Shown: positions 1 through 64,000 of the stretch, in pieces
Position numbering within the stretch: the first letter of the stretch is position 1
Layout: every line of letters begins with the position of its first letter
Source: Pseudomonas purpurea
GTDB taxonomy: Bacteria; Pseudomonadota; Gammaproteobacteria; Pseudomonadales; Pseudomonadaceae
Direction of reading: 5' to 3'
DNA length: 64,000 nucleotides
NCBI RefSeq assembly: GCF_039908635.1
Contig: NZ_CP150918.1
Span: 3,529,001-3,593,000, forward strand
Position numbers and translations under genes: made by a program
The notes under the pieces: model-generated
Database searches by the model: none
Told to the model about the DNA's origin: nothing
The model's input: the letters and a program-made list of their open reading frames with translations, nothing else

Positions 1-1007
1 AGCGCAATCGCCTGGCGCACGCGACGGTCCTGAAACATCGGCTTTTGCAGGTTGAAGATGAACCCCTGCGCGCCCTGCGCCGCACCGGGGGCCAGGTGCT
101 CACGTTGCAACCGTCCCTCGTCCAGCGCCGCGCCGGCGTAACCGATGGTGAACCCGGTGGCGGAGAACTCGCGGTTGTAGTCAAAGCCCCCGGCCTTGAG
201 GATCTGCCGGGACACCTCGGTGTCGGCAAAGAACTCCACGCGCAGGCTGTCAAAGTTGTACAGCCCACGGGACACCGGCAAGTCCTGTCCCCACCAGTGT
301 TTGACCCGCTCGAAGTTGACGCTGCGGCCGGCGTCCACCGACGTGACGCGATACGGTCCGCTGCCCAGCGGCGCCTCGAAACCGCCGCCATCGGCAAAGT
401 TGCGCGTGCGCCACCAGTGCTCCGGCAGCACCGGCAAGGTCGCGAGGTCCAGTGCCAGAGTGCGGCTGTCGCTGTTTTTAAGGACGAACCGCACCTGGGT
501 CGGCGACTCGACGACCACTTCGCCGACATCCGCAAACTGCTGGCGGTACTTGAGGCTGCCCTGGGTGGTGAGCAATTCGAAGGTGTAACGCACGTCCTCG
601 GCGCTGATCGGGCGGCCATCGGCGAACTGTGCGTTCGGGTTCAGGTAAAACCGCAACCACGAGCGGTCCGGCGCCAGCTCCATGCGCTGGGCCACCAGAC
701 CGTACACGCTGTAGGGCTCGTCCTTGGAACGGTAGGCCAGCGGCGCGTAGACCCAACCGTCGATTTCGGCGACGCCGGTGCCCTTGTCGACATACGGAAT
801 CAGATGATCGAACGGCCCGCCTTCCAGTGACGAGCGGCGCAAACTGCCGCCCTTCGGCGCATCCGGGTTGACGTAGTCGAAGTGCTGGAAACCGGCTGGG
901 TATTTGGGAGCTTCGCCGTAGACCGTGAGGGCGGTTTGCGGAGCCGCCAGCAAGGCCTGGCTGACGAGCAGGCCGAGCCAGGAAGCGAAAACAAGGCGTA
1001 GTGACAT
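1..1007 (-). CDS. Extracellular solute-binding protein, family 5 (YejA-like), partial
   Basis: Periplasmic binding component of a peptide/oligopeptide-type ABC importer. The frame opens at ATG 1007 and runs off the left edge, so the C-terminus is missing. The start gives a Sec signal peptide (MSLRLVFASWLGLLVSQALL, then A-A-P). The mature N-terminus (LTVYGEAPKYPAGFQHFDYV, NPDAPKGG) is the pattern of YejA-type proteins, and 'NPNAQFADGRPISAEDV' is the usual family-5 segment. An AAGGA box lies about 11 nt before the start. It follows the TonB receptor on the same strand with a 143-nt gap that holds a promoter-like module shared with the receptor. Substrate is not readable; small peptides or a peptide metallophore are inferred. 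It is absent from simple closed-ORF lists because no stop lies in the window. Confidence 0.9.
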   Translation of the reverse strand, partial: MSLRLVFASWLGLLVSQALLAAPQTALTVYGEAPKYPAGFQHFDYVNPDAPKGGSLRRSSLEGGPFDHLIPYVDKGTGVAEIDGWVYAPLAYRSKDEPYSVYGLVAQRMELAPDRSWLRFYLNPNAQFADGRPISAEDVRYTFELLTTQGSLKYRQQFADVGEVVVESPTQVRFVLKNSDSRTLALDLATLPVLPEHWWRTRNFADGGGFEAPLGSGPYRVTSVDAGRSVNFERVKHWWGQDLPVSRGLYNFDSLRVEFFADTEVSRQILKAGGFDYNREFSATGFTIGYAGAALDEGRLQREHLAPGAAQGAQGFIFNLQKPMFQDRRVRQAIA

Positions 1008-1063
1008 GGGCGTTTGATCCTTCAGACCGGATCAGCACGGCTGACGCTGCTCGCCTGCCTGTC

Positions 1064-1104
1064 ATGTGCAACAGGCAGGCGGTTTTTATAGAGCGTCATT
1101 TAGA
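1064..1104 (-). promoter_or_regulatory. Promoter-like module A, shared with the TonB receptor gene
   Basis: Read on the minus strand this is TCTAAA, a variable block, then CTATAAAAACC, 8 variable bases and GTTGCACAT. It matches the segment upstream of the TonB receptor (4064-4104) at 33 of 41 positions with no gap. It sits about 60 nt upstream of the solute-binding protein start. A target for the neighbouring ECF sigma factor is the natural inference, but I cannot assign -35 and -10 elements with confidence. Confidence 0.55.
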
Positions 1105-1150
1105 ACCATTGGTTACTAAAAACCGTCCTGACCATTGATTGAGCACATCC

Positions 1151-4030
1151 TCAAAAGTTGTAACTGACCCGCGTAAACAGCGTCCGCCCGTACGGGTCGG
1201 TGTAGCGCGGGTCGTAGCCGCTCTGGAAGGTGTAGGTCTGGTTGCTGAACGGTGGCTCGCGGTCGAAGAGGTTTTTCACCCCGAGGGTCACGCCCAGCGT
1301 CTTGCGCCATTGGTAGGTGCCGGACAAATCCCACAGGTTGTAGGAGCCGACCCGGGCGTGCGTCTCCCGGTCGTAGTCGTTGTAACCGGTGGTGAAGCGG
1401 TTGCTCAACGTCGCGCCCAGCGGACCTTTGCTCCAGGTCGCCGTCGCTAGGTGTTTCCAGCGGGCGATGACGCCGACGCCCTGGAAGTCGCCAACGTTGT
1501 CCAGGTACTTGCCGCCGATCTGCTGCTGGAAGTCGTAACGGCTGACGTAGGTGCCCTGCAAGCCCAGGCCGAATTGACCGTAGGCACTTTCCGGGAAACG
1601 GTAATCCAGGCTCAGGTCGACACCGCTGGTCTTGACCTTGCCCAGGTTGGCCAGCCCGGTCACGACGTGATCGATAGAACCGTCGGCCTTGCGCACGATC
1701 CGATCGGCGTACTGATCCGGGTTGGCGAACACCGCCGATTCGGGGAACTCGGCGATCTGGTTGGCGATCTTGATCCACCAGAAGTCGACGCCCACGTTCA
1801 GCGCACTGAACGGCTGATAGACAAACCCCAGGGTGACGTTGCGGGCAGTTTCCGGGCTCAGGTCGGTGTTGCCACCGGTCTTGTTGTTGTACTGCTGGGC
1901 GCAGTCGCGGTTGGCGATCCCGCCATTGCTTGGCGTACCGCCTGCGCACAGACGCGGATCGTTGTAGTTGGCGCTGGTGAAGGTGGTGTAAGTCGGGTTG
2001 TACAACTCATACAACGACGGTGCACGGAAGCCTTCACTGTAGGCGCCCCGCACCACCAGCTCACGGAACGGCTGGAAGCGGAACGAGTACTTCGGGTTGG
2101 TGGTGCTGCCAAAATCGCTGTACTTGTCGTGACGAATGGCCGCGGACAGTTCCAGGCTGTCGAGCACCGGCACGTTGACTTCGGCGTATTGGGCCTTCAA
2201 GTCCCGGTCACCGCTGACGCTGGCGTTGGGGTCCACGCCCAGGCTCTGTACATTGCCGGCAAAGCCTGCGATGTCCTGATGGAATTCTTCCTTGCGAAAC
2301 TCGCCGCCCAACGCCAGGCCGGTAGGGCCGGCACCGAACCAGTCGCCAATCTCGCGGCTGACGCGGCCGTCCAGGCCTTTCACCCGGCCGACCGACGTCC
2401 GGTAATCGCCGCTCAGGGCGTTGTCGCGCAAGTACGCCTGCCCGCCTGCCGTTTGCGGACCGAACGGGTTGAGGACGCCATTGGCCAATCCAGCGCCGGC
2501 CGCACGGTCATCGACGTAACCGCTGTCGATGCTGCTGATCACCTTGTTCTGGTTGTACGAGGCGCCGACGTCATAGTCCCAACCGGCCACGCTGCCGTCG
2601 AAACTCAACAGCAGCCGCTGGCCGGTATTCTGCGAGGTCTGCTGACGCGGGCCGAGGGCCGATTCACGCCAGTTGACGTTCACCGGTTGCGTGGCGTCCA
2701 GGGCAAAGCCGTTGGGGCCGGGTGTGATGCCGTTGCCGGGGTAGAACGCCGTGCCGGGGTTGATGTGCTGACCGGTCAGGGTGCCCGGGCCGACCTGGGT
2801 TTCGTTGTTGTTGCGCGCCCAGAAGTACTCCAGGTTGACGTTGTGATCGTCCGCCAGTTTGCCGGTGGCCTTGGTGAACACCGAGGTTTTTTCGGTTTCC
2901 GGGATCAGGTCCAGGTAACTCCACAGGCTCTGGCGGCAAATACCGTTGCGGGCGATCAACCCCGGCGCGTTGCAACCGCTGGCCGCCAAGGGGTTGGTGG
3001 CGTTGGCGCCCTGGCTCCAGTTGGCCGGGTTGGCGGTGCCGGAACTGTAATCCAGGCCACGGCTTGGCTGGTAGTTGTAGGTGTAGGCGCGGTCCTTGGC
3101 CCCCAGGTGCTCCTGTTTGTCGTAGTTGGCCACGGCAAAGACGTTGAAGCGGTCTTCCTGCAAATCGCCAAAGCCCCAACTGCCGCTGAAGTTCTGGCTG
3201 TCGCCGCCACCGGAGTGGGTCGGCGTCTCGTAACCGGTGGTGAACTGACCGTCGGTCAAACCCTTCTTGGTGATGAAGTTGATCACCCCGCCAATCGCAT
3301 CGGTGCCGTACAGCGCCGACGCACCGTCGCGCAGGATTTCCACCCGGTCGATGGCCGCGAAGGGAATGGTGTTGAGGTCCACCGAGGCGCCGTCGATGGC
3401 GTTGTTGCCCAACCGCCGGCCGTTGAGCAGCACCAGGGTCTTGTTCGAACCGATGCCGCGCAAATCGGCAAATGACGCACCGCCCGTGTCCGAACCGACC
3501 GAGCGGCTGGAGTTGTTCACCGACTGGTTGCCCGACAACCGCCCGACCAGTTCTTCGGTGCTGGTCACGCCCTGCTTGCGCAGGTCTTCAGCCTTGAGAA
3601 TGGTCACCGGCACCGCCGTTTCGGCATCGACCCGGCGAATCGCCGTGCCGGTGACTTCGACCCGTTGCAACTGCGTGGTCGGTTCGGCGTAAGCCGTCGG
3701 CGTGGCAACGGTAGCGCTACGCGGCTCCGCGGTCACCACCACGCCATCGGCGCTGGCCTGATCGGTCAAGCCGCTGCCCTGCAAGGCCAAATGCAAGGCC
3801 TGGGCTTGCGTCAGGCGCCCCTGAATCGCCGGCGCCTGAATACCGGCCACCCGCGACTGTTCAAAGGAAATCGGCACGCCAGCCTGCCGGGAAATGCCCA
3901 GCAGCGTCTGGTCCAGAGGACCGGCCGGCAGATTGAAATCGGCGCTGCTGGCAGCCAGCGCCGGCAACGTGTTCAAGGCAAGCAGCAAGGCCAGGCTCAA
4001 AGGGGATTTGTGGGGTGAAAATCGAATCAT
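1151..4030 (-). CDS. TonB-dependent outer-membrane receptor with N-terminal STN signalling domain
   Basis: Outer-membrane TonB-dependent transporter of the FecA/transducer type, about 959 residues. It has a signal peptide (SLALLLALNTLPALAAS), then an STN domain (about residues 30-85, FNLPAGPLDQTLLGISRQAG) that signals to a FecR-type anti-sigma factor. A plug domain follows (about 125-260; LVLLNGRRLG, DRVEILRDGASALYGTDAIG), then a 22-strand barrel ending in the typical aromatic terminus RVSYNF. ATG 4030 is chosen over an upstream TTG because AGGGATGG lies at good spacing before it. It lies downstream of the sigma/FecR pair on the same strand, the standard cell-surface signalling arrangement. 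Ligand not readable. The plug and barrel style ('GTAIRR', 'PYGRTLFTRVSYNF') resembles receptors of the broad iron/catecholate and oligopeptide group. Confidence 0.93.
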   Translation of the reverse strand: MIRFSPHKSPLSLALLLALNTLPALAASSADFNLPAGPLDQTLLGISRQAGVPISFEQSRVAGIQAPAIQGRLTQAQALHLALQGSGLTDQASADGVVVTAEPRSATVATPTAYAEPTTQLQRVEVTGTAIRRVDAETAVPVTILKAEDLRKQGVTSTEELVGRLSGNQSVNNSSRSVGSDTGGASFADLRGIGSNKTLVLLNGRRLGNNAIDGASVDLNTIPFAAIDRVEILRDGASALYGTDAIGGVINFITKKGLTDGQFTTGYETPTHSGGGDSQNFSGSWGFGDLQEDRFNVFAVANYDKQEHLGAKDRAYTYNYQPSRGLDYSSGTANPANWSQGANATNPLAASGCNAPGLIARNGICRQSLWSYLDLIPETEKTSVFTKATGKLADDHNVNLEYFWARNNNETQVGPGTLTGQHINPGTAFYPGNGITPGPNGFALDATQPVNVNWRESALGPRQQTSQNTGQRLLLSFDGSVAGWDYDVGASYNQNKVISSIDSGYVDDRAAGAGLANGVLNPFGPQTAGGQAYLRDNALSGDYRTSVGRVKGLDGRVSREIGDWFGAGPTGLALGGEFRKEEFHQDIAGFAGNVQSLGVDPNASVSGDRDLKAQYAEVNVPVLDSLELSAAIRHDKYSDFGSTTNPKYSFRFQPFRELVVRGAYSEGFRAPSLYELYNPTYTTFTSANYNDPRLCAGGTPSNGGIANRDCAQQYNNKTGGNTDLSPETARNVTLGFVYQPFSALNVGVDFWWIKIANQIAEFPESAVFANPDQYADRIVRKADGSIDHVVTGLANLGKVKTSGVDLSLDYRFPESAYGQFGLGLQGTYVSRYDFQQQIGGKYLDNVGDFQGVGVIARWKHLATATWSKGPLGATLSNRFTTGYNDYDRETHARVGSYNLWDLSGTYQWRKTLGVTLGVKNLFDREPPFSNQTYTFQSGYDPRYTDPYGRTLFTRVSYNF

Positions 4031-4063
4031 GGACAACCATCCCTGCGTTAGGTTTATGCAGGG

Positions 4064-4104
4064 ATGTGCAACGGCGAGAGGGTTTTTATAGGGCGGCGTT
4101 TAGA
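4064..4104 (-). promoter_or_regulatory. Promoter-like module B upstream of the TonB receptor
   Basis: Minus-strand reading: TCTAAA, variable block, CTATAAAAACC, 8 bases, GTTGCACAT, ending 33 nt before the receptor ATG. It is the counterpart of the module before the solute-binding protein gene. The conserved blocks and the constant distance between them suggest a sigma-factor or activator site. Recognition by the adjacent ECF factor is inferred. Confidence 0.6.
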
Positions 4105-4130
4105 CCGAAGCATGCTGACCTTATGCCCTT

Positions 4131-4178
4131 TGATCGCCCCCACGTGCCAGGCGTGCGCGGCGCGTGGGAACGATCACC
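4131..4178. repeat. Imperfect palindromic intergenic repeat (GATCG..CCCACG type)
   Basis: TGATCGCCCCCACG at one end pairs with CGTGGGAACGATCA at the other around a GC-rich loop. This matches the common Pseudomonas intergenic palindrome built on GATCGTTCCCACGC/GCGTGGGAACGATC. It lies in the 311-nt space between the receptor and fecR-like genes, where I see no coding region. Confidence 0.6.
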
Positions 4179-4301
4179 TGCGAGCCTCAACTGCCGAAGT
4201 GATAACTCCCGCCCAGCCACCATTGCCGACCCTACGGCCTTGAGGTCCGCGGTGCCGCTTTGGGTGTCAATGTGTCTGCAGGGAATGAGCAGCGACCCTG
4301 G

Positions 4302-4324
4302 GGATTTTACAGGGCGCAGCTTAG
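4302..4324 (-). promoter_or_regulatory. Degenerate third copy of the promoter-like module
   Basis: The core CTAAGCTGCGCCCTGTAAAA followed by TCC (minus strand) matches module B at 18 of 23 positions. Like B, it is followed by a TCCCTGCA block. It starts just after the fecR-like stop and could be a duplicated or alternative promoter for the receptor gene. No convincing gene begins between it and module B. Confidence 0.4.
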
Positions 4325-4341
4325 GCACAGTGGCTATGGCG

Positions 4342-5298
4342 TTATAACCGGGGCTCGATGCTGACCCAATAGGCGCTGTGGTAAGTCACCCGAATCGGCA
4401 GCGAGCGCTCAAGCAATTGCAGCGTGCGGTCGCTGTCGTCCAGCGGATAGATACCGCTGAGGCGCACACCGGCGACCTCGGGGCTGAGGCGCACGATGCC
4501 GCGCCGATAGTCACGCAGGCTGTCGATGACCTCGCTCAAGGGTCGATCCCGCGCTTCGAGCAAGCCTTGGGTCCAGGCACTTTCATGGCCCTTGGCACGC
4601 TCCACTGCCAGGATGCCGTGCTCATCGAAGCGCACACTGTCACCGGCCTCGGCCACGTGACGGGCGCCGCTGGCGGTGGTGATTTCAACCTGTGAATGCA
4701 GCATCACCAGCCGCGTCGACTGATCCGTGCGCTGCACCAGAAACCGCGTCCCCAAGGCACGTAGCCGACCGTGTTCGGTCTGGACCACAAACGGCCGCCC
4801 AGGGTCATGCGCCACGTCCACCAGCAGTTCGCCGGCCTGCAACTGCAACAAGCGTTGGCCGGGATCAAACCGCACAACCACCCGGCTGCGTGCGTTAAGC
4901 GTCAGCGCACTGCTGTCATCGAGGGCGAAGTCTTGACGCTCGCCCGTGCCGGTGTGCAACTCGCCCGCCTCAGGCAGCAGACCGTAACGCCGACCCAGCA
5001 CACCCGTGACCAGCGCCACGCCCAGCACGCTCAGACTGCCACCGATAAAACGTCGGCGACTCGACGGTGCGTTCAGGCTGTGCAGCAGACTTTCACGCGG
5101 CACCGTGCGCAACGCATGGCTGCGCAGCGCACTGAGACCGCCGCTCATCATGTCGATCACCGCTTCGTGATGGGGATCGGCGGCGCGCCAGTCATTGAAG
5201 GCCTGAAACGCCTGGGCACTGACCTCACCCGATTGCAGCAGGGCCATCCATTGCGCCGCGTCGTCGATCACGGCCTGATCCGGTCGCGAGCGGCTCAT
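4342..5298 (-). CDS. FecR-like anti-sigma factor / signal transducer
   Basis: Inner-membrane regulator of 318 residues. It has a cytoplasmic N-terminal DUF4880-type domain (about 1-65, DDAAQWMALLQSG and FNDWRAADPHHEAV) and one membrane segment near residues 88-105 (GGSLSVLGVALVTGVLG). A periplasmic FecR domain follows (TGTGERQDFALDDSSALTLN, GELLVDVAHDPGRPFVV, ALGTRFLV). A C-terminal secretin/STN-like end carries the ESLxxRY-like contact region. The start at 5298 overlaps the sigma-factor stop as ATGA, implying coupling. The frame is open far upstream of this start, but that extension is antiparallel noise over the sigma gene. It should receive the signal from the receptor's STN domain and control the sigma factor. 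Confidence 0.93.
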   Translation of the reverse strand: MSRSRPDQAVIDDAAQWMALLQSGEVSAQAFQAFNDWRAADPHHEAVIDMMSGGLSALRSHALRTVPRESLLHSLNAPSSRRRFIGGSLSVLGVALVTGVLGRRYGLLPEAGELHTGTGERQDFALDDSSALTLNARSRVVVRFDPGQRLLQLQAGELLVDVAHDPGRPFVVQTEHGRLRALGTRFLVQRTDQSTRLVMLHSQVEITTASGARHVAEAGDSVRFDEHGILAVERAKGHESAWTQGLLEARDRPLSEVIDSLRDYRRGIVRLSPEVAGVRLSGIYPLDDSDRTLQLLERSLPIRVTYHSAYWVSIEPRL

Positions 5299-5807
5299 GC
5301 CTCGGCCATCGCCTGATAGCAGCGCTTGAATGCGTCCGCCATGTATTGCTGCACGCGGCTGGTGGAAACCCCCAGCAACTGGCCGATTTCGCTGTACGTC
5401 AGGCCATCGAGTTGATGATAGAGAAACGCCGCCCGAGCCTTGGCCGACAGCCCGTTGAGCAAGCGGTCGGCGGCCAGCAGCGCTTCGACCACCAACGCCC
5501 GCTCCTCGGGCGAGGCATGCACCGGGGTCGGCGCCAGCGCCAGGCTTTCGATATACGCACGCTCCAGGTCCTGGCGGCGCCAGCCCTCGTAGACCAGTCG
5601 CCGGGCGATGGTGGTGAGCAGCGCCCGGGGTTCGCGAATGGCCAGCGGATCGGCCAGGGCCAGCACCCGCACGAAGGTCTCGGAGGCAATGTCCTGCGCA
5701 CTGTGCGGGCAACCGAGCGCACGGCTGACTGAGGTGCACAGCCAGTGATAGTCGCTTTTGAACATCTGCCCGATCACCTGGTAGTGAGGGTTCTGAATCG
5801 CACCCAT
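5295..5807 (-). CDS. ECF RNA polymerase sigma factor, FecI-like
   Basis: ECF sigma factor of 170 residues. Region 2 reads YHWLCTSVSRALGCPHSAQDIASETFVRV, continuing to ALLTTIARRLVYEGWRRQ. Region 4 reads AFLYHQLDGLTYSEIGQLLG followed by VSTSRVQQYMADAFKRC. Both follow the FecI/iron-starvation subgroup. ATG 5807 is preferred to the ATG at 5822 because AGGGAG lies about 7 nt before it. Its stop overlaps the FecR-like start by four bases. The 307 nt up to the hypX-like gene contain an AT-rich patch (5905-5955) that could hold its promoter. I see no clear Fur box there. Confidence 0.93.
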   Translation of the reverse strand: MGAIQNPHYQVIGQMFKSDYHWLCTSVSRALGCPHSAQDIASETFVRVLALADPLAIREPRALLTTIARRLVYEGWRRQDLERAYIESLALAPTPVHASPEERALVVEALLAADRLLNGLSAKARAAFLYHQLDGLTYSEIGQLLGVSTSRVQQYMADAFKRCYQAMAEA

Positions 5808-6114
5808 GCCTTGCTCCCTCATAAAACGGGTCCGACCCGTTTCGTAACGTCTGGTTCTGCCGCGGTTGACCCGGCTCAGGATTAGGGAAGCGACTGTGCA
5901 ACAGCGCTGAATACAATTGAAGTAATTAAAAATTAACGCATGCGAACTTTATGGAATATGCAACTGGTCGGCTCAAGGAAATTCAGCCACCACAAGATTG
6001 ATCTCGGTCAGCAGAACCCGCTCCGGGAGCGACTAACCTCGCGCTTCCATCAAAAGGCCACGGACGGCTGATTGGAAGTCGTCCGGCCACGCATTCTCAA
6101 GGAAGAGTCAAACC
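5808..6114. other. Intergenic region between divergent sigma-factor and hypX-like genes
   Basis: No coding frame is convincing here. An AT-rich stretch near 5905-5955 is the probable promoter zone for one or both divergent genes. No recognisable Fur box or riboswitch was seen. Confidence 0.4.
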
Positions 6115-7833
6115 ATGCGTCCCCTGAAGATCGTTCTGCTGTCCTCGGCTTTCAACGGCCTGACCCAACGTGCCTGGCTGGACCTGCGCCAGTCGGGTCA
6201 CGAACCCAGCGTGGTGCTGTTCACCACCGAAGCCGAAGTCTGCGAACGCATTGAAGCCTCAGGCGCCGACCTGGTGATCTGCCCGTTCCTCAAGGACCGC
6301 GTTCCTCAACAGTTGTGGAGCAACCGCCAGCGCCCACTCGTCATCATCCACCCCGGTATCGTCGGTGATCGCGGGGCCAGCGCCCTGGACTGGGTCATCA
6401 CCCAGCAAGTCACTCGCTGGGGCGTCACCGCCCTGCAAGCGGTGGAAGAGATGGACGCCGGACCGATCTGGTCGACCTACGAATTCAATGTGCCCGAAGG
6501 TGTGCGCAAATCCGAGCTGTACAACGGCCCGGTTGCCGACGCAGCGATTTACTGCATTCGCGACGTGGTGGAAAAATTCGGCAGCGATTTTGTCCCGGCC
6601 CCGCTCGACTACACTCGGCCCAATGTTCTGGGGCGCCTGCAACCGAACATGAAGCAGGCTGACCGGATGTTCAGTTGGCACGATTGCGCGCGCTTCATCA
6701 AACGCAGCATCGACGCCGCCGACGGACAACCCGGCGTACTGGCCAGTCTGGCCGGTGGTCAGTACTACGTGTACGACGCACACCTGGACACCCGCAGCGG
6801 CATTCCGGGAGAGATCCTCGCGGTGCACGACGACGCGGTGCTGGTGGCGGCCGGTGATCAGAGCCTGTGGATCGGCTCGCTCAAACGCAAGGCCCAACCG
6901 GGTGAAGAAACCTTCAAACTGCCGGCCCGGCATATCCTGGCCGGGCAACTGGAAAACGTGCCGACACTCGACTGGTCGGTGTCCAGCCAGCCGTTCAGTG
7001 ATGAAGCCTATCAGCCGATCCGCTACCGCGAATCAGGCCATGTCGGCGAGCTGACGTTCGAGTTCTACAACGGCGCCATGAGCACCGAACAATGCCAGCG
7101 ACTGGTCGAGGCCTTGCGCTGGGCCAAGGCCCGGGACACCAAAGTGCTGCTGATCAAGGGCGGCCGGGCGAACTTCTCCAACGGCGTTCACCTCAACGTG
7201 ATTCAGGCGGCGCCCGTGCCGGGCCTGGAAGCCTGGGCCAACATCCAGGCGATCGACGACGTCTGCGAAGAACTGCTGACCGCACGGCAACTGGTGGTCA
7301 GCGGCCTGACCGGCAGTGCCGGGGCTGGCGGCGTGATGCTGGCGCTGGCCGCCGACATCGTGTTCGCCCGGGCCAACATCGTGCTCAACCCTCATTACAA
7401 AACCATGGGCCTGTACGGCTCGGAGTACTGGACCTACAGCCTGCCCCGCGCCGTCGGCAGCGCCATGGCCGAAAAACTCACGCAGGACTGCCTGCCGGTC
7501 AGCACCTTCCAGGCCCAGAAATGGGGAATGATTCAGGAAGTCGGCCCGCGCTGCCCGCACGAATTCGGCCTGTGGCTGCTGCAACGGGCCAACAGCACCT
7601 TGACTGATCCCCGCTACGCCGAGGTTCGCCAACGCAAGACCAACGGCGACCTGCAACGCATCCAGCAATGCCGCGAAGCAGAACTGGCGCAGATGCACCT
7701 GGACATGGTGCAGAACCGTCACCAGTTCGCCGAGAAGTGCCGCAACTTCGTCTACAAACGCAAAACTTGCCAGACCCCGCAACGCTTGATCGCACCGTGG
7801 GCCATGGAGCGTGAAGCAGAGCTGATCGCCTGA
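6115..7833 (+). CDS. HypX/HoxX-like protein: formyltransferase plus enoyl-CoA hydratase-fold domains
   Basis: A 572-residue two-part protein. Residues 1 to about 265 are a formyltransferase-like module with the HypX signature HPGIVGDRGASALDW (H79, D92), followed by a formyltransferase C-terminal-type domain. Residues about 300-520 are a crotonase/enoyl-CoA hydratase fold (ILVLLIKGG-like strand, GLTGSAGAGGVMLALAADIV, NPHYKTMGLYGSE). Characterised HypX makes CO from a formyl donor for the [NiFe]-hydrogenase active site under air. No hydrogenase or hyp gene is in this window, so the acceptor here may differ. A hairpin terminator follows, then a LysR gene. Start ATG 6115 gives the intact Rossmann start (LKIVLLSSAFN). 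Confidence 0.85.
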   Translation: MRPLKIVLLSSAFNGLTQRAWLDLRQSGHEPSVVLFTTEAEVCERIEASGADLVICPFLKDRVPQQLWSNRQRPLVIIHPGIVGDRGASALDWVITQQVTRWGVTALQAVEEMDAGPIWSTYEFNVPEGVRKSELYNGPVADAAIYCIRDVVEKFGSDFVPAPLDYTRPNVLGRLQPNMKQADRMFSWHDCARFIKRSIDAADGQPGVLASLAGGQYYVYDAHLDTRSGIPGEILAVHDDAVLVAAGDQSLWIGSLKRKAQPGEETFKLPARHILAGQLENVPTLDWSVSSQPFSDEAYQPIRYRESGHVGELTFEFYNGAMSTEQCQRLVEALRWAKARDTKVLLIKGGRANFSNGVHLNVIQAAPVPGLEAWANIQAIDDVCEELLTARQLVVSGLTGSAGAGGVMLALAADIVFARANIVLNPHYKTMGLYGSEYWTYSLPRAVGSAMAEKLTQDCLPVSTFQAQKWGMIQEVGPRCPHEFGLWLLQRANSTLTDPRYAEVRQRKTNGDLQRIQQCREAELAQMHLDMVQNRHQFAEKCRNFVYKRKTCQTPQRLIAPWAMEREAELIA

Positions 7834-7856
7834 TCCACCACGCCCTCAAACGCCAG

Positions 7857-7884
7857 CCTGCGTCCGGCTCCGTCCGGACGCAGG
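7857..7884 (+). terminator. Hairpin after the hypX-like gene
   Basis: CCTGCGTCCGG and CCGGACGCAGG pair across a short loop, 23 nt after the hypX-like stop. A weak TTTGGT follows, so termination strength is uncertain. Confidence 0.6.
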
Positions 7885-8021
7885 TTTGGTGCTGACCCAC
7901 CATCATCGGTGGCGCAGGCATTGCTTGCGCTATTGAGCCTTGGGCAGAAGTCGTCCGCGCAGTGCCCGGCAGAGCAGCGCTTGCTCTACACTGCCGGTCA
8001 CTTTTCAGTACGCGCCCCCTC

Positions 8022-8885
8022 ATGGACATCGAACTCGCCCGCACTTTTCTGGAAATCGTTCGCTGCGGCAGCCTGGCTGCCGCCGCCGAGAAACTGCACG
8101 TGACGCAAACCGCGATCACCGCACGGGTGCAGAAACTCGAAAGCCAGCTCACCAGCACCTTGTTCGTGCGCAACCGCGCCGGCGCCCGACTGACCGCCGA
8201 CGGCGAAGCCTTCGTGGTCTACGCCAATCAACTGGTGCAAACCTGGGAAGCGGCGCGCCGCGACCTGCCGTTGCCGGAAGGCTATCGCAACGTGCTGCAC
8301 ATCGGTGGCGAGGTGAGTCTGTGCAACCCGTTGATGCTCAGTTGGGCCCGCGCCCTGCGTGAGCACATTCCCAGCCACGCCTTGCGCACGGAAATCCGCG
8401 ACGGAGAGCACCTGTTGAAGCAACTGGAAATGGGCGTGCTGGATGCCGCGCTGGTGTTCCAGCCCGAGTACTGGCCGCGCCTGCAAGTGGAGCAGTTGCT
8501 GGAAGAGAAACTGATTCAGGTCCGCTTGCCCACCCGGCCAGAACCCTATGTGTACATCGACTGGGGCAAAGACTTTTGTCGGCGACACGACGCGGCACTG
8601 CCCGACAAGGCAAAAGCTGCGCTGAGCTTCAACCTCGGGCCACTGGCCTTGCAGTACATTCTGGAAAACGGCGGCGCGGGTTACTTCCGCACCCGCGTGG
8701 TTCAGACCTACCTGGACAGCGGCGTGCTGGAACGGGTGCCCAAGGCACCGGAGTTCAGCTACCCGACGTATCTGGTGTATTCCCGCGACCGCGATTCGGC
8801 CGTTTTGCAGCAGGCATTCGCGTTGCTGCGCGACGTGGTCAAGGCTGACGGGGACTGGTCCCAGCGCTGGAATCCGCTGTTCTGA
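8022..8885 (+). CDS. LysR-family transcriptional regulator
   Basis: A 287-residue LysR-type regulator. The N-terminal winged HTH is MDIELARTFLEIVRCGSLAA with AAEKLHVTQTAITARVQKLE. The effector-binding domain follows. ATG 8022 begins the canonical LysR N-terminus; the open frame upstream has no family match. It lies in the same direction as the hypX-like gene, separated by a hairpin. Targets unknown. Confidence 0.9.
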   Translation: MDIELARTFLEIVRCGSLAAAAEKLHVTQTAITARVQKLESQLTSTLFVRNRAGARLTADGEAFVVYANQLVQTWEAARRDLPLPEGYRNVLHIGGEVSLCNPLMLSWARALREHIPSHALRTEIRDGEHLLKQLEMGVLDAALVFQPEYWPRLQVEQLLEEKLIQVRLPTRPEPYVYIDWGKDFCRRHDAALPDKAKAALSFNLGPLALQYILENGGAGYFRTRVVQTYLDSGVLERVPKAPEFSYPTYLVYSRDRDSAVLQQAFALLRDVVKADGDWSQRWNPLF

Positions 8886-8921
8886 AAACGGGGGCTGACA
8901 CACCCGCCCCCGTGAGCAGTT

Positions 8922-11900
8922 TTAGGGCATTGCCTGCTCGGCCAGCAAGGACGGTGAAGCGCTCGACGCGCAGGACCTGGACAACCTGGCAAGCGCCACA
9001 TCGAAGTGGGGCTGAGTGCCCCACAGGTTCCGCTCACCCAGAATGAACAGGTAGTGCCTGGCGCGGGTGACGGCCACGTTCAGCAGATTGGGACGCGAGG
9101 CCGCCCAGTCGATGGCGCCGCCACGGGTGGCGTCACAGCCGAGCACGAAGAACACGATATCGGCCTCCTTGCCCTGAAAGGTGTGGACCGTGCCAATGCT
9201 GGCTTTCGCCCACGAGTCCAGATCCTTCGGCACCGGTAGCTCGGAGCCCGTCAACGCTGTCTCCCAGGTTGTACGCTGACCCAACAGGCTCAGCAGGCCC
9301 TCCTTCACTTCGCGAAACGGCGTGATCACAAACACCGCCGGCATCCGTGCGCCGTGCTCGGCAAACCCTTCGGCGTACAGCTGGAGCAATGCCTGGAGCA
9401 GTCGCTGCCCTTGGGTCGCGACATACTTGGTGCCGGCCTCACCCTGCCCGCCGATGTCCCACCACGCGCTGGGGCCCAGCACCGGATGGGCACTGACGGC
9501 GCCAGGCCTGGCGTGCTTCATCCGGTCGGCATAGGCGATCGCATTGGCAATCTCGAACATCGGGTTGTCGCAGCGCCGGTGCATGACCAGGGGAATCCCG
9601 ATGAACGCTTGTTGATCGACGGGATGCCGCACGCCGAAGGCATAACCACGGTCGGCCAGGCTTTGCACCGAATGACTGTCGACGGCGTAGCGTGAGCACT
9701 GCGTGTCGAGCCAGTGCTTGCCCAGGCTGGCAAGCAGGCGCGTGGACTGGGTCACCACCGGTTCGATCTGCAACGGGTCCCCCACCACCACAACGCGCCG
9801 GGCGCGCATGATTGCGCCGACCGCCGCTTGCGGAGGCGCTTGCCCGGCTTCGTCAATAATCAGCCAGCCGAGGGATTCAGGTTCCAGGCCGCTGAACTGG
9901 GAACGGATCGAGGCGAAGGTGCTCGACACCACCGGCGTCAACATGAAAAACCACTGCCACAACGCTTTTCGCGCAGCCAACAACGGAGGTCGGTCGAGCA
10001 TGGCACTCAGGGCGAAGAGTGTCTTGCGCTCCGCAACCTCAAGGAAAAACGCCTGGTGCAGCACCATCGCCGCGCTGAACAGCTCGCTGCGCGCTTCGTT
10101 CATGCGGGCGCCTTGCCAGAAGGCCTTTTCCTGATTGGCGTGGCTGTCCAGTGAAGCGCCGTCCCACAGGTTGACGTCGCAAGTCTTCAACAAGGCCGGC
10201 ACGTCATGCAGATGGCTTTCAAAGGTTTTGACGAAGTCCCGCGCCGTGCAGGCGTCGGTCCATTCTTTCAAAAGGGGCTTGCGAAACCATTGCGCCAGCC
10301 AGCGAAACAGCGCCGGGCCAAGCTTGCGCTCCAGCCCTTGAACCTGCGTCTCAAGGCGTGTGAGCAGGCGTGCTGCACCTTCGGTCAACGACGTGAGGTT
10401 GCTCGCGCTCAAGGTCGGCGCGGCAGGCCATAGCGCCTGGAGCGCCTTCCAGTCACGCTGCAAATCGGCGTACAGCGTTGCCAGTATCTCAAGCTGTGCG
10501 CGCAACTGATCATGCACCTCGCGGGCCTTCAGAAAGCGCTGCTTGGCCACTTGAAAACCCGGCTGAACACTTTCGGTGACGGACTTGTAGCGCCAGTAGG
10601 TCATGGCGCCGACGCTGTCCCAGCTTTGCCAGTCCACCTTGTCATTGCCCAGAAAACGGAATCCCGGCGTGTCACCGGGCGTTGCCGCACGGTTGCCGAA
10701 GATGTCCTTGAAACGTCGACGGTTGGCTTTTTTCCCCAGTGCGGCCGACACCAGACCCCATACCGGCTCCGGCACGCTCCAGGGTTTGTCTCCCTTTACT
10801 CCGGCATAACGGGTCGCCACTTCCGTGAAATAACCCAGCGTACTGGCCCGGGCCGGGTCGATGCCCTTGAGTTGCGGCAACTCCAGAGAGAGGTTTTCCA
10901 CCGCGCCGTTGTTGGTCGACGCCACGAGTATTTCGAAACCGGTCAAGGCCTCGGACAACACTGGAATTGTGTAGGTGTCGCCGGCGAACACGGCCTCGAC
11001 AGTACGCCCGCTCAAACCATGTTTCGCCTCCGCCAGCCCCGACAGCACCTGCGCCCGCTCCACCACCAGGTGAGCGATCAGGTCACGCAACAGCGTGGTC
11101 TTGCCGGTGCCGGGCGGGCCATTGACAGCCAGGATCTCACCCTCGCCCATGGCGCGCATTTTGTTCAAGGCAAACTGCTGCATCAGCGACTGAACATGCC
11201 GGGACTCGGACGGCCAGCGCCCGCCGATGCCGTTTGCCGGACGCAGTGTTTCGCGAATCGCTTCCTGGCCGAGAGGGCCGTCGAGATCGAGCTTGGTCGC
11301 GTCGACCGCGCTCAGGTACGCCTTCAGTGCCCTGGGCGGATTGGCTGAGGCCAACACGCGTTTGGCGTGGGCCAGATCGTGCACATAGAAGCTATTGAGG
11401 ATCGGCAGCTCTGCGCTCGGCTCTTGCTCTTCAAGCGCTTCGGCAGCCGCTTCGGGCTCGACAGTGCGGTTTTTGGACGACTTTGGCAGCGGCCACGCAT
11501 CCAGGTAGGCCAACGAGGCTTCGGGTGGCGTGAACAGGGCCCATTCCTTCAAGCGCTCGACCCAGCGCGCCAACGAGTCGGCCCCGAATACTTTGTGCTC
11601 CTGCCGCGACCAATCGTCCTCCAGGTCGCGTTTGAGCGTCGCCACGCTGGCCTCGAAACTTTCTGCGCACAGCGCACTGATGCCTTGCTCAACCAAGCGG
11701 CCCATGGCCCAGGGCAAGGTCGACAGACTGAACCCCTGAAAATCCGGTACACCCGCCTCGTCAAGACTCAGCCGGGCAAAACAGGTCAGCCCGGTCGGGG
11801 CCATTTCGCCATCTCGCACGCGGGTGATTTCGTCCACCTGCGGCCCGTCGACATACTGCTCGATCAGCCCCGTAGCATGCGCCGCCTCGAACGGCAGCAG

Positions 11901-12083
11901 GTAAAGCACCCGCCGACGCGCAACATAGGTGTCCCAGGTGCCATTGCTCAGGGACCGCTCATCCAGTAACTCGACACTGCGCGAGCGACGGGCTTTTTCC
12001 AGTGGCTGGTCAAGGTTGTAGGCATTGAAAAACTCGACGCTGTGCCAGAAATTCAGCACGCGGTCTGTTGGGGTCATCGTCAT
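8922..12083 (-). CDS. Superfamily 1 (UPF1/DNA2-type) helicase, large stand-alone protein
   Basis: A 1053-residue ATPase of helicase superfamily 1. Motif I is GEILAVNGPPGTGKTTLL (about residue 315). Motif II is WLIIDEAGQAPPQAAVGAI. Motif III is VVVVGDPLQIEPVVTQS. The IV-VI region includes HRRCDNPMF, TVHTFQGKEADIVFFVLG and LLNVAVTRARHYLFILG. Long inserts lie between motifs I and II (coiled or helical, about 430-690). The N-terminal 300 residues show no domain I recognise. Start 12083 is chosen for GGATGG about 10 nt upstream. No nuclease or methylase gene is adjacent, so it is not part of an obvious restriction or DISARM-type set. A role in DNA repair, RNA metabolism or phage defence cannot be separated from sequence. 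Confidence 0.88.
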   Translation of the reverse strand: MTMTPTDRVLNFWHSVEFFNAYNLDQPLEKARRSRSVELLDERSLSNGTWDTYVARRRVLYLLPFEAAHATGLIEQYVDGPQVDEITRVRDGEMAPTGLTCFARLSLDEAGVPDFQGFSLSTLPWAMGRLVEQGISALCAESFEASVATLKRDLEDDWSRQEHKVFGADSLARWVERLKEWALFTPPEASLAYLDAWPLPKSSKNRTVEPEAAAEALEEQEPSAELPILNSFYVHDLAHAKRVLASANPPRALKAYLSAVDATKLDLDGPLGQEAIRETLRPANGIGGRWPSESRHVQSLMQQFALNKMRAMGEGEILAVNGPPGTGKTTLLRDLIAHLVVERAQVLSGLAEAKHGLSGRTVEAVFAGDTYTIPVLSEALTGFEILVASTNNGAVENLSLELPQLKGIDPARASTLGYFTEVATRYAGVKGDKPWSVPEPVWGLVSAALGKKANRRRFKDIFGNRAATPGDTPGFRFLGNDKVDWQSWDSVGAMTYWRYKSVTESVQPGFQVAKQRFLKAREVHDQLRAQLEILATLYADLQRDWKALQALWPAAPTLSASNLTSLTEGAARLLTRLETQVQGLERKLGPALFRWLAQWFRKPLLKEWTDACTARDFVKTFESHLHDVPALLKTCDVNLWDGASLDSHANQEKAFWQGARMNEARSELFSAAMVLHQAFFLEVAERKTLFALSAMLDRPPLLAARKALWQWFFMLTPVVSSTFASIRSQFSGLEPESLGWLIIDEAGQAPPQAAVGAIMRARRVVVVGDPLQIEPVVTQSTRLLASLGKHWLDTQCSRYAVDSHSVQSLADRGYAFGVRHPVDQQAFIGIPLVMHRRCDNPMFEIANAIAYADRMKHARPGAVSAHPVLGPSAWWDIGGQGEAGTKYVATQGQRLLQALLQLYAEGFAEHGARMPAVFVITPFREVKEGLLSLLGQRTTWETALTGSELPVPKDLDSWAKASIGTVHTFQGKEADIVFFVLGCDATRGGAIDWAASRPNLLNVAVTRARHYLFILGERNLWGTQPHFDVALARLSRSCASSASPSLLAEQAMP

Positions 12084-12237
12084 GATGAAAAGCCATCCAT
12101 AGAAAATCTGCCGCCGAAAATACACGACCCGTCCACCCCCGTCGAACCTTGCGGGCCCTGCATCTTGAATACGATTGGGCGGATAATCCGTACACAGCTA
12201 GTCTGCTTTACATAACAACGACAACAGGACGGTCGCG

Positions 12238-13395
12238 ATGAGACAAACCACTCAGGCGTTCCGTGCTCGCTACCGAGCCGGTGTGCACCCGCACTACAAC
12301 CCGTGGCTGCATGGCGGCTTCGTGCTGTTTTTTGGGCTGCTGGCCATGGTGTTCTTCGCCAGCACCGTGCATCAGGTGCAACCGCTGGAATGGTTGAGCG
12401 TGCCGCTGACCTTGCTGCTGGCCAACGCCGGCATCTACCTCGTGCACCGCCAGTTAGGCCATCACAAACGAGGCCTGGCGCAGATGTTCTATGCTCGCCA
12501 CACGGGTGATCACCACAGCTTTTTCACCCCCGGCCACATGGCGTATGAAGACGCCCGGGACTGGCGAGTGATTCTGTTCCCGGCCTGGCTGATCGTGGTC
12601 CACAGCCTGCTGCTGACCCTGCCCGCCTGGTGGTTGCTCACCCAACTCAACACCAACGTCGCCGGGTTGTTCGGCGCCTGCATGGTCCTCGCTTACCTGA
12701 CGTATGAGGTATTCCATGCGTGCGAGCATTTGCCGTCGAGCCATCCGGTTTCACGCCTGCCGTGGGTCCGCCAGATGCGCCGCCTGCATGAACTGCATCA
12801 CCGGCGCGAGCTGATGCAGGAGCGCAATTTCAATATCGTCCTGCCGTTGATGGACTACCTTTTTGGCACGCTGTATTGGGAGCCCGAACCCGACCATGGC
12901 GTTTTCCAGCCTGCGAGGACGTCCATGACACGCCTACAGCACCGAATCGACATTGCGCGTCCACCCTATGAAGTGCTCGCCTACGCCAGTACCGCCACGC
13001 ACTGGCCGCAATGGCACCCTTCATCGCTGAAGGTCGACGGCCAACCGGGGCCGCTGCATGCCGGTGCACGTTTCGAAGAGGACATCCATGCCGGTGGCCG
13101 CGCCGGGCACTTGAGCTGGGAAGTCAACGAGTACCTGCCAGGCCTGCGTTGGAGCGCACGGGCCCAGGGCAATCACGGCCTGGAGCTGGTGGTGACCTAC
13201 GAGTGCACCGCCGACGGCGCGGGCACGCGATTCATCCGCACGCTGGACTATCGCTTCAGTGGTTTGCTGATGCGTATCACCAACCGGCTACTGCTCAAGC
13301 GGCGCATCGAACGGGAATCGGCAGCCTCGATGCTGGCGCTGCGCGAGATGGCACAACACGCGATACCGATCTCGACCGGAGCACTCGCAGAATGA
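12238..13395 (+). CDS. Fatty-acid hydroxylase (sterol desaturase family) fused to an SRPBCC domain
   Basis: A 385-residue fusion. Residues 1 to about 215 are a membrane di-iron hydroxylase with several hydrophobic segments. Its histidine boxes are HRQLGHH, HTGDHH, HACEH and HELHH, as in the sterol desaturase/fatty-acid hydroxylase superfamily. From about residue 230 (MTRLQHRIDIARPPYEVLAY) a START/SRPBCC-type lipid-binding domain begins (STATHWPQWHPSS, LSWEVNEYLPGLRW). Stand-alone SRPBCC proteins commonly start at such a methionine, so this is a gene fusion or readthrough-free two-domain enzyme. It overlaps the next gene as ATGA, implying a shared function on a lipid or ester substrate. Confidence 0.88.
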   Translation: MRQTTQAFRARYRAGVHPHYNPWLHGGFVLFFGLLAMVFFASTVHQVQPLEWLSVPLTLLLANAGIYLVHRQLGHHKRGLAQMFYARHTGDHHSFFTPGHMAYEDARDWRVILFPAWLIVVHSLLLTLPAWWLLTQLNTNVAGLFGACMVLAYLTYEVFHACEHLPSSHPVSRLPWVRQMRRLHELHHRRELMQERNFNIVLPLMDYLFGTLYWEPEPDHGVFQPARTSMTRLQHRIDIARPPYEVLAYASTATHWPQWHPSSLKVDGQPGPLHAGARFEEDIHAGGRAGHLSWEVNEYLPGLRWSARAQGNHGLELVVTYECTADGAGTRFIRTLDYRFSGLLMRITNRLLLKRRIERESAASMLALREMAQHAIPISTGALAE

Positions 13396-14489
13396 ATCGA
13401 ATCCGCTTACGCACCGCGTTTACGCTGCTGGTGATCCTCGTCCTGGCCTTTCTGCTGCTGGCACCGACGAAGGTTCAACCGGTCGCCTGGGCGCCTTCGA
13501 CGGCCCCTTCACTGACGACCGGGGTCTACGCTGAAAACCAGACACTCAAAGCACTCGAAATGGCCGGTGCGCCGAACATCAACGGGCCGGAAGCGCTGTT
13601 GCTGGAGGACGGTTTTCTCATTACCGGCCTGCACGACGGCCGGGTGGTTCGTACCTCCATTGATGGCAAAACCCTCGACGTGCTGATCAACACTGGCGGC
13701 AGGCCGCTGGGGCTGGCGCGGCATCCGGATGGCCGGTTGATCATCGCCGACGGGGTCAAAGGGTTGTTGGCCCTGGACGCACACGGCCAGTTAAGTACGT
13801 TGAGCCGTGAGGTCGACGGCGTGCCGTTCGGTTTTACCAACGATGTGACGCTCGACCGCGCCGGGCACTACGCCTATTTCAGCGATTCATCCAGCCGCTG
13901 GGGTTACGGCCAGGACGGTGAGGCCATCATCGAGCATGGGGGCGACGGACGCCTGCTGCGCTACGACTTCCAGACCGGTAAAACGCAACAATTGCTCGAT
14001 CGGCTGGAGTTCGCCAACGGTGTGACGCTAGGCCCGGACGAGGCTTTCGTGCTGGTCAATGAGACCGGCGCCTATCGCATCTCCCGCTATTGGCTCAGCG
14101 GGCCGAAGGCTGGCAGCCATGATCTGTTCATCGACAACCTGCCAGGGCTGCCGGACAACCTGGCCTTCAACGGTCACAACCGTTTCTGGGTCGCCCTGTA
14201 TGCACCGCGCAGTGCCCTGCTTGACGGCACTGCCGGGCGGCCGTATCTGCGCAAGATGCTTGTACGCGCCATGATGGTTCTGCCCAAACCGGTGGAGAAC
14301 CGTGCCTTTGTGCTGGGGCTGGATGAGGAAGGAAAGGTTATCGCGAACCTGCAAGACGCCAGCCGCGGCAACTATTCACCGCTTACGACCGCGCGCGAGT
14401 ATGGCGACTGGTTGTACTTCGGCTCACTGACGGCCAGCCACATGGCACGATTGCCGCTCGGCAAAGCGCTGCAACATCCGAAAAACTGA
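13392..14489 (+). CDS. SMP-30/gluconolactonase/strictosidine-synthase-like beta-propeller protein, membrane-anchored
   Basis: A 365-residue protein with an N-terminal membrane anchor (FTLLVILVLAFLLLAPTK) and a six-bladed propeller. The propeller has strictosidine-synthase/SMP-30 features: PEALLLEDGFLITGLHDGRV, FTNDVTLDRAGHYAYFSDSS, LEFANGVTLGPDEAFVLVNE, YRISRYWLSGPKAG and LPGLPDNLAFNGHNRFWVAL. ATG 13392 overlaps the upstream stop by four bases. A longer open frame from 13011 is out-of-frame overlap with the hydroxylase gene. Members are lactonases or esterases; paired with a lipid hydroxylase it may hydrolyse a lactone or ester product (inference). Confidence 0.87.
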   Translation: MNRIRLRTAFTLLVILVLAFLLLAPTKVQPVAWAPSTAPSLTTGVYAENQTLKALEMAGAPNINGPEALLLEDGFLITGLHDGRVVRTSIDGKTLDVLINTGGRPLGLARHPDGRLIIADGVKGLLALDAHGQLSTLSREVDGVPFGFTNDVTLDRAGHYAYFSDSSSRWGYGQDGEAIIEHGGDGRLLRYDFQTGKTQQLLDRLEFANGVTLGPDEAFVLVNETGAYRISRYWLSGPKAGSHDLFIDNLPGLPDNLAFNGHNRFWVALYAPRSALLDGTAGRPYLRKMLVRAMMVLPKPVENRAFVLGLDEEGKVIANLQDASRGNYSPLTTAREYGDWLYFGSLTASHMARLPLGKALQHPKN

Positions 14490-14496
14490 AGTCAAA

Positions 14497-14520
14497 AAGC
14501 CCGACCTTTCGGCCGGGCTT
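14497..14520 (+). terminator. Rho-independent terminator-like hairpin
   Basis: AAGCCCGACC and GGCCGGGCTT pair around TTTC with one mismatch, 8 nt after the stop of the SMP-30-like gene. It is preceded by an A-run and could act in both directions. Confidence 0.7.
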
Positions 14521-14543
14521 AAACAGGTGTCTCAACGTGGATT

Positions 14544-14750
14544 CTACGGCTTGTCACGCACGTGATCGGGCGTCTTCGCGGTTTCATCGCCCTCGTCCAA
14601 TGACCATGCACCTTCGCTTTCCGGCCACTCATCCAAACCCGGCTCGCTGTCTGGATGGACGGTGGTGCGACCCGGACTCAGGCGTTCAGGGGCAATCGGT
14701 ATCGGGTCATAACCGCCCTGTTCTTCGCTGGGAAATTTGGGCTTGTGCAT
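14544..14750 (-). CDS. Small conserved hypothetical protein (acidic, proline-rich)
   Basis: A 68-residue protein beginning MHKPKFPSEEQGGYDPIPIA. It has no membrane segment, is rich in P, E and D, and is probably disordered. ATG 14750 has GAGGTG at 6 nt, much better than the in-frame start at 14762. It is on the same strand as the following YdcH-like gene. Function unknown. Confidence 0.6.
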   Translation of the reverse strand: MHKPKFPSEEQGGYDPIPIAPERLSPGRTTVHPDSEPGLDEWPESEGAWSLDEGDETAKTPDHVRDKP

Positions 14751-14839
14751 GGAACACCTCACAGGGAGCCTGAAAGCATTCAGGCCCTGTTCATTAGAGG
14801 AGCCGGGCGAGACTACTGTTCCCCTTGACGGCTCACCGG

Positions 14840-15094
14840 CTATCGGCCGTTCAAGGTCAGCGCTTCCAGTTGCTGGACGATCTTGTCCTTGACCAACGAC
14901 CGCTTCTGTTTGAGCTTTTTCAGTTGGTCATCGGTCGGCGCATCCGAAGCGGCCGTTTCGGCGGCCACCACCTCGGCGTCCGCCTGCGAATACTGATTGA
15001 GCAGTGAATCGAGTCGAGGATCCTGCTTGCGTTTCTCCAGAATGTCTTCTTTCGTGCAGCTCAGGTCCTGGTAAAGGTCATGGGTCACCGGCAT
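14840..15094 (-). CDS. YdcH/DUF465 family protein
   Basis: An 84-residue helical protein (EDILEKRKQDPRLDSLLNQY, DDQLKKLKQKRSLVKDKIVQ) matching the DUF465/YdcH coiled-coil pattern. A strong GGAGGTG lies 4-5 nt before ATG 15094. Function of the family is not established. Confidence 0.75.
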   Translation of the reverse strand: MPVTHDLYQDLSCTKEDILEKRKQDPRLDSLLNQYSQADAEVVAAETAASDAPTDDQLKKLKQKRSLVKDKIVQQLEALTLNGR

Positions 15095-15260
15095 GGAACA
15101 CCTCCGTTTGTTGATCGGTGGCGAACATTATTGAAAACGTTCACCAATCATCAGAATGGCCTCGCCTGCGCCATTCTGTCGACCGTCAATCAGACCAGTG
15201 GTGTCCGTTCGTCGCCTGGGCGCCCGACGAGCATTGCACTCGCCCGGCGCTGACGGTCAC

Positions 15261-15920
15261 TCAGTCGGTGCCGTACTTCGGCGAACGTGGGCCGTACAAC
15301 AAACCGGCCGGTTGCCCCGCCGACAACAGGCGGTTGCTGGTGATACCGGCAATCGGATGGCCGGCGTCGGTCGAGCTGTTGATGATCTGCTTGACCGCCG
15401 CGGTGATCAACATGCCCACCAGGCCACCGGCATTGTTGTTATTACCTTCCTCGCTCGACGCCCTGGCCGAACCGGTCCACAGGGTGGTACCGGTTTTCAG
15501 GTCGACCAGTTTCGCGCTGGCCGTGACCACGGTTTCACTGGCGATCACCATGTACCGGGTGCCGTAGTCGCTGACCGTGATGTACAGCGCCGCATCGGCA
15601 CCGAAAATCTCGTTCAGTTTGTTCGGGGCCACTTCATGGATGTCCGCCGGGGTGCTCAGGCCGTTCTGACGAAACGTCTCGTCGACCAGCGCGATGGGCA
15701 GCACGTAGTACCCCGCTTCGGCCAGCGGAAAGGTCACTTGCGACAACAGGCTGTAGGACGCCTTGATGTCCGGGGACTGGTTCAACGGCGGCAGCACCAG
15801 GATGGTCTTGGGACGGCTTTGCTTGTAGGCCGCGTAATCCACGGTCTTGGGTTTGACGCAGCCACCCAGCAAGGCCAGTGCCAACAGACCGGCGAACAGT
15901 TTCAATGCGCGCGTGCTCAT
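15261..15920 (-). CDS. GNA1162/DUF799-family lipoprotein
   Basis: A 219-residue lipoprotein. The signal peptide ends at lipobox LLGGC (Cys about residue 21). The mature part carries the DUF799 pattern (PKTILVLPPLNQSPDIKASY, LSTPADIHEVAPNKLNEIFG, ADAALYITVSDYGTRY). It is last of three overlapping genes (CsgG-like, DUF4810, DUF799). Its ATG overlaps the upstream stop as ATGA. The set probably forms an outer-membrane-associated complex; its cargo is unknown. Confidence 0.88.
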   Translation of the reverse strand: MSTRALKLFAGLLALALLGGCVKPKTVDYAAYKQSRPKTILVLPPLNQSPDIKASYSLLSQVTFPLAEAGYYVLPIALVDETFRQNGLSTPADIHEVAPNKLNEIFGADAALYITVSDYGTRYMVIASETVVTASAKLVDLKTGTTLWTGSARASSEEGNNNNAGGLVGMLITAAVKQIINSSTDAGHPIAGITSNRLLSAGQPAGLLYGPRSPKYGTD

Positions 15921-16288
15921 TTACCGTCTCCGGTCTTGGCATTCTTCAGCAGAAAGTCCATGTAGGTCGACGACTCTGGAAACAGGGTCTTTTCGGTCCG
16001 CAACTGCTGCACCATCTGGTCATCCTTGCCCATGCTCAGGTACAGCAACCCGAGGTGCGCGTGGTAACCCGGCGGCACAGCCTTGCCGGTGGACTGGATT
16101 TTTTGCAGGTCGCGTTCCAGCGCTTCGGCCTGGGCTTCCTTGGGTTCTTCACCCTTGAAATACTCGTACACCTGTGGCTCGTAGCCTTCCCACTGGTAAA
16201 GGGTTTTCGGGCCGGCGCAGCCGCTGAGCAGCACGCTGGCAAGCAGCCCAGCCGCCAGGCGCGATGACGATACGTAAGTCTTGAACAT
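15917..16288 (-). CDS. DUF4810-family lipoprotein
   Basis: About 123 residues from ATG 16288 (MFKTYVSSSRLAAGLLASVL, lipobox LLSGC). The mature sequence has the DUF4810 pattern TLYQWEGYEPQVYEYFKG, with TPR-like helices (AHLGLLYLSMGKDDQMVQQL). An in-frame start at 16309 exists, but the signal peptide favours 16288. It is the middle gene of the three-lipoprotein operon. Confidence 0.85.
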   Translation of the reverse strand: MFKTYVSSSRLAAGLLASVLLSGCAGPKTLYQWEGYEPQVYEYFKGEEPKEAQAEALERDLQKIQSTGKAVPPGYHAHLGLLYLSMGKDDQMVQQLRTEKTLFPESSTYMDFLLKNAKTGDGK

Positions 16289-16318
16289 GTGTGAACTTTT
16301 CCCTGTCATTACTGCTGA

Positions 16319-16999
16319 TCAGTTGCCCGGTTTCCAGGCACCGGCGTTGATCCCGTCTACCAGGCGGTTGATCGCCTCGCGCATGGCCAGGTCCAGGACC
16401 TTGCCGTTGAGGGTCGAATCGTAGGCAGCGGTGCCGCCGAAGCCGATGACCTCACGGTTGGACAAGGCGTATTCGCCGGCGCCCTGGGTCGAATAAACCA
16501 CTTCGGAAGTGCTGATGTTGACGATGTTCAGGTTGACCTTGGCGTACGCCACCTGGGTCTTGCCGCGTCCCAGAATGCCGAACAGTTGATGGTCGCCGAT
16601 TTCCTTGCGACCAAACTCGGTGACATCGCCGGTGACCACGTAATCCGCGCCCTTGAGCCGCTGGACCTGACCCTTGATGGCCGCTTCCTGGGCGATTTCA
16701 CCCATGTTGTCGCGGTCCAGCACGTTAAAACGGTTGGTCTGTTGCAAGTGAGTAATCAGGATCGTCTTGGCCTGACCGCCGAGGCGATCAACACCGTCGG
16801 AGAAGATGCCGCGCATGTAGCTGGAGCGGTTATCGAACTTGCCGACTGCCATCGGAACGCGCACGCCGGCCCAGGGACGACTGGCGCTTTCAACCTTTTC
16901 AATCGGCAGCGCCCGAGAGCTTTCCGTCGCACAACCGGCCATGCCGCCCAGTGCCGCAATTGTTACGCCCGACAGCAAAACCCTTGAGATCAATCTCAC
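16319..16999 (-). CDS. CsgG/HfaB-family lipoprotein
   Basis: A 226-residue lipoprotein starting at GTG 16999, with AGGGGA about 7 nt upstream. Signal and lipobox: VTIAALGGMAGC. CsgG-type features are ITHLQQTNRFNVLDRDNMGE, LKGADYVVTGDVTEFGRKE, and QVAYAKVNLNIVNISTSEVV with YSTQGAGEY. It heads the operon with the DUF4810 and DUF799 genes. By family it may form or gate an outer-membrane pore or act as a periplasmic assembly factor; no curli genes are here. Confidence 0.88.
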   Translation of the reverse strand: MRLISRVLLSGVTIAALGGMAGCATESSRALPIEKVESASRPWAGVRVPMAVGKFDNRSSYMRGIFSDGVDRLGGQAKTILITHLQQTNRFNVLDRDNMGEIAQEAAIKGQVQRLKGADYVVTGDVTEFGRKEIGDHQLFGILGRGKTQVAYAKVNLNIVNISTSEVVYSTQGAGEYALSNREVIGFGGTAAYDSTLNGKVLDLAMREAINRLVDGINAGAWKPGN

Positions 17000-17276
17000 T
17001 CTGCATTCCCCTGATAAAACCGATAAACCGCTGTTTGATGTCCGGCCACGGCGCACGCCAAAGCCACTGATAACAGGGCTTGCATGGGCGTGGGGACCGG
17101 ATAGACGTGACGTGCTGAACGTCAGCGGCCGCAATTATGCCAAAGTGCCATCAGTGCGAACAGGCAAATAAAAATATTGGCGCTGTTTTATTGACTCAAG
17201 GCGCTCAAGCCATGGCGCAGCAAGGCCAGCAAATGAGCACCTCGCAATGAGTGAGGCTGCCATGCAGTGAACGGTC

Positions 17277-18251
17277 TTATGCCGGATTGCGCTTGAGGAT
17301 CCGGTCCATCACCCAGTCAGTCTTCAAGGCCTGCTCTGCCACGGCCGGGTGGGAAACGTCGCCGCGAATGTGGGCATTCATGCCAAGCACATGGTGCCAC
17401 TGGATGTGTTCGGGGTGATCAATGTGCAGGCTGAGGGTTTCGTCAGCCTGCAACTGCACCGGATGCTCATCGAACACCGAGAAGACGATCCGGCCTTGGC
17501 TGCCGATCAGCTCTACGCGGTCCTCGCGGCGGTCCGCGACAAAGTTCCAGCAGCCCATGCCCAGCGCGCCCGAGGCGAAGCGCCAACTGGCGCTCACCGC
17601 ATCTTCAGCGGCATACAGCCCGGCCTGATGGGCGGTGAAACCGGCCACTTCGACGATGTCGCCCAACAGGTACTGAAACAGGTCCAGGCCATGGCTGGCC
17701 AGGTCGGCGAAATAGCCGCCACCGGCAATGCGCGGGTCGGTGCGCCAGTTGGCGCTACCGCTCTGGTCCGCCGCTGTCGGGGCTTTGGTCAGGGTCCAGC
17801 TCAGGTGCCGGACCTCGCCGATCCGCCCTTCCTGCAACCATTGCCGCACCTGCTGAAAGCGTGGCAGGGAGCGTCGGTAATAGGACACGAAAAGGTGCAG
17901 GCCCGCGTCAGAAAAATCCTGCTGCATCTGCAGGCTCTGTCCGGCATTGAGCGACATCGGCTTCTCGACGCAGCAATGCTTGCCGGCCGCCGCGACTTGC
18001 AGGCTATAGGCATGATGGCTGTCGGGCGGCGTGGCAATGTACACCGCGTCCACCTCGGGGTCCGCGATCAAGGACGCGGCGTCGGCGTAAACCCTGGCGA
18101 TGCCGTGACGTGCCGCGTAATCCTGCGCAGCGGCCAGCCGTCGCCCCATCACCGCCACCAGCGCCGAGCCCGGCGCCTTGTAGAAGGCAGGCCCGCTCTT
18201 GCGTTCGGCGACGCTGCCACAGCCAATCATTGCCCACCGCACTGTCTTCAT
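17277..18251 (-). CDS. Gfo/Idh/MocA-family NAD(P)-dependent oxidoreductase
   Basis: A 324-residue oxidoreductase. The Rossmann start is WAMIGCGSVAERKSGPAF. The EKP motif is HCCVEKPMSLN (catalytic Lys of the family). The C-terminal domain has DPRIAGGGYFADLASHGLDL. Likely acts on a sugar or cyclitol; substrate unreadable. It lies 25 nt downstream of the Dyp peroxidase gene on the same strand and may be co-transcribed. Confidence 0.9.
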   Translation of the reverse strand: MKTVRWAMIGCGSVAERKSGPAFYKAPGSALVAVMGRRLAAAQDYAARHGIARVYADAASLIADPEVDAVYIATPPDSHHAYSLQVAAAGKHCCVEKPMSLNAGQSLQMQQDFSDAGLHLFVSYYRRSLPRFQQVRQWLQEGRIGEVRHLSWTLTKAPTAADQSGSANWRTDPRIAGGGYFADLASHGLDLFQYLLGDIVEVAGFTAHQAGLYAAEDAVSASWRFASGALGMGCWNFVADRREDRVELIGSQGRIVFSVFDEHPVQLQADETLSLHIDHPEHIQWHHVLGMNAHIRGDVSHPAVAEQALKTDWVMDRILKRNPA

Positions 18252-18276
18252 GCCGCACTCCCTGACCTGTTGTCAC

Positions 18277-19164
18277 TCAAGCGATGTGCAGTGCCCGCAC
18301 ATCCAGGCGACCGTCCTTCAACGGCGGGCACCAGTAGTAACCGCCGGTGATCGGCCGACTCATGCGATACAAACCGTCGGTGATGCCGTCTTCCAGCCCG
18401 CTCATGCGCCGCAGTTGGACTTCGAAGGCATTCAGGGAGAAGCCGAAAGCCAGAAACATCAGGCCCGCGCGATCGCCTTCAATCCACGGCATCGAACGGC
18501 GAACCACGAACGCTTCAGGGGAAAAACTTTCCTGGGCGGTACGTTTGACGTGAGCAGAAATCGGCGCGTCGTCGAGCTCTTCGTTGTCGCTCTTGCGACG
18601 GCCCATGATGTGGTCCTGCGCCTGGGAGGGCAGTGCGTTGAAGCCTTCCAGGTCGTGCTGCCATTGCTGAATGGCCGCGAAACTGCCACCAACCAGACCG
18701 TCGGCCCCTTCGCTCACCAGGGCTGCGGCCACGGCGGCTTCGTCGTGAGGGTTTTCGGTGCCGTCTTCGTAGCCGGTCAGGTCGTGGCCGTTCATGTGGC
18801 GGAACGCCTCGTTCATCTGCACCAGACGCAAGGCCGGTGCCAGTGCGGTTTCAATCGCGCGGCTGCGGTACAGCAATTCGCCACGGTCCTCACCGTGCAA
18901 CCAGCACCAGAGCGCGTGCTGGGTCGACGGGTTATCGACCCCCACGCCGGTCAGCGCCGGGAACACCCGCAAGCCTTCGATCTGCACACCCAACGCCTGA
19001 ACCAGTGACTCGCCAAAACCGACCACCGCCGATTTCCCGTCCACCAGCGCCATCAACCTTTCAATGGCCAAAGGCAGTGCCTCAACGGACTCGAGGGCAA
19101 AAAACAGATGGCGCGCCTGCGGCGGAACAGGGGTGGCGAGAATGCCCGGCTGGTAGTAACTCAT
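18277..19164 (-). CDS. Dyp-type haem peroxidase
   Basis: A 295-residue dye-decolourising peroxidase. The GxxDG signature is GYEDGTENP (catalytic Asp). The haem-ligand region is SAHVKRTAQESF with VVRRSMPW. The C-terminal part has GLMFLAFGFSLNAFEVQLRRM. ATG 19164 has AGGAG at 5 nt; an in-frame start at 19188 lacks one. No signal peptide or encapsulin gene is adjacent. Confidence 0.92.
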   Translation of the reverse strand: MSYYQPGILATPVPPQARHLFFALESVEALPLAIERLMALVDGKSAVVGFGESLVQALGVQIEGLRVFPALTGVGVDNPSTQHALWCWLHGEDRGELLYRSRAIETALAPALRLVQMNEAFRHMNGHDLTGYEDGTENPHDEAAVAAALVSEGADGLVGGSFAAIQQWQHDLEGFNALPSQAQDHIMGRRKSDNEELDDAPISAHVKRTAQESFSPEAFVVRRSMPWIEGDRAGLMFLAFGFSLNAFEVQLRRMSGLEDGITDGLYRMSRPITGGYYWCPPLKDGRLDVRALHIA

Positions 19165-19432
19165 GAGAACTCCTCTGGAAAGGCGCAAAGTTTACCCGGC
19201 ACATGACGGTTTGTGTGGTTTGAAAGACCGCTGATTGATACCCGTCAACATCGCCCCGCGCATGTCGATGCCAGATGCCGTAACCGCCCTGCTCTGCCCT
19301 TGTCAGGCATTGCGGGTTAAAAAAAACGTTCGTAAAGGCGTATAACCCATAGAACGATTTCCTGACTGCAAGCCACCTGACAGCCAAGCGGCCATCCATC
19401 AGCATTGCATCCACTCAAAACGGGGTAGCCTC

Positions 19433-21058
19433 ATGAGCACAGAAAGCATCCTCTCGCCGCTGTTTCCAGCGGCCGCCGATGTTCCGGAAAAATACCGTTT
19501 CGCCCAGCCGATCGAACAGCGCGAATACCTGGTCGATGGCGTCCTTGAAACCTGGAAAGGTCCATTGGCGGTGGTGCGCAGCCCGGTCTACCTGGCAGGC
19601 GAGCACGGCGACGAGCAAGTCATCCTCGGCAGCACGCCGCTGCTCGATGCCGACACCGCGCTGACCGCCCTCGACGCGGCCGTCCGCGCCTATGACCGCG
19701 GCCAGGGGCACTGGCCGACCCTGCGCGTCGCCGAGCGGATCCAGCATGTCGAAGCGTTCCTGGCGTGCATGCGCGAACAGCGTGAGGCCGTGGTCACCCT
19801 GCTGATGTGGGAGATCGGCAAGAACCTCAAGGACTCGGAAAAAGAATTCGACCGCACCTGCGACTACATCGTCGACACCATCAACGCCCTCAAGGAACTC
19901 GACCGCCGCTCCAGCCGTTTCGAGCTGGAACAGGACACCCTCGGGCAAATCCGGCGCGTGCCGATGGGCGTGGCCCTGTGCATGGGGCCTTATAACTACC
20001 CGCTGAACGAGACCTTCACCACGCTGATTCCGGCCCTGATCATGGGCAACACCGTGGTGTTCAAACCGGCCAAGCTCGGCGTGCTGCTGATTCGTCCGTT
20101 ACTCGAAGCGTTCCGCGACAGTTTCCCGGCCGGTGTCATCAACGTGATCTACGGCAGTGGCCGGGAAACCGTGAGCGCGCTGATGGCCAGCGGCAAGATC
20201 GACATCTTCGCCTTCATCGGCACCAACAAAGCCGCCAGCGACCTGAAGAAGCTCCACCCCAAACCGCACCGCCTGCGCGCCGCGCTGGGACTGGATGCAA
20301 AGAACCCCGGCATCGTCCTGCCCGAGGTCGACCTCGACAACGCGGTCAACGAAGCAGTGACCGGCTCACTGTCGTTCAACGGCCAGCGCTGCACAGCGCT
20401 GAAAATCCTCTTCGTGCACGAAGACGTGGTCGACGCCTTCATCGAGAAATTCAACCGCAAACTGGCGACCCTCAAACCCGGCATGCCCTGGGAAAGCGGC
20501 GTTTCGCTGACCCCGCTGCCAGAGTCGGGCAAGGTCGATTATCTGCACGCGCTGGTGGCCGACGCCGTGAGCAAAGGTGCGAGCATCGTCAACGCCCACG
20601 GTGGCGAATCCCGTCATTCGTTCTTCTACCCGGCGGTGCTGTACCCGGTGACCACCGACATGCGCGTGTATCAGGAAGAGCAGTTTGGCCCTGTCGTGCC
20701 CATCGTTCCTTACCGTGACCTGGATACAGTGATCGATTACGTACTGGAGTCAGACTTCGGCCAGCAATTGAGTATTTTCGGCACCAGCGCGGCACAAGTC
20801 GGGCGACTGGTGGACACCTTCGCCAACCAGGTCGGACGTATCAACATCAACGCCCAATGCCAGCGCGGCCCGGACACGTTCCCGTTCAATGGCCGAAAAA
20901 ACTCGGCTGAAGGCACGTTGTCGGTTCACGATGCCTTGCGGGTCTTTTCGATTCGCACCCTGGTGGCAACCAAATTCCAGGAGAGCAACAAAGAGCTGAT
21001 CAGCGACATCATTCGTGGACGGGAGTCGAGTTTCCTGACCACCGACTACATTTTCTGA
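19433..21058 (+). CDS. NADP-dependent glyceraldehyde-3-phosphate dehydrogenase-like aldehyde dehydrogenase
   Basis: A 541-residue aldehyde dehydrogenase of the non-phosphorylating GapN-like group. The catalytic Cys lies in SFNGQRCTALKI. NADP-fold features are MGPYNYPLNETFTTLIPAL and GNTVVFKPAKLGVLL. The usual ELGGK tract that supplies the general base is GLDAK here: the position 34 residues before the Cys is Gly, with an Asp two positions later. The N-terminus is about 20 residues longer than plant GapN. The 268-nt upstream space is the probable promoter. The exact substrate is inferred from family resemblance. Confidence 0.82.
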   Translation: MSTESILSPLFPAAADVPEKYRFAQPIEQREYLVDGVLETWKGPLAVVRSPVYLAGEHGDEQVILGSTPLLDADTALTALDAAVRAYDRGQGHWPTLRVAERIQHVEAFLACMREQREAVVTLLMWEIGKNLKDSEKEFDRTCDYIVDTINALKELDRRSSRFELEQDTLGQIRRVPMGVALCMGPYNYPLNETFTTLIPALIMGNTVVFKPAKLGVLLIRPLLEAFRDSFPAGVINVIYGSGRETVSALMASGKIDIFAFIGTNKAASDLKKLHPKPHRLRAALGLDAKNPGIVLPEVDLDNAVNEAVTGSLSFNGQRCTALKILFVHEDVVDAFIEKFNRKLATLKPGMPWESGVSLTPLPESGKVDYLHALVADAVSKGASIVNAHGGESRHSFFYPAVLYPVTTDMRVYQEEQFGPVVPIVPYRDLDTVIDYVLESDFGQQLSIFGTSAAQVGRLVDTFANQVGRININAQCQRGPDTFPFNGRKNSAEGTLSVHDALRVFSIRTLVATKFQESNKELISDIIRGRESSFLTTDYIF

Positions 21059-21193
21059 AAACCCAGGGGCGCCCCGCTACGCCCCTTGCGCCGAATACTG
21101 CGTCCGTTGCCGGACCTGTATCGGCGCTATCGCCCGGTCATGCGAAATGCTGCGGTGCAGGTTTGCCCAGGGGTTCCAATTACCCCCAAGCCT

Positions 21194-22087
21194 TCACTGC
21201 ACCAACGCTTTACGAAACTTGAAACCCCAGCCTTGCTGCATGCCCGCGGCCGCCAGCAAAATTGCGATGACGCCCACCCACTGCAACAGTTCCAGGCGAT
21301 GGCCGAAGGCGAACCAGTCGACGAAGATCGCCGCAATCGGGTAGATGAACGACAGCGCGCCGGTGAGTGCCGTCGGCAGTTTCTGAATCGCGCCGTAGAG
21401 CAGCACATACATCACGCCGGTATGGACGATGCCCAGAGTCAGCAAGCTGCCCCAGGCCTGAGCGCTTTGCGGTAACGCCGAAAAATTCGCCCAGGGCGCG
21501 AGCAGCAGCACGCCGGTGCACACCTGAATCAATGCGATCAGGTGCGGCGGCGTCCCGCTCAGACGCTTGATGATGAGTGCGGCAATGGCATACAGCAGCG
21601 CAGCCCCCAATGCCAAACCGATCCCCAGAAAATAAGCCTCGCCTCCCGCGCCTGTGTCCCCGTGGGCACTGACAATCGCGAGCATCCCGAGAAACGACAC
21701 CGCCAGCCAGAACAGCTTTTGCGCGGTGATTTTTTCACCCAGAAACAACGCCGCCAGCCCGACCAGCATGAACGGTTGCACGTTGTAGACCGCCGTGCCG
21801 ATGGCGATCGACGCACGCGAGTAAGAGGCAAACAACAGCACCCAGTTGCCAACGATGGCCACCCCGCTGAGCACAGCCAGCGCAAACGTGGTGCGCGTCA
21901 GAATGCCGGGACGCAAAAAGCCCAACACTGCGCAAATCACCAATAAGGTGCCTGCGCCAAACACGCAGCGCCAGAACACCACGTCCAGCACCGGCAGGCC
22001 GGACACCAGCACGAACCAGCCAATGGTTCCGGAAATCAGCATGGCTGCGGTCATTTCCAGTGAACCGCGGCGAATCGTTTTGTCCAT
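21194..22087 (-). CDS. EamA/DMT-family membrane transporter
   Basis: A 297-residue exporter-type permease with ten hydrophobic segments in two EamA repeats (MLISGTIGWFVLVSGLPVLD; ALLYAIAALIIKRLSG). ATG 22087 has GAGGAG at 7 nt; the longer open frame to 22240 is not supported. It is divergent from an Lrp-family gene 132 nt away, which probably regulates it. This is a common arrangement for amino-acid exporters. Confidence 0.9.
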   Translation of the reverse strand: MDKTIRRGSLEMTAAMLISGTIGWFVLVSGLPVLDVVFWRCVFGAGTLLVICAVLGFLRPGILTRTTFALAVLSGVAIVGNWVLLFASYSRASIAIGTAVYNVQPFMLVGLAALFLGEKITAQKLFWLAVSFLGMLAIVSAHGDTGAGGEAYFLGIGLALGAALLYAIAALIIKRLSGTPPHLIALIQVCTGVLLLAPWANFSALPQSAQAWGSLLTLGIVHTGVMYVLLYGAIQKLPTALTGALSFIYPIAAIFVDWFAFGHRLELLQWVGVIAILLAAAGMQQGWGFKFRKALVQ

Positions 22088-22219
22088 GATCAGGCTCCTC
22101 GATGTGAGCCCAAAGTATGCCAATCCGAGGCGAGACTTCTCCAGACCAAAATGCAGGCTAAACTGGCCACTCACCTTTTTTGCCAAGGCAAAACTGACCA
22201 TCAGCCTAACGAGGCGCGT

Positions 22220-22657
22220 ATGACTGACGACATTGATCAACGGCTGATTAGCGCCCTGATGGAAGACTCCCGGCGCTCGCTCAAAGCCCTGGCGCAGATC
22301 AGCGGGCTGTCGTCACCCAGTGTGGCCGAACGCTTGCGACGACTGGAAGAGCGCGGCGTACTCAAGGGCTACACTGTCGACATCGACCCGAGATGTTTCG
22401 GCTATCAACTTCAAGCCATCGTGCGTATCCGCCCGTTGCCGGGACAACTGCAAAACGTGGAGAGGCAGATCCAGGCCATTCCCGAATTCACCGAGTGCGA
22501 CAAGGTTACCGGCGACGACTGTTTCATCGCACGCCTGCACGTACGCTCGATGGAGCAACTGGACACCCTGCTCGACCGCTTGAACACCTGTGCGGAAACC
22601 AACACCGCAATCGTCAAGAAAACGCCCGTAAAACGCCGACTGCCCCCGATGGCCTGA
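22220..22657 (+). CDS. Lrp/AsnC-family transcriptional regulator
   Basis: A 145-residue regulator. The N-terminal HTH is IDQRLISALMEDSRRSLKAL with SGLSSPSVAERLRRLEERGV. The RAM ligand domain has FTECDKVTGDDCFIARLHV. ATG 22220 begins the family's normal N-terminus. Divergent from the EamA transporter gene, its likely target. Confidence 0.92.
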   Translation: MTDDIDQRLISALMEDSRRSLKALAQISGLSSPSVAERLRRLEERGVLKGYTVDIDPRCFGYQLQAIVRIRPLPGQLQNVERQIQAIPEFTECDKVTGDDCFIARLHVRSMEQLDTLLDRLNTCAETNTAIVKKTPVKRRLPPMA

Positions 22658-22704
22658 ACGCCGGGAACGCGTAGACTGACGCTTTTCGACAATGGACTGG
22701 CGAC

Positions 22705-23034
22705 ATGAAAAGATTGGCGATGTTACTGGGTGGGCTGACGCTGGCCGGCTGTGGCACCGTTGACACGGTGTTCCGGGATGACAGCCTCGCCCGCCAGCAA
22801 CTCAAGGACCAAAAGAGCTATTGCAACACCGTACCGCGGGTCTACAGCGGCGTGGCTTATGACTTTTGCAGGCTGCATTCGCCGCGTCCGGCCAAGGATG
22901 AAAACAGCCAGGAGAACGCTTTGGCCCAAGGCATGGTTATCGACATGGTGCTGTCCGGCGCGCTCGACACCTTGCTGTTGCCCTACACGCTGATTCAACA
23001 GCAGGCCGATGGCAGCCTGGTCCTTGCCGATTAG
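22705..23034 (+). CDS. YceK/YidQ-family lipoprotein
   Basis: A 109-residue lipoprotein (MLLGGLTLAGC lipobox). YceK/YidQ-type features are NTVPRVYSGVAYDFCRLHSP and VLSGALDTLLLPYTLIQQ. Function unknown. A second, distant member of the family is at 45040-45273. Confidence 0.82.
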   Translation: MKRLAMLLGGLTLAGCGTVDTVFRDDSLARQQLKDQKSYCNTVPRVYSGVAYDFCRLHSPRPAKDENSQENALAQGMVIDMVLSGALDTLLLPYTLIQQQADGSLVLAD

Positions 23035-23125
23035 CCCGCAACCTTGCGATGCATGCGCAAGATAAAACCCGCACGAGGCGGGCTATCTGCGTGTGCAGGA
23101 CTGATGGTGATCAGCAAAGACCGGG

Positions 23126-23542
23126 CTAGATGGCTGGCTCCGCACCTGACCCGACAAAGCTCTGCAGCAGAATTTGATGGGCAAGTTCGATATCACTCGA
23201 CGCCCCGGCGGTCCCTTGCTCGCGAACCCAGCCAAGAGCGGACTCCAGATAAGCGCCACGGTACTTCCCTTGGGTTGCGATGAACGCCGCGGCGTCGTCT
23301 CTGGCGTAGACCAGCACCTGCTTTCGGTCGTTCGAGGCGTCGCTCGATTCCTCACTCAACTTCGTAGGCGCTAGAGTGGCCATTCCTGTGAGAATAAATG
23401 GTCCGACCGTGGTGGCGCTCAACACCAATAGTCCGGGGTCCATGTTGGTGGGGCCGTCGCCAAGACCCTGAGCGTTACAGCACCAAAGAAGTCCTAAAGC
23501 ACCTGCCGTCTTTTTCGCAACATCCCAGTAATCAGCCATCAT
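23126..23542 (-). CDS. DUF2388-like hypothetical protein
   Basis: Resembles the small DUF2388 proteins of pseudomonads in its conserved C-terminal half (KQVLVYARDDAAAFIATQGK, YRGAYLESALGWVRE, IELAHQILL). The start is uncertain. The frame is open to 23596 (GTG) and 23569 (ATG). I give 23542 because it yields a plausible short signal sequence (KKTAGALGLLWCCNAQG), but no start has a strong ribosome site. Function unknown. Confidence 0.6.
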   Translation of the reverse strand: MMADYWDVAKKTAGALGLLWCCNAQGLGDGPTNMDPGLLVLSATTVGPFILTGMATLAPTKLSEESSDASNDRKQVLVYARDDAAAFIATQGKYRGAYLESALGWVREQGTAGASSDIELAHQILLQSFVGSGAEPAI

Positions 23543-23688
23543 CAACACGCATCGGTTCCCAATTGACATCCCTATCGGCTCGGCCGCATTTTCCACCCGG
23601 CAGGGCTCTGTTGGCGGGCGATGCTACCACCTAATTGACAGGCGACTGCACACTCCGTGAAACCCAGCACCAAATTTCAGGCAAAAAA

Positions 23689-23724
23689 AAGCCCAAGCAG
23701 CTGATGGACGCTTGGGGCTTAAAA
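23689..23724 (-). terminator. Rho-independent terminator on the minus strand
   Basis: On the minus strand AAGCCCCAAGC pairs with GCTTGGGCTT (one bulge) around an 11-nt loop, followed by a run of eight T. It points leftwards, but no convincing minus-strand gene ends just before it. It may be a leftover of a deleted gene. The rest of 23543-24031 shows no gene I can support. Confidence 0.6.
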
Positions 23725-24031
23725 ATGCATAAACCGTGGTGGTGAACGCGAGGCAATAATAACCTACTAAATTGCTTTGTAACAAGATATTTTGAACCGC
23801 TCGTCAGATTAAGACCCTCCTAAGTCCTTAAATAACCACACTTTTTTCAAGGCCGCCTGCCTCTACACAGGAACAGCACCCCAAAAACCCCAGTAAGAAT
23901 CGGCGAACAAAAGCACTCGCAAAAGGCGTACAGGACGCTGGACAATGTGCCGCTGGAAAACACCTCACGCCCCTCCTGCTCGTGTTGTACTCGCCGGATG
24001 TCTTTTGCTTCAGCGCGCTCTGCCCTCGCCC

Positions 24032-24569
24032 ATGCTGCTGCCGATCCTCGTATCAACTTCCCGGGTCAGCGCCAACAGCGTTGATTGCACGCGCGCAAAC
24101 ACGCCCACCAAAAAGGCTATCTGTTCTGCCCCCTACACACTGGAACTGAACAGCACCCTGGGGTTGGCCTGGAAAACCGCCAAAACCAAAGTCGCCGACG
24201 TCAGCACGCTCAAGGCCGAGCGGACGTTTCGACAGTGCCGACTGGAAGATAACCAAGCGCGGACAGGGCCAACTCGGCTTCAACACCAAAGCGGCAGATG
24301 CTTGCAGTTCCGCAACCCTGACGGGCGCAGCAACGTTTGAAGGCTCGCAGGTGGTTTACAAGGATGAAAACTGTACGTTGCGCCTCACACCCAGCACGGG
24401 GTTGCTTTATGTAGAGCACATCGGCAACGACTGCGACTCCGGCAGTGGTACCTCTTACGGCAGGCCGTATGTGTCTTCCGGGCAGGCACTTACGTTGAGC
24501 TATGACCTGCTCGGCCTGGGCCTGCTCCGCACCCGACAAGAAGACGATGCGGCCCGGGCTGCTGGATAA
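24032..24569 (+). pseudogene. Degenerate LprI-like (lysozyme-inhibitor-type) protein gene
   Basis: Two frames together resemble an LprI/DUF1311-type protein. Frame one (to about 24225) has VDCTRANTPTKKAICSAPYT and LGLAWKTAKTKVADVSTLKA, the N-terminal LprI pattern. Another frame continues with FDSADWKITKRGQGQLGFNT, KAADACSSATLTG and CTLRLTPSTGLLYVEHIGND. The junction lacks the usual middle of the LprI domain, so there is both a frame change and probably an internal deletion. The last 20 or so codons before the stop look like readthrough. The signal peptide is also unclear. Confidence 0.55.
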
Positions 24570-24682
24570 GCAGGAACACAACCAGGCACATGCCGATTTG
24601 GCTGAAGGCGCCACGGTATGATCGCCTCTGGCTGATCGTCTTCATCCCAGAGTCTTTGAAGGGTATCGACCTCGCAGACAGC

Positions 24683-24708
24683 AAAAAGCCCGCCGAAGCG
24701 GGCTTTTT
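24683..24708. terminator. Bidirectional terminator
   Basis: AAAAAGCCCGC and GCGGGCTTTTT form a perfect hairpin around CGAA, 15 nt beyond the YccA stop codon (minus strand). It has T-runs on both strands. Confidence 0.85.
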
Positions 24709-24723
24709 ACTCAAGGCCTGCGA

Positions 24724-25395
24724 TTAATCATCGCGGCTCATGATGCCAAACAGCTGCAACAAGCTGATGAACAGGTTGTAGATCGATACATACAGGCTGA
24801 TGGTGGCCATGATGTAGTTGCGCTCGCCGCCATGGATGATGGCGCTGGTCTGGAACAGAATGCAGACCGAAGAGAACAGCACGAAGCCCGCGCTGATCGC
24901 CAACTGCAAGCCGCTGATCTGGAAGAAAATGCCCGCCAGGGTCGCACCCAGCAGAACAAAAAAGCCAGCGGTGATGAAGCCACCCAGGAAACTCATATCC
25001 TTGCGGGTAATCAGCACATAGGCAGACAGGCCGCCGAACACCAGTGCCGTCATGGCAAAAGCCGAGCTGACAACTTCAGCGCCGCCTTGCATGCCCAGGT
25101 AACGATTGAGAATCGGACCGAGCAGGAACCCCATGAAACCGGTCAGGGCAAAAGCCGACACCAGGCCCCAGGCCGAGTCACGGAGCTTGTTGGTCAAAAA
25201 GAAAAGGCCATAGAAGCCGATCAGCACGACGAAAATGTTCGGGTAACCGACACGCATCTGCTGAGCGACGAACGCCATCACGCCGCTGAATGCGAGGGTG
25301 AGTGCGAGTAAGCCGTAAGTGTTGCGCAGGACGCGGCTAACCTCTAGCTGCTCAGCCTGCACGCTGTTATTAACTGCGTAATCCTGTTCGCGCAT
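24724..25395 (-). CDS. yccA: Bax inhibitor-1/YccA-family membrane protein
   Basis: A 223-residue protein with seven hydrophobic segments and the BI-1/YccA pattern (LEVSRVLRNTYGLLALTLAF, AWGLVSAFALTGFMGFLLGP, ISLYVSIYNLFISLLQLFGI). In E. coli YccA modulates the FtsH membrane protease; the same role is inferred. A terminator lies immediately downstream. Confidence 0.93.
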   Translation of the reverse strand: MREQDYAVNNSVQAEQLEVSRVLRNTYGLLALTLAFSGVMAFVAQQMRVGYPNIFVVLIGFYGLFFLTNKLRDSAWGLVSAFALTGFMGFLLGPILNRYLGMQGGAEVVSSAFAMTALVFGGLSAYVLITRKDMSFLGGFITAGFFVLLGATLAGIFFQISGLQLAISAGFVLFSSVCILFQTSAIIHGGERNYIMATISLYVSIYNLFISLLQLFGIMSRDD

Positions 25396-25519
25396 GGCGA
25401 CACTCCTGTTGGTTTGTAACGTTCAGTCGCAAAGATCATAACAGACGCTCTGTAACAAGCTACGTAGAGAGTTTGACAGTGTGTTTCATTCAGGTATTAT
25501 GGCGCCCGCAACGCAGTAC

Positions 25520-25607
25520 GGAGGTGTGGCCGAGTGGTTTAAGGCAACGGTCTTGAAAACCGTCGACTGTAACAGGTCCATGAGTTCGAATCCCATCGCC
25601 TCCGCCA
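25520..25607 (+). tRNA. tRNA-Ser (anticodon UGA)
   Basis: An 88-nt class II tRNA including the encoded CCA. The acceptor GGAGGTG pairs with CGCCTCC (one G-U). The D-arm is GCCGAGTGGTTTAAGGC. The anticodon stem ACGGT/ACCGT frames loop CTTGAAA with UGA at 25554-25556. The long variable arm and T-arm GTTCGAATC are intact. It marks the left edge of the accessory stretch that follows. Confidence 0.97.
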
Positions 25608-25619
25608 TTTTTTGTACTT

Positions 25620-25645
25620 CAAAGCCCTGATTATTCAGGGCTTTG
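25620..25645 (+). terminator. Terminator after tRNA-Ser
   Basis: CAAAGCCCTGA and TCAGGGCTTTG pair perfectly around TTAT, 13 nt past the tRNA end. Confidence 0.85.
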
Positions 25646-25819
25646 TCGTTTCTGGGGGTTGGCCGGGAATCGTCTCCGCCTAATGTGTTCCAGAACTATT
25701 ATGGAAGTGTTCCAGAACTAGCGCTGTTTTTACCCCTCCCCGGCGTCCTGCCGACCAACCCCCCTCTACCGCTTCAACATTTCATACTGCTACGCTGCCC
25801 TCTCCACGGAGGACTCGCG

Positions 25820-26118
25820 ATGCCAAATTCAGACCTGCTCCCATCCCTTCTGTTCAAGCTCAACGAAAACCAGCTCGCCCTCGAGGCCGCCATCCTGGAG
25901 CTTTCAAACTGGATCGAACAGCGCGGATCGCGCCGACGTCGCTGACAACGTTCGTGGTGCCCTGGATACGATTGATCGCAACGAGGAGTTCATCAAGATG
26001 ACGCTAAGCGGTGCTGATGACGCCGGAGTGACGTCTAACTGGCAGTTATCGTCCCGAAGCTACCGGTCAGCATCGGCAGAAATCGGCCAAGAGCAGTCGG
26101 TGGGCAGACTCATGTAAT
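25820..26118 (+). pseudogene. Frameshifted small conserved hypothetical gene
   Basis: ATG 25820 has GGAGGA at good spacing. The first 37 or so residues (DLLPSLLFKLNENQLALEAA, ILELSNWIEQRGS) resemble a short helical protein family of pseudomonads. The frame then hits a stop at about 25945. The +1 frame continues the family-like sequence (ADVADNVRGALDTIDRNEEF, IK) and then drifts to a stop near 26118. One extra C near 25928-25932 would explain the break, but the tail also diverges, so real decay is likely. Confidence 0.5.
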
Positions 26119-26358
26119 TAGATAGCGTCAACCTGCTGAACCGAATCTTCTAGGCTTTCCATACAAAATGTGGGGTGAAGTAGGAAGCCATCACGGATGG
26201 CTTACCATGCCCGTTCGCGAAGAAAGGGACTCTCTCGTCTATCAGTTTTACTAAGCCGCAAGTTTTGTACGTCGATGCAATCAACAACCCTTTTTGGTTC
26301 CATTGCTCCCCAAACCCCGATTCCCCTGCTGCGTTCCGGGCAGGACTGACGCCCGGTT
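26119..26358. other. Stretch without supported gene
   Basis: AT-richer DNA between two decayed or frameshifted genes. A perfect short hairpin (AAGCCATC/GATGGCTT, 26185-26203) is the only structure seen and could act as a weak terminator. A minus-strand open frame crosses it but is a continuation of the wrong frame of the SelO-like gene. Confidence 0.3.
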
Positions 26359-27601
26359 CTAACCGCGCAATGGCCGGCAGGCTTCTTCCAGGGTGGCGCG
26401 CAACGCCTGGCACAGGCGATCCGGCTCGCCGCTCTGGCGAAAGTCGCTGACCTGGCGTTGCAGTTCGGCTAAGCAAGGGCCCTCGGCGGTCCTTGCCAGG
26501 CTCACGCGAGGATCGGGCTGGACGTAGCGCGGATCGCCTGGCGCCAGGTAGAGCCCGTTGAGGTTCTGGTAGTCGGCGTCGATCCAGGCGTACAGGTGAT
26601 GCTCGAAACCCTCGGCAAACCGATAGCGGCCGAAGTCCATGACCTGCAGTTGCAGCGGCGCGACGCTGGCCGTTCCGGCCAATTGTACATTGACCCCATC
26701 GATCAGCAGCGGCGCGCCCTGGTTGTCCGCCAGCAGGCGCTCCAGCGTCTCGGCCACCTGGTCGCTGACTCGCAGCGCTTCGCCGTCGCGTCGTACCTGT
26801 AGTTCCCCGGCCTCCCGGCAAACCTGAAAACGCACCGCGCCACAACTGCTGGCCGTCAGGCCATAACGCCGCAGCAACAGTTCGGGCCTGCATCAAGGCC
26901 GCAGCCAGTTCGACACCTTGCCAGTAGCGTTGCCACTGGCAGCGCGGGCGGGTGCAGGGCCGGCGCAACAGCAGCACCGCTGGTTCCGCCGGGCGCCCGT
27001 CATGCCACAAAGCGTCGAAGCCCAGATCGATCAGGGCATAGGCCGGCAATGGCGTGATCGCGCCGCCGGCGTGGGCCATGGCGGCGAATACCAGATGCTC
27101 CATCAGCACTTCGTGCACCGCTTCGGCCAGGGTCAGCAAGCCGTTGGAGTTAGGCAGCACCGGGGCTTCGTCCGGCGGCACGCCGATGCCCTTGATGTCG
27201 AACAGCACCTGTTCGCTGGCCGGCGAGCACAGCACCGCGGCCCGGCCATAACGAGGTGGGCGCCAGGCCGTTACCCGCCGGTTGTCGAGGGCAATTGGCG
27301 TGTTGATGCCATGTGTCGCTGCCTGGCTGGTAGAGATATAGGCGGCGTTGCGCAGCAGCCAGCGGTCGATGGCGGCCTGCTCCGAAACGCCCGGGATGGT
27401 TTCCCAGGGCCCGTCGAAGTCGGCGCGGATCGCTGGGTAGTTGGCGAGCAGCACCCGGGCATTGGCCACTCCGAGAACTTGTTCTTCGGCCAGGTCCTGG
27501 CCACTGCCGGCGTAGTCGGCCAGCTGTTGCACCCTCGGGCCAACGGCGAAGGGCAGGTCCAGGTCGTGCTGTTGTTGATCAAGAGAAGCGGGACTATTCA
27601 T
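26359..27601 (-). CDS. SelO-like pseudokinase-fold protein of the repeat-peptide cluster (one frameshift as given)
   Basis: About 413 residues when one base is removed from GGG at 26884-26886. As given, the frame breaks after GVELAAALMQA, and the second part (ELLLRRYGLTASSCGAVRFQ) lies in the next frame. Features recall the SelO adenylyltransferase fold. LFDIKGIG (K137) looks like the beta-3 lysine strand, and LTLAEAVHEVLMEHLV like the alpha-C Glu helix. GVNVQLAG (302-309), followed by LQVMDFGRYRF (322-324 DFG), resembles the SelO catalytic and metal-binding GVMNTDN...DYG region. If so it would transfer AMP or phosphate to a partner, perhaps the repeat peptide (inference). ATG 27601 overlaps the upstream stop as ATGA, so translation is coupled. 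Assignment to SelO is by motif only. Confidence 0.5.
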
Positions 27602-28596
27602 CGATAGCCTCCGGCCCAGGCGGCGAGGCGTCTGAGGTGGTCGAGGGCGGCGAGCGGGTCCAGCAGGATCCAGTTGCGACGCAGCTCTAGGCTGGGTTCC
27701 GGCCCCTGGGCCACCTCGCCATAGCTGCGGAGCATGGGCAGTTCCCGCAGCGCACCGGAGGCCGGGGCGCAGACGCCCAGGGCTTCGGCATGAGGGCTGT
27801 AGCGCAGGCGTTCGAACAGTTGCAGCTCTCGGGTGCGGATCGGGATGAATTGCCAGTTCGGCGCCACCGATCCTTCAGGGGCCCAGGGCTCTAGGCCGTA
27901 ATCCTGCAAACGGGCCAGCAGCCCAGGCATCTGCGGCCTGAGCCTCTGGCTGCGTGCCTGGGCCGTGGCAACGGCTGGCATCAGCGCCGGCAGGGCGTGG
28001 ATCGACAAGGCTGGGCTCGACGCCGGAGATGAGCGGGAACGCTGGCCCGGCGACCAGACGTCGATATCTCCATCCACCGGGATATCGCTGAACAGCGCGC
28101 CACCGCCGCCGATGTCCAGGGCTTTGCCGTGGCCCAGGGAGGTGACGACCCGCGAGGCGCCGGGGCGGCTGAGATCCCAGGCGCCGGCGCTGTCTTCGAT
28201 GATCGGCAGGCGCTCGCCCAGCAGCCGGCGCAGGGCCGGGATATCGCAGGGCAAACCGTATTGGTGGACCGCGATCACCGCGTCTAGGCTATTCACATGA
28301 GGCGCCAGGGCTTGGCTGCTGAGCAGCAATTCGGCGGCGTTTTCAATAATCACCGGTACCGCGCCGGCATTAAGGACGGCCGCTACCACCTGATGACAGG
28401 TGGCGGCCGGAACCGCGACCCGCCAGGTGGCGGTGACGCCCAGTTGGCGCAGCGCCAGTTCCAGCGCCGCGGTACCGGAACCGAGCAAGGCGCCGTGGCT
28501 ACGCCCATAGAACTGCGCGAGCCAGGACGAGCACGGCAGCCGATCGGCCTCCCGTGCCCGCCACTGGCCATCGACAGGACCCGGGACTACTTGCAC
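27598..28596 (-). CDS. DegT/DnrJ-like PLP-dependent aminotransferase-fold enzyme
   Basis: A 332-residue fold-type-I PLP enzyme, shorter than usual (about 370-400). Family marks are LLGSGTAALELALRQLG, VAVPAATCHQVVAAVLNAGA, VIAVHQYGLPCDIPALRRLL, IIEDSAGAWDL and SLGHGKALDIGGGGALFSD, with the likely PLP lysine in GHGK. The start is GTG 28596, lying inside the last codons of the repeat-peptide gene (10-nt overlap), so expression is coupled. Its stop overlaps the next start as ATGA. In this context it may modify amino-acid side chains of the repeat peptide or make a small-molecule amine (inference). Confidence 0.75.
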   Translation of the reverse strand: MQVVPGPVDGQWRAREADRLPCSSWLAQFYGRSHGALLGSGTAALELALRQLGVTATWRVAVPAATCHQVVAAVLNAGAVPVIIENAAELLLSSQALAPHVNSLDAVIAVHQYGLPCDIPALRRLLGERLPIIEDSAGAWDLSRPGASRVVTSLGHGKALDIGGGGALFSDIPVDGDIDVWSPGQRSRSSPASSPALSIHALPALMPAVATAQARSQRLRPQMPGLLARLQDYGLEPWAPEGSVAPNWQFIPIRTRELQLFERLRYSPHAEALGVCAPASGALRELPMLRSYGEVAQGPEPSLELRRNWILLDPLAALDHLRRLAAWAGGYR

Positions 28597-29096
28597 TTAT
28601 CCATCGCGCAAGCGGTCAGGGCTTCGACTTTGCACTTATCCATCGCACAAGCGGTCAGGGCTTCGACCTTGCACTTGTCCATCGCACAAGCGGTCAGGGC
28701 TTCGACCTTACACTTGTCCATCGCACAAGCGGTCAGGGCTTCGACCTTGCACTTGTCCATCGCACAAGCGGTCAGGGCTTCGACCTTGCACTTGTCCATC
28801 GCACAAGCGGTCAGAGCCTCGGCCCGGGGACCGCCGATGCGCCAGCTGGTGAACTTGCTTTCCGGCAGCGCGCCGCGCTTGACCACATCCAGGTGCAGGG
28901 TGCGGGCATTGTGGTCGTTGCATTCAAGGAGGATCTCGTCCTCGGCGACCGCGAAGTGATCGTGCAGCAGGCAGAGTCCGAAGCGATCCTGGTTGCCATA
29001 GCGCTCCAGTAGCTCATGCAGGTCATTGATGAATTGCGCATCAGACGCCCCCAGTGGCATGGCTTCGTCAAAGGAGGGATTGGTGTGTCCGTTCAT
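28587..29096 (-). CDS. Protein with six tandem 13-residue Cys-containing C-terminal repeats (candidate multi-core peptide precursor)
   Basis: A 169-residue protein. Residues 1-91 form a compact acidic domain (INDLHELLERYGNQDRFGLC, HDHFAVAEDEILLE, TSWRIGG). Residues 92-169 are six back-to-back copies of (A/V)EALTACAMDKCK ending exactly at the stop. Each copy has a Cys-x4-Cys pair, Thr, Asp and Lys. GGAG lies 9 nt before ATG 29096. The PLP-enzyme gene starts inside its last codons. The layout (folded or leader domain, then repeated cores, then enzymes) is what multi-core RiPP precursors look like. A metal-binding or structural repeat protein is the alternative. No signal peptide. I do not recognise the family. 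Confidence 0.75.
   Translation of the reverse strand: MNGHTNPSFDEAMPLGASDAQFINDLHELLERYGNQDRFGLCLLHDHFAVAEDEILLECNDHNARTLHLDVVKRGALPESKFTSWRIGGPRAEALTACAMDKCKVEALTACAMDKCKVEALTACAMDKCKVEALTACAMDKCKVEALTACAMDKCKVEALTACAMDKCK
28590..28823 (-). repeat. Six tandem 39-bp repeats within the candidate precursor gene
   Basis: Six direct repeats of exactly 39 bp, nearly identical to each other. They encode the 13-residue units of the candidate precursor. Because 39 is a multiple of three, spurious repeat-bearing ORFs open in other frames and on the other strand. Near-identity at synonymous positions points to recent expansion. There are no spacers, so this is not a CRISPR array. Confidence 0.95.
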
Positions 29097-29163
29097 TTGG
29101 TGTACTCCAATATGTTTGATTTAAACCGGCCATCTTCATCAACAGTGCGGGTAGGTTTTTGCC

Positions 29164-29746
29164 TCATGCACCTCCTTGTTCCGGTGGAGCTTTGCTTGCG
29201 GATATCCAAAGGGGCTCGATGCTCAGCAGCGGTGGCTGGTTGTCCGGGGCCACCGCGCCCAGCGCCAGTTGCCCTGGACCGAGAGGATCTCGCTTTCGAA
29301 CTGGGTCAAGTTGAGGCTGGGGGTGCTGCTCATGCCCGCGTAAGGCACCAGCGGAAAGCCGGTCATGCCAGCGTTGCCCATGGACACCGGGGCATTGACC
29401 CGGGCTTCGCTGCTGTCCACCACCAGCACGAACACCACCGGGCCGACCTGGCGGCTGACGTTCATCCCGGGCAGCACACCAGTCCCGGCACACAAAATTC
29501 GGTGACGGCTGAAGGGGCAGAGGAAGAGGGCGAAAGGTCCACGCAACCCGCGGGCGGCGGGGTGGATTCGCTAGTAGTGGAAAAGGCCTGGTTGTGCCAG
29601 CCCGACGCAGCGCTTGGCACGCGGCTGCCGGTGGTCATCAGCCACACTGCAGTCGCCAGGGGCGCGCCGAGGGTTGCCCAGAGAATCCGGGTGTAAAGCA
29701 TCCGCTGCCTAGCCACGTGTGGGGATCCTTTTCGTGTGTTGGGCAT
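29164..29746 (-). pseudogene. Frameshifted membrane-anchored hypothetical gene upstream of the repeat-peptide gene
   Basis: Three frames give one plausible protein. An N-terminal membrane segment (YTRILWATLGAPLATAVWLM) and a Pro/Ser-rich linker reach about 29500. A second frame then reads LPGMNVSRQVGPVVFVLVVD, SSEARVNAPVSMGNAGM and LNLTQFESEILSVQG. A third reads LGAVAPDNQPPLLSIEPLWI before a stop at 29164. Two frame changes are needed, neither at a GGCC site. It would be the first gene of the cluster on this strand and could encode an anchor or accessory protein. I do not recognise it; decay is the simplest reading. Confidence 0.4.
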
Positions 29747-30028
29747 GATTCAGAGAACTGAATCGAGTGAGAGTCTAGGTCTGCTTCTTCGCCTGTCAAG
29801 GCCGGCGATGAACCGGATAGCGGGCGTTTTTTCCTCCCTTGCAAGGCCGCGAAAACACCTCGCGCATCGCCGCAAGCCACGTGATTAAGGGCTTTTGCCG
29901 GGCAAGATCGGCGGTGCGCTCTCAGGGTTGTGGGTGTAGTGGCCTAATGAAACCTGGGCGGACACCCATTTACAGCTTCGTGCTCAGATCGAGCTGTAGC
30001 GTACGATTTTTTCCGAATTCTGTTGGCT

Positions 30029-30357
30029 CCCCAGGTAAGGGCGAAGGTCGAGCACACGTTCCGGGTGATCAAGCGCCAGTTCGGTTATGTGAAGACGCGC
30101 TTCCGTGGCTTGGCCAAGAACACGGCACAGCTGGTGATGCTGTTTGCGCTGTCGAATCTGTGGATGGCCCGCCGACATTTACTCCGCAATGCAGGAGAGG
30201 TGCGCGTGTAATGTGGGGAATAGCCGCCGCAAGGTGCTCGCAGCGGCTAAAAAGACAGGAGTGAGTGAATGATCTGAGCGTTTTGGATCGACTCGCCACT
30301 TTCAAAATCGGTGGTGGCCGAAGACAGCCAGAAACACATGGCTACTTCAGACCATCC
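30029..30357 (+). mobile_element. Remnant of an IS5-family element (transposase C-terminus)
   Basis: The in-frame fragment 30035-30211 encodes [20 protein letters not shown] and [20 protein letters not shown], then [10 protein letters not shown], the C-terminal signature of IS5-type DDE transposases with the catalytic Glu in VEH. The upstream two-thirds is missing. The right end (TTCAGACCATCCC near 30345-30357) is interrupted at the TA where the next insertion sequence begins. Nothing else is recognisable between 29747 and 30029. Confidence 0.75.
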
Positions 30358-30840
30358 CTAGGCTCTGTACGAAAAATAATGTCGCAAACACCGCATGGCA
30401 CAAGCCAGTGAGACCATCGCTGCATAACTTTTCGCGAGTTTGTCGAAGCGCGTAACGATGCGGCGGTTTTCCTTCAGCCACCCGAACATGCGCTCAATGA
30501 TGTTGCGCTGCCGGTACTTGGGGCGATCAAACAGTCTTGGCAAGCCCGGCTTCGGCTTGCGCTTCATGCTGCGCAGCGGGATTACCGGCTGCATCCGATA
30601 ACGATCGCAGTAGCGGCGCAGGGCTTCGGCGTCATAGCCCTTGTCGGCCAGCAACCAGCGGCAGCGCTTGCGGGGACGACCGCGCAGGCCCTGGAATGTA
30701 AGCCTCATCCAGCAACGGTTGGGCATAAGCGATATCACTTGCTTGCCCACCTGATAATAGAAAGCGCAGCGGCACGCCATTGGCATCACACAGCATGTGA
30801 ATCTTGGTCGTCAGGCCGCCCCGACTGCGCCCGAGTGCAT
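30358..30840 (-). CDS. IS5/IS427 transposase, second frame (orfB part)
   Basis: C-terminal half of the DDE transposase. One frame reads HALGRSRGGLTTKIHMLCDA and FLLSGGQASDIAYAQPLLDE, then AYIPG. It must shift once at CCAGGGCCTG (30689-30694 on the plus strand) to continue LRGRPRKRCRWLLADKGYDA and NIIERMFGWLKENRRIVTRF. One extra G accounts for the break. The stop lies just outside the left inverted repeat. The conserved D (LLADKGYD) and E (RNIIERMFGWLKENRR) of the catalytic triad are present. Confidence 0.8.
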
Positions 30841-31302
30841 GGTCTTGCGGTTCTTCAGGCCCCCTTTTTTCCCGGCGCCTGATGAGGCTCGGGTTGCACG
30901 AACAGCAGTGGAGTCGATCATCCAGGTTTCCAGATCGATCAAGCCTTGCTCGTTCAATCGGATGTGAAGTCGCTTGAGCATCTGGTCGAAAGACCCGCGA
31001 TTACGCCAGTCGCGAAAGCGTTGATACACCGTTGACCACGGGCCGAAGCGCTCGGGCATGTCACGCCAGGCGGCTCCTGAGCAGAACACCCATAGCACGC
31101 CGTTGAGCATCAGCCGATCATCTGCCCGTGGGCGTCCGTTTCGGCGGGGTTCACTGAAGATGTCTGCAACCAGATCCCAGGCTGCGTCGGGGAGTTCGTA
31201 CCGTTTGGCCATCGTGGGCTCCTGCCTTTGATGGACGCGGACTCTACTGATTCCTGACGTTTGTGGGAGTCAAATGAGTTTCGGCGGATTTCGTACAGAG
31301 CC
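30361..31302 (-). mobile_element. IS5-family (IS427-group) insertion sequence, 942 bp
   Basis: Terminal inverted repeats GGCTCTGTACGAAA and TTTCGTACAGAGCC bound the element, flanked by TA on each side (CCTA before, TAGT after). It carries two overlapping transposase frames on the minus strand, as usual for this group. Inserted at the end of an older IS5 remnant. Its ends match those of the small element at 33991-34132. Confidence 0.9.
30811..31212 (-). CDS. IS5/IS427 transposase, first frame (orfA)
   Basis: A 133-residue N-terminal half with the DUF4096-type domain (MAKRYELPDAAWDLVADIFS, NGVLWVFCSGAAWRDMPERF, PWSTVYQRFRDW) and the first catalytic Asp region (WMIDSTAVRATRASSGAGKK). The slippery A6G5 run near 30866-30876 is where a -1 shift gives the continuing frame (GPEEPQDHALGRSRGG), as is common for this IS group. 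Confidence 0.88.
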   Translation of the reverse strand: MAKRYELPDAAWDLVADIFSEPRRNGRPRADDRLMLNGVLWVFCSGAAWRDMPERFGPWSTVYQRFRDWRNRGSFDQMLKRLHIRLNEQGLIDLETWMIDSTAVRATRASSGAGKKGGLKNRKTMHSGAVGAA

Positions 31303-31612
31303 TAGTAAGCTCACGCACTGCGCCTGAGACTCTCTGATCGCCACCTCCCCGCTGACTTTCTCTCAGTTTGGCGGATTCCAAGCACCGTTCTGCCAGCACT
31401 GCATCGGCCACCAGTGGCGGGACAAGGAGCCCGCCTAGAGATGGCTTAGCGATCCCTCCACTGAACAGTGGATCGATGCTGAGAATTCAATTGGCGGGTT
31501 TGTCAGTGTGTGGTCGACTTTCCCAGTACAGCGGCATTCACGACTTCGTTGCAGCGCAAGCGAGGGTGGAACATGCACCTGTAGATTACGAGTAAATCGA
31601 CCAGGGACTTCG
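31303..31612. other. Stretch without supported gene
   Basis: Between the insertion sequence and the LysR gene. Short open frames have no family-like sequence. I see no repeat or regulatory site here. Confidence 0.3.
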
Positions 31613-32494
31613 TTAGAACTGCCCTAGCCGCTCTCTCAAGAACTCGATGAATCGCTGGGTCTTGGCCGGTAGAAGCCTTGTTTCGGTTATGGCATACACC
31701 GGAACCGAGGAGGCTTGCCACTGGGGCAGTACTCTGCGCAATCGGTTGTTGGCCAAGTCGTCCGCCACGATTTCCTCTTCCATGATAATAACGCCAAGAT
31801 CAAGTGTGGCTAAGCGCCGCAGCATTCCCACGCTGTTGATCAAGAAACGGCTACCGACCTTGATCTCTAATGCTTCCTGCGTGTTATGCAGCGTCCAGAT
31901 ATCCGACTTCGATGAGCGAAGACGCAGGCACTCATGTTGTGTCAGGTCGTTGGGATGGCTCGGCTCACCAGCAATTTCAAGGTATCGCGGTGAGGCGTAG
32001 GCATAACGCGAAAGACGAGCGATCGGGCGAGCGATCAGGTTAGAGACTGCAGGCTCGCCCATGCGAATGACGACATCAACCGGTTCGCTTACCAAGTCGA
32101 CCTGCCGTGGCGTCAGGTCCAATTCGAAACTGATACCAGGATAGAGACGGGCAAATTCAGCAATCAAGGGAGCCAAGTAAATATTGGCAAAATCCACAGG
32201 CAATGAAACACGCAAGACGCCACTCGGTTGCGCGAGCATTTCGCTCAGTTGCTCGTGGGCTAAACGGGCCTCTTCGACAATTCGCTTGCAGCGGTCGAAA
32301 TACAATTGCCCCGCTTCTGTCAGCTCAATTTTGCGCGTGGTGCGGTTCAGCAATCGCAACCCTATTGCCCTCTCCAGCGTGCTTATACGACGCGAAAGCG
32401 TGGAGTTCGGCATCCTCATTGCTTCAGCCGCTCGGCGGAAACTCCGAGCTTTGACTACCTCGACGAACAGCGCCATATCGTTCAGCAGCTCCAC
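31613..32494 (-). CDS. LysR-family regulator, divergent from an old-yellow-enzyme gene
   Basis: A 293-residue LysR-type regulator of the CrgA/DNA-binding subgroup. HTH: ALFVEVVKARSFRRAAEAMR with MPNSTLSRRISTLERAIG. The effector domain has GVLRVSLPVDFANIYLAPLI and FELDLTPRQVDLVSEPVDVV. Start GTG 32494 has GGAG at 8 nt. It is divergent from the ene-reductase gene across 106 nt, the typical regulator-target layout for sensing electrophiles or quinones. Confidence 0.9.
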   Translation of the reverse strand: MELLNDMALFVEVVKARSFRRAAEAMRMPNSTLSRRISTLERAIGLRLLNRTTRKIELTEAGQLYFDRCKRIVEEARLAHEQLSEMLAQPSGVLRVSLPVDFANIYLAPLIAEFARLYPGISFELDLTPRQVDLVSEPVDVVIRMGEPAVSNLIARPIARLSRYAYASPRYLEIAGEPSHPNDLTQHECLRLRSSKSDIWTLHNTQEALEIKVGSRFLINSVGMLRRLATLDLGVIIMEEEIVADDLANNRLRRVLPQWQASSVPVYAITETRLLPAKTQRFIEFLRERLGQF

Positions 32495-32600
32495 GCGAAT
32501 TGCTCCAAAAATGGATTAATGATTTCAATTTTACCGTCTTTATCCATGCGTAGGACTAATGGATTATGTGCTCACATCGTTTCTATTGAAGGAGTCCAAC

Positions 32601-33674
32601 ATGATTTCTCTTTTTTCTCCCGTTCAAGTAGGTCGCAATACTCTGTCCAATAAACTGGTCATGGCGCCTATGACCCGCTCTCGGGCTGACGCCTTCGGTG
32701 CCCCTGGTAATTTGGCTACCGAGTACTACTCGCAGCGCGCCAGCGTGGGTCTGATCGTTACTGAAGGGGCTCAGCCGTCGGACGAAGGTCAAGGCTATCT
32801 GAACACGCCAGGCATCTACACCGACGCACATGTTGCCGGGTGGAAGAAGGTCATCTCATCCGTCCATGCAGCCGATGGCCACATTTTTATCCAACTGATG
32901 CATGCCGGGCGCATGTCCCATCCCGATAACACGCTTCATCAGCGCCAAGGGGTGGCACCGTCTGCCATTCAACCGGCAACTTCCATGTTCACCAGCAAAG
33001 GAATGCAGCCTATTCCTGTGCCGCGCACCATGACTGTGGGGGACATTCGCCAGACTATTGAGGACTTTCGCTTTGCCGCGCGACAGGCCATCGCGGCTGG
33101 CGCTGACGGTGTTGAAGTCCATGGTGCGAACGCCTACTTGATCCAGCAATTTTTCGCTCCCAGTGCGAACACTCGCACCGATGAATACGGGGGCTCAATA
33201 GAGAATCGCGCACGCTTCGCTCTTGAAGTTGTTGCTGCTATCACCGAGGAAATCGGGGCTGACAGGACAGCCATCCGCCTTTCGCCCGGCACAACCATTT
33301 GGGGGATTGACGAAGGCATCGAAGGACCAGATCTGTATCGCTATCTGGTCGCAGAACTCGACAAAATGAATCTCGCTTATCTGCATGTTATGCATCAGGG
33401 GCACGAGCAGTTGCTGGTCGATATTCGAAGTCTCTGGAAACGAACATTGATCCTGAATCGCCCAGGACGTTCGCGTGAGGACATCGGTCTGGATGTGGCT
33501 TCGGGACTGGCCGACCTGGAATCCTATGGACAGATGGTCCTGGCGAATCCGGACTTTGTTGATCGCTTGAAGGATAATGCCCCCTTGAATGACGCAGACC
33601 ATCACACGTACTACGGCGGTGGCTTGCAGGGTTACACGGATTACCCGGCCTTGATTGAGTCCGAGGGGGTTTGA
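32601..33674 (+). CDS. Old yellow enzyme family alkene (ene) reductase
   Basis: A 357-residue FMN-dependent NAD(P)H oxidoreductase. Features: SLFSPVQVGRNTLSNKLVMA, PMTRSRA, ATEYYSQRASVGLIVTEG, and the active-site stretch VEVHGANAYLIQQFFAPSAN followed by TRTDEYGGSIENRARF. ATG 32601 has AAGGAG at 8 nt. Reduces activated C=C bonds (enones, nitro compounds, N-ethylmaleimide). Probably controlled by the divergent LysR protein. Confidence 0.94.
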   Translation: MISLFSPVQVGRNTLSNKLVMAPMTRSRADAFGAPGNLATEYYSQRASVGLIVTEGAQPSDEGQGYLNTPGIYTDAHVAGWKKVISSVHAADGHIFIQLMHAGRMSHPDNTLHQRQGVAPSAIQPATSMFTSKGMQPIPVPRTMTVGDIRQTIEDFRFAARQAIAAGADGVEVHGANAYLIQQFFAPSANTRTDEYGGSIENRARFALEVVAAITEEIGADRTAIRLSPGTTIWGIDEGIEGPDLYRYLVAELDKMNLAYLHVMHQGHEQLLVDIRSLWKRTLILNRPGRSREDIGLDVASGLADLESYGQMVLANPDFVDRLKDNAPLNDADHHTYYGGGLQGYTDYPALIESEGV

Positions 33675-33720
33675 AAGAACGGTCTGCTACCCGTCCAGAG
33701 GGATTGCAACTGGCCAATTG

Positions 33721-33888
33721 TGTTGAAAAAGTCGGCTCCGATTCCCACGTCAAAAAAGTATGTGCCTTAAATTGAAATCCACGCTCTGCGCAGCGCGCTC
33801 TGAACGCAGATTTGACATAGCGGCATGCCCAAAAGACGTTTTCACGCATTCAACGCGTAGCACACCAAGCTGGGTCGATTTTTCAACA
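33721..33888. repeat. MITE-like or relict IS element with TGTTGAAAAA inverted ends
   Basis: A 168-bp segment bounded by TGTTGAAAAAGTCGG and its near inverse GGGTCGATTTTTCAACA, without coding capacity. The ends resemble those of IS-type elements. The interior has two short open frames with no recognisable similarity. No clear target duplication was identified. Confidence 0.45.
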
Positions 33889-33990
33889 GAATCGGTCGAA
33901 AGAATACCTTCGCCAAGCTGCATGGAAGCGTCGTTCAAGAGATGACACCTCCACGTGTACCCTTCCCAGAAATAACAAAGCCCAGCACTA

Positions 33991-34132
33991 GGGTCTGTAC
34001 GAAAAGTCGCCGAGTGGCGATCAGGCAAGGCAAAAACAGGCGAGGAAGCGGAGTTCACGGGTTGTAAATGAGCATTCCGAGCCTGTTTTTAACGCAGCAT
34101 GATCGACACGCAGGCAGTTTTCGTACAGAGCC
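33991..34132. mobile_element. 142-bp MITE with IS427-type ends
   Basis: Bounded by GGGTCTGTACGAAAA and TTTTCGTACAGAGCC and flanked by TA on both sides (CACTA before, TAGCA after). These are the same ends and the same flanking dinucleotide as the 942-bp IS at 30361-31302. The interior is non-coding and carries an imperfect inverted pair (AAAAACAGGC / GCCTGTTTTT). The nearby transposase could mobilise it in trans (inference). Confidence 0.75.
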
Positions 34133-34192
34133 TAGCAGACTGTGTGAAAACGCAGTCTGGGGTGGGCTGGGCGTTTTTACACAACGAAAACC

Positions 34193-34381
34193 CTACTTGT
34201 CCTGGCTCCAGATGATGGCCTGGGCCACTACAACAAACTCGCCGTTGAATGTTGCAGCTGGCGAGCCATACAGCTGGTAACCCAGCTCAAGCGCTTCAGA
34301 TACTCGATGACAGAACGAAGCGTCGTCTTTGCCTGTCAGCAGCCGGTAGATTGGCAAGCCTTCGGGAGGAGATTTCTGCAT
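34193..34381 (-). CDS. DUF1737-domain small protein
   Basis: A 62-residue protein with the DUF1737 pattern YRLLTGKDDASFCHRVSEAL, ELGYQLYGSPAATFNG and FVVVAQAIIW. Single small domain, no signal peptide. Function unknown. It sits just beyond the MITE. Confidence 0.8.
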   Translation of the reverse strand: MQKSPPEGLPIYRLLTGKDDASFCHRVSEALELGYQLYGSPAATFNGEFVVVAQAIIWSQDK

Positions 34382-34551
34382 TGACGCACCTATTCCAATA
34401 GTAGAGAAAAGATTATCTGAAACGATCTACATCCGTTCCACGTCGCCCTTGTAGGCTGACGCGACTGTAGCATCACCGCCCGCCTGTACGAATCCCCAGT
34501 AACGCCCCATCACCCTCGAATAGTAGCCTCCTGCCCCCACGCAAAGGATTT

Positions 34552-34585
34552 CCCCAGTCCTTTGCCTGCAGCCCAAGGACTGGGG
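34552..34585. terminator. Strong hairpin, 11-bp stem
   Basis: CCCCAGTCCTT and AAGGACTGGGG pair around a 12-nt loop. It is the first of two strong hairpins within 100 nt upstream of the gene at 34654. No T-run follows, so it may be an RNA or protein-binding structure rather than a terminator. Confidence 0.5.
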
Positions 34586-34613
34586 TGCGCGAGTAGAGAT
34601 TCCGCAGTAACTG

Positions 34614-34642
34614 GGTTGACCAGGCTTTATGCCTGGTCAACC
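34614..34642. promoter_or_regulatory. Perfect 12-bp palindrome just upstream of a hypothetical gene
   Basis: GGTTGACCAGGC and GCCTGGTCAACC pair perfectly around TTTAT, ending 11 nt before ATG 34654, where it would cover the ribosome-binding zone. It could be an operator or a translational control hairpin. Confidence 0.5.
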
Positions 34643-34653
34643 TTAAAGATCAC

Positions 34654-35031
34654 ATGCGTACCCAAACCCTACAGCTCGTCGCCTCACCCTCGCCCGACCA
34701 CTTCGCCTCGTTTGCTGAACATCCAAACAGTGCACATCAAAGGCGCCCACTCATGGATGCCCTGGACATCGAAGACACCTCCGACTGGCTCGGCTCACCC
34801 ACCGAGCTGGAAACCTGCGCCCACTACGCGCACATGCTTGAAAATGAGATTCAGGAGCTAACCGTGCAACTACGCACGGCCATAGAAAACATCTTTGGGC
34901 TGGTGAAAATGCACGTGGACGTTTCCAAGGGACGCGAACACTTTATGGGCAGCCTCCGGGAGACGTCCGGGCAACTGGCACTTCTCAAGCGGAAAATGAG
35001 CGACCTTGTGTCACGACACCTTTTGAGATAG
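34654..35031 (+). CDS. Hypothetical helical protein
   Basis: A 125-residue soluble protein with a disordered N-terminal 35 residues. Helical segments follow (ETCAHYAHMLENEIQELTVQ, LRTAIENIFGLVKMHVDVSK, SLRETSGQLALLKRKMSDLV). A second start at 34753 (MDALDIEDTSDW) is possible; neither has a strong ribosome site. Not recognised. Two strong hairpins precede it. Confidence 0.55.
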   Translation: MRTQTLQLVASPSPDHFASFAEHPNSAHQRRPLMDALDIEDTSDWLGSPTELETCAHYAHMLENEIQELTVQLRTAIENIFGLVKMHVDVSKGREHFMGSLRETSGQLALLKRKMSDLVSRHLLR

Positions 35032-35182
35032 CTGAAAAGGTGACGTGCATTTTCACTGAGGAACGTATGAAGGACGTCAGGCGAGATCCAGGTGACCTGC
35101 CTTCTCATTCAGTCGATAGCGCATTGCAGGAATGGATGCACAAGCCTGCCCCCTAAGGAGTGACTGGTTCAGCCATCTCTGC

Positions 35183-35674
35183 TCAATGCGTTTTTTTCGA
35201 TCTCGACGTCCCGGCATTACTCAGCCCTTTCAAGTTGTGATCTCCCGGAGTGGAGGTCGAAATAGCAGTGGCTTTAGTCACGCCACGCGTATCTTTGGAG
35301 TGTGCAATTCCCGAAGTCATAGCGCCGTGGCCACGGTCTTCATTACGATCACGGCCGTACTGGTTGCCGCTTGCACCATGATCGCGAACTGCCCTGCCGG
35401 CGTGATCGCTGCTGAGTCCATTCCCTCGGCCGTTGCTGCCGGGGCCATCGGAGTGGCCTGAACCGCTGTGATCACCACCTGTACCACCGCCATGACCACC
35501 ATTTCCTCCACCATTTCCTCCGCCGTGGCCGCCACCACCACCACCACCACCACCACCACCTTCCTTCGCATAGGCAGAGTTCATGATGGATAGATCAGCA
35601 GGGAGTAACGGGGCGGCTGCAAGCATCATGGCGCATGACATTACAGCAACGAGACTCTTGTTTTTTAAAAGCAT
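35183..35674 (-). CDS. Secreted glycine-rich low-complexity protein
   Basis: A 163-residue protein with a signal peptide (MLLKNKSLVAVMSCAMMLAA, ending near NSAYA-K). It is followed by a poly-Gly tract of 11 Gly and Gly/His/Asn/Ser-rich sequence (GGGNGGGNGGHGGGTGGDHS). The His content suggests metal binding but there is no defined motif. It lies 174 nt downstream of a CigR-like gene on the same strand. Confidence 0.7.
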   Translation of the reverse strand: MLLKNKSLVAVMSCAMMLAAAPLLPADLSIMNSAYAKEGGGGGGGGGGGHGGGNGGGNGGHGGGTGGDHSGSGHSDGPGSNGRGNGLSSDHAGRAVRDHGASGNQYGRDRNEDRGHGAMTSGIAHSKDTRGVTKATAISTSTPGDHNLKGLSNAGTSRSKKTH

Positions 35675-35847
35675 GATTGCTTCCGTAAGGGTTGATATCG
35701 CGTGCCTTATGACGCGTCAAACACCTGACAGTTCAAGTCCCGCGACGGGCGGAAGGTAGTGTCCATTGATCAAAAAGGCACACTGCCAAGTGAGACGCCA
35801 ACGAGTACCGTTGGAACGTTGTCCCCGTGACGTTTGTCACCCAATCC

Positions 35848-36318
35848 TCAATCGAAAGCACCGTTGAGGACTTCATAGACAAGCCCGGTTGCCAGCGCAA
35901 CCAATATCAGGTCAGTGCCCACTTGCTGCCATTCGTACCCGTCATAGTGAGGCAACCTGCCGACCAGCCGACTATCCAGCTTTTTCGCGATCCCCGGTGG
36001 AAGAGGCTTCCCTCGCGCCAGGTTCTTTTGAATACCGGGTGGCAAGGCAGGTCCAGGGCTCCAGTAGTCTCGATACCCCCCAACTATGCCAAGAATGCTT
36101 GCGCGATTGATGCTTGGTCCATTATCCCAATCGCCGCCCCCTGAATTTTTTCCTTTGCTTGCCTGACTGCCTTGGCTGCCATGACCTTGGCTATTTTGCT
36201 GATTTCCCTTGCCGTGCCCTTGTCCCTTCCCGTTACCAGGATCGGCCAATGCAGAAGCTGAGCCGCAAATCAGCGCAAGACTGGTAATAGCTGCAATCAA
36301 CGAGCGATATCTGAACAT
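35848..36318 (-). CDS. CigR-like (anti-virulence regulator family) secreted or membrane protein
   Basis: A 156-residue protein: signal peptide (SLIAAITSLALICGSASALA), Gly/Gln/Asn-rich linker (GNGKGQGHGKGNQQNSQGHG), then the conserved C-terminal domain LPPGIQKNLARGKPLPPGIA and LPHYDGYEWQQVGTDLILVA ending in a hydrophobic segment. This domain arrangement matches the CigR family. It forms a tandem with a second Gly-rich secreted protein. Confidence 0.8.
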   Translation of the reverse strand: MFRYRSLIAAITSLALICGSASALADPGNGKGQGHGKGNQQNSQGHGSQGSQASKGKNSGGGDWDNGPSINRASILGIVGGYRDYWSPGPALPPGIQKNLARGKPLPPGIAKKLDSRLVGRLPHYDGYEWQQVGTDLILVALATGLVYEVLNGAFD

Positions 36319-36601
36319 ATCCGTACTCTCAGAAAGGGATGATCCCCTGGAATGTAGACGCTGTAGACGACTTTAGTTCCATAACCCGCCCCCCGCTGCC
36401 GCATCAGAAAGGTATCCCGAGTACACGCAGTTCCTGGCCTGTGAGTACGAGTTCGCTGCGGTCGACGTATTCCTTCCACTACGCACACATGGGCTAACAG
36501 CCCGCTGGTTAATATCTGGAAACATCCGTTCAATTGCCAAACCATGAAGCGTCTGTTTGCATCATCCACATTCATCAGTAGATCGGTCTGGGAGACAATC
36601 G

Positions 36602-37321
36602 ATGAGAACGATGGTTGTGGGTGCCAGCAAAGGATTGGGCAGGGCTTTGATCGAAGGGCTTGGAGAAGATGGCGACACCCTGATTGGCGTGTCTCGCACC
36701 CGCCCCGAACGCTTGATGCCCAAGGCTGGTGTTCAGGTGCGATGGATCGAGGCCGACCTCGGTGAGCCCTCAAAAGCCGTGCGGGTCATAGAGCAAGGCA
36801 TCGCAGAGGGTGGACTGGATACGCTGATCTATAACCTGGGCATCTGGGAGGAGCATGCCTTTAGTCCGGCATTCGACTTCCTGACGGGTCATGACGAGCA
36901 GGTGGAGGCCATCGTCAGCTGCAACATCACCTCGACGATCCTGCTGATCAAGCGGCTGTTGCCGACGCTGCTGAAAAGCCCCAACCCTCGGATCATTCTG
37001 ACCGGATCGACTTCAGGCCTGCCGCAGAGTGGGCGCCCAGAGGTCGCATTTGGTGCCTCCAAGTTCGCCCTGCACGGCATCGCCGACGCCCTGCGCGAAG
37101 GGTACAGGCAGCAGCGGCTGGGGGTGACCTGCCTGAGCCTGGGCTATCTCAATACCGATGACGGCCTGAACACATCGCGAGCGATTGCCGAGCAGCGAGG
37201 CGAAGGCCAACTGATCCCGCTGCACGATGTGGTACAGGTCGTACGCATGGCCTTGAGTCTGTCTTCGGCCAGCTATGTCAAGGAGCTCACCTTGCCGGCG
37301 ATACTTGATGAGCGCTTCTGA
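36602..37321 (+). CDS. SDR-family protein with Phe in place of the catalytic Tyr
   Basis: A 239-residue short-chain dehydrogenase fold. The cofactor motif is VVGASKGLGRAL. NNAG is replaced by YNLGIWEE. The catalytic Ser lies in ILTGSTSGL. The YxxxK position reads F-G-A-S-K, so the catalytic Tyr is Phe while Lys is kept. Conventional redox activity is therefore doubtful. ATG 36602 has GGAG at 7 nt. Role unknown; a binding or regulatory function is possible. Confidence 0.85.
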   Translation: MRTMVVGASKGLGRALIEGLGEDGDTLIGVSRTRPERLMPKAGVQVRWIEADLGEPSKAVRVIEQGIAEGGLDTLIYNLGIWEEHAFSPAFDFLTGHDEQVEAIVSCNITSTILLIKRLLPTLLKSPNPRIILTGSTSGLPQSGRPEVAFGASKFALHGIADALREGYRQQRLGVTCLSLGYLNTDDGLNTSRAIAEQRGEGQLIPLHDVVQVVRMALSLSSASYVKELTLPAILDERF

Positions 37322-37324
37322 CCG

Positions 37325-37756
37325 CTAGGTCGAAACGGAGGGCGAAGCGGGATGTTTTCTACGGATTACCAATGCCAGGAGCCCACCCGCCAGAGAGCCA
37401 GGCATGACCGAGACAGCAGAAGCTATATGCACCCAACTGACGCTGGCACCCGCGATGATTGTGGTGGGGACCGCCCAGAGCAACAGTACAAGCCCTCCCA
37501 CATAGGCTGAGGCGCGCAGGGGTTGGCGAGGGTAAAGCCGGCCGCTGACTAATCCGCCAACGCATGTTGATGCTAGCCAGCCCATTACGGTGAGCATCTT
37601 GACCCACGATAATGCGACCAATTGGTCATGCTGCTCTCGCCACCCTGGCACGCCAGGCGCAACGAAATCGGGAGGAAGAAAACGCCCGATGACAAATCCG
37701 AAAATCACTAGCGTAACGAGTACGGATAACAAACCAACAAGAACTGATTTAAGCAT
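37325..37756 (-). CDS. Hypothetical membrane protein, four hydrophobic segments
   Basis: About 143 residues from ATG 37756 (MLKSVLVGLLSVLVTLVIFG). Further membrane segments are MLTVMGWLASTCVGGLVSG, ASAYVGGLVLLLWAVPTTII and MPGSLAGGLLALVI. The open frame extends to 37837, but that extension is not membrane-like. Convergent with the SDR gene, 3 nt apart. Family not recognised. Confidence 0.65.
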   Translation of the reverse strand: MLKSVLVGLLSVLVTLVIFGFVIGRFLPPDFVAPGVPGWREQHDQLVALSWVKMLTVMGWLASTCVGGLVSGRLYPRQPLRASAYVGGLVLLLWAVPTTIIAGASVSWVHIASAVSVMPGSLAGGLLALVIRRKHPASPSVST

Positions 37757-37945
37757 TCCAGGTAAAGCTCCATGGGTACAACACAAAGTAAATCTTCCGG
37801 TGTGGGGGGCTGAGACAGTCTTTCTTGATTGAGTCATTCATCAGCCACATTGGCTGGAGCTGACCGGTAAGCCCCCGCGTAAGCACCGATCGGCTCCCGT
37901 ACTGAACATTCGTCCCTTATCGTCTGGCGGCTGGCCCCCTACACT

Positions 37946-38530
37946 TTAACGTCTCTGAGAAATGTATTGCTTATAGAAGCTGCGTAACACCTCTTCTTGA
38001 CCGGTGCTCTCTTCAGGGTCGCTACTGGCACCCTCTGCGGTTGACTCTTTAATAAAAACCTCCTGTACCGCCTCAGTGCAATATTCCGTGGCGAACATCT
38101 CCCACGCCGTCATCATGGTCCCTGTTCGCCCTTGACCATAACCACAGTAAATAAGAGCACTATGCCCTTCCTTAATTGTCGTATTTATCTGTCGACACGC
38201 CTCATCCAGCTTACTCGCGGTGGGTGCCGAAAAATCTTTAACCCCTAAAAACAAATAACGAATTTTATACTTGCCCAGGAGCCCTCGCCCCTCTTCTATC
38301 TCGTAGTGATTCAAACTAACAATCAGCCTGATATTAAACTTATTCAACACCTCTATCACGGGTGCATCAATCACCTGCGGGGTGTCACCTGTGACGGGGT
38401 CATAATAGGGCTGGGAGCTTCTGTAGACCCTGGGCTGTTTAAGGCTTAGCAACCCACTCGTGCCAGGCACCCAGTTCTGAAAAGGCATTCCGCGAGTATA
38501 ACCCTCTAAACTTTCTACCTGGACGTCCAT
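37946..38530 (-). CDS. Tyrosine/dual-specificity phosphatase-like protein
   Basis: A 194-residue protein with a protein tyrosine phosphatase core. The P-loop is YCGYGQGRTGTMMTAW (Cx5R) with Tyr instead of the usual His before Cys. The candidate general acid is in VKDFSAP, and RLIVSLNHYEI is the family strand. ATG 38530 has AGGGG at 6 nt. The DNA is visibly AT-richer than neighbouring genes. No signal peptide and no adjacent kinase or secretion gene. It could be a secreted effector or a metabolic phosphatase; not decidable here. Confidence 0.75.
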   Translation of the reverse strand: MDVQVESLEGYTRGMPFQNWVPGTSGLLSLKQPRVYRSSQPYYDPVTGDTPQVIDAPVIEVLNKFNIRLIVSLNHYEIEEGRGLLGKYKIRYLFLGVKDFSAPTASKLDEACRQINTTIKEGHSALIYCGYGQGRTGTMMTAWEMFATEYCTEAVQEVFIKESTAEGASSDPEESTGQEEVLRSFYKQYISQRR

Positions 38531-38608
38531 TCCATTCCCCTCAAGCCAGATTAGCCAATCTGAAATCACCAACTCAACGTTGGCAGGTTATTTTTAAACA
38601 AGGAAAAG

Positions 38609-38800
38609 TCATTCCGAAGACTGCCCATCCAACGAAGTTCGACGTTGCAGATCATGGGCGAACAAGACTGCACCTCTGATGTACAAGAACGTCTCGGCAT
38701 GAGGGTTGTGAATACCCATGATCGGGTATCGATGGTGGCGACACAGGTTCATTACCTGAGGCTGCATCACTTCAGATGTGATGCCGGGGATGCATTTCAA
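38609..38800 (-). CDS. Possible small hypothetical protein
   Basis: A 63-residue frame (CRHHRYPIMGIHNPHAETFL, YIRGAVLFAHDL) in AT-richer DNA, with no recognised domain and no clear ribosome site. Kept as a weak candidate because it fills a gap between two real genes on the same strand. Confidence 0.25.
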   Translation of the reverse strand: MKCIPGITSEVMQPQVMNLCRHHRYPIMGIHNPHAETFLYIRGAVLFAHDLQRRTSLDGQSSE

Positions 38801-38844
38801 GTACCGCTGTTTCAGTGAACCTTGAGCTCACGCAATGATAAAGA

Positions 38845-39231
38845 TCACTGCGGCTGGAATGTCTGAAGGTAGGCCAACAGGTTTTCGATTTTTTCTGGAT
38901 CGCTGATCCCCCAAAAAATCATCCGGGTGCCGGGCACCACTTCTTTTGGATCTTCGATATACGCGGCCAGTGTTTCGCGGGTCCAGACAACACCTGAGGA
39001 TTTCATGGCGGACGAATACTGGTAGTCCGTCGTGCTGCCCGCATGGCGCCCAAAAATGGCATTGAGCTGCGGCCCGAAAGAGCCCCGTGCTGAAACGCCT
39101 ACTTGGTGGCAGCCGCCACATACTCGGCTAAACAGTTTCGCTCCCGCTTCAGCATCGGCGGCGTCTGCTGGCGTGCTGAACAAGCCTGCATTGAGCACTA
39201 AGGCGAACATCAGTACGGCGGGGTTTTTCAT
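38845..39231 (-). CDS. Periplasmic class I cytochrome c
   Basis: A 128-residue protein with a signal peptide (VLMFALVLNAGLFSTPADA-A). The haem-binding motif is CGGCH, and the distal Met ligand lies in VPGTRMIFWGI. The C-terminal helix is KIENLLAYLQTFQ. This is the mitochondrial-type cytochrome c pattern. ATG 39231 is chosen for the signal peptide. Single gene; partner unknown. Confidence 0.9.
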   Translation of the reverse strand: MKNPAVLMFALVLNAGLFSTPADAADAEAGAKLFSRVCGGCHQVGVSARGSFGPQLNAIFGRHAGSTTDYQYSSAMKSSGVVWTRETLAAYIEDPKEVVPGTRMIFWGISDPEKIENLLAYLQTFQPQ

Positions 39232-39453
39232 GGTTCGTTCCAAATCGGGTGTTATTGCCAGCAAAAGCGAACGGCTACAGGCCGCTCGTTAGCATCGCCA
39301 GGCGCATTATGAGCCCACCTACGGCATGGAAGTCATCAGATCGTGAGCTGTTAAGAAAAGCTGTTTGGAGCGCGCTTCAACAGCCTCGCCCGGGAGCGGA
39401 CATCCACTAACGCTTCTACGCTTAAAGCGTGAGCGTTACACCGAGAGAGCACC

Positions 39454-40113
39454 ATGAAGATCACTCCTCGACTGGCGTTTTTCAGTACTGCTTCAACCTT
39501 GGCCTATCTCGGTCTCGCCGTTCTGGGCAGTGGCGGGTTTGCAGCATTCTTTGCCCATCCGCCGCTGATTGTCGTTGCGCTTGCAACCCTGGTGATGTCT
39601 GGCGTTGCGCTCTTCACCGAAGCCAATCTGAGTGCCGGAGAACGTGAAGACCGCGCGAACCGTTGGGTTCTCCCGGCTTTCGGGCTGCTGGGTGTACTGG
39701 GTGCCTACTTGCCCGCCTACACAGACCGTATCGGGCTCTGGACGTTTGGGGGCGAGGGCATCCGCTGGCTGGGTGCCGCACTCTTCATCGCCGCAGGTGC
39801 GCTACGACTCTGGCCAGTCTTTGTGCTCGGCAACCGATTCAGCGGCCTGGTGGCCATTCAACCCGGGCACACGCTGGTCACCGACGGCATCTACCGCACC
39901 GTGCGCAACCCAAGCTATCTGGGCTTGCTCGTCAACTCCCTGGGATGGGCGCTCGCCTTTCGTTCAGGCTTGGGCGTCGTGCTGACCCTGCTGACGCTCC
40001 TGCCGCTGATCGCGCGCATACGGTCTGAAGAAGCGCTGCTACGCTCGCAGTTTGGTGACGAGTACGAGGCCTACTGTGCACGCACCTGGCGGCTCATTCC
40101 GGGACTCTACTGA
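39454..40113 (+). CDS. Isoprenylcysteine carboxyl methyltransferase-like membrane protein
   Basis: A 219-residue integral membrane protein with five or six hydrophobic segments. It has the ICMT/PEMT-type C-terminal motif HTLVTDGIYRTVRNPSYLGL, with RIRSEEALLRSQFGDEYEAY completing the AdoMet-binding region. Target unknown in bacteria; probably a lipid or small molecule methyl acceptor. Confidence 0.85.
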   Translation: MKITPRLAFFSTASTLAYLGLAVLGSGGFAAFFAHPPLIVVALATLVMSGVALFTEANLSAGEREDRANRWVLPAFGLLGVLGAYLPAYTDRIGLWTFGGEGIRWLGAALFIAAGALRLWPVFVLGNRFSGLVAIQPGHTLVTDGIYRTVRNPSYLGLLVNSLGWALAFRSGLGVVLTLLTLLPLIARIRSEEALLRSQFGDEYEAYCARTWRLIPGLY

Positions 40114-40207
40114 TGGGAAGCAGAGACACAAACCGCCCCCATTGATCGTCTCTTGCCCTTGAGGCAAGCGGCTCGACCCACCAGCCCCCTGCCCTGTCAT
40201 CCGTTAT

Positions 40208-41548
40208 TCAAGGCACCGACACCAACGTCAAACCTGCTCGCCCTGTGCCTTTCGCCTCGGCAGGGCTTGCGCAGGCAACAAAGTCTTCCTTGCGCAGCAC
40301 CACCAACGCAATCAGTGATACCACCCCGGTGCCGATGTAAAAATACCAGGGCGAGGTAATGTCTCCGGTCAGTTTGATCAGCCAGGTAGAGATCAGCGGC
40401 GCGCTGCCGCCGAAGACGGCCACCGGGATGTTGTACGCCACCGCGATGCCGGTGGAGCGGATTCGGGTGGGCAGCAATTCGCTCATCAACGCGTAGGTCG
40501 ACGAGGCATACAAACCGAACAGAATCGCCACCGCCATCAACGGGTAGATGAACGAGGCCGGCGTCGCCGTCGGGGCCGACTTGAAGAGCCAGTACATCGC
40601 CAGCGTTGCCAGGGTGCCGATCACCAGCAAAAACGGCTTGCGCCCGTATTTATCGGTGAACGCGCCGCCGAAAGGCATGACGAACGCCGCCGACAGGCTG
40701 GCAACAAACACGTAGAGCAACGTCGTGCCGCTGTCGAATTTGAGAATGCTCGACATGTAGGTCGAGACAAAGGTCAGCACCAGATAAAAGATCGAGCTGT
40801 GCAGGGTAATGATGAAGAACACCAGGGCAATCGCCCGCTTCCACTGCCAGACTTCTCGCAGAGGGGCCTTCGACGTCTCTCCCGCGCGCTGCAACGCCAG
40901 AAACTCGGGGCTGTCTTCCAACTTCAGGCGGATGTACATCGAAATCAGGCCCAGCGGCGCCGCAATCAGAAATGGAATCCGCCAGCCCCAGGCTTGCATC
41001 AGGTCAGCACCCAGCACCCAGGTCATACCGTTGGCCACCGCGCCACCCAACAACAGACCGAGCACCGCCGTCACCATCAACCAGCACGTGGCAAAGCCAC
41101 GTCGGCCGGGCCCCGCGTACTCGGAGATAAAACTGGTGATGGTGCCGATCTCGCCACCGGCCGAGAAACCCTGCACACAGCGGATCAATACCAGAATGAT
41201 CGGCGCGGCGATGCCGATCGACGCATAGGTCGGTAACAACCCCAACAGAAAGGTCGAGCCAGCCATCATCACCAGCACCGTGATCAGGGTCTTGCGTCGG
41301 CCGATCTTGTCCGCCAGCGGACCGAAGAACAGTCCCCCCAGCGGCCGAATGAAAAAGCTCAGGGCAAAGGCTGCAAAACTCGCGAGCAGGCTGGTGGTCG
41401 GGTCGTCGGAGACGAAAAACGCCTTGCCGATGTAGACGGCGAGAAAACCGTAAACGCCGTAGTCGTACCACTCGATCAAGTGGCCCGACGTTGCACCGAT
41501 AAACGCCCGGCGCCGTTGCCGGGCCGGGTCTTTGTGTTGAATGCTCAT
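40208..41548 (-). CDS. MFS transporter, metabolite:H+ symporter (MHS) type
   Basis: A 446-residue 12-segment permease. MHS features: ATSGHLIEWYDYGVYGFLAV, RPLGGLFFGPLADKIGRRKT, GFSAGGEIGTITSFISEYAG, GGAFTDKYGRKPFLL. ATG 41548 has AGGAG at 8 nt. Last gene of a minus-strand run with an acyl-CoA ligase and a thiolase, so it probably imports the organic acid they degrade. Confidence 0.9.
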   Translation of the reverse strand: MSIQHKDPARQRRRAFIGATSGHLIEWYDYGVYGFLAVYIGKAFFVSDDPTTSLLASFAAFALSFFIRPLGGLFFGPLADKIGRRKTLITVLVMMAGSTFLLGLLPTYASIGIAAPIILVLIRCVQGFSAGGEIGTITSFISEYAGPGRRGFATCWLMVTAVLGLLLGGAVANGMTWVLGADLMQAWGWRIPFLIAAPLGLISMYIRLKLEDSPEFLALQRAGETSKAPLREVWQWKRAIALVFFIITLHSSIFYLVLTFVSTYMSSILKFDSGTTLLYVFVASLSAAFVMPFGGAFTDKYGRKPFLLVIGTLATLAMYWLFKSAPTATPASFIYPLMAVAILFGLYASSTYALMSELLPTRIRSTGIAVAYNIPVAVFGGSAPLISTWLIKLTGDITSPWYFYIGTGVVSLIALVVLRKEDFVACASPAEAKGTGRAGLTLVSVP

Positions 41549-41590
41549 TTGAAGGACTCCTGTCTGATTTCTATCCATGGAAAACACAAC

Positions 41591-43132
41591 TCAAGGAACT
41601 GCAGTGACGCTCGCGACTTCCTTCAACCACTGGCGCAGATCGGTCTTGAGGATCTTGCCGTAACTGTTCTTGGGCAGTTCCGTGCGGAACACATACTTCT
41701 TCGGTTTTTTGAATGATGCCATGCGCTCAATGAACCAGGCATTGAGCAGAGAGGCATCAAGCACCTCGGCATCACGGGGAACGACAAACGCTACCACCGA
41801 TTCCCCCCACTGCGCATCAGGCTCACCGACCACGCAGACTTCAAAGACGTCCGGGTGTTGCGCCAGTACTTCCTCGACTTCCCGAGGATACACGTTACTG
41901 CCGCCGGTAATGATCACATCCTTGGAACGATCCGTGAGCGTCAGATACCCCGCGTGATCCAGGAACCCGATGTCACCGGTCAACAGCCAGCCATCCACCA
42001 GGGCCTGATCCGTCGCCGCATCATTGCGCCAGTAACCCCGCATGACGGTGGCCCCACGCACAGCGATCTCGCCCGGCTGGCCGGGAGGCAGCGGTGCGTG
42101 CCCGGGGTCCAGTATCCTGATTTCCACACACGATTGCGCCCGCCCGACGCAAGCAACCCGCGTGGCCCAGTCCGGGTGGTCCCGATCGGCTATCCACTCA
42201 CGGGACAAGGCGCTGATGGTCATCGGGCTCTCGCCCTGACCATAGATCTGCACCAGGCGTGGCCCAAAGGTCTCGACCGCATCCTGCAAATCCGCCAGAT
42301 ACATGGGCGCGCCACCGTAGACGATGGTTTTGATCCCCTCGCCGCCATAGCCCTGGTGACGGGCCTGTTCAACCATGCGCTTGACCATGGTCGGCGCGGC
42401 AAACAGGCTGATGTTGCCCAGCACGCTCGCCAACCCGAACAGCTCATCGGCCTTGAAGCCACGGGACTGCGGGACGACATGGCGGGCGCCGCAACGCACA
42501 TGGATGAAGTTGTAGAGCCCGGCGCCATGGGACATCGGCGCCGCATACACCACCGCGTCATCAGGGCTGACCGGGTCCACGTCGAGGGGATAACACAACG
42601 ACATGGCCGTCAGGTTGCCGTGCGACAGCATCACGCCTTTGGATCGTCCGGTGGTGCCGGAGGTGTAGAACAGCCACGCAAGGTCATCGGAGTGACGAGG
42701 ACTGGGCGTTGCCAACCTCTGCGAATCGGCTGGAACGCACGCCACCCGCTCTTCGCCATCCAGCTCCCGACACCCATGCGGCAACGCCTCGGGCGAGAAC
42801 ATCCGGCCACCGTCGGTGAAGATCAGGCGGGCTTGCGCATTGTCGACGATCCAGCCGGCCTCGGCAGGATGCAGTTTGAAGTTGATCGGTACCGCCACCG
42901 CACCCGCCCACCAAATGGCATACAGCAGTTCGAGGTACTGGCAACCGTTCTTCATGAACAGCGCCACCCGATCGCCGGGTGCAATGCCATGCTCGTTAAC
43001 AAGTTGCACCGCACGGTCGCGGGCAAGGGCGGCAAACGCGCCATAGTCGGCAACTTGCCGCGGCCCCTCAAATAACGCCGGACGCCCTGGCCAACGTTGG
43101 CCGGCGTCGTTCAACCAGTTGGCGATGTTCAT
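41591..43132 (-). CDS. AMP-dependent acyl-CoA synthetase/ligase
   Basis: A 513-residue ANL-superfamily ligase. P-loop: LAWLFYTSGTTGRSKGVMLS. A5: YGQGESPMT. A7-A8: GWLLTGDIGFLDHAGYLTLT and DRSKDVIITGGSNVYPREVE. The catalytic lysine lies in KNSYGKILKTDLRQ. Activates a carboxylic acid as its CoA thioester. It sits between the thiolase and MFS genes; the substrate class (aryl or branched fatty acid) is not readable. Confidence 0.92.
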   Translation of the reverse strand: MNIANWLNDAGQRWPGRPALFEGPRQVADYGAFAALARDRAVQLVNEHGIAPGDRVALFMKNGCQYLELLYAIWWAGAVAVPINFKLHPAEAGWIVDNAQARLIFTDGGRMFSPEALPHGCRELDGEERVACVPADSQRLATPSPRHSDDLAWLFYTSGTTGRSKGVMLSHGNLTAMSLCYPLDVDPVSPDDAVVYAAPMSHGAGLYNFIHVRCGARHVVPQSRGFKADELFGLASVLGNISLFAAPTMVKRMVEQARHQGYGGEGIKTIVYGGAPMYLADLQDAVETFGPRLVQIYGQGESPMTISALSREWIADRDHPDWATRVACVGRAQSCVEIRILDPGHAPLPPGQPGEIAVRGATVMRGYWRNDAATDQALVDGWLLTGDIGFLDHAGYLTLTDRSKDVIITGGSNVYPREVEEVLAQHPDVFEVCVVGEPDAQWGESVVAFVVPRDAEVLDASLLNAWFIERMASFKKPKKYVFRTELPKNSYGKILKTDLRQWLKEVASVTAVP

Positions 43133-43134
43133 AC

Positions 43135-44313
43135 TCAGGCCCTGCGTGCCTGAAGTACCGAGGCGTAGTTGGCAACCGCCATGCCACCCATGTTGAACAC
43201 CAGGCCAAACTCGGGATTCGGCACAGCCAGGCCAATGGGATTGCCCGTCAACTGCCGAAAGGCCAGCGCGTGCATCGACACACCCGTTGCACCCACCGGA
43301 TGACCCTTGGCCTTGAGCCCGCCAGACAGGTTCACCGGCAGGCGACCGCCCGCCCGCACGATGCCATCATCCAGGGCTCGATGCCCCTCACCTTTGGGCG
43401 CCAGGCCCATGGCTTCGTAGATCAGCAGCTCGGCGATGGTGAAACAGTCATGGACCTCGGCAAAGCTCAGGTCGGCCAACGTGACATTGGCTGCGCGCAG
43501 CGCGGAATGGATCGCACGCTGCGGGCCTTCAAACGCGAGAAAGTCGCGTTGGGCAATCGGCAGAAAATCGTTGACCTGGGTCACCGCACGAATCAGCACT
43601 TCCCGACGGAATTGCCGGGCACGCCTGGACGATGCCAGCACAATGGCAGACGCGCCATCGCTGATCAGCGAACAATCGGTCAGGCGCAGCGACTCGGCAA
43701 TGTAGGGATTGCTCTTGGACACGTTGTTGCAATGCTCGAAATCCATGACCTTGCGCATCTGCGCCAAGGGGTTGGCCATGGCATTGGAGTGGTTCTTGGT
43801 GGCGATGGCGGCCATGGACGCCAAGGGGCACTGATGACGGTCACGGTATTGTTGCGCGGCCAGGCCGAACAATTGCGGAAAGCTGAGCCCGGCCTCCTCG
43901 GCGTCATTCTGGTAACCGGCACCGGCCAGGGCCTTGGTGACGTCAGCCGTGGAGTTGGAGGTCATTTTTTCCGCGCCCACGACCAGCACCAGCTCGGCGG
44001 AGCCCGAGAGGATTGCATTGATGCCCGCGTGAATCGCCGCCGAACCCGAGGCACAGGCATTTTCACAGCGGGTCGCGGGTTTGAAACGCAAGCCCGGGTC
44101 GGCTTGCAGCATCAGCGACGAGGCAAAACCGTCCGCCACCATTCCCGAATTGAAATGCCCGAGGAACAGAGCGTCGATTTCCGAGGCGTCGATGGCGGCG
44201 TCCGCCAGGGCTTCGCGGGTGACCTGGACGATAAGGTCTTCCAGCGTGGAATCGTCCAGGCGACCAAAACGGGTGTGACCGGCAGCAACAATGGATACGG
44301 AATCATGGGGCAT
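43135..44313 (-). CDS. Thiolase-family acetyl-CoA acetyltransferase (SCP-x-like)
   Basis: A 392-residue thiolase. The nucleophilic Cys lies in TRCENACASGSAAIHAG and the His in GGLKAKGHPVGATGVSMHAL. The C-terminal CxG element of classical thiolases reads FNMGGM, without Cys, as in SCP-x-like and side-chain thiolases. ATG 44313 starts the family's normal N-terminus (SIVAAGHTRFGRLDD). It ends 2 nt before the ligase start. Likely cleaves the beta-keto acyl-CoA from the neighbouring ligase pathway. Confidence 0.88.
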   Translation of the reverse strand: MPHDSVSIVAAGHTRFGRLDDSTLEDLIVQVTREALADAAIDASEIDALFLGHFNSGMVADGFASSLMLQADPGLRFKPATRCENACASGSAAIHAGINAILSGSAELVLVVGAEKMTSNSTADVTKALAGAGYQNDAEEAGLSFPQLFGLAAQQYRDRHQCPLASMAAIATKNHSNAMANPLAQMRKVMDFEHCNNVSKSNPYIAESLRLTDCSLISDGASAIVLASSRRARQFRREVLIRAVTQVNDFLPIAQRDFLAFEGPQRAIHSALRAANVTLADLSFAEVHDCFTIAELLIYEAMGLAPKGEGHRALDDGIVRAGGRLPVNLSGGLKAKGHPVGATGVSMHALAFRQLTGNPIGLAVPNPEFGLVFNMGGMAVANYASVLQARRA

Positions 44314-44446
44314 GGCAATTTTCTTCTTTGCTTGGAGCAGGCATTCCTTACAATGACCCACCACCCGGATCGCCCGCTAGTTCGTGCAACTACGTACACG
44401 AGTAAGTAGCCGTCAAAATCGGATCCAAATCGAGGCAGGATGCCCA

Positions 44447-45019
44447 ATGACCGTCTTCACGCAGCAACTCAAAGACCTTGAGCGCCTGGCCTTCCAGGTG
44501 TCGCCAGCCCCGCAACTCATCACCAGTCACCGCTTGATGCTCGATTGCAACGAGGCATTTCTGCAGCTCTTCGGCTACCCGCGTGAAGAACTGCTGGGGC
44601 ATCTGACCCTGCTGATTTATCCCTCCCAGGCGGACTACAAGAGCATCGGCAATCGCAGCCAGACCTGGCTGCGCAACAGCAAGAACAGCTCCTATTCCGA
44701 TGAACGCTTCATGCAGCACAAAAACGGCGAAGTGTTCTGGGCCAGGTCACATGGCTACTCCCTGACCCCGGACGATCCGTTCAAGCTGATGGTCTGGCAC
44801 TTCGAGCGCATGGACCGGGTCCACCACGCGACGGTGAACCTCACGCCCCGCGAGCGTGAAATCTCGATGCACATTGTCAACGGCCTGACCTGCAAGGAAG
44901 TGGCGAAAAAACTGGTGATTTCCCACAGAACCGTGGAAGTCCATCGCGCACGCCTGATGAAAAAACTGCACGCCAAGAACAGCGCGGAGCTGGTCTCGAA
45001 GATCATTTTCGTCAATTGA
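44447..45019 (+). CDS. PAS-domain LuxR-family transcriptional regulator
   Basis: A 190-residue regulator. A PAS domain (about 10-120; LMLDCNEAFLQLFGYPREEL, KNGEVFWARSHG) is followed by a LuxR/GerE HTH (LTPREREISMHIVNGLTCKE, VAKKLVISHRTVEVHRARLM). ATG 44447 has AGGA at 8 nt. Divergent from the thiolase-ligase-MFS run across 133 nt, its probable target. The ligand is probably the pathway substrate or its CoA ester (inference). Confidence 0.9.
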   Translation: MTVFTQQLKDLERLAFQVSPAPQLITSHRLMLDCNEAFLQLFGYPREELLGHLTLLIYPSQADYKSIGNRSQTWLRNSKNSSYSDERFMQHKNGEVFWARSHGYSLTPDDPFKLMVWHFERMDRVHHATVNLTPREREISMHIVNGLTCKEVAKKLVISHRTVEVHRARLMKKLHAKNSAELVSKIIFVN

Positions 45020-45039
45020 CGAATCAGCCGGCAATCGGC

Positions 45040-45273
45040 TCAAAGGTTACAGCTGTACTCGTATTCGAACGGGTAGAACAGCGTATCCACCACCGCCGAA
45101 AATGGCGCATCGAACAGGACAAAGGGCAGCAAACGCCACTTGGACATCTCCAGCAATGCCCAATCAACGCGCACCCCGAGGTACGGGCACGGATGGTCAT
45201 CGAGGCGCATCAGTACGGCGGCGCATCCGCTCAGAGAGAGGACAGCGATCAACAACAGGCACTTTCGCAACAC
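45040..45273 (-). CDS. YceK/YidQ-family lipoprotein
   Basis: A 77-residue lipoprotein (LLLIAVLSLSGC lipobox). The family pattern is CPYLGVRVDWALLEM, with LFDAPFSAVVDTLFYPFEY. It is closer to the classic E. coli-type YidQ than the protein at 22705. Function unknown. Confidence 0.85.
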   Translation of the reverse strand: MLRKCLLLIAVLSLSGCAAVLMRLDDHPCPYLGVRVDWALLEMSKWRLLPFVLFDAPFSAVVDTLFYPFEYEYSCNL

Positions 45274-45422
45274 GTAACTTCCTTATTACTTTTTGATCTC
45301 GATGCTCATAGACGTTATCGCGATAGGTAAGTCACCCGATCTTCCGATTTCCGATGCAGCCAGCCTCCACAGTGGGTGCTATCGTGTCGCCCGCGTGAAT
45401 AATCAGGATCGATGGAGTCGAC

Positions 45423-45800
45423 ATGTTTTACCGGATAGCCGCCGACGGGCTGGTGCTGTTTCATCTGCTGTTCATTATTTTCGTGCTGTGCGGCGGGTTG
45501 CTGGCGCTCAAGTGGCGCCCGCTGATCTGGCTGCACCTTCCCGCAGCCGCGTGGGGAGTGGCGGTCGAGGTCTTCCAGTGGATGTGCCCGCTGACCCAAT
45601 GGGAAAACTACCTGCGCATGGCCGCAGGGCAAGGAGGTTACGGCGACGGTTTCATTGAGCACTATCTGATTCCGTTGATCTACCCGGCCGGGCTGACCCA
45701 CACTATTCAAATCGGCCTGGGTGCCCTGGTACTGACCATCAACGTGCTGGTCTACCTGCTGCACTTCAAGCAATGGAAAGCGAGGCGCGCGGCCTGCTAG
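45423..45800 (+). CDS. DUF2784-family membrane protein
   Basis: A 125-residue protein with four hydrophobic segments and the DUF2784 pattern: ADGLVLFHLLFIIFVLCGGL, WLHLPAAAWGVAVEVFQWMC, PLTQWENYLR. No known activity. A terminator hairpin follows. Confidence 0.85.
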   Translation: MFYRIAADGLVLFHLLFIIFVLCGGLLALKWRPLIWLHLPAAAWGVAVEVFQWMCPLTQWENYLRMAAGQGGYGDGFIEHYLIPLIYPAGLTHTIQIGLGALVLTINVLVYLLHFKQWKARRAAC

Positions 45801-45819
45801 TCCCAGGCAACAACGAAAA

Positions 45820-45843
45820 AGCCCGGCATCTCTGCCGGGCTTC
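45820..45843. terminator. Terminator between convergent genes
   Basis: AAGCCCGGC and GCCGGGCTT pair around ATCTCT, preceded by an A-run. It lies between the DUF2784 stop and the chitinase stop and can serve both. Confidence 0.8.
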
Positions 45844-45864
45844 CTGTTTCACTTCACATCACTT

Positions 45865-46926
45865 TCACGACAAGGTGGTCGCGGCTTCCTCAAGGGCAGG
45901 ATGCGCCTGAGCAGCAGCCACCCCGTGGATCAGCGGCGCATAGCGACGACTGAACTCCCAGTTGTAGCGGACACGGTCCTTGCTGATGCCATCGTCCCAG
46001 TTGATCGACCAGGTCATCAGGCCTTTGATTGGATGGCCCGCCGCATCGAGGCGCTTGAAGGCATTCACCACCGCCGCAGGGTTGATCACATAACCGGTTG
46101 CCGCTGCGTCGACGTTGGTCGGTAAACCGATGACCAGTTTGTCGGCCGGGATTTTGGTAAACCCTCGGGTGCCGGTCACCAGGCTGTCGGTCAGGTAGTA
46201 GAGGAAATCCTCTTTCATCGCATCATTGTTCTGCGCGAGCCAGGCCCCCTTCCCACCGTTGGCCTCAGGTGCCCAGACGCCGTCGCCGCCCTGGTTGTAA
46301 TACTGCGGGGCAATGAAGTCGTAATACCCTTCAAGCGCCTTGATGTAGGAGACGTACCTGCCGCCGGTCGTCAGGTACGGGAACTCCGGCGCCATGCTGA
46401 TGATGAAATGCTTGCCTTCGCCGGCATAGTGATCCTTGACCATTTTCAAGGCCACAGGCAGCACTGTCTTGTTGTCCGCATAATCGATGGCACTTTGTTC
46501 CAGGTCGATGTCCAGCCCATCAAAACCGTAGGTTTCCACCAGGCGAATGATTTCGTTGGCCATCGCCTGCTCGCTGCCTTTGCGCAGTTCGATGTGCGCA
46601 TCCGCACCACCGAGCGAGATCAGCACCGCACGGCCCTGGCTGTTCAACACGCCGACCTGGCGCCGGAACTCTTCATCGGACAGGTTGTAGGGCTTGAAGG
46701 TCGGAATCCCGTTGCCCTTCATGAATGCCACGGCAACCACGTTGTAATCCTTTGGAATGTCGACCAGGTTCAGGTTGGCAAACTGCCCACGCTGATAGCC
46801 GTCGCTTGGTCCTGCGGCCCAGTTATGCCAGAACCCCATCAGGATCTTCTTGCCGGCAATACTCGGCATCAACGAAGCGGCATCGCTGCGCTGAGACTTC
46901 AGTAGAGAAAAGTTGAAAGTTGACAT
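45865..46926 (-). CDS. Glycoside hydrolase family 18 chitinase without signal peptide
   Basis: A 353-residue GH18 enzyme. The catalytic motif DxxDxDxE reads FDGLDIDLE. Other marks are AVLISLGGADAHI, IISMAPEFPYLT, DFIAPQYYNQGGDG and GLMTWSINWDDG. It hydrolyses chitin. The N-terminus (MSTFNFSLLKSQRSDAASLM) is not a signal peptide and no chitin-binding domain is attached. It follows the LPMO gene by 47 nt on the same strand, forming a chitin-attack pair. Export would need a non-Sec route or lysis (inference). Confidence 0.93.
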   Translation of the reverse strand: MSTFNFSLLKSQRSDAASLMPSIAGKKILMGFWHNWAAGPSDGYQRGQFANLNLVDIPKDYNVVAVAFMKGNGIPTFKPYNLSDEEFRRQVGVLNSQGRAVLISLGGADAHIELRKGSEQAMANEIIRLVETYGFDGLDIDLEQSAIDYADNKTVLPVALKMVKDHYAGEGKHFIISMAPEFPYLTTGGRYVSYIKALEGYYDFIAPQYYNQGGDGVWAPEANGGKGAWLAQNNDAMKEDFLYYLTDSLVTGTRGFTKIPADKLVIGLPTNVDAAATGYVINPAAVVNAFKRLDAAGHPIKGLMTWSINWDDGISKDRVRYNWEFSRRYAPLIHGVAAAQAHPALEEAATTLS

Positions 46927-46973
46927 GTTCTAATCCTTGAGAACGTGTTTGGTTGTAGTTAACGAACGTGGCG

Positions 46974-47609
46974 TTATTTGAAGTCCACGTCGAAGGCCTG
47001 GTAGAACGCATTACCGGTGTTGGCAACAATCCACAGCAGCACAATCACGTGATGGCCCTTTTTGTTCGCCGGCAGTTTCACTTGATGGTCGACTTTGGCC
47101 TTGAGCACACTGCCGTGGGAGTAGTAAGGCACTTGAGTGTAAAAATCGTCGGCAAACGGTTTTGGCTCAAGTTGCGCACGGCTGATGCGTTGTTTCGGGT
47201 CCCAGCCATCCTTGGTGATGAACCAGCTGTAGCCGCGAGTGGTATGAGGCGCGGTGTACTGCCAGGTAACATTGAAAACCTGACCCGGGTCCACGTTCAG
47301 CAGCGGCCAGGTAAAAGGACGGTTGAGCTTTTTGCTCATTTCTTCGTTGGTGTAGTTGACGCAGTCACGGGCATCGGCCTTGCCACCGCTGAGGATAAAA
47401 CCATCGGCCGGAGGGGCAACACTGGGAGTGTCCGTCTGGTAAGGCGCGGGGAATGGCCCGGCAGTCAACGCGGGAAAGCCTTTGCCGCCTTCCATTTCGT
47501 TCAGCTGCCAGCCTTCCAGAAGACCCACGTCAATGGCGACAGAGCCGCGACTGGCCGGGGTGGTGACACGACCGTGTCTGAGTTGCGATTCGGTTTGTGG
47601 CTTGTTCAT
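46974..47609 (-). CDS. AA10 lytic polysaccharide monooxygenase (chitin-binding protein) without signal peptide
   Basis: A 211-residue AA10-type protein. The copper histidine brace should be His12 (RHGRV) and the His in PHTTRGYSWFITKDGWDP. Other marks are RDCVNYTNEEMSKKL, FNVTWQYTAPHT and VIVLLWIVANTGNAFYQAFD. The active His must become N-terminal, normally by signal-peptidase cleavage. Here only MNKPQTESQLR precedes it, with no hydrophobic core. Start ATG 47609 has GGAG at 8 nt; the in-frame GTG at 47618 overlaps that site. Paired with the chitinase. Confidence 0.88.
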   Translation of the reverse strand: MNKPQTESQLRHGRVTTPASRGSVAIDVGLLEGWQLNEMEGGKGFPALTAGPFPAPYQTDTPSVAPPADGFILSGGKADARDCVNYTNEEMSKKLNRPFTWPLLNVDPGQVFNVTWQYTAPHTTRGYSWFITKDGWDPKQRISRAQLEPKPFADDFYTQVPYYSHGSVLKAKVDHQVKLPANKKGHHVIVLLWIVANTGNAFYQAFDVDFK

Positions 47610-47737
47610 TTTTTTCACTCCGTTGATTAAGAAAGCTCCTTCCTGAGGAGCCCCTCCAACCTAACGGAACGACAAAAGTTGTCCACGGCCGCTTTTTCGG
47701 CAATCCGGGTGGACGTTTCGGTTTGGGCCAATGAATA

Positions 47738-47753
47738 CTGTATATACATACAG
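47738..47753. promoter_or_regulatory. Perfect LexA-type (SOS) operator
   Basis: CTGTATATACATACAG fits the CTGT-N8-ACAG LexA consensus of gammaproteobacteria exactly. Its flanks extend the palindrome to TACTGTATATACATACAGTA. It lies 129 nt upstream of the LPMO start (minus strand) and 183 nt upstream of the acetyltransferase start (plus strand), so the target direction is open. The rest of the 326-nt space has no gene. Confidence 0.75.
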
Positions 47754-47935
47754 TAAAACGAGTAGATTCCCACATCACGAGTGGCATAAGGACTACAGCC
47801 CGCACCTGAAAAAGGCCGTGTTCGATGCAGGCCCCTCCTGACGGAGTTTGCCCGCAACATCGATTCTCGTCTGCGACGGTACGCGGTAATCTCGTGGTCG
47901 GCTTACCCTCCAACACCGTCACAAGGACGTCGAAA

Positions 47936-48379
47936 ATGACATTGCGCATCGAGTTATCGCAAAACCCCAGTCCCGAAGAACGCCTGGCCATTCTCAAACC
48001 ACTGCGCGCCTACAACATCGCCAACGCTGGCGAAGGTCATCGCGAGGATATCGCCCTGCTGGTTCGCGACGAAGAGACTGACGAGATCCTCGGCGGACTC
48101 TATGGCAGTGTGTTTTACCAATGGCTGTTCATCGACTTGCTGTCAGTACCCGAACAGGCACGTGGTCAGGGCGTTGGCTCACGGCTGATGCACATGGCCG
48201 AGGCGCTGGCGCAGCAAAAAAACTGCGTGGGGATGTACCTCGACACCTTTGAATTCCAGGCGCCGGGATTTTACAAAAAGATGGGGTTCAGCGAGTTTGG
48301 GCACATGGACGACTATCCGCCGGGCCATAAGCGTTTCTTTTTCCAGAAACGCCTGACAAACGCCGGTCAACACGCATAA
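47936..48379 (+). CDS. GNAT-family N-acetyltransferase
   Basis: A 147-residue GNAT enzyme. Motif A is IDLLSVPEQARGQGVGSRLM with HMAEALA. The C-terminal part has YLDTFEFQAPGFYKKMGFSE and FGHMDDYPPGHKRFFFQKRL. ATG 47936. Acceptor substrate unknown. Confidence 0.88.
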   Translation: MTLRIELSQNPSPEERLAILKPLRAYNIANAGEGHREDIALLVRDEETDEILGGLYGSVFYQWLFIDLLSVPEQARGQGVGSRLMHMAEALAQQKNCVGMYLDTFEFQAPGFYKKMGFSEFGHMDDYPPGHKRFFFQKRLTNAGQHA

Positions 48380-48406
48380 GCGCGACGCGGCGCGGCAGTC
48401 ACTGCC

Positions 48407-48745
48407 TTACAGGCAAGCTGCCAGTGCCGCCAAACGACGCTTGGCTACCCAGTTGTCCTGGGGCGCGTAGTACTTCAAGGCGCCGTTCTGCACATCGATG
48501 AAGGACTCGGCCGATCGGGTGTAGACGGTAAAGCCACCGGTTTCGCCCGGTTGCAGGTAACCGCTGGCGTCGACACCAAACACCGACTCGTCCTGCCAGG
48601 CAAACTGCACGCACTGGGCGACGACCAGGTCAGGCTTGTTGGAGGTGAACGTCTGTTTCGGGCTCTGGGAACGAGCGTCCTTCATCGTGGAACCTGCGCA
48701 ACCGACCAGCAACACACTGGCCAGCGCCACCATCAAAATACGCAT
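48407..48745 (-). CDS. Hypothetical lipoprotein
   Basis: A 112-residue protein with a lipoprotein signal (MRILMVALASVLLVGC). The remainder (VVAQCVQFAWQDESVFGVDA, GGFTVYTRSAESFIDVQNG) has the look of a small periplasmic Pseudomonas lipoprotein family I cannot name. Convergent with the GNAT gene. Confidence 0.7.
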   Translation of the reverse strand: MRILMVALASVLLVGCAGSTMKDARSQSPKQTFTSNKPDLVVAQCVQFAWQDESVFGVDASGYLQPGETGGFTVYTRSAESFIDVQNGALKYYAPQDNWVAKRRLAALAACL

Positions 48746-48933
48746 TGTGTTTCCTTACTCGCAAAACGCCGACTGTATCACCGCAAGCCGTCGCCCCGCA
48801 GCACCCGGCGTGCGTGCACCGCCCCGGTGGCGCTCTGCTTTACTGCATATATACCGCGACAGACCGTGCCGATTCGCGCACCCTGTCGCGCCATAATGGG
48901 CGCCTCGCCCGTGAATCTTCTTTTGGAAAGCCT

Positions 48934-49182
48934 ATGACCCCCAATGCCGAGTTCTACAAACCGTCGACCGACTACGCCGACAAACTGATCAGCCAGATCG
49001 GCCAGACCCCGTCGTGGATCGCCAAGCGTATCGGCGTGACCGACAAGCGCATTCGTTACATCCTCGACGGCGAACGCACCGTCAAAGGCGAGACCACGCC
49101 GATCCAGATGACCTACACCGAACAGTTCGCCCTGGAATGTCTGGCGGCCGAGGCCAAGGCCAACAAGAAAAAAACCTCCTGA
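48934..49182 (+). CDS. Small HTH-like hypothetical protein
   Basis: An 82-residue protein with a helix-turn-helix-like stretch (LISQIGQTPSWIAKRIGVTD, KRIRYILDGERTVKGE), like Cro/C1-type repressors or antitoxin DNA-binding proteins, and a Lys-rich tail. GGAAAG precedes ATG 48934. No toxin-like partner is adjacent. Confidence 0.7.
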   Translation: MTPNAEFYKPSTDYADKLISQIGQTPSWIAKRIGVTDKRIRYILDGERTVKGETTPIQMTYTEQFALECLAAEAKANKKKTS

Positions 49183-49241
49183 CCCGCGTCAAGGCAACCA
49201 CTGGCAAGCCGCGCATACTTTCCCTTTGACAAGGATGGTCC

Positions 49242-49571
49242 ATGGCCCTCATCGAATCGCAACACGAACTGGCGCTGCAACGGTTTCTCAATGCCCGCCC
49301 GGCGCTGCGCGAAGCACTCGATAACCTCAACCCTCTGGCCGCCCAGGCCAAAGGCGAAACCATGGCCCACTACTGCAGCGAGCGGCTGCATGAAGCCTTC
49401 GAAGCCGAAGCCGAGCGTCTGGGCCTGTTCGCCTGGGAGTTGACGTTGCAGTTGACCGCCGCCACCGCCGAAGACTTTGAAACCCAACGGCGGGAGGTGC
49501 ATAAGGAAGTGGCGCAAATGGCCGGCATGGACTGGAAGGAATATTGCGAACTGCATGGCCTGGAGCATTAA
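49242..49571 (+). CDS. DUF6388-like hypothetical protein
   Basis: A 109-residue soluble helical protein (SQHELALQRFLNARPALREA, HYCSERLHEAFEAEAERLGL, FAWELTLQLTA). It resembles small conserved Pseudomonas proteins classed as DUF6388. AAGGA lies before ATG 49242. Function unknown. Confidence 0.65.
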   Translation: MALIESQHELALQRFLNARPALREALDNLNPLAAQAKGETMAHYCSERLHEAFEAEAERLGLFAWELTLQLTAATAEDFETQRREVHKEVAQMAGMDWKEYCELHGLEH

Positions 49572-49574
49572 CCC

Positions 49575-50279
49575 ATGCTGCCGTCCTCCCCTCATCGCGC
49601 CCACACACCCGGCCTGGTGCACGTACAGAAGTGGCGTGGCCGGATCGGATTGTGCCTGGTGGCGAGCCTGTCGGTACTGGCCGGGATGACCGACGCCATC
49701 GGCTTCATGGCCACCGGCGACTTCGTCTCTTTCATGAGTGGTAACACCACCCGCCTGGCGGTGGCCATCAGCGATGGCGATGTGGGGTTGACCCTGCGGT
49801 TGCTGGTGCTGGTCGCCATGTTCATTGCCGGCAACGCGTTGGGCGTTGTGGTCACTCGCCTGGGCGGGCGACGCGCCCTGCCCTTGATGCTGAGCATCGC
49901 CGCCCTGCTGTGCGGTGCCGCGGCGTGGCCATTCGAGGCGAAGTTTCCGGCATTGCTGGCAGCAATCATCGCCATGGGGATGCTCAACGCCGCCGTCGAA
50001 CAGGTCAACGGCTTGCCGGTCGGGCTGACCTATGTCACCGGCGCCCTGTCACGCTTCGGTCGGGGCCTGGGGCGCTGGATGCTCGGCGAACGGCGCAATG
50101 GCTGGCGGGTGCAGTTGATCCCCTGGACCGGCATGTTTGCCGGCGCCGTGCTGGGCGCCGTGCTCGAACACCGTTTCGGCCTGCAAGCCCTGTACGCCAG
50201 CGGCCTGCTGGCCGCTGTGCTCGGGGTGGTTTCGCTGAAGATTCCACGTCGCTGGCAACTGGGCTACATGCCGCGCTGA
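49575..50279 (+). CDS. DUF1275/YoaK-family membrane protein
   Basis: A 234-residue protein with six or so hydrophobic segments and the DUF1275 pattern GMTDAIGFMATGDFVSFMSG NTTRLA, VNGLPVGLTYVTGALSRFG. It starts 3 nt after the DUF6388-like stop. Possible transporter; activity unknown. Confidence 0.85.
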   Translation: MLPSSPHRAHTPGLVHVQKWRGRIGLCLVASLSVLAGMTDAIGFMATGDFVSFMSGNTTRLAVAISDGDVGLTLRLLVLVAMFIAGNALGVVVTRLGGRRALPLMLSIAALLCGAAAWPFEAKFPALLAAIIAMGMLNAAVEQVNGLPVGLTYVTGALSRFGRGLGRWMLGERRNGWRVQLIPWTGMFAGAVLGAVLEHRFGLQALYASGLLAAVLGVVSLKIPRRWQLGYMPR

Positions 50280-50344
50280 ATCGCCCTTCGCCGCTTCGGC
50301 GATAAAGCTTTATCATGGCCGCAGATTTGTTTTCAGAGTTCGCC

Positions 50345-50737
50345 ATGAAGTTCGCCATTGCGTTGTTTTCCGCAGCCCATGCGCCCTCCTCGCGCCGCGC
50401 CCTGCTGTTTGCTCGGGCAGCGCTGGCCGGTGGGCACGAGATCGTGCGGTTGTTTTTCTATCAGGACGGCGTTTACAACGCGTCGAGCACTGTCGTCACG
50501 CCACAGGATGAACAAGACCTGCCGCTGCAATGGCGCACCTTCGTCAGCAAGCATCAGCTCGACGGCGTGGTGTGCATTGCCGCCGCCCTGCGCCGTGGTG
50601 TACTCAATGAAGAGGAAGCCAAGCGTTATCAGCGCCAGGCAATCGATGTCAGCGCGCCGTGGGAATTGTCCGGCCTCGGGCAACTGCACGATGCCGTGCA
50701 AGACGCCGACCGTTTGATCTGCTTCGGAGGGCCGTGA
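50345..50737 (+). CDS. tusD: Sulfurtransferase complex subunit TusD
   Basis: A 130-residue DsrE-fold protein. It carries the sulfur-accepting Cys in LDGVVCIAAALRRGV. The start (MKFAIALFSAAHAPSSRRAL) matches the TusD family. With TusB, TusC and TusE it relays sulfur from TusA to MnmA for 2-thiouridine at tRNA wobble U34. First of a tight operon tusDCBE-ybiB; 3 nt separate it from tusC. Confidence 0.93.
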   Translation: MKFAIALFSAAHAPSSRRALLFARAALAGGHEIVRLFFYQDGVYNASSTVVTPQDEQDLPLQWRTFVSKHQLDGVVCIAAALRRGVLNEEEAKRYQRQAIDVSAPWELSGLGQLHDAVQDADRLICFGGP

Positions 50738-50740
50738 GGC

Positions 50741-51103
50741 ATGCCTAAATCCTTGCTGATTATCAGCCGACAGGCTCCCTGGTCCGGCCCCGCTGCCCGT
50801 GAAGCATTGGACATCGTGCTGGCCGGCGGCGCGTTCGATTTGCCGATTGGCCTGCTGTTCCTCGACGACGGCGTGTTCCAGCTCGCGCCGAACCAGAGCG
50901 CGACAGCCGTGCAACAGAAAGACCTGAGTGCCAACTTGCAGGCACTGTCGCTGTTTGGCGTCGACGATGTGTTCGCCTGCGGCAACAGTGTGCTTGAACG
51001 TGGATTTCCTCCATCCGGTCCCAATATGGATGACGTGCAGTTACTGACGCCGGAAGAAATCACCGTGATTATTGATCGTTATGACCAAGTGATAACCCTC
51101 TGA
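50741..51103 (+). CDS. tusC: Sulfurtransferase complex subunit TusC
   Basis: A 120-residue DsrF-like subunit (SLLIISRQAPWSGPAAREAL, AFDLPIGLLFLDDGVFQL, LFGVDDVFACGNSVLERG). It is a structural part of the TusBCD hexamer. Its last base is the first base of the tusB start. Confidence 0.93.
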   Translation: MPKSLLIISRQAPWSGPAAREALDIVLAGGAFDLPIGLLFLDDGVFQLAPNQSATAVQQKDLSANLQALSLFGVDDVFACGNSVLERGFPPSGPNMDDVQLLTPEEITVIIDRYDQVITL

Positions 51104-51403
51104 TGTCGACTTTGCATGTGTTGTCTCATTCGCCGTTCAGCGATAACCGGCTGACCAGTTGCCTGCGACTGCTGGGCACAAAAGACGCGCTGCTGTTATG
51201 CGGCGACGCGGTCTATGCCCTGCAAACCGCAACCGCGCCGTTCAGCGCACTTCAGGCGCGCAGTGAAACCCTGACGCTGTTCGTCCTCGCTGAAGACGTC
51301 CAGGGCCCGCGCCCTGCCAGTCCCTGACTGGGTCAAAAGCATCGACTACCCAGCCTTCGTCGAGCTGTCGATTCACTACGACAAGGTCAACAGTTGGCTA
51401 TGA
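51103..51403 (+). CDS. tusB: Sulfurtransferase complex subunit TusB (one-base frameshift as given)
   Basis: DsrH-like subunit (MSTLHVLSHSPFSDNRLTSC, LRLLGTKDALLLCGDAVYAL). As given, the frame ends at 51327 after LAEDVQG. The +1 frame continues with the expected family ending RALPVPDWVKSIDYPAFVEL and HYDKVNSWL, to a stop at 51401-51403 that overlaps tusE as ATGA. One extra G in CCAGGGCCCG (51303-51305) accounts for the break. Repaired length is about 99 residues, normal for TusB. The intact operon around it argues for sequence error. Confidence 0.85.
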
Positions 51404-51735
51404 ATGCGCTCACCGTAGGTGCCCGCCACATCGGTCTGGACAAGGACGGTTATCTGCTGGACCTGGATGACTGGTCCCCTGACGTCGCCAGCGCCCTGGC
51501 CGCCGCCGAAGACCTGGAACTGAGCCCTGAACACTGGGAAGTCCTCGAACTGCTGCGCGGTTTTTATCAGGAGTTCCAGCTGTCCCCGGCGACTCGCCCG
51601 CTGATCAAGTACACCGCGCTCAAACTGGGCCCGGACAAAGGCAACAGCCTGCACCTGAACCGACTGTTCAAAGGCACTCCTGCCAAACTTGCCGCCAAGC
51701 TGGCGGGCCTGCCAAAGCCGACCAATTGTCTATGA
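51400..51735 (+). CDS. tusE: Sulfur relay protein TusE/DsrC
   Basis: A 111-residue DsrC-fold protein (YLLDLDDWSPDVASALAAAE, LSPEHWEVLELLRGFYQEFQ, GTPAKLAAKLAGLPKPTNCL) with the conserved penultimate Cys that accepts persulfide. ATG 51400 overlaps the repaired tusB stop. Its own stop overlaps ybiB as ATGA. Confidence 0.93.
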   Translation: MNALTVGARHIGLDKDGYLLDLDDWSPDVASALAAAEDLELSPEHWEVLELLRGFYQEFQLSPATRPLIKYTALKLGPDKGNSLHLNRLFKGTPAKLAAKLAGLPKPTNCL

Positions 51736-52733
51736 CCGACTTCGCCCCACTGATGACTGAAACACCGGCCGAACACCCTTTCGCCCAGTTCGTGCGCATT
51801 CTCGGCAAGGGTAAACGCGGTGCCCGCAACCTGACCCGTGAAGAGGCCCGCGAGGCCATGGGCATGTTGCTCGACGAAAAAGTCGAGGACACCCAGCTCG
51901 GTGCGTTCCTGATGCTGTTGCGGCACAAGGAAGAAAGTGCCGAGGAAATGGCCGGCTTCACCGAAGCCCTGCGTGAACGGCTGGCAGCACCGGCCTTGGC
52001 GGTGGATCTGGACTGGCCAACCTACGCCGGTAAAAAGCGTCATTTACCCTGGTACCTGCTGGCGGCCAAATGCCTGGCGCAAAACGGTGTGCGCATCCTG
52101 ATGCACGGCGGCGGCGCTCACACGGCGGGTCGCCTGTACAGCGAACACCTGCTCGACACCTTGAACATCCCGTTGTGCCGCAACTGGCAGCAAGTGGAGG
52201 CGGCGCTGGAGCAAGGCAATCTGGCGTTCATTCCGCTGGGCGACTGGGCACCGCAACTGCAACGGATGATCGACCTGCGCAACACCCTCGGCCTGCGCTC
52301 ACCGATCCATTCGCTGGCACGGATTCTCAACCCGCTGGGCGCACGCTGTGGACTGCAAAGTATTTTCCACCCCGGTTACCAGGGCGTGCACCGCGACGCC
52401 AGCGGTTTGCTGGGCGATAACGTGATCGTGATCAAGGGTGATGGCGGCGAAATCGAGATCAACCCCGATGCCGACAGCCACTTGTACGGCACCATCGGCG
52501 GCGAGAGCTGGGACGAAGAATGGCCGCAGCTGTCGGCGCAGCGTCATGTCAAACCGGCAAGCCTCGATCCCGAGCATATGAAGGCCGTGTGGCGCGGCGA
52601 TGTGGTCGACAACTATCCGCAAATGGCGTTGATTTCAACCATGGCCCTGGCCTTGCGTGGCCTCGGTACACCCCGTGACGAAGCCTTCGCCAAGGCTCAG
52701 CAGTACTGGGACGCACGCGACAAATCGATTTAA
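51732..52733 (+). CDS. ybiB: YbiB-type glycosyl/phosphoribosyltransferase-fold DNA-binding protein
   Basis: A 333-residue protein of the TrpD2/YbiB group, related to anthranilate phosphoribosyltransferase (RNLTREEAREAMGMLLDEKV, AFLMLLRHKEESAEEMAGFT, IHSLARILNPLGARCGLQSI, HPGYQGVH). In E. coli YbiB binds nucleic acid and is SOS-related. ATG 51732 overlaps the tusE stop. Confidence 0.88.
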   Translation: MTDFAPLMTETPAEHPFAQFVRILGKGKRGARNLTREEAREAMGMLLDEKVEDTQLGAFLMLLRHKEESAEEMAGFTEALRERLAAPALAVDLDWPTYAGKKRHLPWYLLAAKCLAQNGVRILMHGGGAHTAGRLYSEHLLDTLNIPLCRNWQQVEAALEQGNLAFIPLGDWAPQLQRMIDLRNTLGLRSPIHSLARILNPLGARCGLQSIFHPGYQGVHRDASGLLGDNVIVIKGDGGEIEINPDADSHLYGTIGGESWDEEWPQLSAQRHVKPASLDPEHMKAVWRGDVVDNYPQMALISTMALALRGLGTPRDEAFAKAQQYWDARDKSI

Positions 52734-52821
52734 CCGATCATTCGCGCCCAACCTTTGCGCTTTTTGTTCGAAGCCATCGGCATAGACTCCACTCCAACGT
52801 TTAACCACCGAGGAGTTCGAA

Positions 52822-53824
52822 ATGGGTTTGCTGATTGAAGGGCACTGGCGTGATCAGTGGTACGAAAGCAGCAAGGACGGCGCGTTCCAGCGTGAACAAG
52901 CGCAGCGCCGCCATTGGCTGACCGCCGACGGCAAACCCGGCCCCAGCGGTGAAGGCGGCTTCCCTGCGCAAGCGGGGCGTTATCACCTCTACGTATCGCT
53001 GGCCTGCCCCTGGGCCCCACCGCACGCTGATCCTGCGCAAGCTCAAAGGCCTGGAAAGCCTGATCGATGTGTCGGTGGTCAGTTGGTTGATGCTGGAAAG
53101 CGGCTGGACCTTCGACAAGGCCTTCGGCTCTAGTGGCGACACACTCGATCATTTCGACTTCATGCACCAGCGCTACACCGCCGACACGCCCCACTACACC
53201 GGCCGCGTGACAGTGCCGGTGCTCTGGGATAACCAGCAAAAACGCATCGTCAGCAATGAATCGGCGGAAATCATCCGCATGTTCAACAGCGCCTTCGACG
53301 GCTTGACCGGTAATGGCCTGGACTTCTACCCGCAGCCCTTGCGCGCTGAAATCGATGAATTGAATGCGCGGATTTACCCGGCGGTGAATAACGGCGTGTA
53401 CCGCGCAGGCTTTGCCACCTCGCAAACCGCCTATGAAGCCGCTTTTGATGAACTGTTCAGCGAACTCGACTGGCTGGAAAGCCGACTGGGCGAGAAGCGT
53501 TACCTGACCGGTGAATACCTGACCGAAGCCGACATTCGACTATTCACGACGTTGATTCGCTTTGACGCGGTGTACTACGGGCACTTCAAGTGCAACCTGC
53601 GGCGGATTGCCGATTACCCGAACCTGTCGAACTGGTTACGCGAGTTGTATCAGTGGCCAGGGATTGCCGAGACGGTGGATTTTGAACACATCAAGAATCA
53701 CTACTACGCCAGCCACCGCACCATCAATCCGACAGGTGTTGTGCCGAAAGGGCCGGCGCAGGATTTTACGACGCCGCATGATCGGGCGCGGTTGAGCGGG
53801 AAAGGGGTTTGGCGCAAGGCCTGA
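52822..53824 (+). CDS. yqjG: Glutathionyl-hydroquinone reductase (Xi-class GST, YqjG/ECM4-like), one-base frameshift as given
   Basis: About 333 residues when repaired. The N-terminal part (MGLLIEGHWRDQWYESSKDG, FPAQAGRYHLYVSLACPWA) holds the catalytic Cys in CPW. It runs out of frame at GGGCCCC (53012-53018). One extra C restores HRTLILRKLKGLESLIDVSV. The rest is in frame from 53019: thioredoxin fold end (VPVLWDNQQKRIVSNESAEI) and all-helical domain (YLTGEYLTEADIRLFTTLIR, FDAVYYGHFKCNLRRI). Reduces glutathionyl-hydroquinones. Both halves are fully conserved, so sequence error is more likely than inactivation. Confidence 0.88.
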
Positions 53825-53847
53825 GGCTTATACAAGTTTTGAGGGCC

Positions 53848-53916
53848 CCATCGCGAGCAAGCTCGCTCCCACAGGTCTTGCGCAATCCTTGTGGGAGCGA
53901 GCTTGCTCGCGATGGC
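53848..53916. repeat. Inverted pair of Pseudomonas REP sequences
   Basis: CATCGCGAGCAAGCTCGCTC and its inverse (GTGGGAGCGAGCTTGCTCGC) flank a short spacer, a typical REP doublet. It lies between the convergent yqjG-like and cysG genes. Confidence 0.88.
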
Positions 53917-53929
53917 AGCAACTCGGTGT

Positions 53930-56996
<3,067 letters not shown>

Positions 56997-56997
<1 letters not shown>

Positions 56998-58319
56998 TAC
57001 TTTCTCCGCTGTTTCGGGCTAAGACGATCAAGCTGGGCGAGATGATTGAGCTTTTCGCCGATCTTCAACTCCAGGCCACGGGGCACCGGCTGATAGAAAT
57101 GCTGGGGCTCCAGCTCATCCGGGAAGTAGTCTTCGCCCGCCGCGTAAGCGTCCGGCTCATCGTGGGCGTAGCGGTATTCATCACCGTAACCCAGCTGCTT
57201 CATCAACTTGGTCGGGGCATTACGCAAGTGAAGCGGCACTTCCAGCGAGCCGTGTTCGGCGGCGCTGCGCATGGCCGCCTTGAAGCCCATGTACACGGCG
57301 TTGCTCTTCGGCGCGCAGGCCAGATAAGTAATCGCCTGCGCCACGGCCAACTCGCCTTCAGGGCTGCCGAGCCGTTCCTGCACATCCCACGCGGCCAGGC
57401 ACAAACTCAAGGCGCGCGGGTCGGCATTGCCGATGTCTTCGCTGGCCATGCGCACCACGCGCCGAGCCAGGTACAACGGATCGCACCCCCCATCGAGCAT
57501 CCGCGCAAACCAATATAACGCGCCGTCCGGGTTGGAGCCGCGCACCGATTTGTGCAGCGCAGAAATCTGGTCGTAAAACGCCTCGCCGCCCTTGTCGAAA
57601 CGGCGTCGCGTATCGCCGAGCAGGCTTTGCAGCAAATCGACATCGATTTCGCTGTTGTCTTCGGCCAGGTCCGACGCGTTTTCCAGCAGGTTGAGCAAAC
57701 GCCGACCGTCACCGTCAGCGGCCGACAGCAGCATCTTGAAGCCTTCGTCGCTCAGGCTCAGTTGACGCTTGCCCAGGCCACGCTCTTCGGTCAGCGCGCG
57801 TTGCACCAATTTGTTCAGCGCCACTTCGTCGAGGCTTTTGAGCACATAGACGCGGGCACGGGACAACAGTGCGTTGTTCAGCTCAAAGGAAGGGTTTTCG
57901 GTGGTCGCGCCAATGAAAATCAGCGTGCCGTCTTCGACGTACGGCAGGAAAGCATCCTGCTGCGACTTGTTGAAGCGATGCACTTCGTCGACGAACAGAA
58001 TGGTGCGGCGGCCGTATTGAGCGGCCTGCTGCTTGGCGATCTCCACTGCCTGGCGGATCTCCTTGACCCCGGCCAGCACCGCCGACACCGTTTCAAAATG
58101 CGCGTCCGAGACTTCCGCCAGCAACCGCGCCAGGGTGGTTTTACCCACTCCGGGCGGGCCCCAGAAAATCATTGAGTGCAGGGCACCCTGCTCCAGGGCT
58201 TCGCGTAAAGGCTTGCCCCGGGCCAGCAGATGTTCCTGACCGACGTACTCGTCCAGATTGGCCGCACGCAAACGCGCGGCCAGTGGTTGAGCTATCGGAG
58301 CACTACGAAACAAGTCCAT
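56997..58319 (-). CDS. rarA: Replication-associated recombination protein RarA (MgsA)
   Basis: A 440-residue AAA+ ATPase of the clamp-loader-like RarA family. [20 protein letters not shown] start, Walker [18 protein letters not shown], Walker [21 protein letters not shown], sensor [20 protein letters not shown]. The C-terminal tetramerisation domain is [24 protein letters not shown]. Acts at stalled forks. ATG 58319 is preferred to GTG 58322. Sits in the lolA-rarA-crcB-serS order usual for Pseudomonas. Confidence 0.95.
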
Positions 58320-58381
58320 CACTGCTTATGAAACCTCATTGGGCCCTGATGCCGATCAGTCAACGTGTTAAACCAAAATCA

Positions 58382-58473
58382 CTGTGGGAGCGAGCTTGCT
58401 CGCGATGACGGCCTTACATTCAACATCGATGTTGACTGATCTGACGCTATCGCGAGCAAGCTCGCTCCCACAG
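58382..58473. repeat. Inverted pair of Pseudomonas REP sequences
   Basis: CTGTGGGAGCGAGCTTGCTC at the left and its inverse GAGCAAGCTCGCTCCCACAG at the right surround about 45 nt. This is the same REP family as at 53848-53916. It lies between lolA and rarA. Confidence 0.9.
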
Positions 58474-58483
58474 GTTTTATGCC

Positions 58484-59104
58484 TTACTCCTGAATCACAT
58501 CGGCACCCTTGGGGATGTCGAACTTGAACTTGGAAGCCGGGATAGGCTCATTGGCCTTGACGCCCGTGAACAGGATATTGGTGCGCTGGCCGACGCTGTC
58601 GATCAACTGCATATCATTGACCAGGCCGTTGCGGAACGACAGGCGCAGGTTGTCGAACAGGGTGTCCTTGGTTTTCGGCTTCAGGGTGAAGTCGATCACG
58701 CCGCCCGCTTCCTTGGCGCTGATGTCGAAGCTCTGGCTGATTTTCGACACGTCGCCGGACAGCAACAGGGCTGGCGTCTGGGTCAGGCGCTGGTCGAGCT
58801 TCTTGATGGTCACCTGTTCAAGGTCCGGGTCCCACAGGGAGACTTTCTTGCCATCGGAGACCATCAGTTGTTCTTGTGGCGCATCAGTGTGCCAGTAGAA
58901 CATTCCAGGGCGCTGCAACGACATTTCGCCCGCCGTTTCCTGCAACTGGGTGCCGGTGCCATCAAGGGTCAGCTGAGAGAAACGGGCGCTCAGGGTCTGG
59001 GAGTTTTCCAGCAGTTGAGTCAGACGTGCGACATCTTTCTCGTCGGCGTGAACCGAAAGCGTCGTTAGAGCCAGTACCGGCAGCAGCATGCGGATAAGAC
59101 GCAT
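58484..59104 (-). CDS. lolA: Outer-membrane lipoprotein carrier protein LolA
   Basis: A 206-residue periplasmic chaperone with a signal peptide ([20 protein letters not shown]). LolA features: [58 protein letters not shown]. Carries lipoproteins from LolCDE to LolB. It follows ftsK by 59 nt on the same strand. Confidence 0.95.
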
Positions 59105-59163
59105 GGGAGTCCTCTTTAAAATTCCGTTGAAATGAGGTGCCGCGTGCGATCACGCGGCTCCGG

Positions 59164-61569
59164 TCAGTCGCGCATCGGCCCGGGGGCCAGGACTTCACGC
59201 GAACCGTTGGTGTTCATGGACGTCACGACCCCGGCCATTTCCATGGCTTCGATCATGCGGGCGGCGCGGTTGTAACCGATTTTCAACTTGCGCTGAACCG
59301 CCGAGATGGACGCCCGACGGCTTTCCAGCACGAACTGCACCGCTTCGTCGTACAAGGCGTCGGTTTCGCTGTCGTCGCTATCGCCGCCGCTACCGCTTTC
59401 AAAGCCACTGCCCGCTTCTTCGACACCGTTGAGGATGTCGTCGTTGTAATCCGGCGCGCCGCGCAGTTTCCAGGCTTCGACCACACGATGCACTTCGTCG
59501 TCAGACACAAAGGCGCCGTGGACACGGATCGGCAGGCTGGTGCCCGGCGGCATGTAGAGCATGTCACCGTGGCCCAGCAATTGTTCGGCGCCGCCCTGGT
59601 CGATGATGGTCCGGGAGTCGATCTTGCTCGACACCTGGAACGCCATGCGCGTCGGGATGTTGGCCTTGATCAGACCGGTGATCACGTCGACCGACGGACG
59701 CTGGGTCGCGAGGATCAAGTGAATACCGGCCGCTCGGGCCTTCTGGGCGATCCGCGCAATGAGTTCTTCAACCTTCTTGCCGACGATCATCATCATGTCG
59801 GCGAATTCGTCGACCACCACCACGATGGTCGGCAGTTTGGTCAGCAACGGCGCTTCGTCATGAATGCTTTCGCGGTTGTACAAAGGATCGGTCAGCGGTG
59901 TGCCCGCCTCCTCTGCCTCTCTGACCTTCTGGTTGAAGCCCGACAGGTTACGCACGCCCATCTTCGCCATCAGCTTGTAACGGCGTTCCATCTCGGCAAC
60001 GCTCCAGCGCAGGGCGTTGGCCGCGTCCTTCATGTCGGTCACGACCGGGCACAGCAAATGCGGGATGCCTTCGTAGATCGACAGCTCAAGCATTTTCGGG
60101 TCGATCATGATCAGCTTGGCGTCTTCCGGGCCCGACTTGAACAGAATCGACAGAATCATCGCGTTCACCCCCACCGACTTACCGGAACCGGTCGTACCGG
60201 CCACCAGCAGGTGAGGCATCTTCGCAAGGTCGGTGATCACTGGTCTGCCGCCGATGTCGTGGCCCAGGGCCAGGGTCACCGGGGACTTGGCGTTGTCGTA
60301 CTCCGGGGTAGAAAGGACCTCGGAGAACCGCACGATCTGCCGGTCTTCGTTGGGAATCTCGATCCCCACCGTGGTCTTGCCGGGAATCACTTCCACCACC
60401 CGCACGCTGGTCACGGCCAGCGAACGCGCCAGGTCCTTGGCGAGGTTGGCGATACGGCTGACTTTCACGCCGGCCGCCGGTTGAATCTCGTAACGGGTAA
60501 TGACCGGGCCTGGGTGAATCGAATCCACCGTGACCTCGACCCCAAACTCCTTGAGCTTGATTTCCAGCAGGTGGCCGACGGCCGCCAGCGACTCGGGGGA
60601 GTAATTGAGTTGTTTCTTTTCGGCCGGGTCGAGAATCGAGATCGGCGGCAAGGTGCCTTCCACCGCGCTGTCGACGAACAGCGGCGCCTGTTTCTCTTTC
60701 TCGACACGCTTGCTCGGCGGCGGTGCCTTGGGCGGCGCCGGGGCGATCACGGGCGGAACCTGTTTCTCGCGCTCGGACATGTGCTTGCTCAAGGCCTGCT
60801 CACGCTCGATCAAGCGTTCCTTGACCTTGGCCTGCTCGCGCTTGTCCGACACGGTCGGAGCCACGACGTCATGGACCCGGTCGTCGACTTCACGCAACTG
60901 TGCGACCAGCTGTTTACGCTCGGTTCGCGCAGCCCACCAGCGATTGGCGGCGCCGTGGAACAGTTCGAACAGGTCCAGGGTGATCTTGCCGGTGACGTCC
61001 ATCACCTTGAACCACGAAAGGTCGGTGAACACGGTCAGGCCGAACAGGAACAATGCGATGAACATCAGGGTGCTGCCCTGGATGTTCAGCGCGTTCCTGG
61101 CCAGATCGCCCAGGCTTTCGCCCAACGCGCCACCGGCGCCTGCCGGCAGGCCGGTCGGCACATGAAAATGAATATGGGCCAGTGCCGCGCCCGACAACAC
61201 CAGGAACACCAGGCCGATCAGGCGCCAGGAAAACAGCCAGCCGCTCCACTGCCACGGCTCGTGGCGCTGACGGAAGATCTGGTAGGTCTTGATGGCCAGC
61301 AGCAACGGGAAGATGTAGGCGAAGTAACCCAGCACCATGAACAGGATATCGGCGCTGTAGGAACCGGCGGGGCCGCCGAAGTTCTGCACGTCGTCAATCT
61401 TGCTGTTATGGCTCCAGCCCGGATCGTCCTTGCCATAGGTCAACAAGGCCATCATCAGGAACAGGCACAAGGCGCCAATGGCGATCAACGCACCTTCCTT
61501 GAGCCGGTAGTGCAATTGCTGGCGCCAAAGCGGAACTACTGTTTTAGGTGCTGCGGTGGATTTCTTCAA
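59164..61569 (-). CDS. ftsK: DNA translocase FtsK
   Basis: An 801-residue translocase starting at TTG 61569 ([20 protein letters not shown]), with AGGA 11 nt upstream. The open frame to 61665 is not conserved-looking. Four or five N-terminal membrane segments (about 25-190), then a charged, proline-containing linker. The motor has Walker [20 protein letters not shown] and Walker [15 protein letters not shown]. The C-terminal winged-helix gamma domain is [20 protein letters not shown] with [20 protein letters not shown]. Segregates the terminus and activates XerCD at dif. Confidence 0.96.
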
Positions 61570-62829
<1,260 letters not shown>

Positions 62830-62889
62830 CCACTCTCATGCGGCAGGCCCGGCCTGCCGCTGCCCTCCCCTTCTGCAAGCCCGGATGCC

Positions 62890-63570
62890 ATGCTGACTTG
62901 GTTACAACGCAATACCTTGAGCTTTCCGCCCCTGGAAAAAGCCATGCGCGAGCCCAACGGCTTGCTGGCAGCCGGTGGCGACCTGTCTGCCGATCGCCTG
63001 ATTCAGGCCTATCGCCATGGCTGCTTCCCCTGGTTCTCCCAAGGGCAGCCGATCCTTTGGTGGTCGCCCGACCCGCGCACGGTGTTATTTCCCGACGAAC
63101 TGCATGTCTCGCGCAGCCTGGGTAAACTCCTGCGCCAGCAACGCTACCAGGTGACCTTTGATCGGGATTTTCCAGCCGTTATCAAGGCCTGCGCTGCACC
63201 GCGTGATTACGCTGACGGCACCTGGATCACCGAGGCCATGCAAAACGCCTACCTCGAACTGCATCGGCGCGGCTACGCGCACTCGGTCGAGGTCTGGGAC
63301 CAGGGCGTCTTGGTGGGCGGGCTTTACGGACTGGCCATGGGGCAGCTGTTTTTCGGCGAATCAATGTTCAGCCACGCTGACAACGCCTCAAAAATCGGTT
63401 TTGCAACACTGGTCAGGCACCTCAAGGACTGGGGGTTCGTCTTGATTGACTGCCAGATGCCAACCAACCACCTCCAAAGTCTTGGCGCCCGCTCGATCGA
63501 CCGCAGCGACTTCGCCGGTTACCTGCAACGCCACCTGGACCTTCCCAGCCGTGCTGCATGGGTTTCTTAG
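62890..63570 (+). CDS. aat: Leucyl/phenylalanyl-tRNA-protein transferase
   Basis: A 226-residue L/F-transferase of the N-degron pathway. Marks: [85 protein letters not shown]. It precedes the bpt gene, which acts in the same pathway. Confidence 0.96.
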
Positions 63571-63627
63571 GCGACTTTCGCACACGTGGCTTACACTTAA
63601 TTTACAGCTAATCCCGAGGGTTGATTC

Positions 63628-64000
63628 ATGACCGAGTTGGCGCGCTTGAAGTTTTATGCCACTCAGCCCCACTCTTGCAGCTATCTGCCCGACGAACAAG
63701 CCACCACGCTGTTCCTCGACCCAAGTCAGCCCATGGATGTGCATGTCTACGCAGACCTGTCTGAAATGGGCTTTCGCCGCAGCGGCGACCACCTCTACCG
63801 GCCGCATTGCCAGAATTGCAATGCGTGCGTACCGGCGCGCATTCCGGTGGCGCATTTTTTACCCAACCGACAGCAAAAACGCATTTTCAAGCGCAATGCC
63901 GATTTGCAGGTCCGCCCCGCGAAGCCCGGTTTCAGCGAAGAGTACTTCGACCTGTATCAGCGTTACATCGAGCAGCGCCACGCTGACGGCGATATGTATC
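63628..64000 (+). CDS. bpt: Aspartate/glutamate leucyltransferase (Bpt), partial at window end
   Basis: The first 124 residues of an arginyl/leucyl-tRNA-protein transferase: [60 protein letters not shown]. The Cys cluster (CxxCxxC-like, HCQNCNAC) and RRSG segment are family signatures. GAGGG lies before ATG 63628. Runs off the right edge. Confidence 0.95.

Follow-up and report, generated by a model that had tools for sequence, protein, structure and literature searches.

Gene organization and the repeat tail of gene A

Within the window, the 64,000-nucleotide stretch of Pseudomonas purpurea DNA analyzed here, three coding regions (A, B and C) follow one another on the minus strand. The initial annotation described three overlapping genes, and this holds for A, for B and for both overlaps (10 nt between A and B at 28587-28596, 4 nt between B and C at 27598-27601), but not for C as a plain gene, since it is spread over two reading frames. 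Gene A (28587-29096, minus strand) is an open frame of 169 aa. Residues 1-91 (28824..29096, minus strand) form a leader-like N-terminal domain of an unnamed family, defined from an alignment of 27 A-type proteins. Residues 92-169 (28590..28823, minus strand) consist of six units of 13 residues, (A/V)EALTACAMDKCK; translation and comparison of the units at the DNA level confirmed the proposed exact-length repeats, with one copy of AEALTACAMDKCK and five of VEALTACAMDKCK running consecutively up to the stop codon. The DNA of the six units differs at seven sites, six of them synonymous and one nonsynonymous (the A/V position), a synonymous excess with a binomial p of 5e-4 against all single changes and of 0.007 against transitions only. 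Because six of the seven differences are synonymous, conservation of the repeats exceeds chance.

Profile searches gave the N-terminal domain no credible Pfam family; assignment to Lysostaphin_N was rejected, as only one of the 27 A-type proteins matched it, with 23.7 bits for A against a cut-off of 60. The structure model of A is poor (pLDDT 52.2) with the tail modelled as disordered, and a fold search with this model returned nothing at E <= 0.001. Searches of PDB sequences with A and C as queries gave nothing informative.

Gene B (27598-28596, minus strand, 332 aa) is a DegT/DnrJ/EryC1/StrS-type PLP enzyme, as its motifs had indicated: it matches PF01041 at 67.4 bits (cut-off 19.8), the match covering residues 26-167 only. 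The nearest solved sequence is AHBA synthase (E 3.4e-12), and likeness to this enzyme and to sugar aminotransferases lies mainly in the first half of the protein. The Lys of 'HGKALDIGGGG' in B aligns with that of 'NGKLMTAGEGG' in AHBA synthase, which we take to be the PLP lysine.

A split gene C with a predicted SelO-like fold

The reading frame of gene C changes near position 26,880. The 5' part (26876..27601, minus strand), in the first frame, aligns by tblastn with residues 1-236 of an intact protein from another Pseudomonas genome (G061) and carries the Lys, Glu and Arg motifs belonging to the SelO-like fold predicted for C, while the 3' part (26359..26883, minus strand), in the second frame, aligns with residues 234-407 and carries the GVN and DFG motifs. 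The lysine-strand, GVN and DFG motifs listed in the initial annotation are thus all present. In G061 the orthologue is a single frame of 409 aa, intact Pseudomonas copies are 74-96% identical to the G061 protein, and a whole gene C protein from P. chlororaphis (P0125) shares 91-94% identity with both window parts.

Upstream of A, P. protegens-type genomes encode a 3474-aa LysM-domain protein (34.3 bits), a protein with likeness to the endonuclease/exonuclease/phosphatase family at 23.9 bits, just below the cut-off of 24.5, and further genes without an assignment. In the window only pieces of this region are found by tblastn and DNA comparison: the last 37 residues of the giant LysM protein (29167..29277, minus strand) and what is left of a different upstream gene in the operon (29280..29375, minus strand). 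A further stretch (29359..29723, minus strand) aligns collinearly by blastn with the beginning of this operon in P. protegens-type genomes (locus L099). Relative to P. protegens FD6, about 0.4, 2 and 13.8 kb are missing between successive collinear stretches of the window, whose genome is a single contig of 5.93 Mb. The initial annotation had missed both the change of frame in C and the loss of the upstream genes. The window copy is probably a decaying locus, and the pathway is likely inactive in this genome. Near the deleted upstream part, two adjacent minus-strand open reading frames (30358-31212) are pieces of an IS4/5-type transposase, with DUF4096 and DDE matches. Shortened gene C proteins also occur in P. 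baetica (P0138, 338 aa) and P. palleroniana (P0182, 257 aa), which suggests, from the lengths of the predicted proteins, that the A/C locus may have decayed repeatedly.

The protein family of gene C has no name; its members share fixed Lys, Arg, Arg, Asn and Asp residues. We predict from modelling that C has a SelO/YdiU-like kinase fold with counterparts of the SelO ATP-site residues. To this extent the SelO likeness first noticed from its motifs is borne out by the predicted structure. Candidate counterparts of the SelO ATP-site Lys, Glu, Arg, Arg, Asn and Asp are conserved in order, with only the Lys, the first Arg and the DFG motif in register in the profile alignment, and the two Arg are spaced by 5 rather than the 7 of SelO. 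TM-scores of the C model against its Foldseek fold matches are only 0.26-0.32, and hhalign comparison with SelO profiles gave E-values of 0.04 and 0.05 at a probability of about 1%. Gene C differs from SelO/YdiU in this weak profile likeness, in the lack of any match to PF02696 among 67 family members, in having one linked, repeated partner protein, and in that a true SelO is encoded separately in the same genome. It differs from the NIS siderophore synthetases (IucA/IucC, AcsD, DesD and SbnC) in that none of the 67 members matches that Pfam family, in its length (409 aa, versus 543-593 in the solved NIS chains listed) and in its proposed substrate, a protein tail. SidJ is absent among the fold matches listed for C, an absence that carries no weight.

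Co-occurrence of gene C with the repeat unit

A scan of genome contigs for relatives of A identified 42 loci, five of which carry a C-x2-D-K/H-C-K unit (P. chlororaphis PCL1601, P. protegens FD6, Aquimarina muelleri, Lentzea jiangxiensis and a Pseudolabrys MAG) and 37 another tail. The latter are nearly all from Streptomyces and Kitasatospora, and their tails usually end in C-x5/6-CP. Comparison of the locus DNA placed gene C next to A at all five unit loci and at none of the 37 others. Whole-genome searches agreed, with C found in 5/5 unit genomes and 0/36 other-tail genomes; the empty result is taken as meaningful because the same query matched every unit genome. Overall, gene C accompanies A in nine of nine genomes with the unit and in none of 44 with other tails, a split that spans four lineages only, so that its independence is overstated. 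The nine are the five genomes above, the window genome (with C split) and three further genomes (G061, G384 and G428); the 44 are these 36 other-tail genomes plus six from Pseudomonas and two others. FD6, present as both L035 and G399, was counted once; L062, a 20-kb locus without gene C, was left out of the genome count; and a weak match in G310 (25.8 bits) was not counted as gene C.

The N-terminal domain of A is present in 11 of 398 Pseudomonas genomes, five with the unit and six with other tails. Of these six, four share one protein with a Cys/His-rich end, a fifth has a similar tail, and the sixth is a longer protein with two domain-like stretches. Gene C is rare, with six matches among the 398, including the doubtful one at 25.8 bits, and two among 349 genomes across the phylum, the second a distant relative (G632). 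The A and C searches are taken to have covered the same genome sets (398 Pseudomonas; 349 phylum), from equal totals and shared identifiers. For three of 12 other database A proteins, the length of the longest contig (24147, 14423 and 2998) is exactly that recorded for a gene C protein. No relatives of A or C were found in the viral contigs searched, and a plasmid search by DNA gave one 34-base match only.

The number of units varies while C is conserved. Among Pseudomonas proteins, A carries six units in the window and in G061, five in FD6 and G384, eight in G428 and nine in PCL1601; elsewhere there are five in Aquimarina, four in Pseudolabrys and one in Lentzea. The layout is the same in all nine genomes, with one to nine copies at the C-terminus behind the N-terminal domain. 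The 12 database A proteins range from zero (P0011, a homologue with no clear unit) to eight. Across 19 distinct unit types, both Cys, the Asp and the last Lys are invariant, a Lys precedes the second Cys in 17, and Thr is present in 16, with Gln or Met in its place in some units. The Lentzea unit has Gln at this position and is accompanied by gene C; AMPylation of Thr was thus rejected as the general reaction.

The initial annotation proposed that the repeats are the substrate of both enzymes. Pairing of the repeats with the SelO-like enzyme is upheld by these counts, and the trio is not, as gene B is present at 6/6 Pseudomonas loci and 0/3 others (Aquimarina, Lentzea and Pseudolabrys; flanking DNA compared), which rules out A-B-C as the minimal unit. 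Since it is confined to Pseudomonas among the loci compared, B is likely an accessory, add-on enzyme, judging from gene content. Homologues of A do occur without C, and all of these are N-terminal-domain proteins lacking the unit, which sharpens the pairing of unit and enzyme. Comparative sequence data thus support the view that the repeats and the SelO-like enzyme belong together.

At the other-tail loci the commonest neighbour is a DUF6185-type membrane protein (34 of 44 clustered; 551 bits for the one representative scanned), a name also given to that neighbour in a Streptomyces plasmid record. In Streptomyces, Kitasatospora and relatives (L037-L043, L045 and L047-L072), the N-terminal domain, the C-x5/6-CP tail and this partner occur together, possibly as a second precursor-partner pair. 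We found no paper on DUF6185 in the open-licence PMC papers searched. N-terminal-domain proteins with short Cys/His-rich tails also occur on plasmids and in other Proteobacteria, including P. juntendi, Sinorhizobium meliloti and Thiodictyon (L127, L128, L129, L138-L141 and L146), with no C in the DNA examined. Distant relatives of C lie apart from any recognizable A on a Rhizobium phaseoli plasmid (L130:5950-7194) and in G632 (L116); the former has no Pfam match and adjoins a DUF2252 protein.

A candidate AMP-based modification of the repeat units

We propose that C, a predicted SelO-fold enzyme, modifies the units of A by AMP chemistry, an overall explanation to which we assign a probability of roughly 0.5. 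That C acts on the units at all is very probable, whereas the use of AMP chemistry is about evenly balanced. NIS synthetases use AMP chemistry, and such chemistry is proposed for C because both of its nearest fold groups, SelO and these synthetases, rely on it. The N-terminal domain of A would guide the tail to C, which would place AMP on the carboxylate of the invariant Asp in a unit, giving an acyl-adenylate by analogy with carboxylate activation in NIS synthetases. A nearby Lys or Cys would then attack this intermediate, leaving a cross-link in each unit. Asp is preferred as the target since no hydroxyl residue is invariant, with Gln or Met standing in for Thr in some units; action on Asp with a resulting cross-link is nevertheless a tentative proposal. 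Another option is a stable AMP mark on the unit, as SelO leaves. Several observations weigh against the proposal: the faint sequence likeness of C to SelO and its low TM-scores, the small number of lineages, a homologue of A that lacks a clear unit (P0011), distant C relatives with no A next to them, no peptidase or ABC exporter found among the ten neighbours scanned, and the broken copy in the window.

The Cys pair in every unit favours a different reading, in which A is an intracellular thiol- or metal-binding protein that C AMPylates reversibly as a redox switch, with no peptide product. SelO, according to an excerpt of PMC8097203, AMPylates glutaredoxin and is tied to redox control. Moreover, neither a peptidase nor an ABC exporter was found among ten A/C neighbours scanned at three loci (Aquimarina, G061 and Lentzea), although these could be encoded elsewhere; a LysE-type translocator lies downstream of the A/C locus in G061. 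The lack of an invariant hydroxyl residue argues against such a switch, as does a range of one to nine units, unusual for a folded switch, and the tail is modelled as disordered, though in a poor model. We regard this reading as doubtful. A further reading, in which a metal-binding tail simply grew by ordinary slippage and C has some other target, is quite unlikely: near-identical tandem DNA units expand easily and Cys-x4-Cys can bind metal, but six of seven unit differences are synonymous, and C accompanies the unit across four distant lineages, with no copy found in genomes whose A has another tail.

The upstream giant raises the further prospect that A and C do not form a system of their own but serve it, for instance in its maturation or protection. 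The giant (about 3300-3500 residues at L032:3684-14108 and L044:19-9924, with LysM as its sole Pfam match) is conserved from Pseudomonas to Lentzea, lying directly 5' of A in both (29% over 2825 columns for the Lentzea homologue), and a PDB sequence search with it found nothing informative beyond LysM. A partial match in the Pseudolabrys genome also favours this prospect, but it lies on a different contig from A and C, and the giant was not found in the Aquimarina genome, though A and C are both present. A role in service of the giant is accordingly improbable.

The modification of A by C would resemble graspetides and other multi-core RiPPs, in which an N-terminal domain and variable C-terminal repeats are found beside an ATP-using enzyme; neither A, B nor C has an ATP-grasp match, however, and C has the predicted SelO-like fold. 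Microcin C7 is a ribosomal peptide carrying AMP, and its enzyme MccB is of the E1/ThiF type and acts at the C-terminus; the E1/ThiF fold is not among the fold matches listed for C. We found no description of the A/C pair in the open-access PMC literature, within its partial coverage. It is conceivable, if speculative, that A and C represent a new class of ribosomal peptide: the SelO-fold enzyme would adenylate the invariant Asp in every C-x2-D-K/H-C-K unit, and a Lys or Cys would close a cross-link, producing a chain of one to nine small rings. The N-terminal domain would then be a general leader, found elsewhere with other Cys-bearing tails and with other enzymes or membrane proteins (DUF6185 in Streptomyces).

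Known SelO-type enzymes are conserved and AMPylate ordinary cellular proteins. The unnamed SelO-fold family of C instead has one obvious, repeated and genetically linked candidate substrate in A. If the proposal is correct, the enzymes acting on ribosomal peptides would include one more fold, and C would offer a test of whether SelO-like and NIS-like AMP chemistry come together within a single family.
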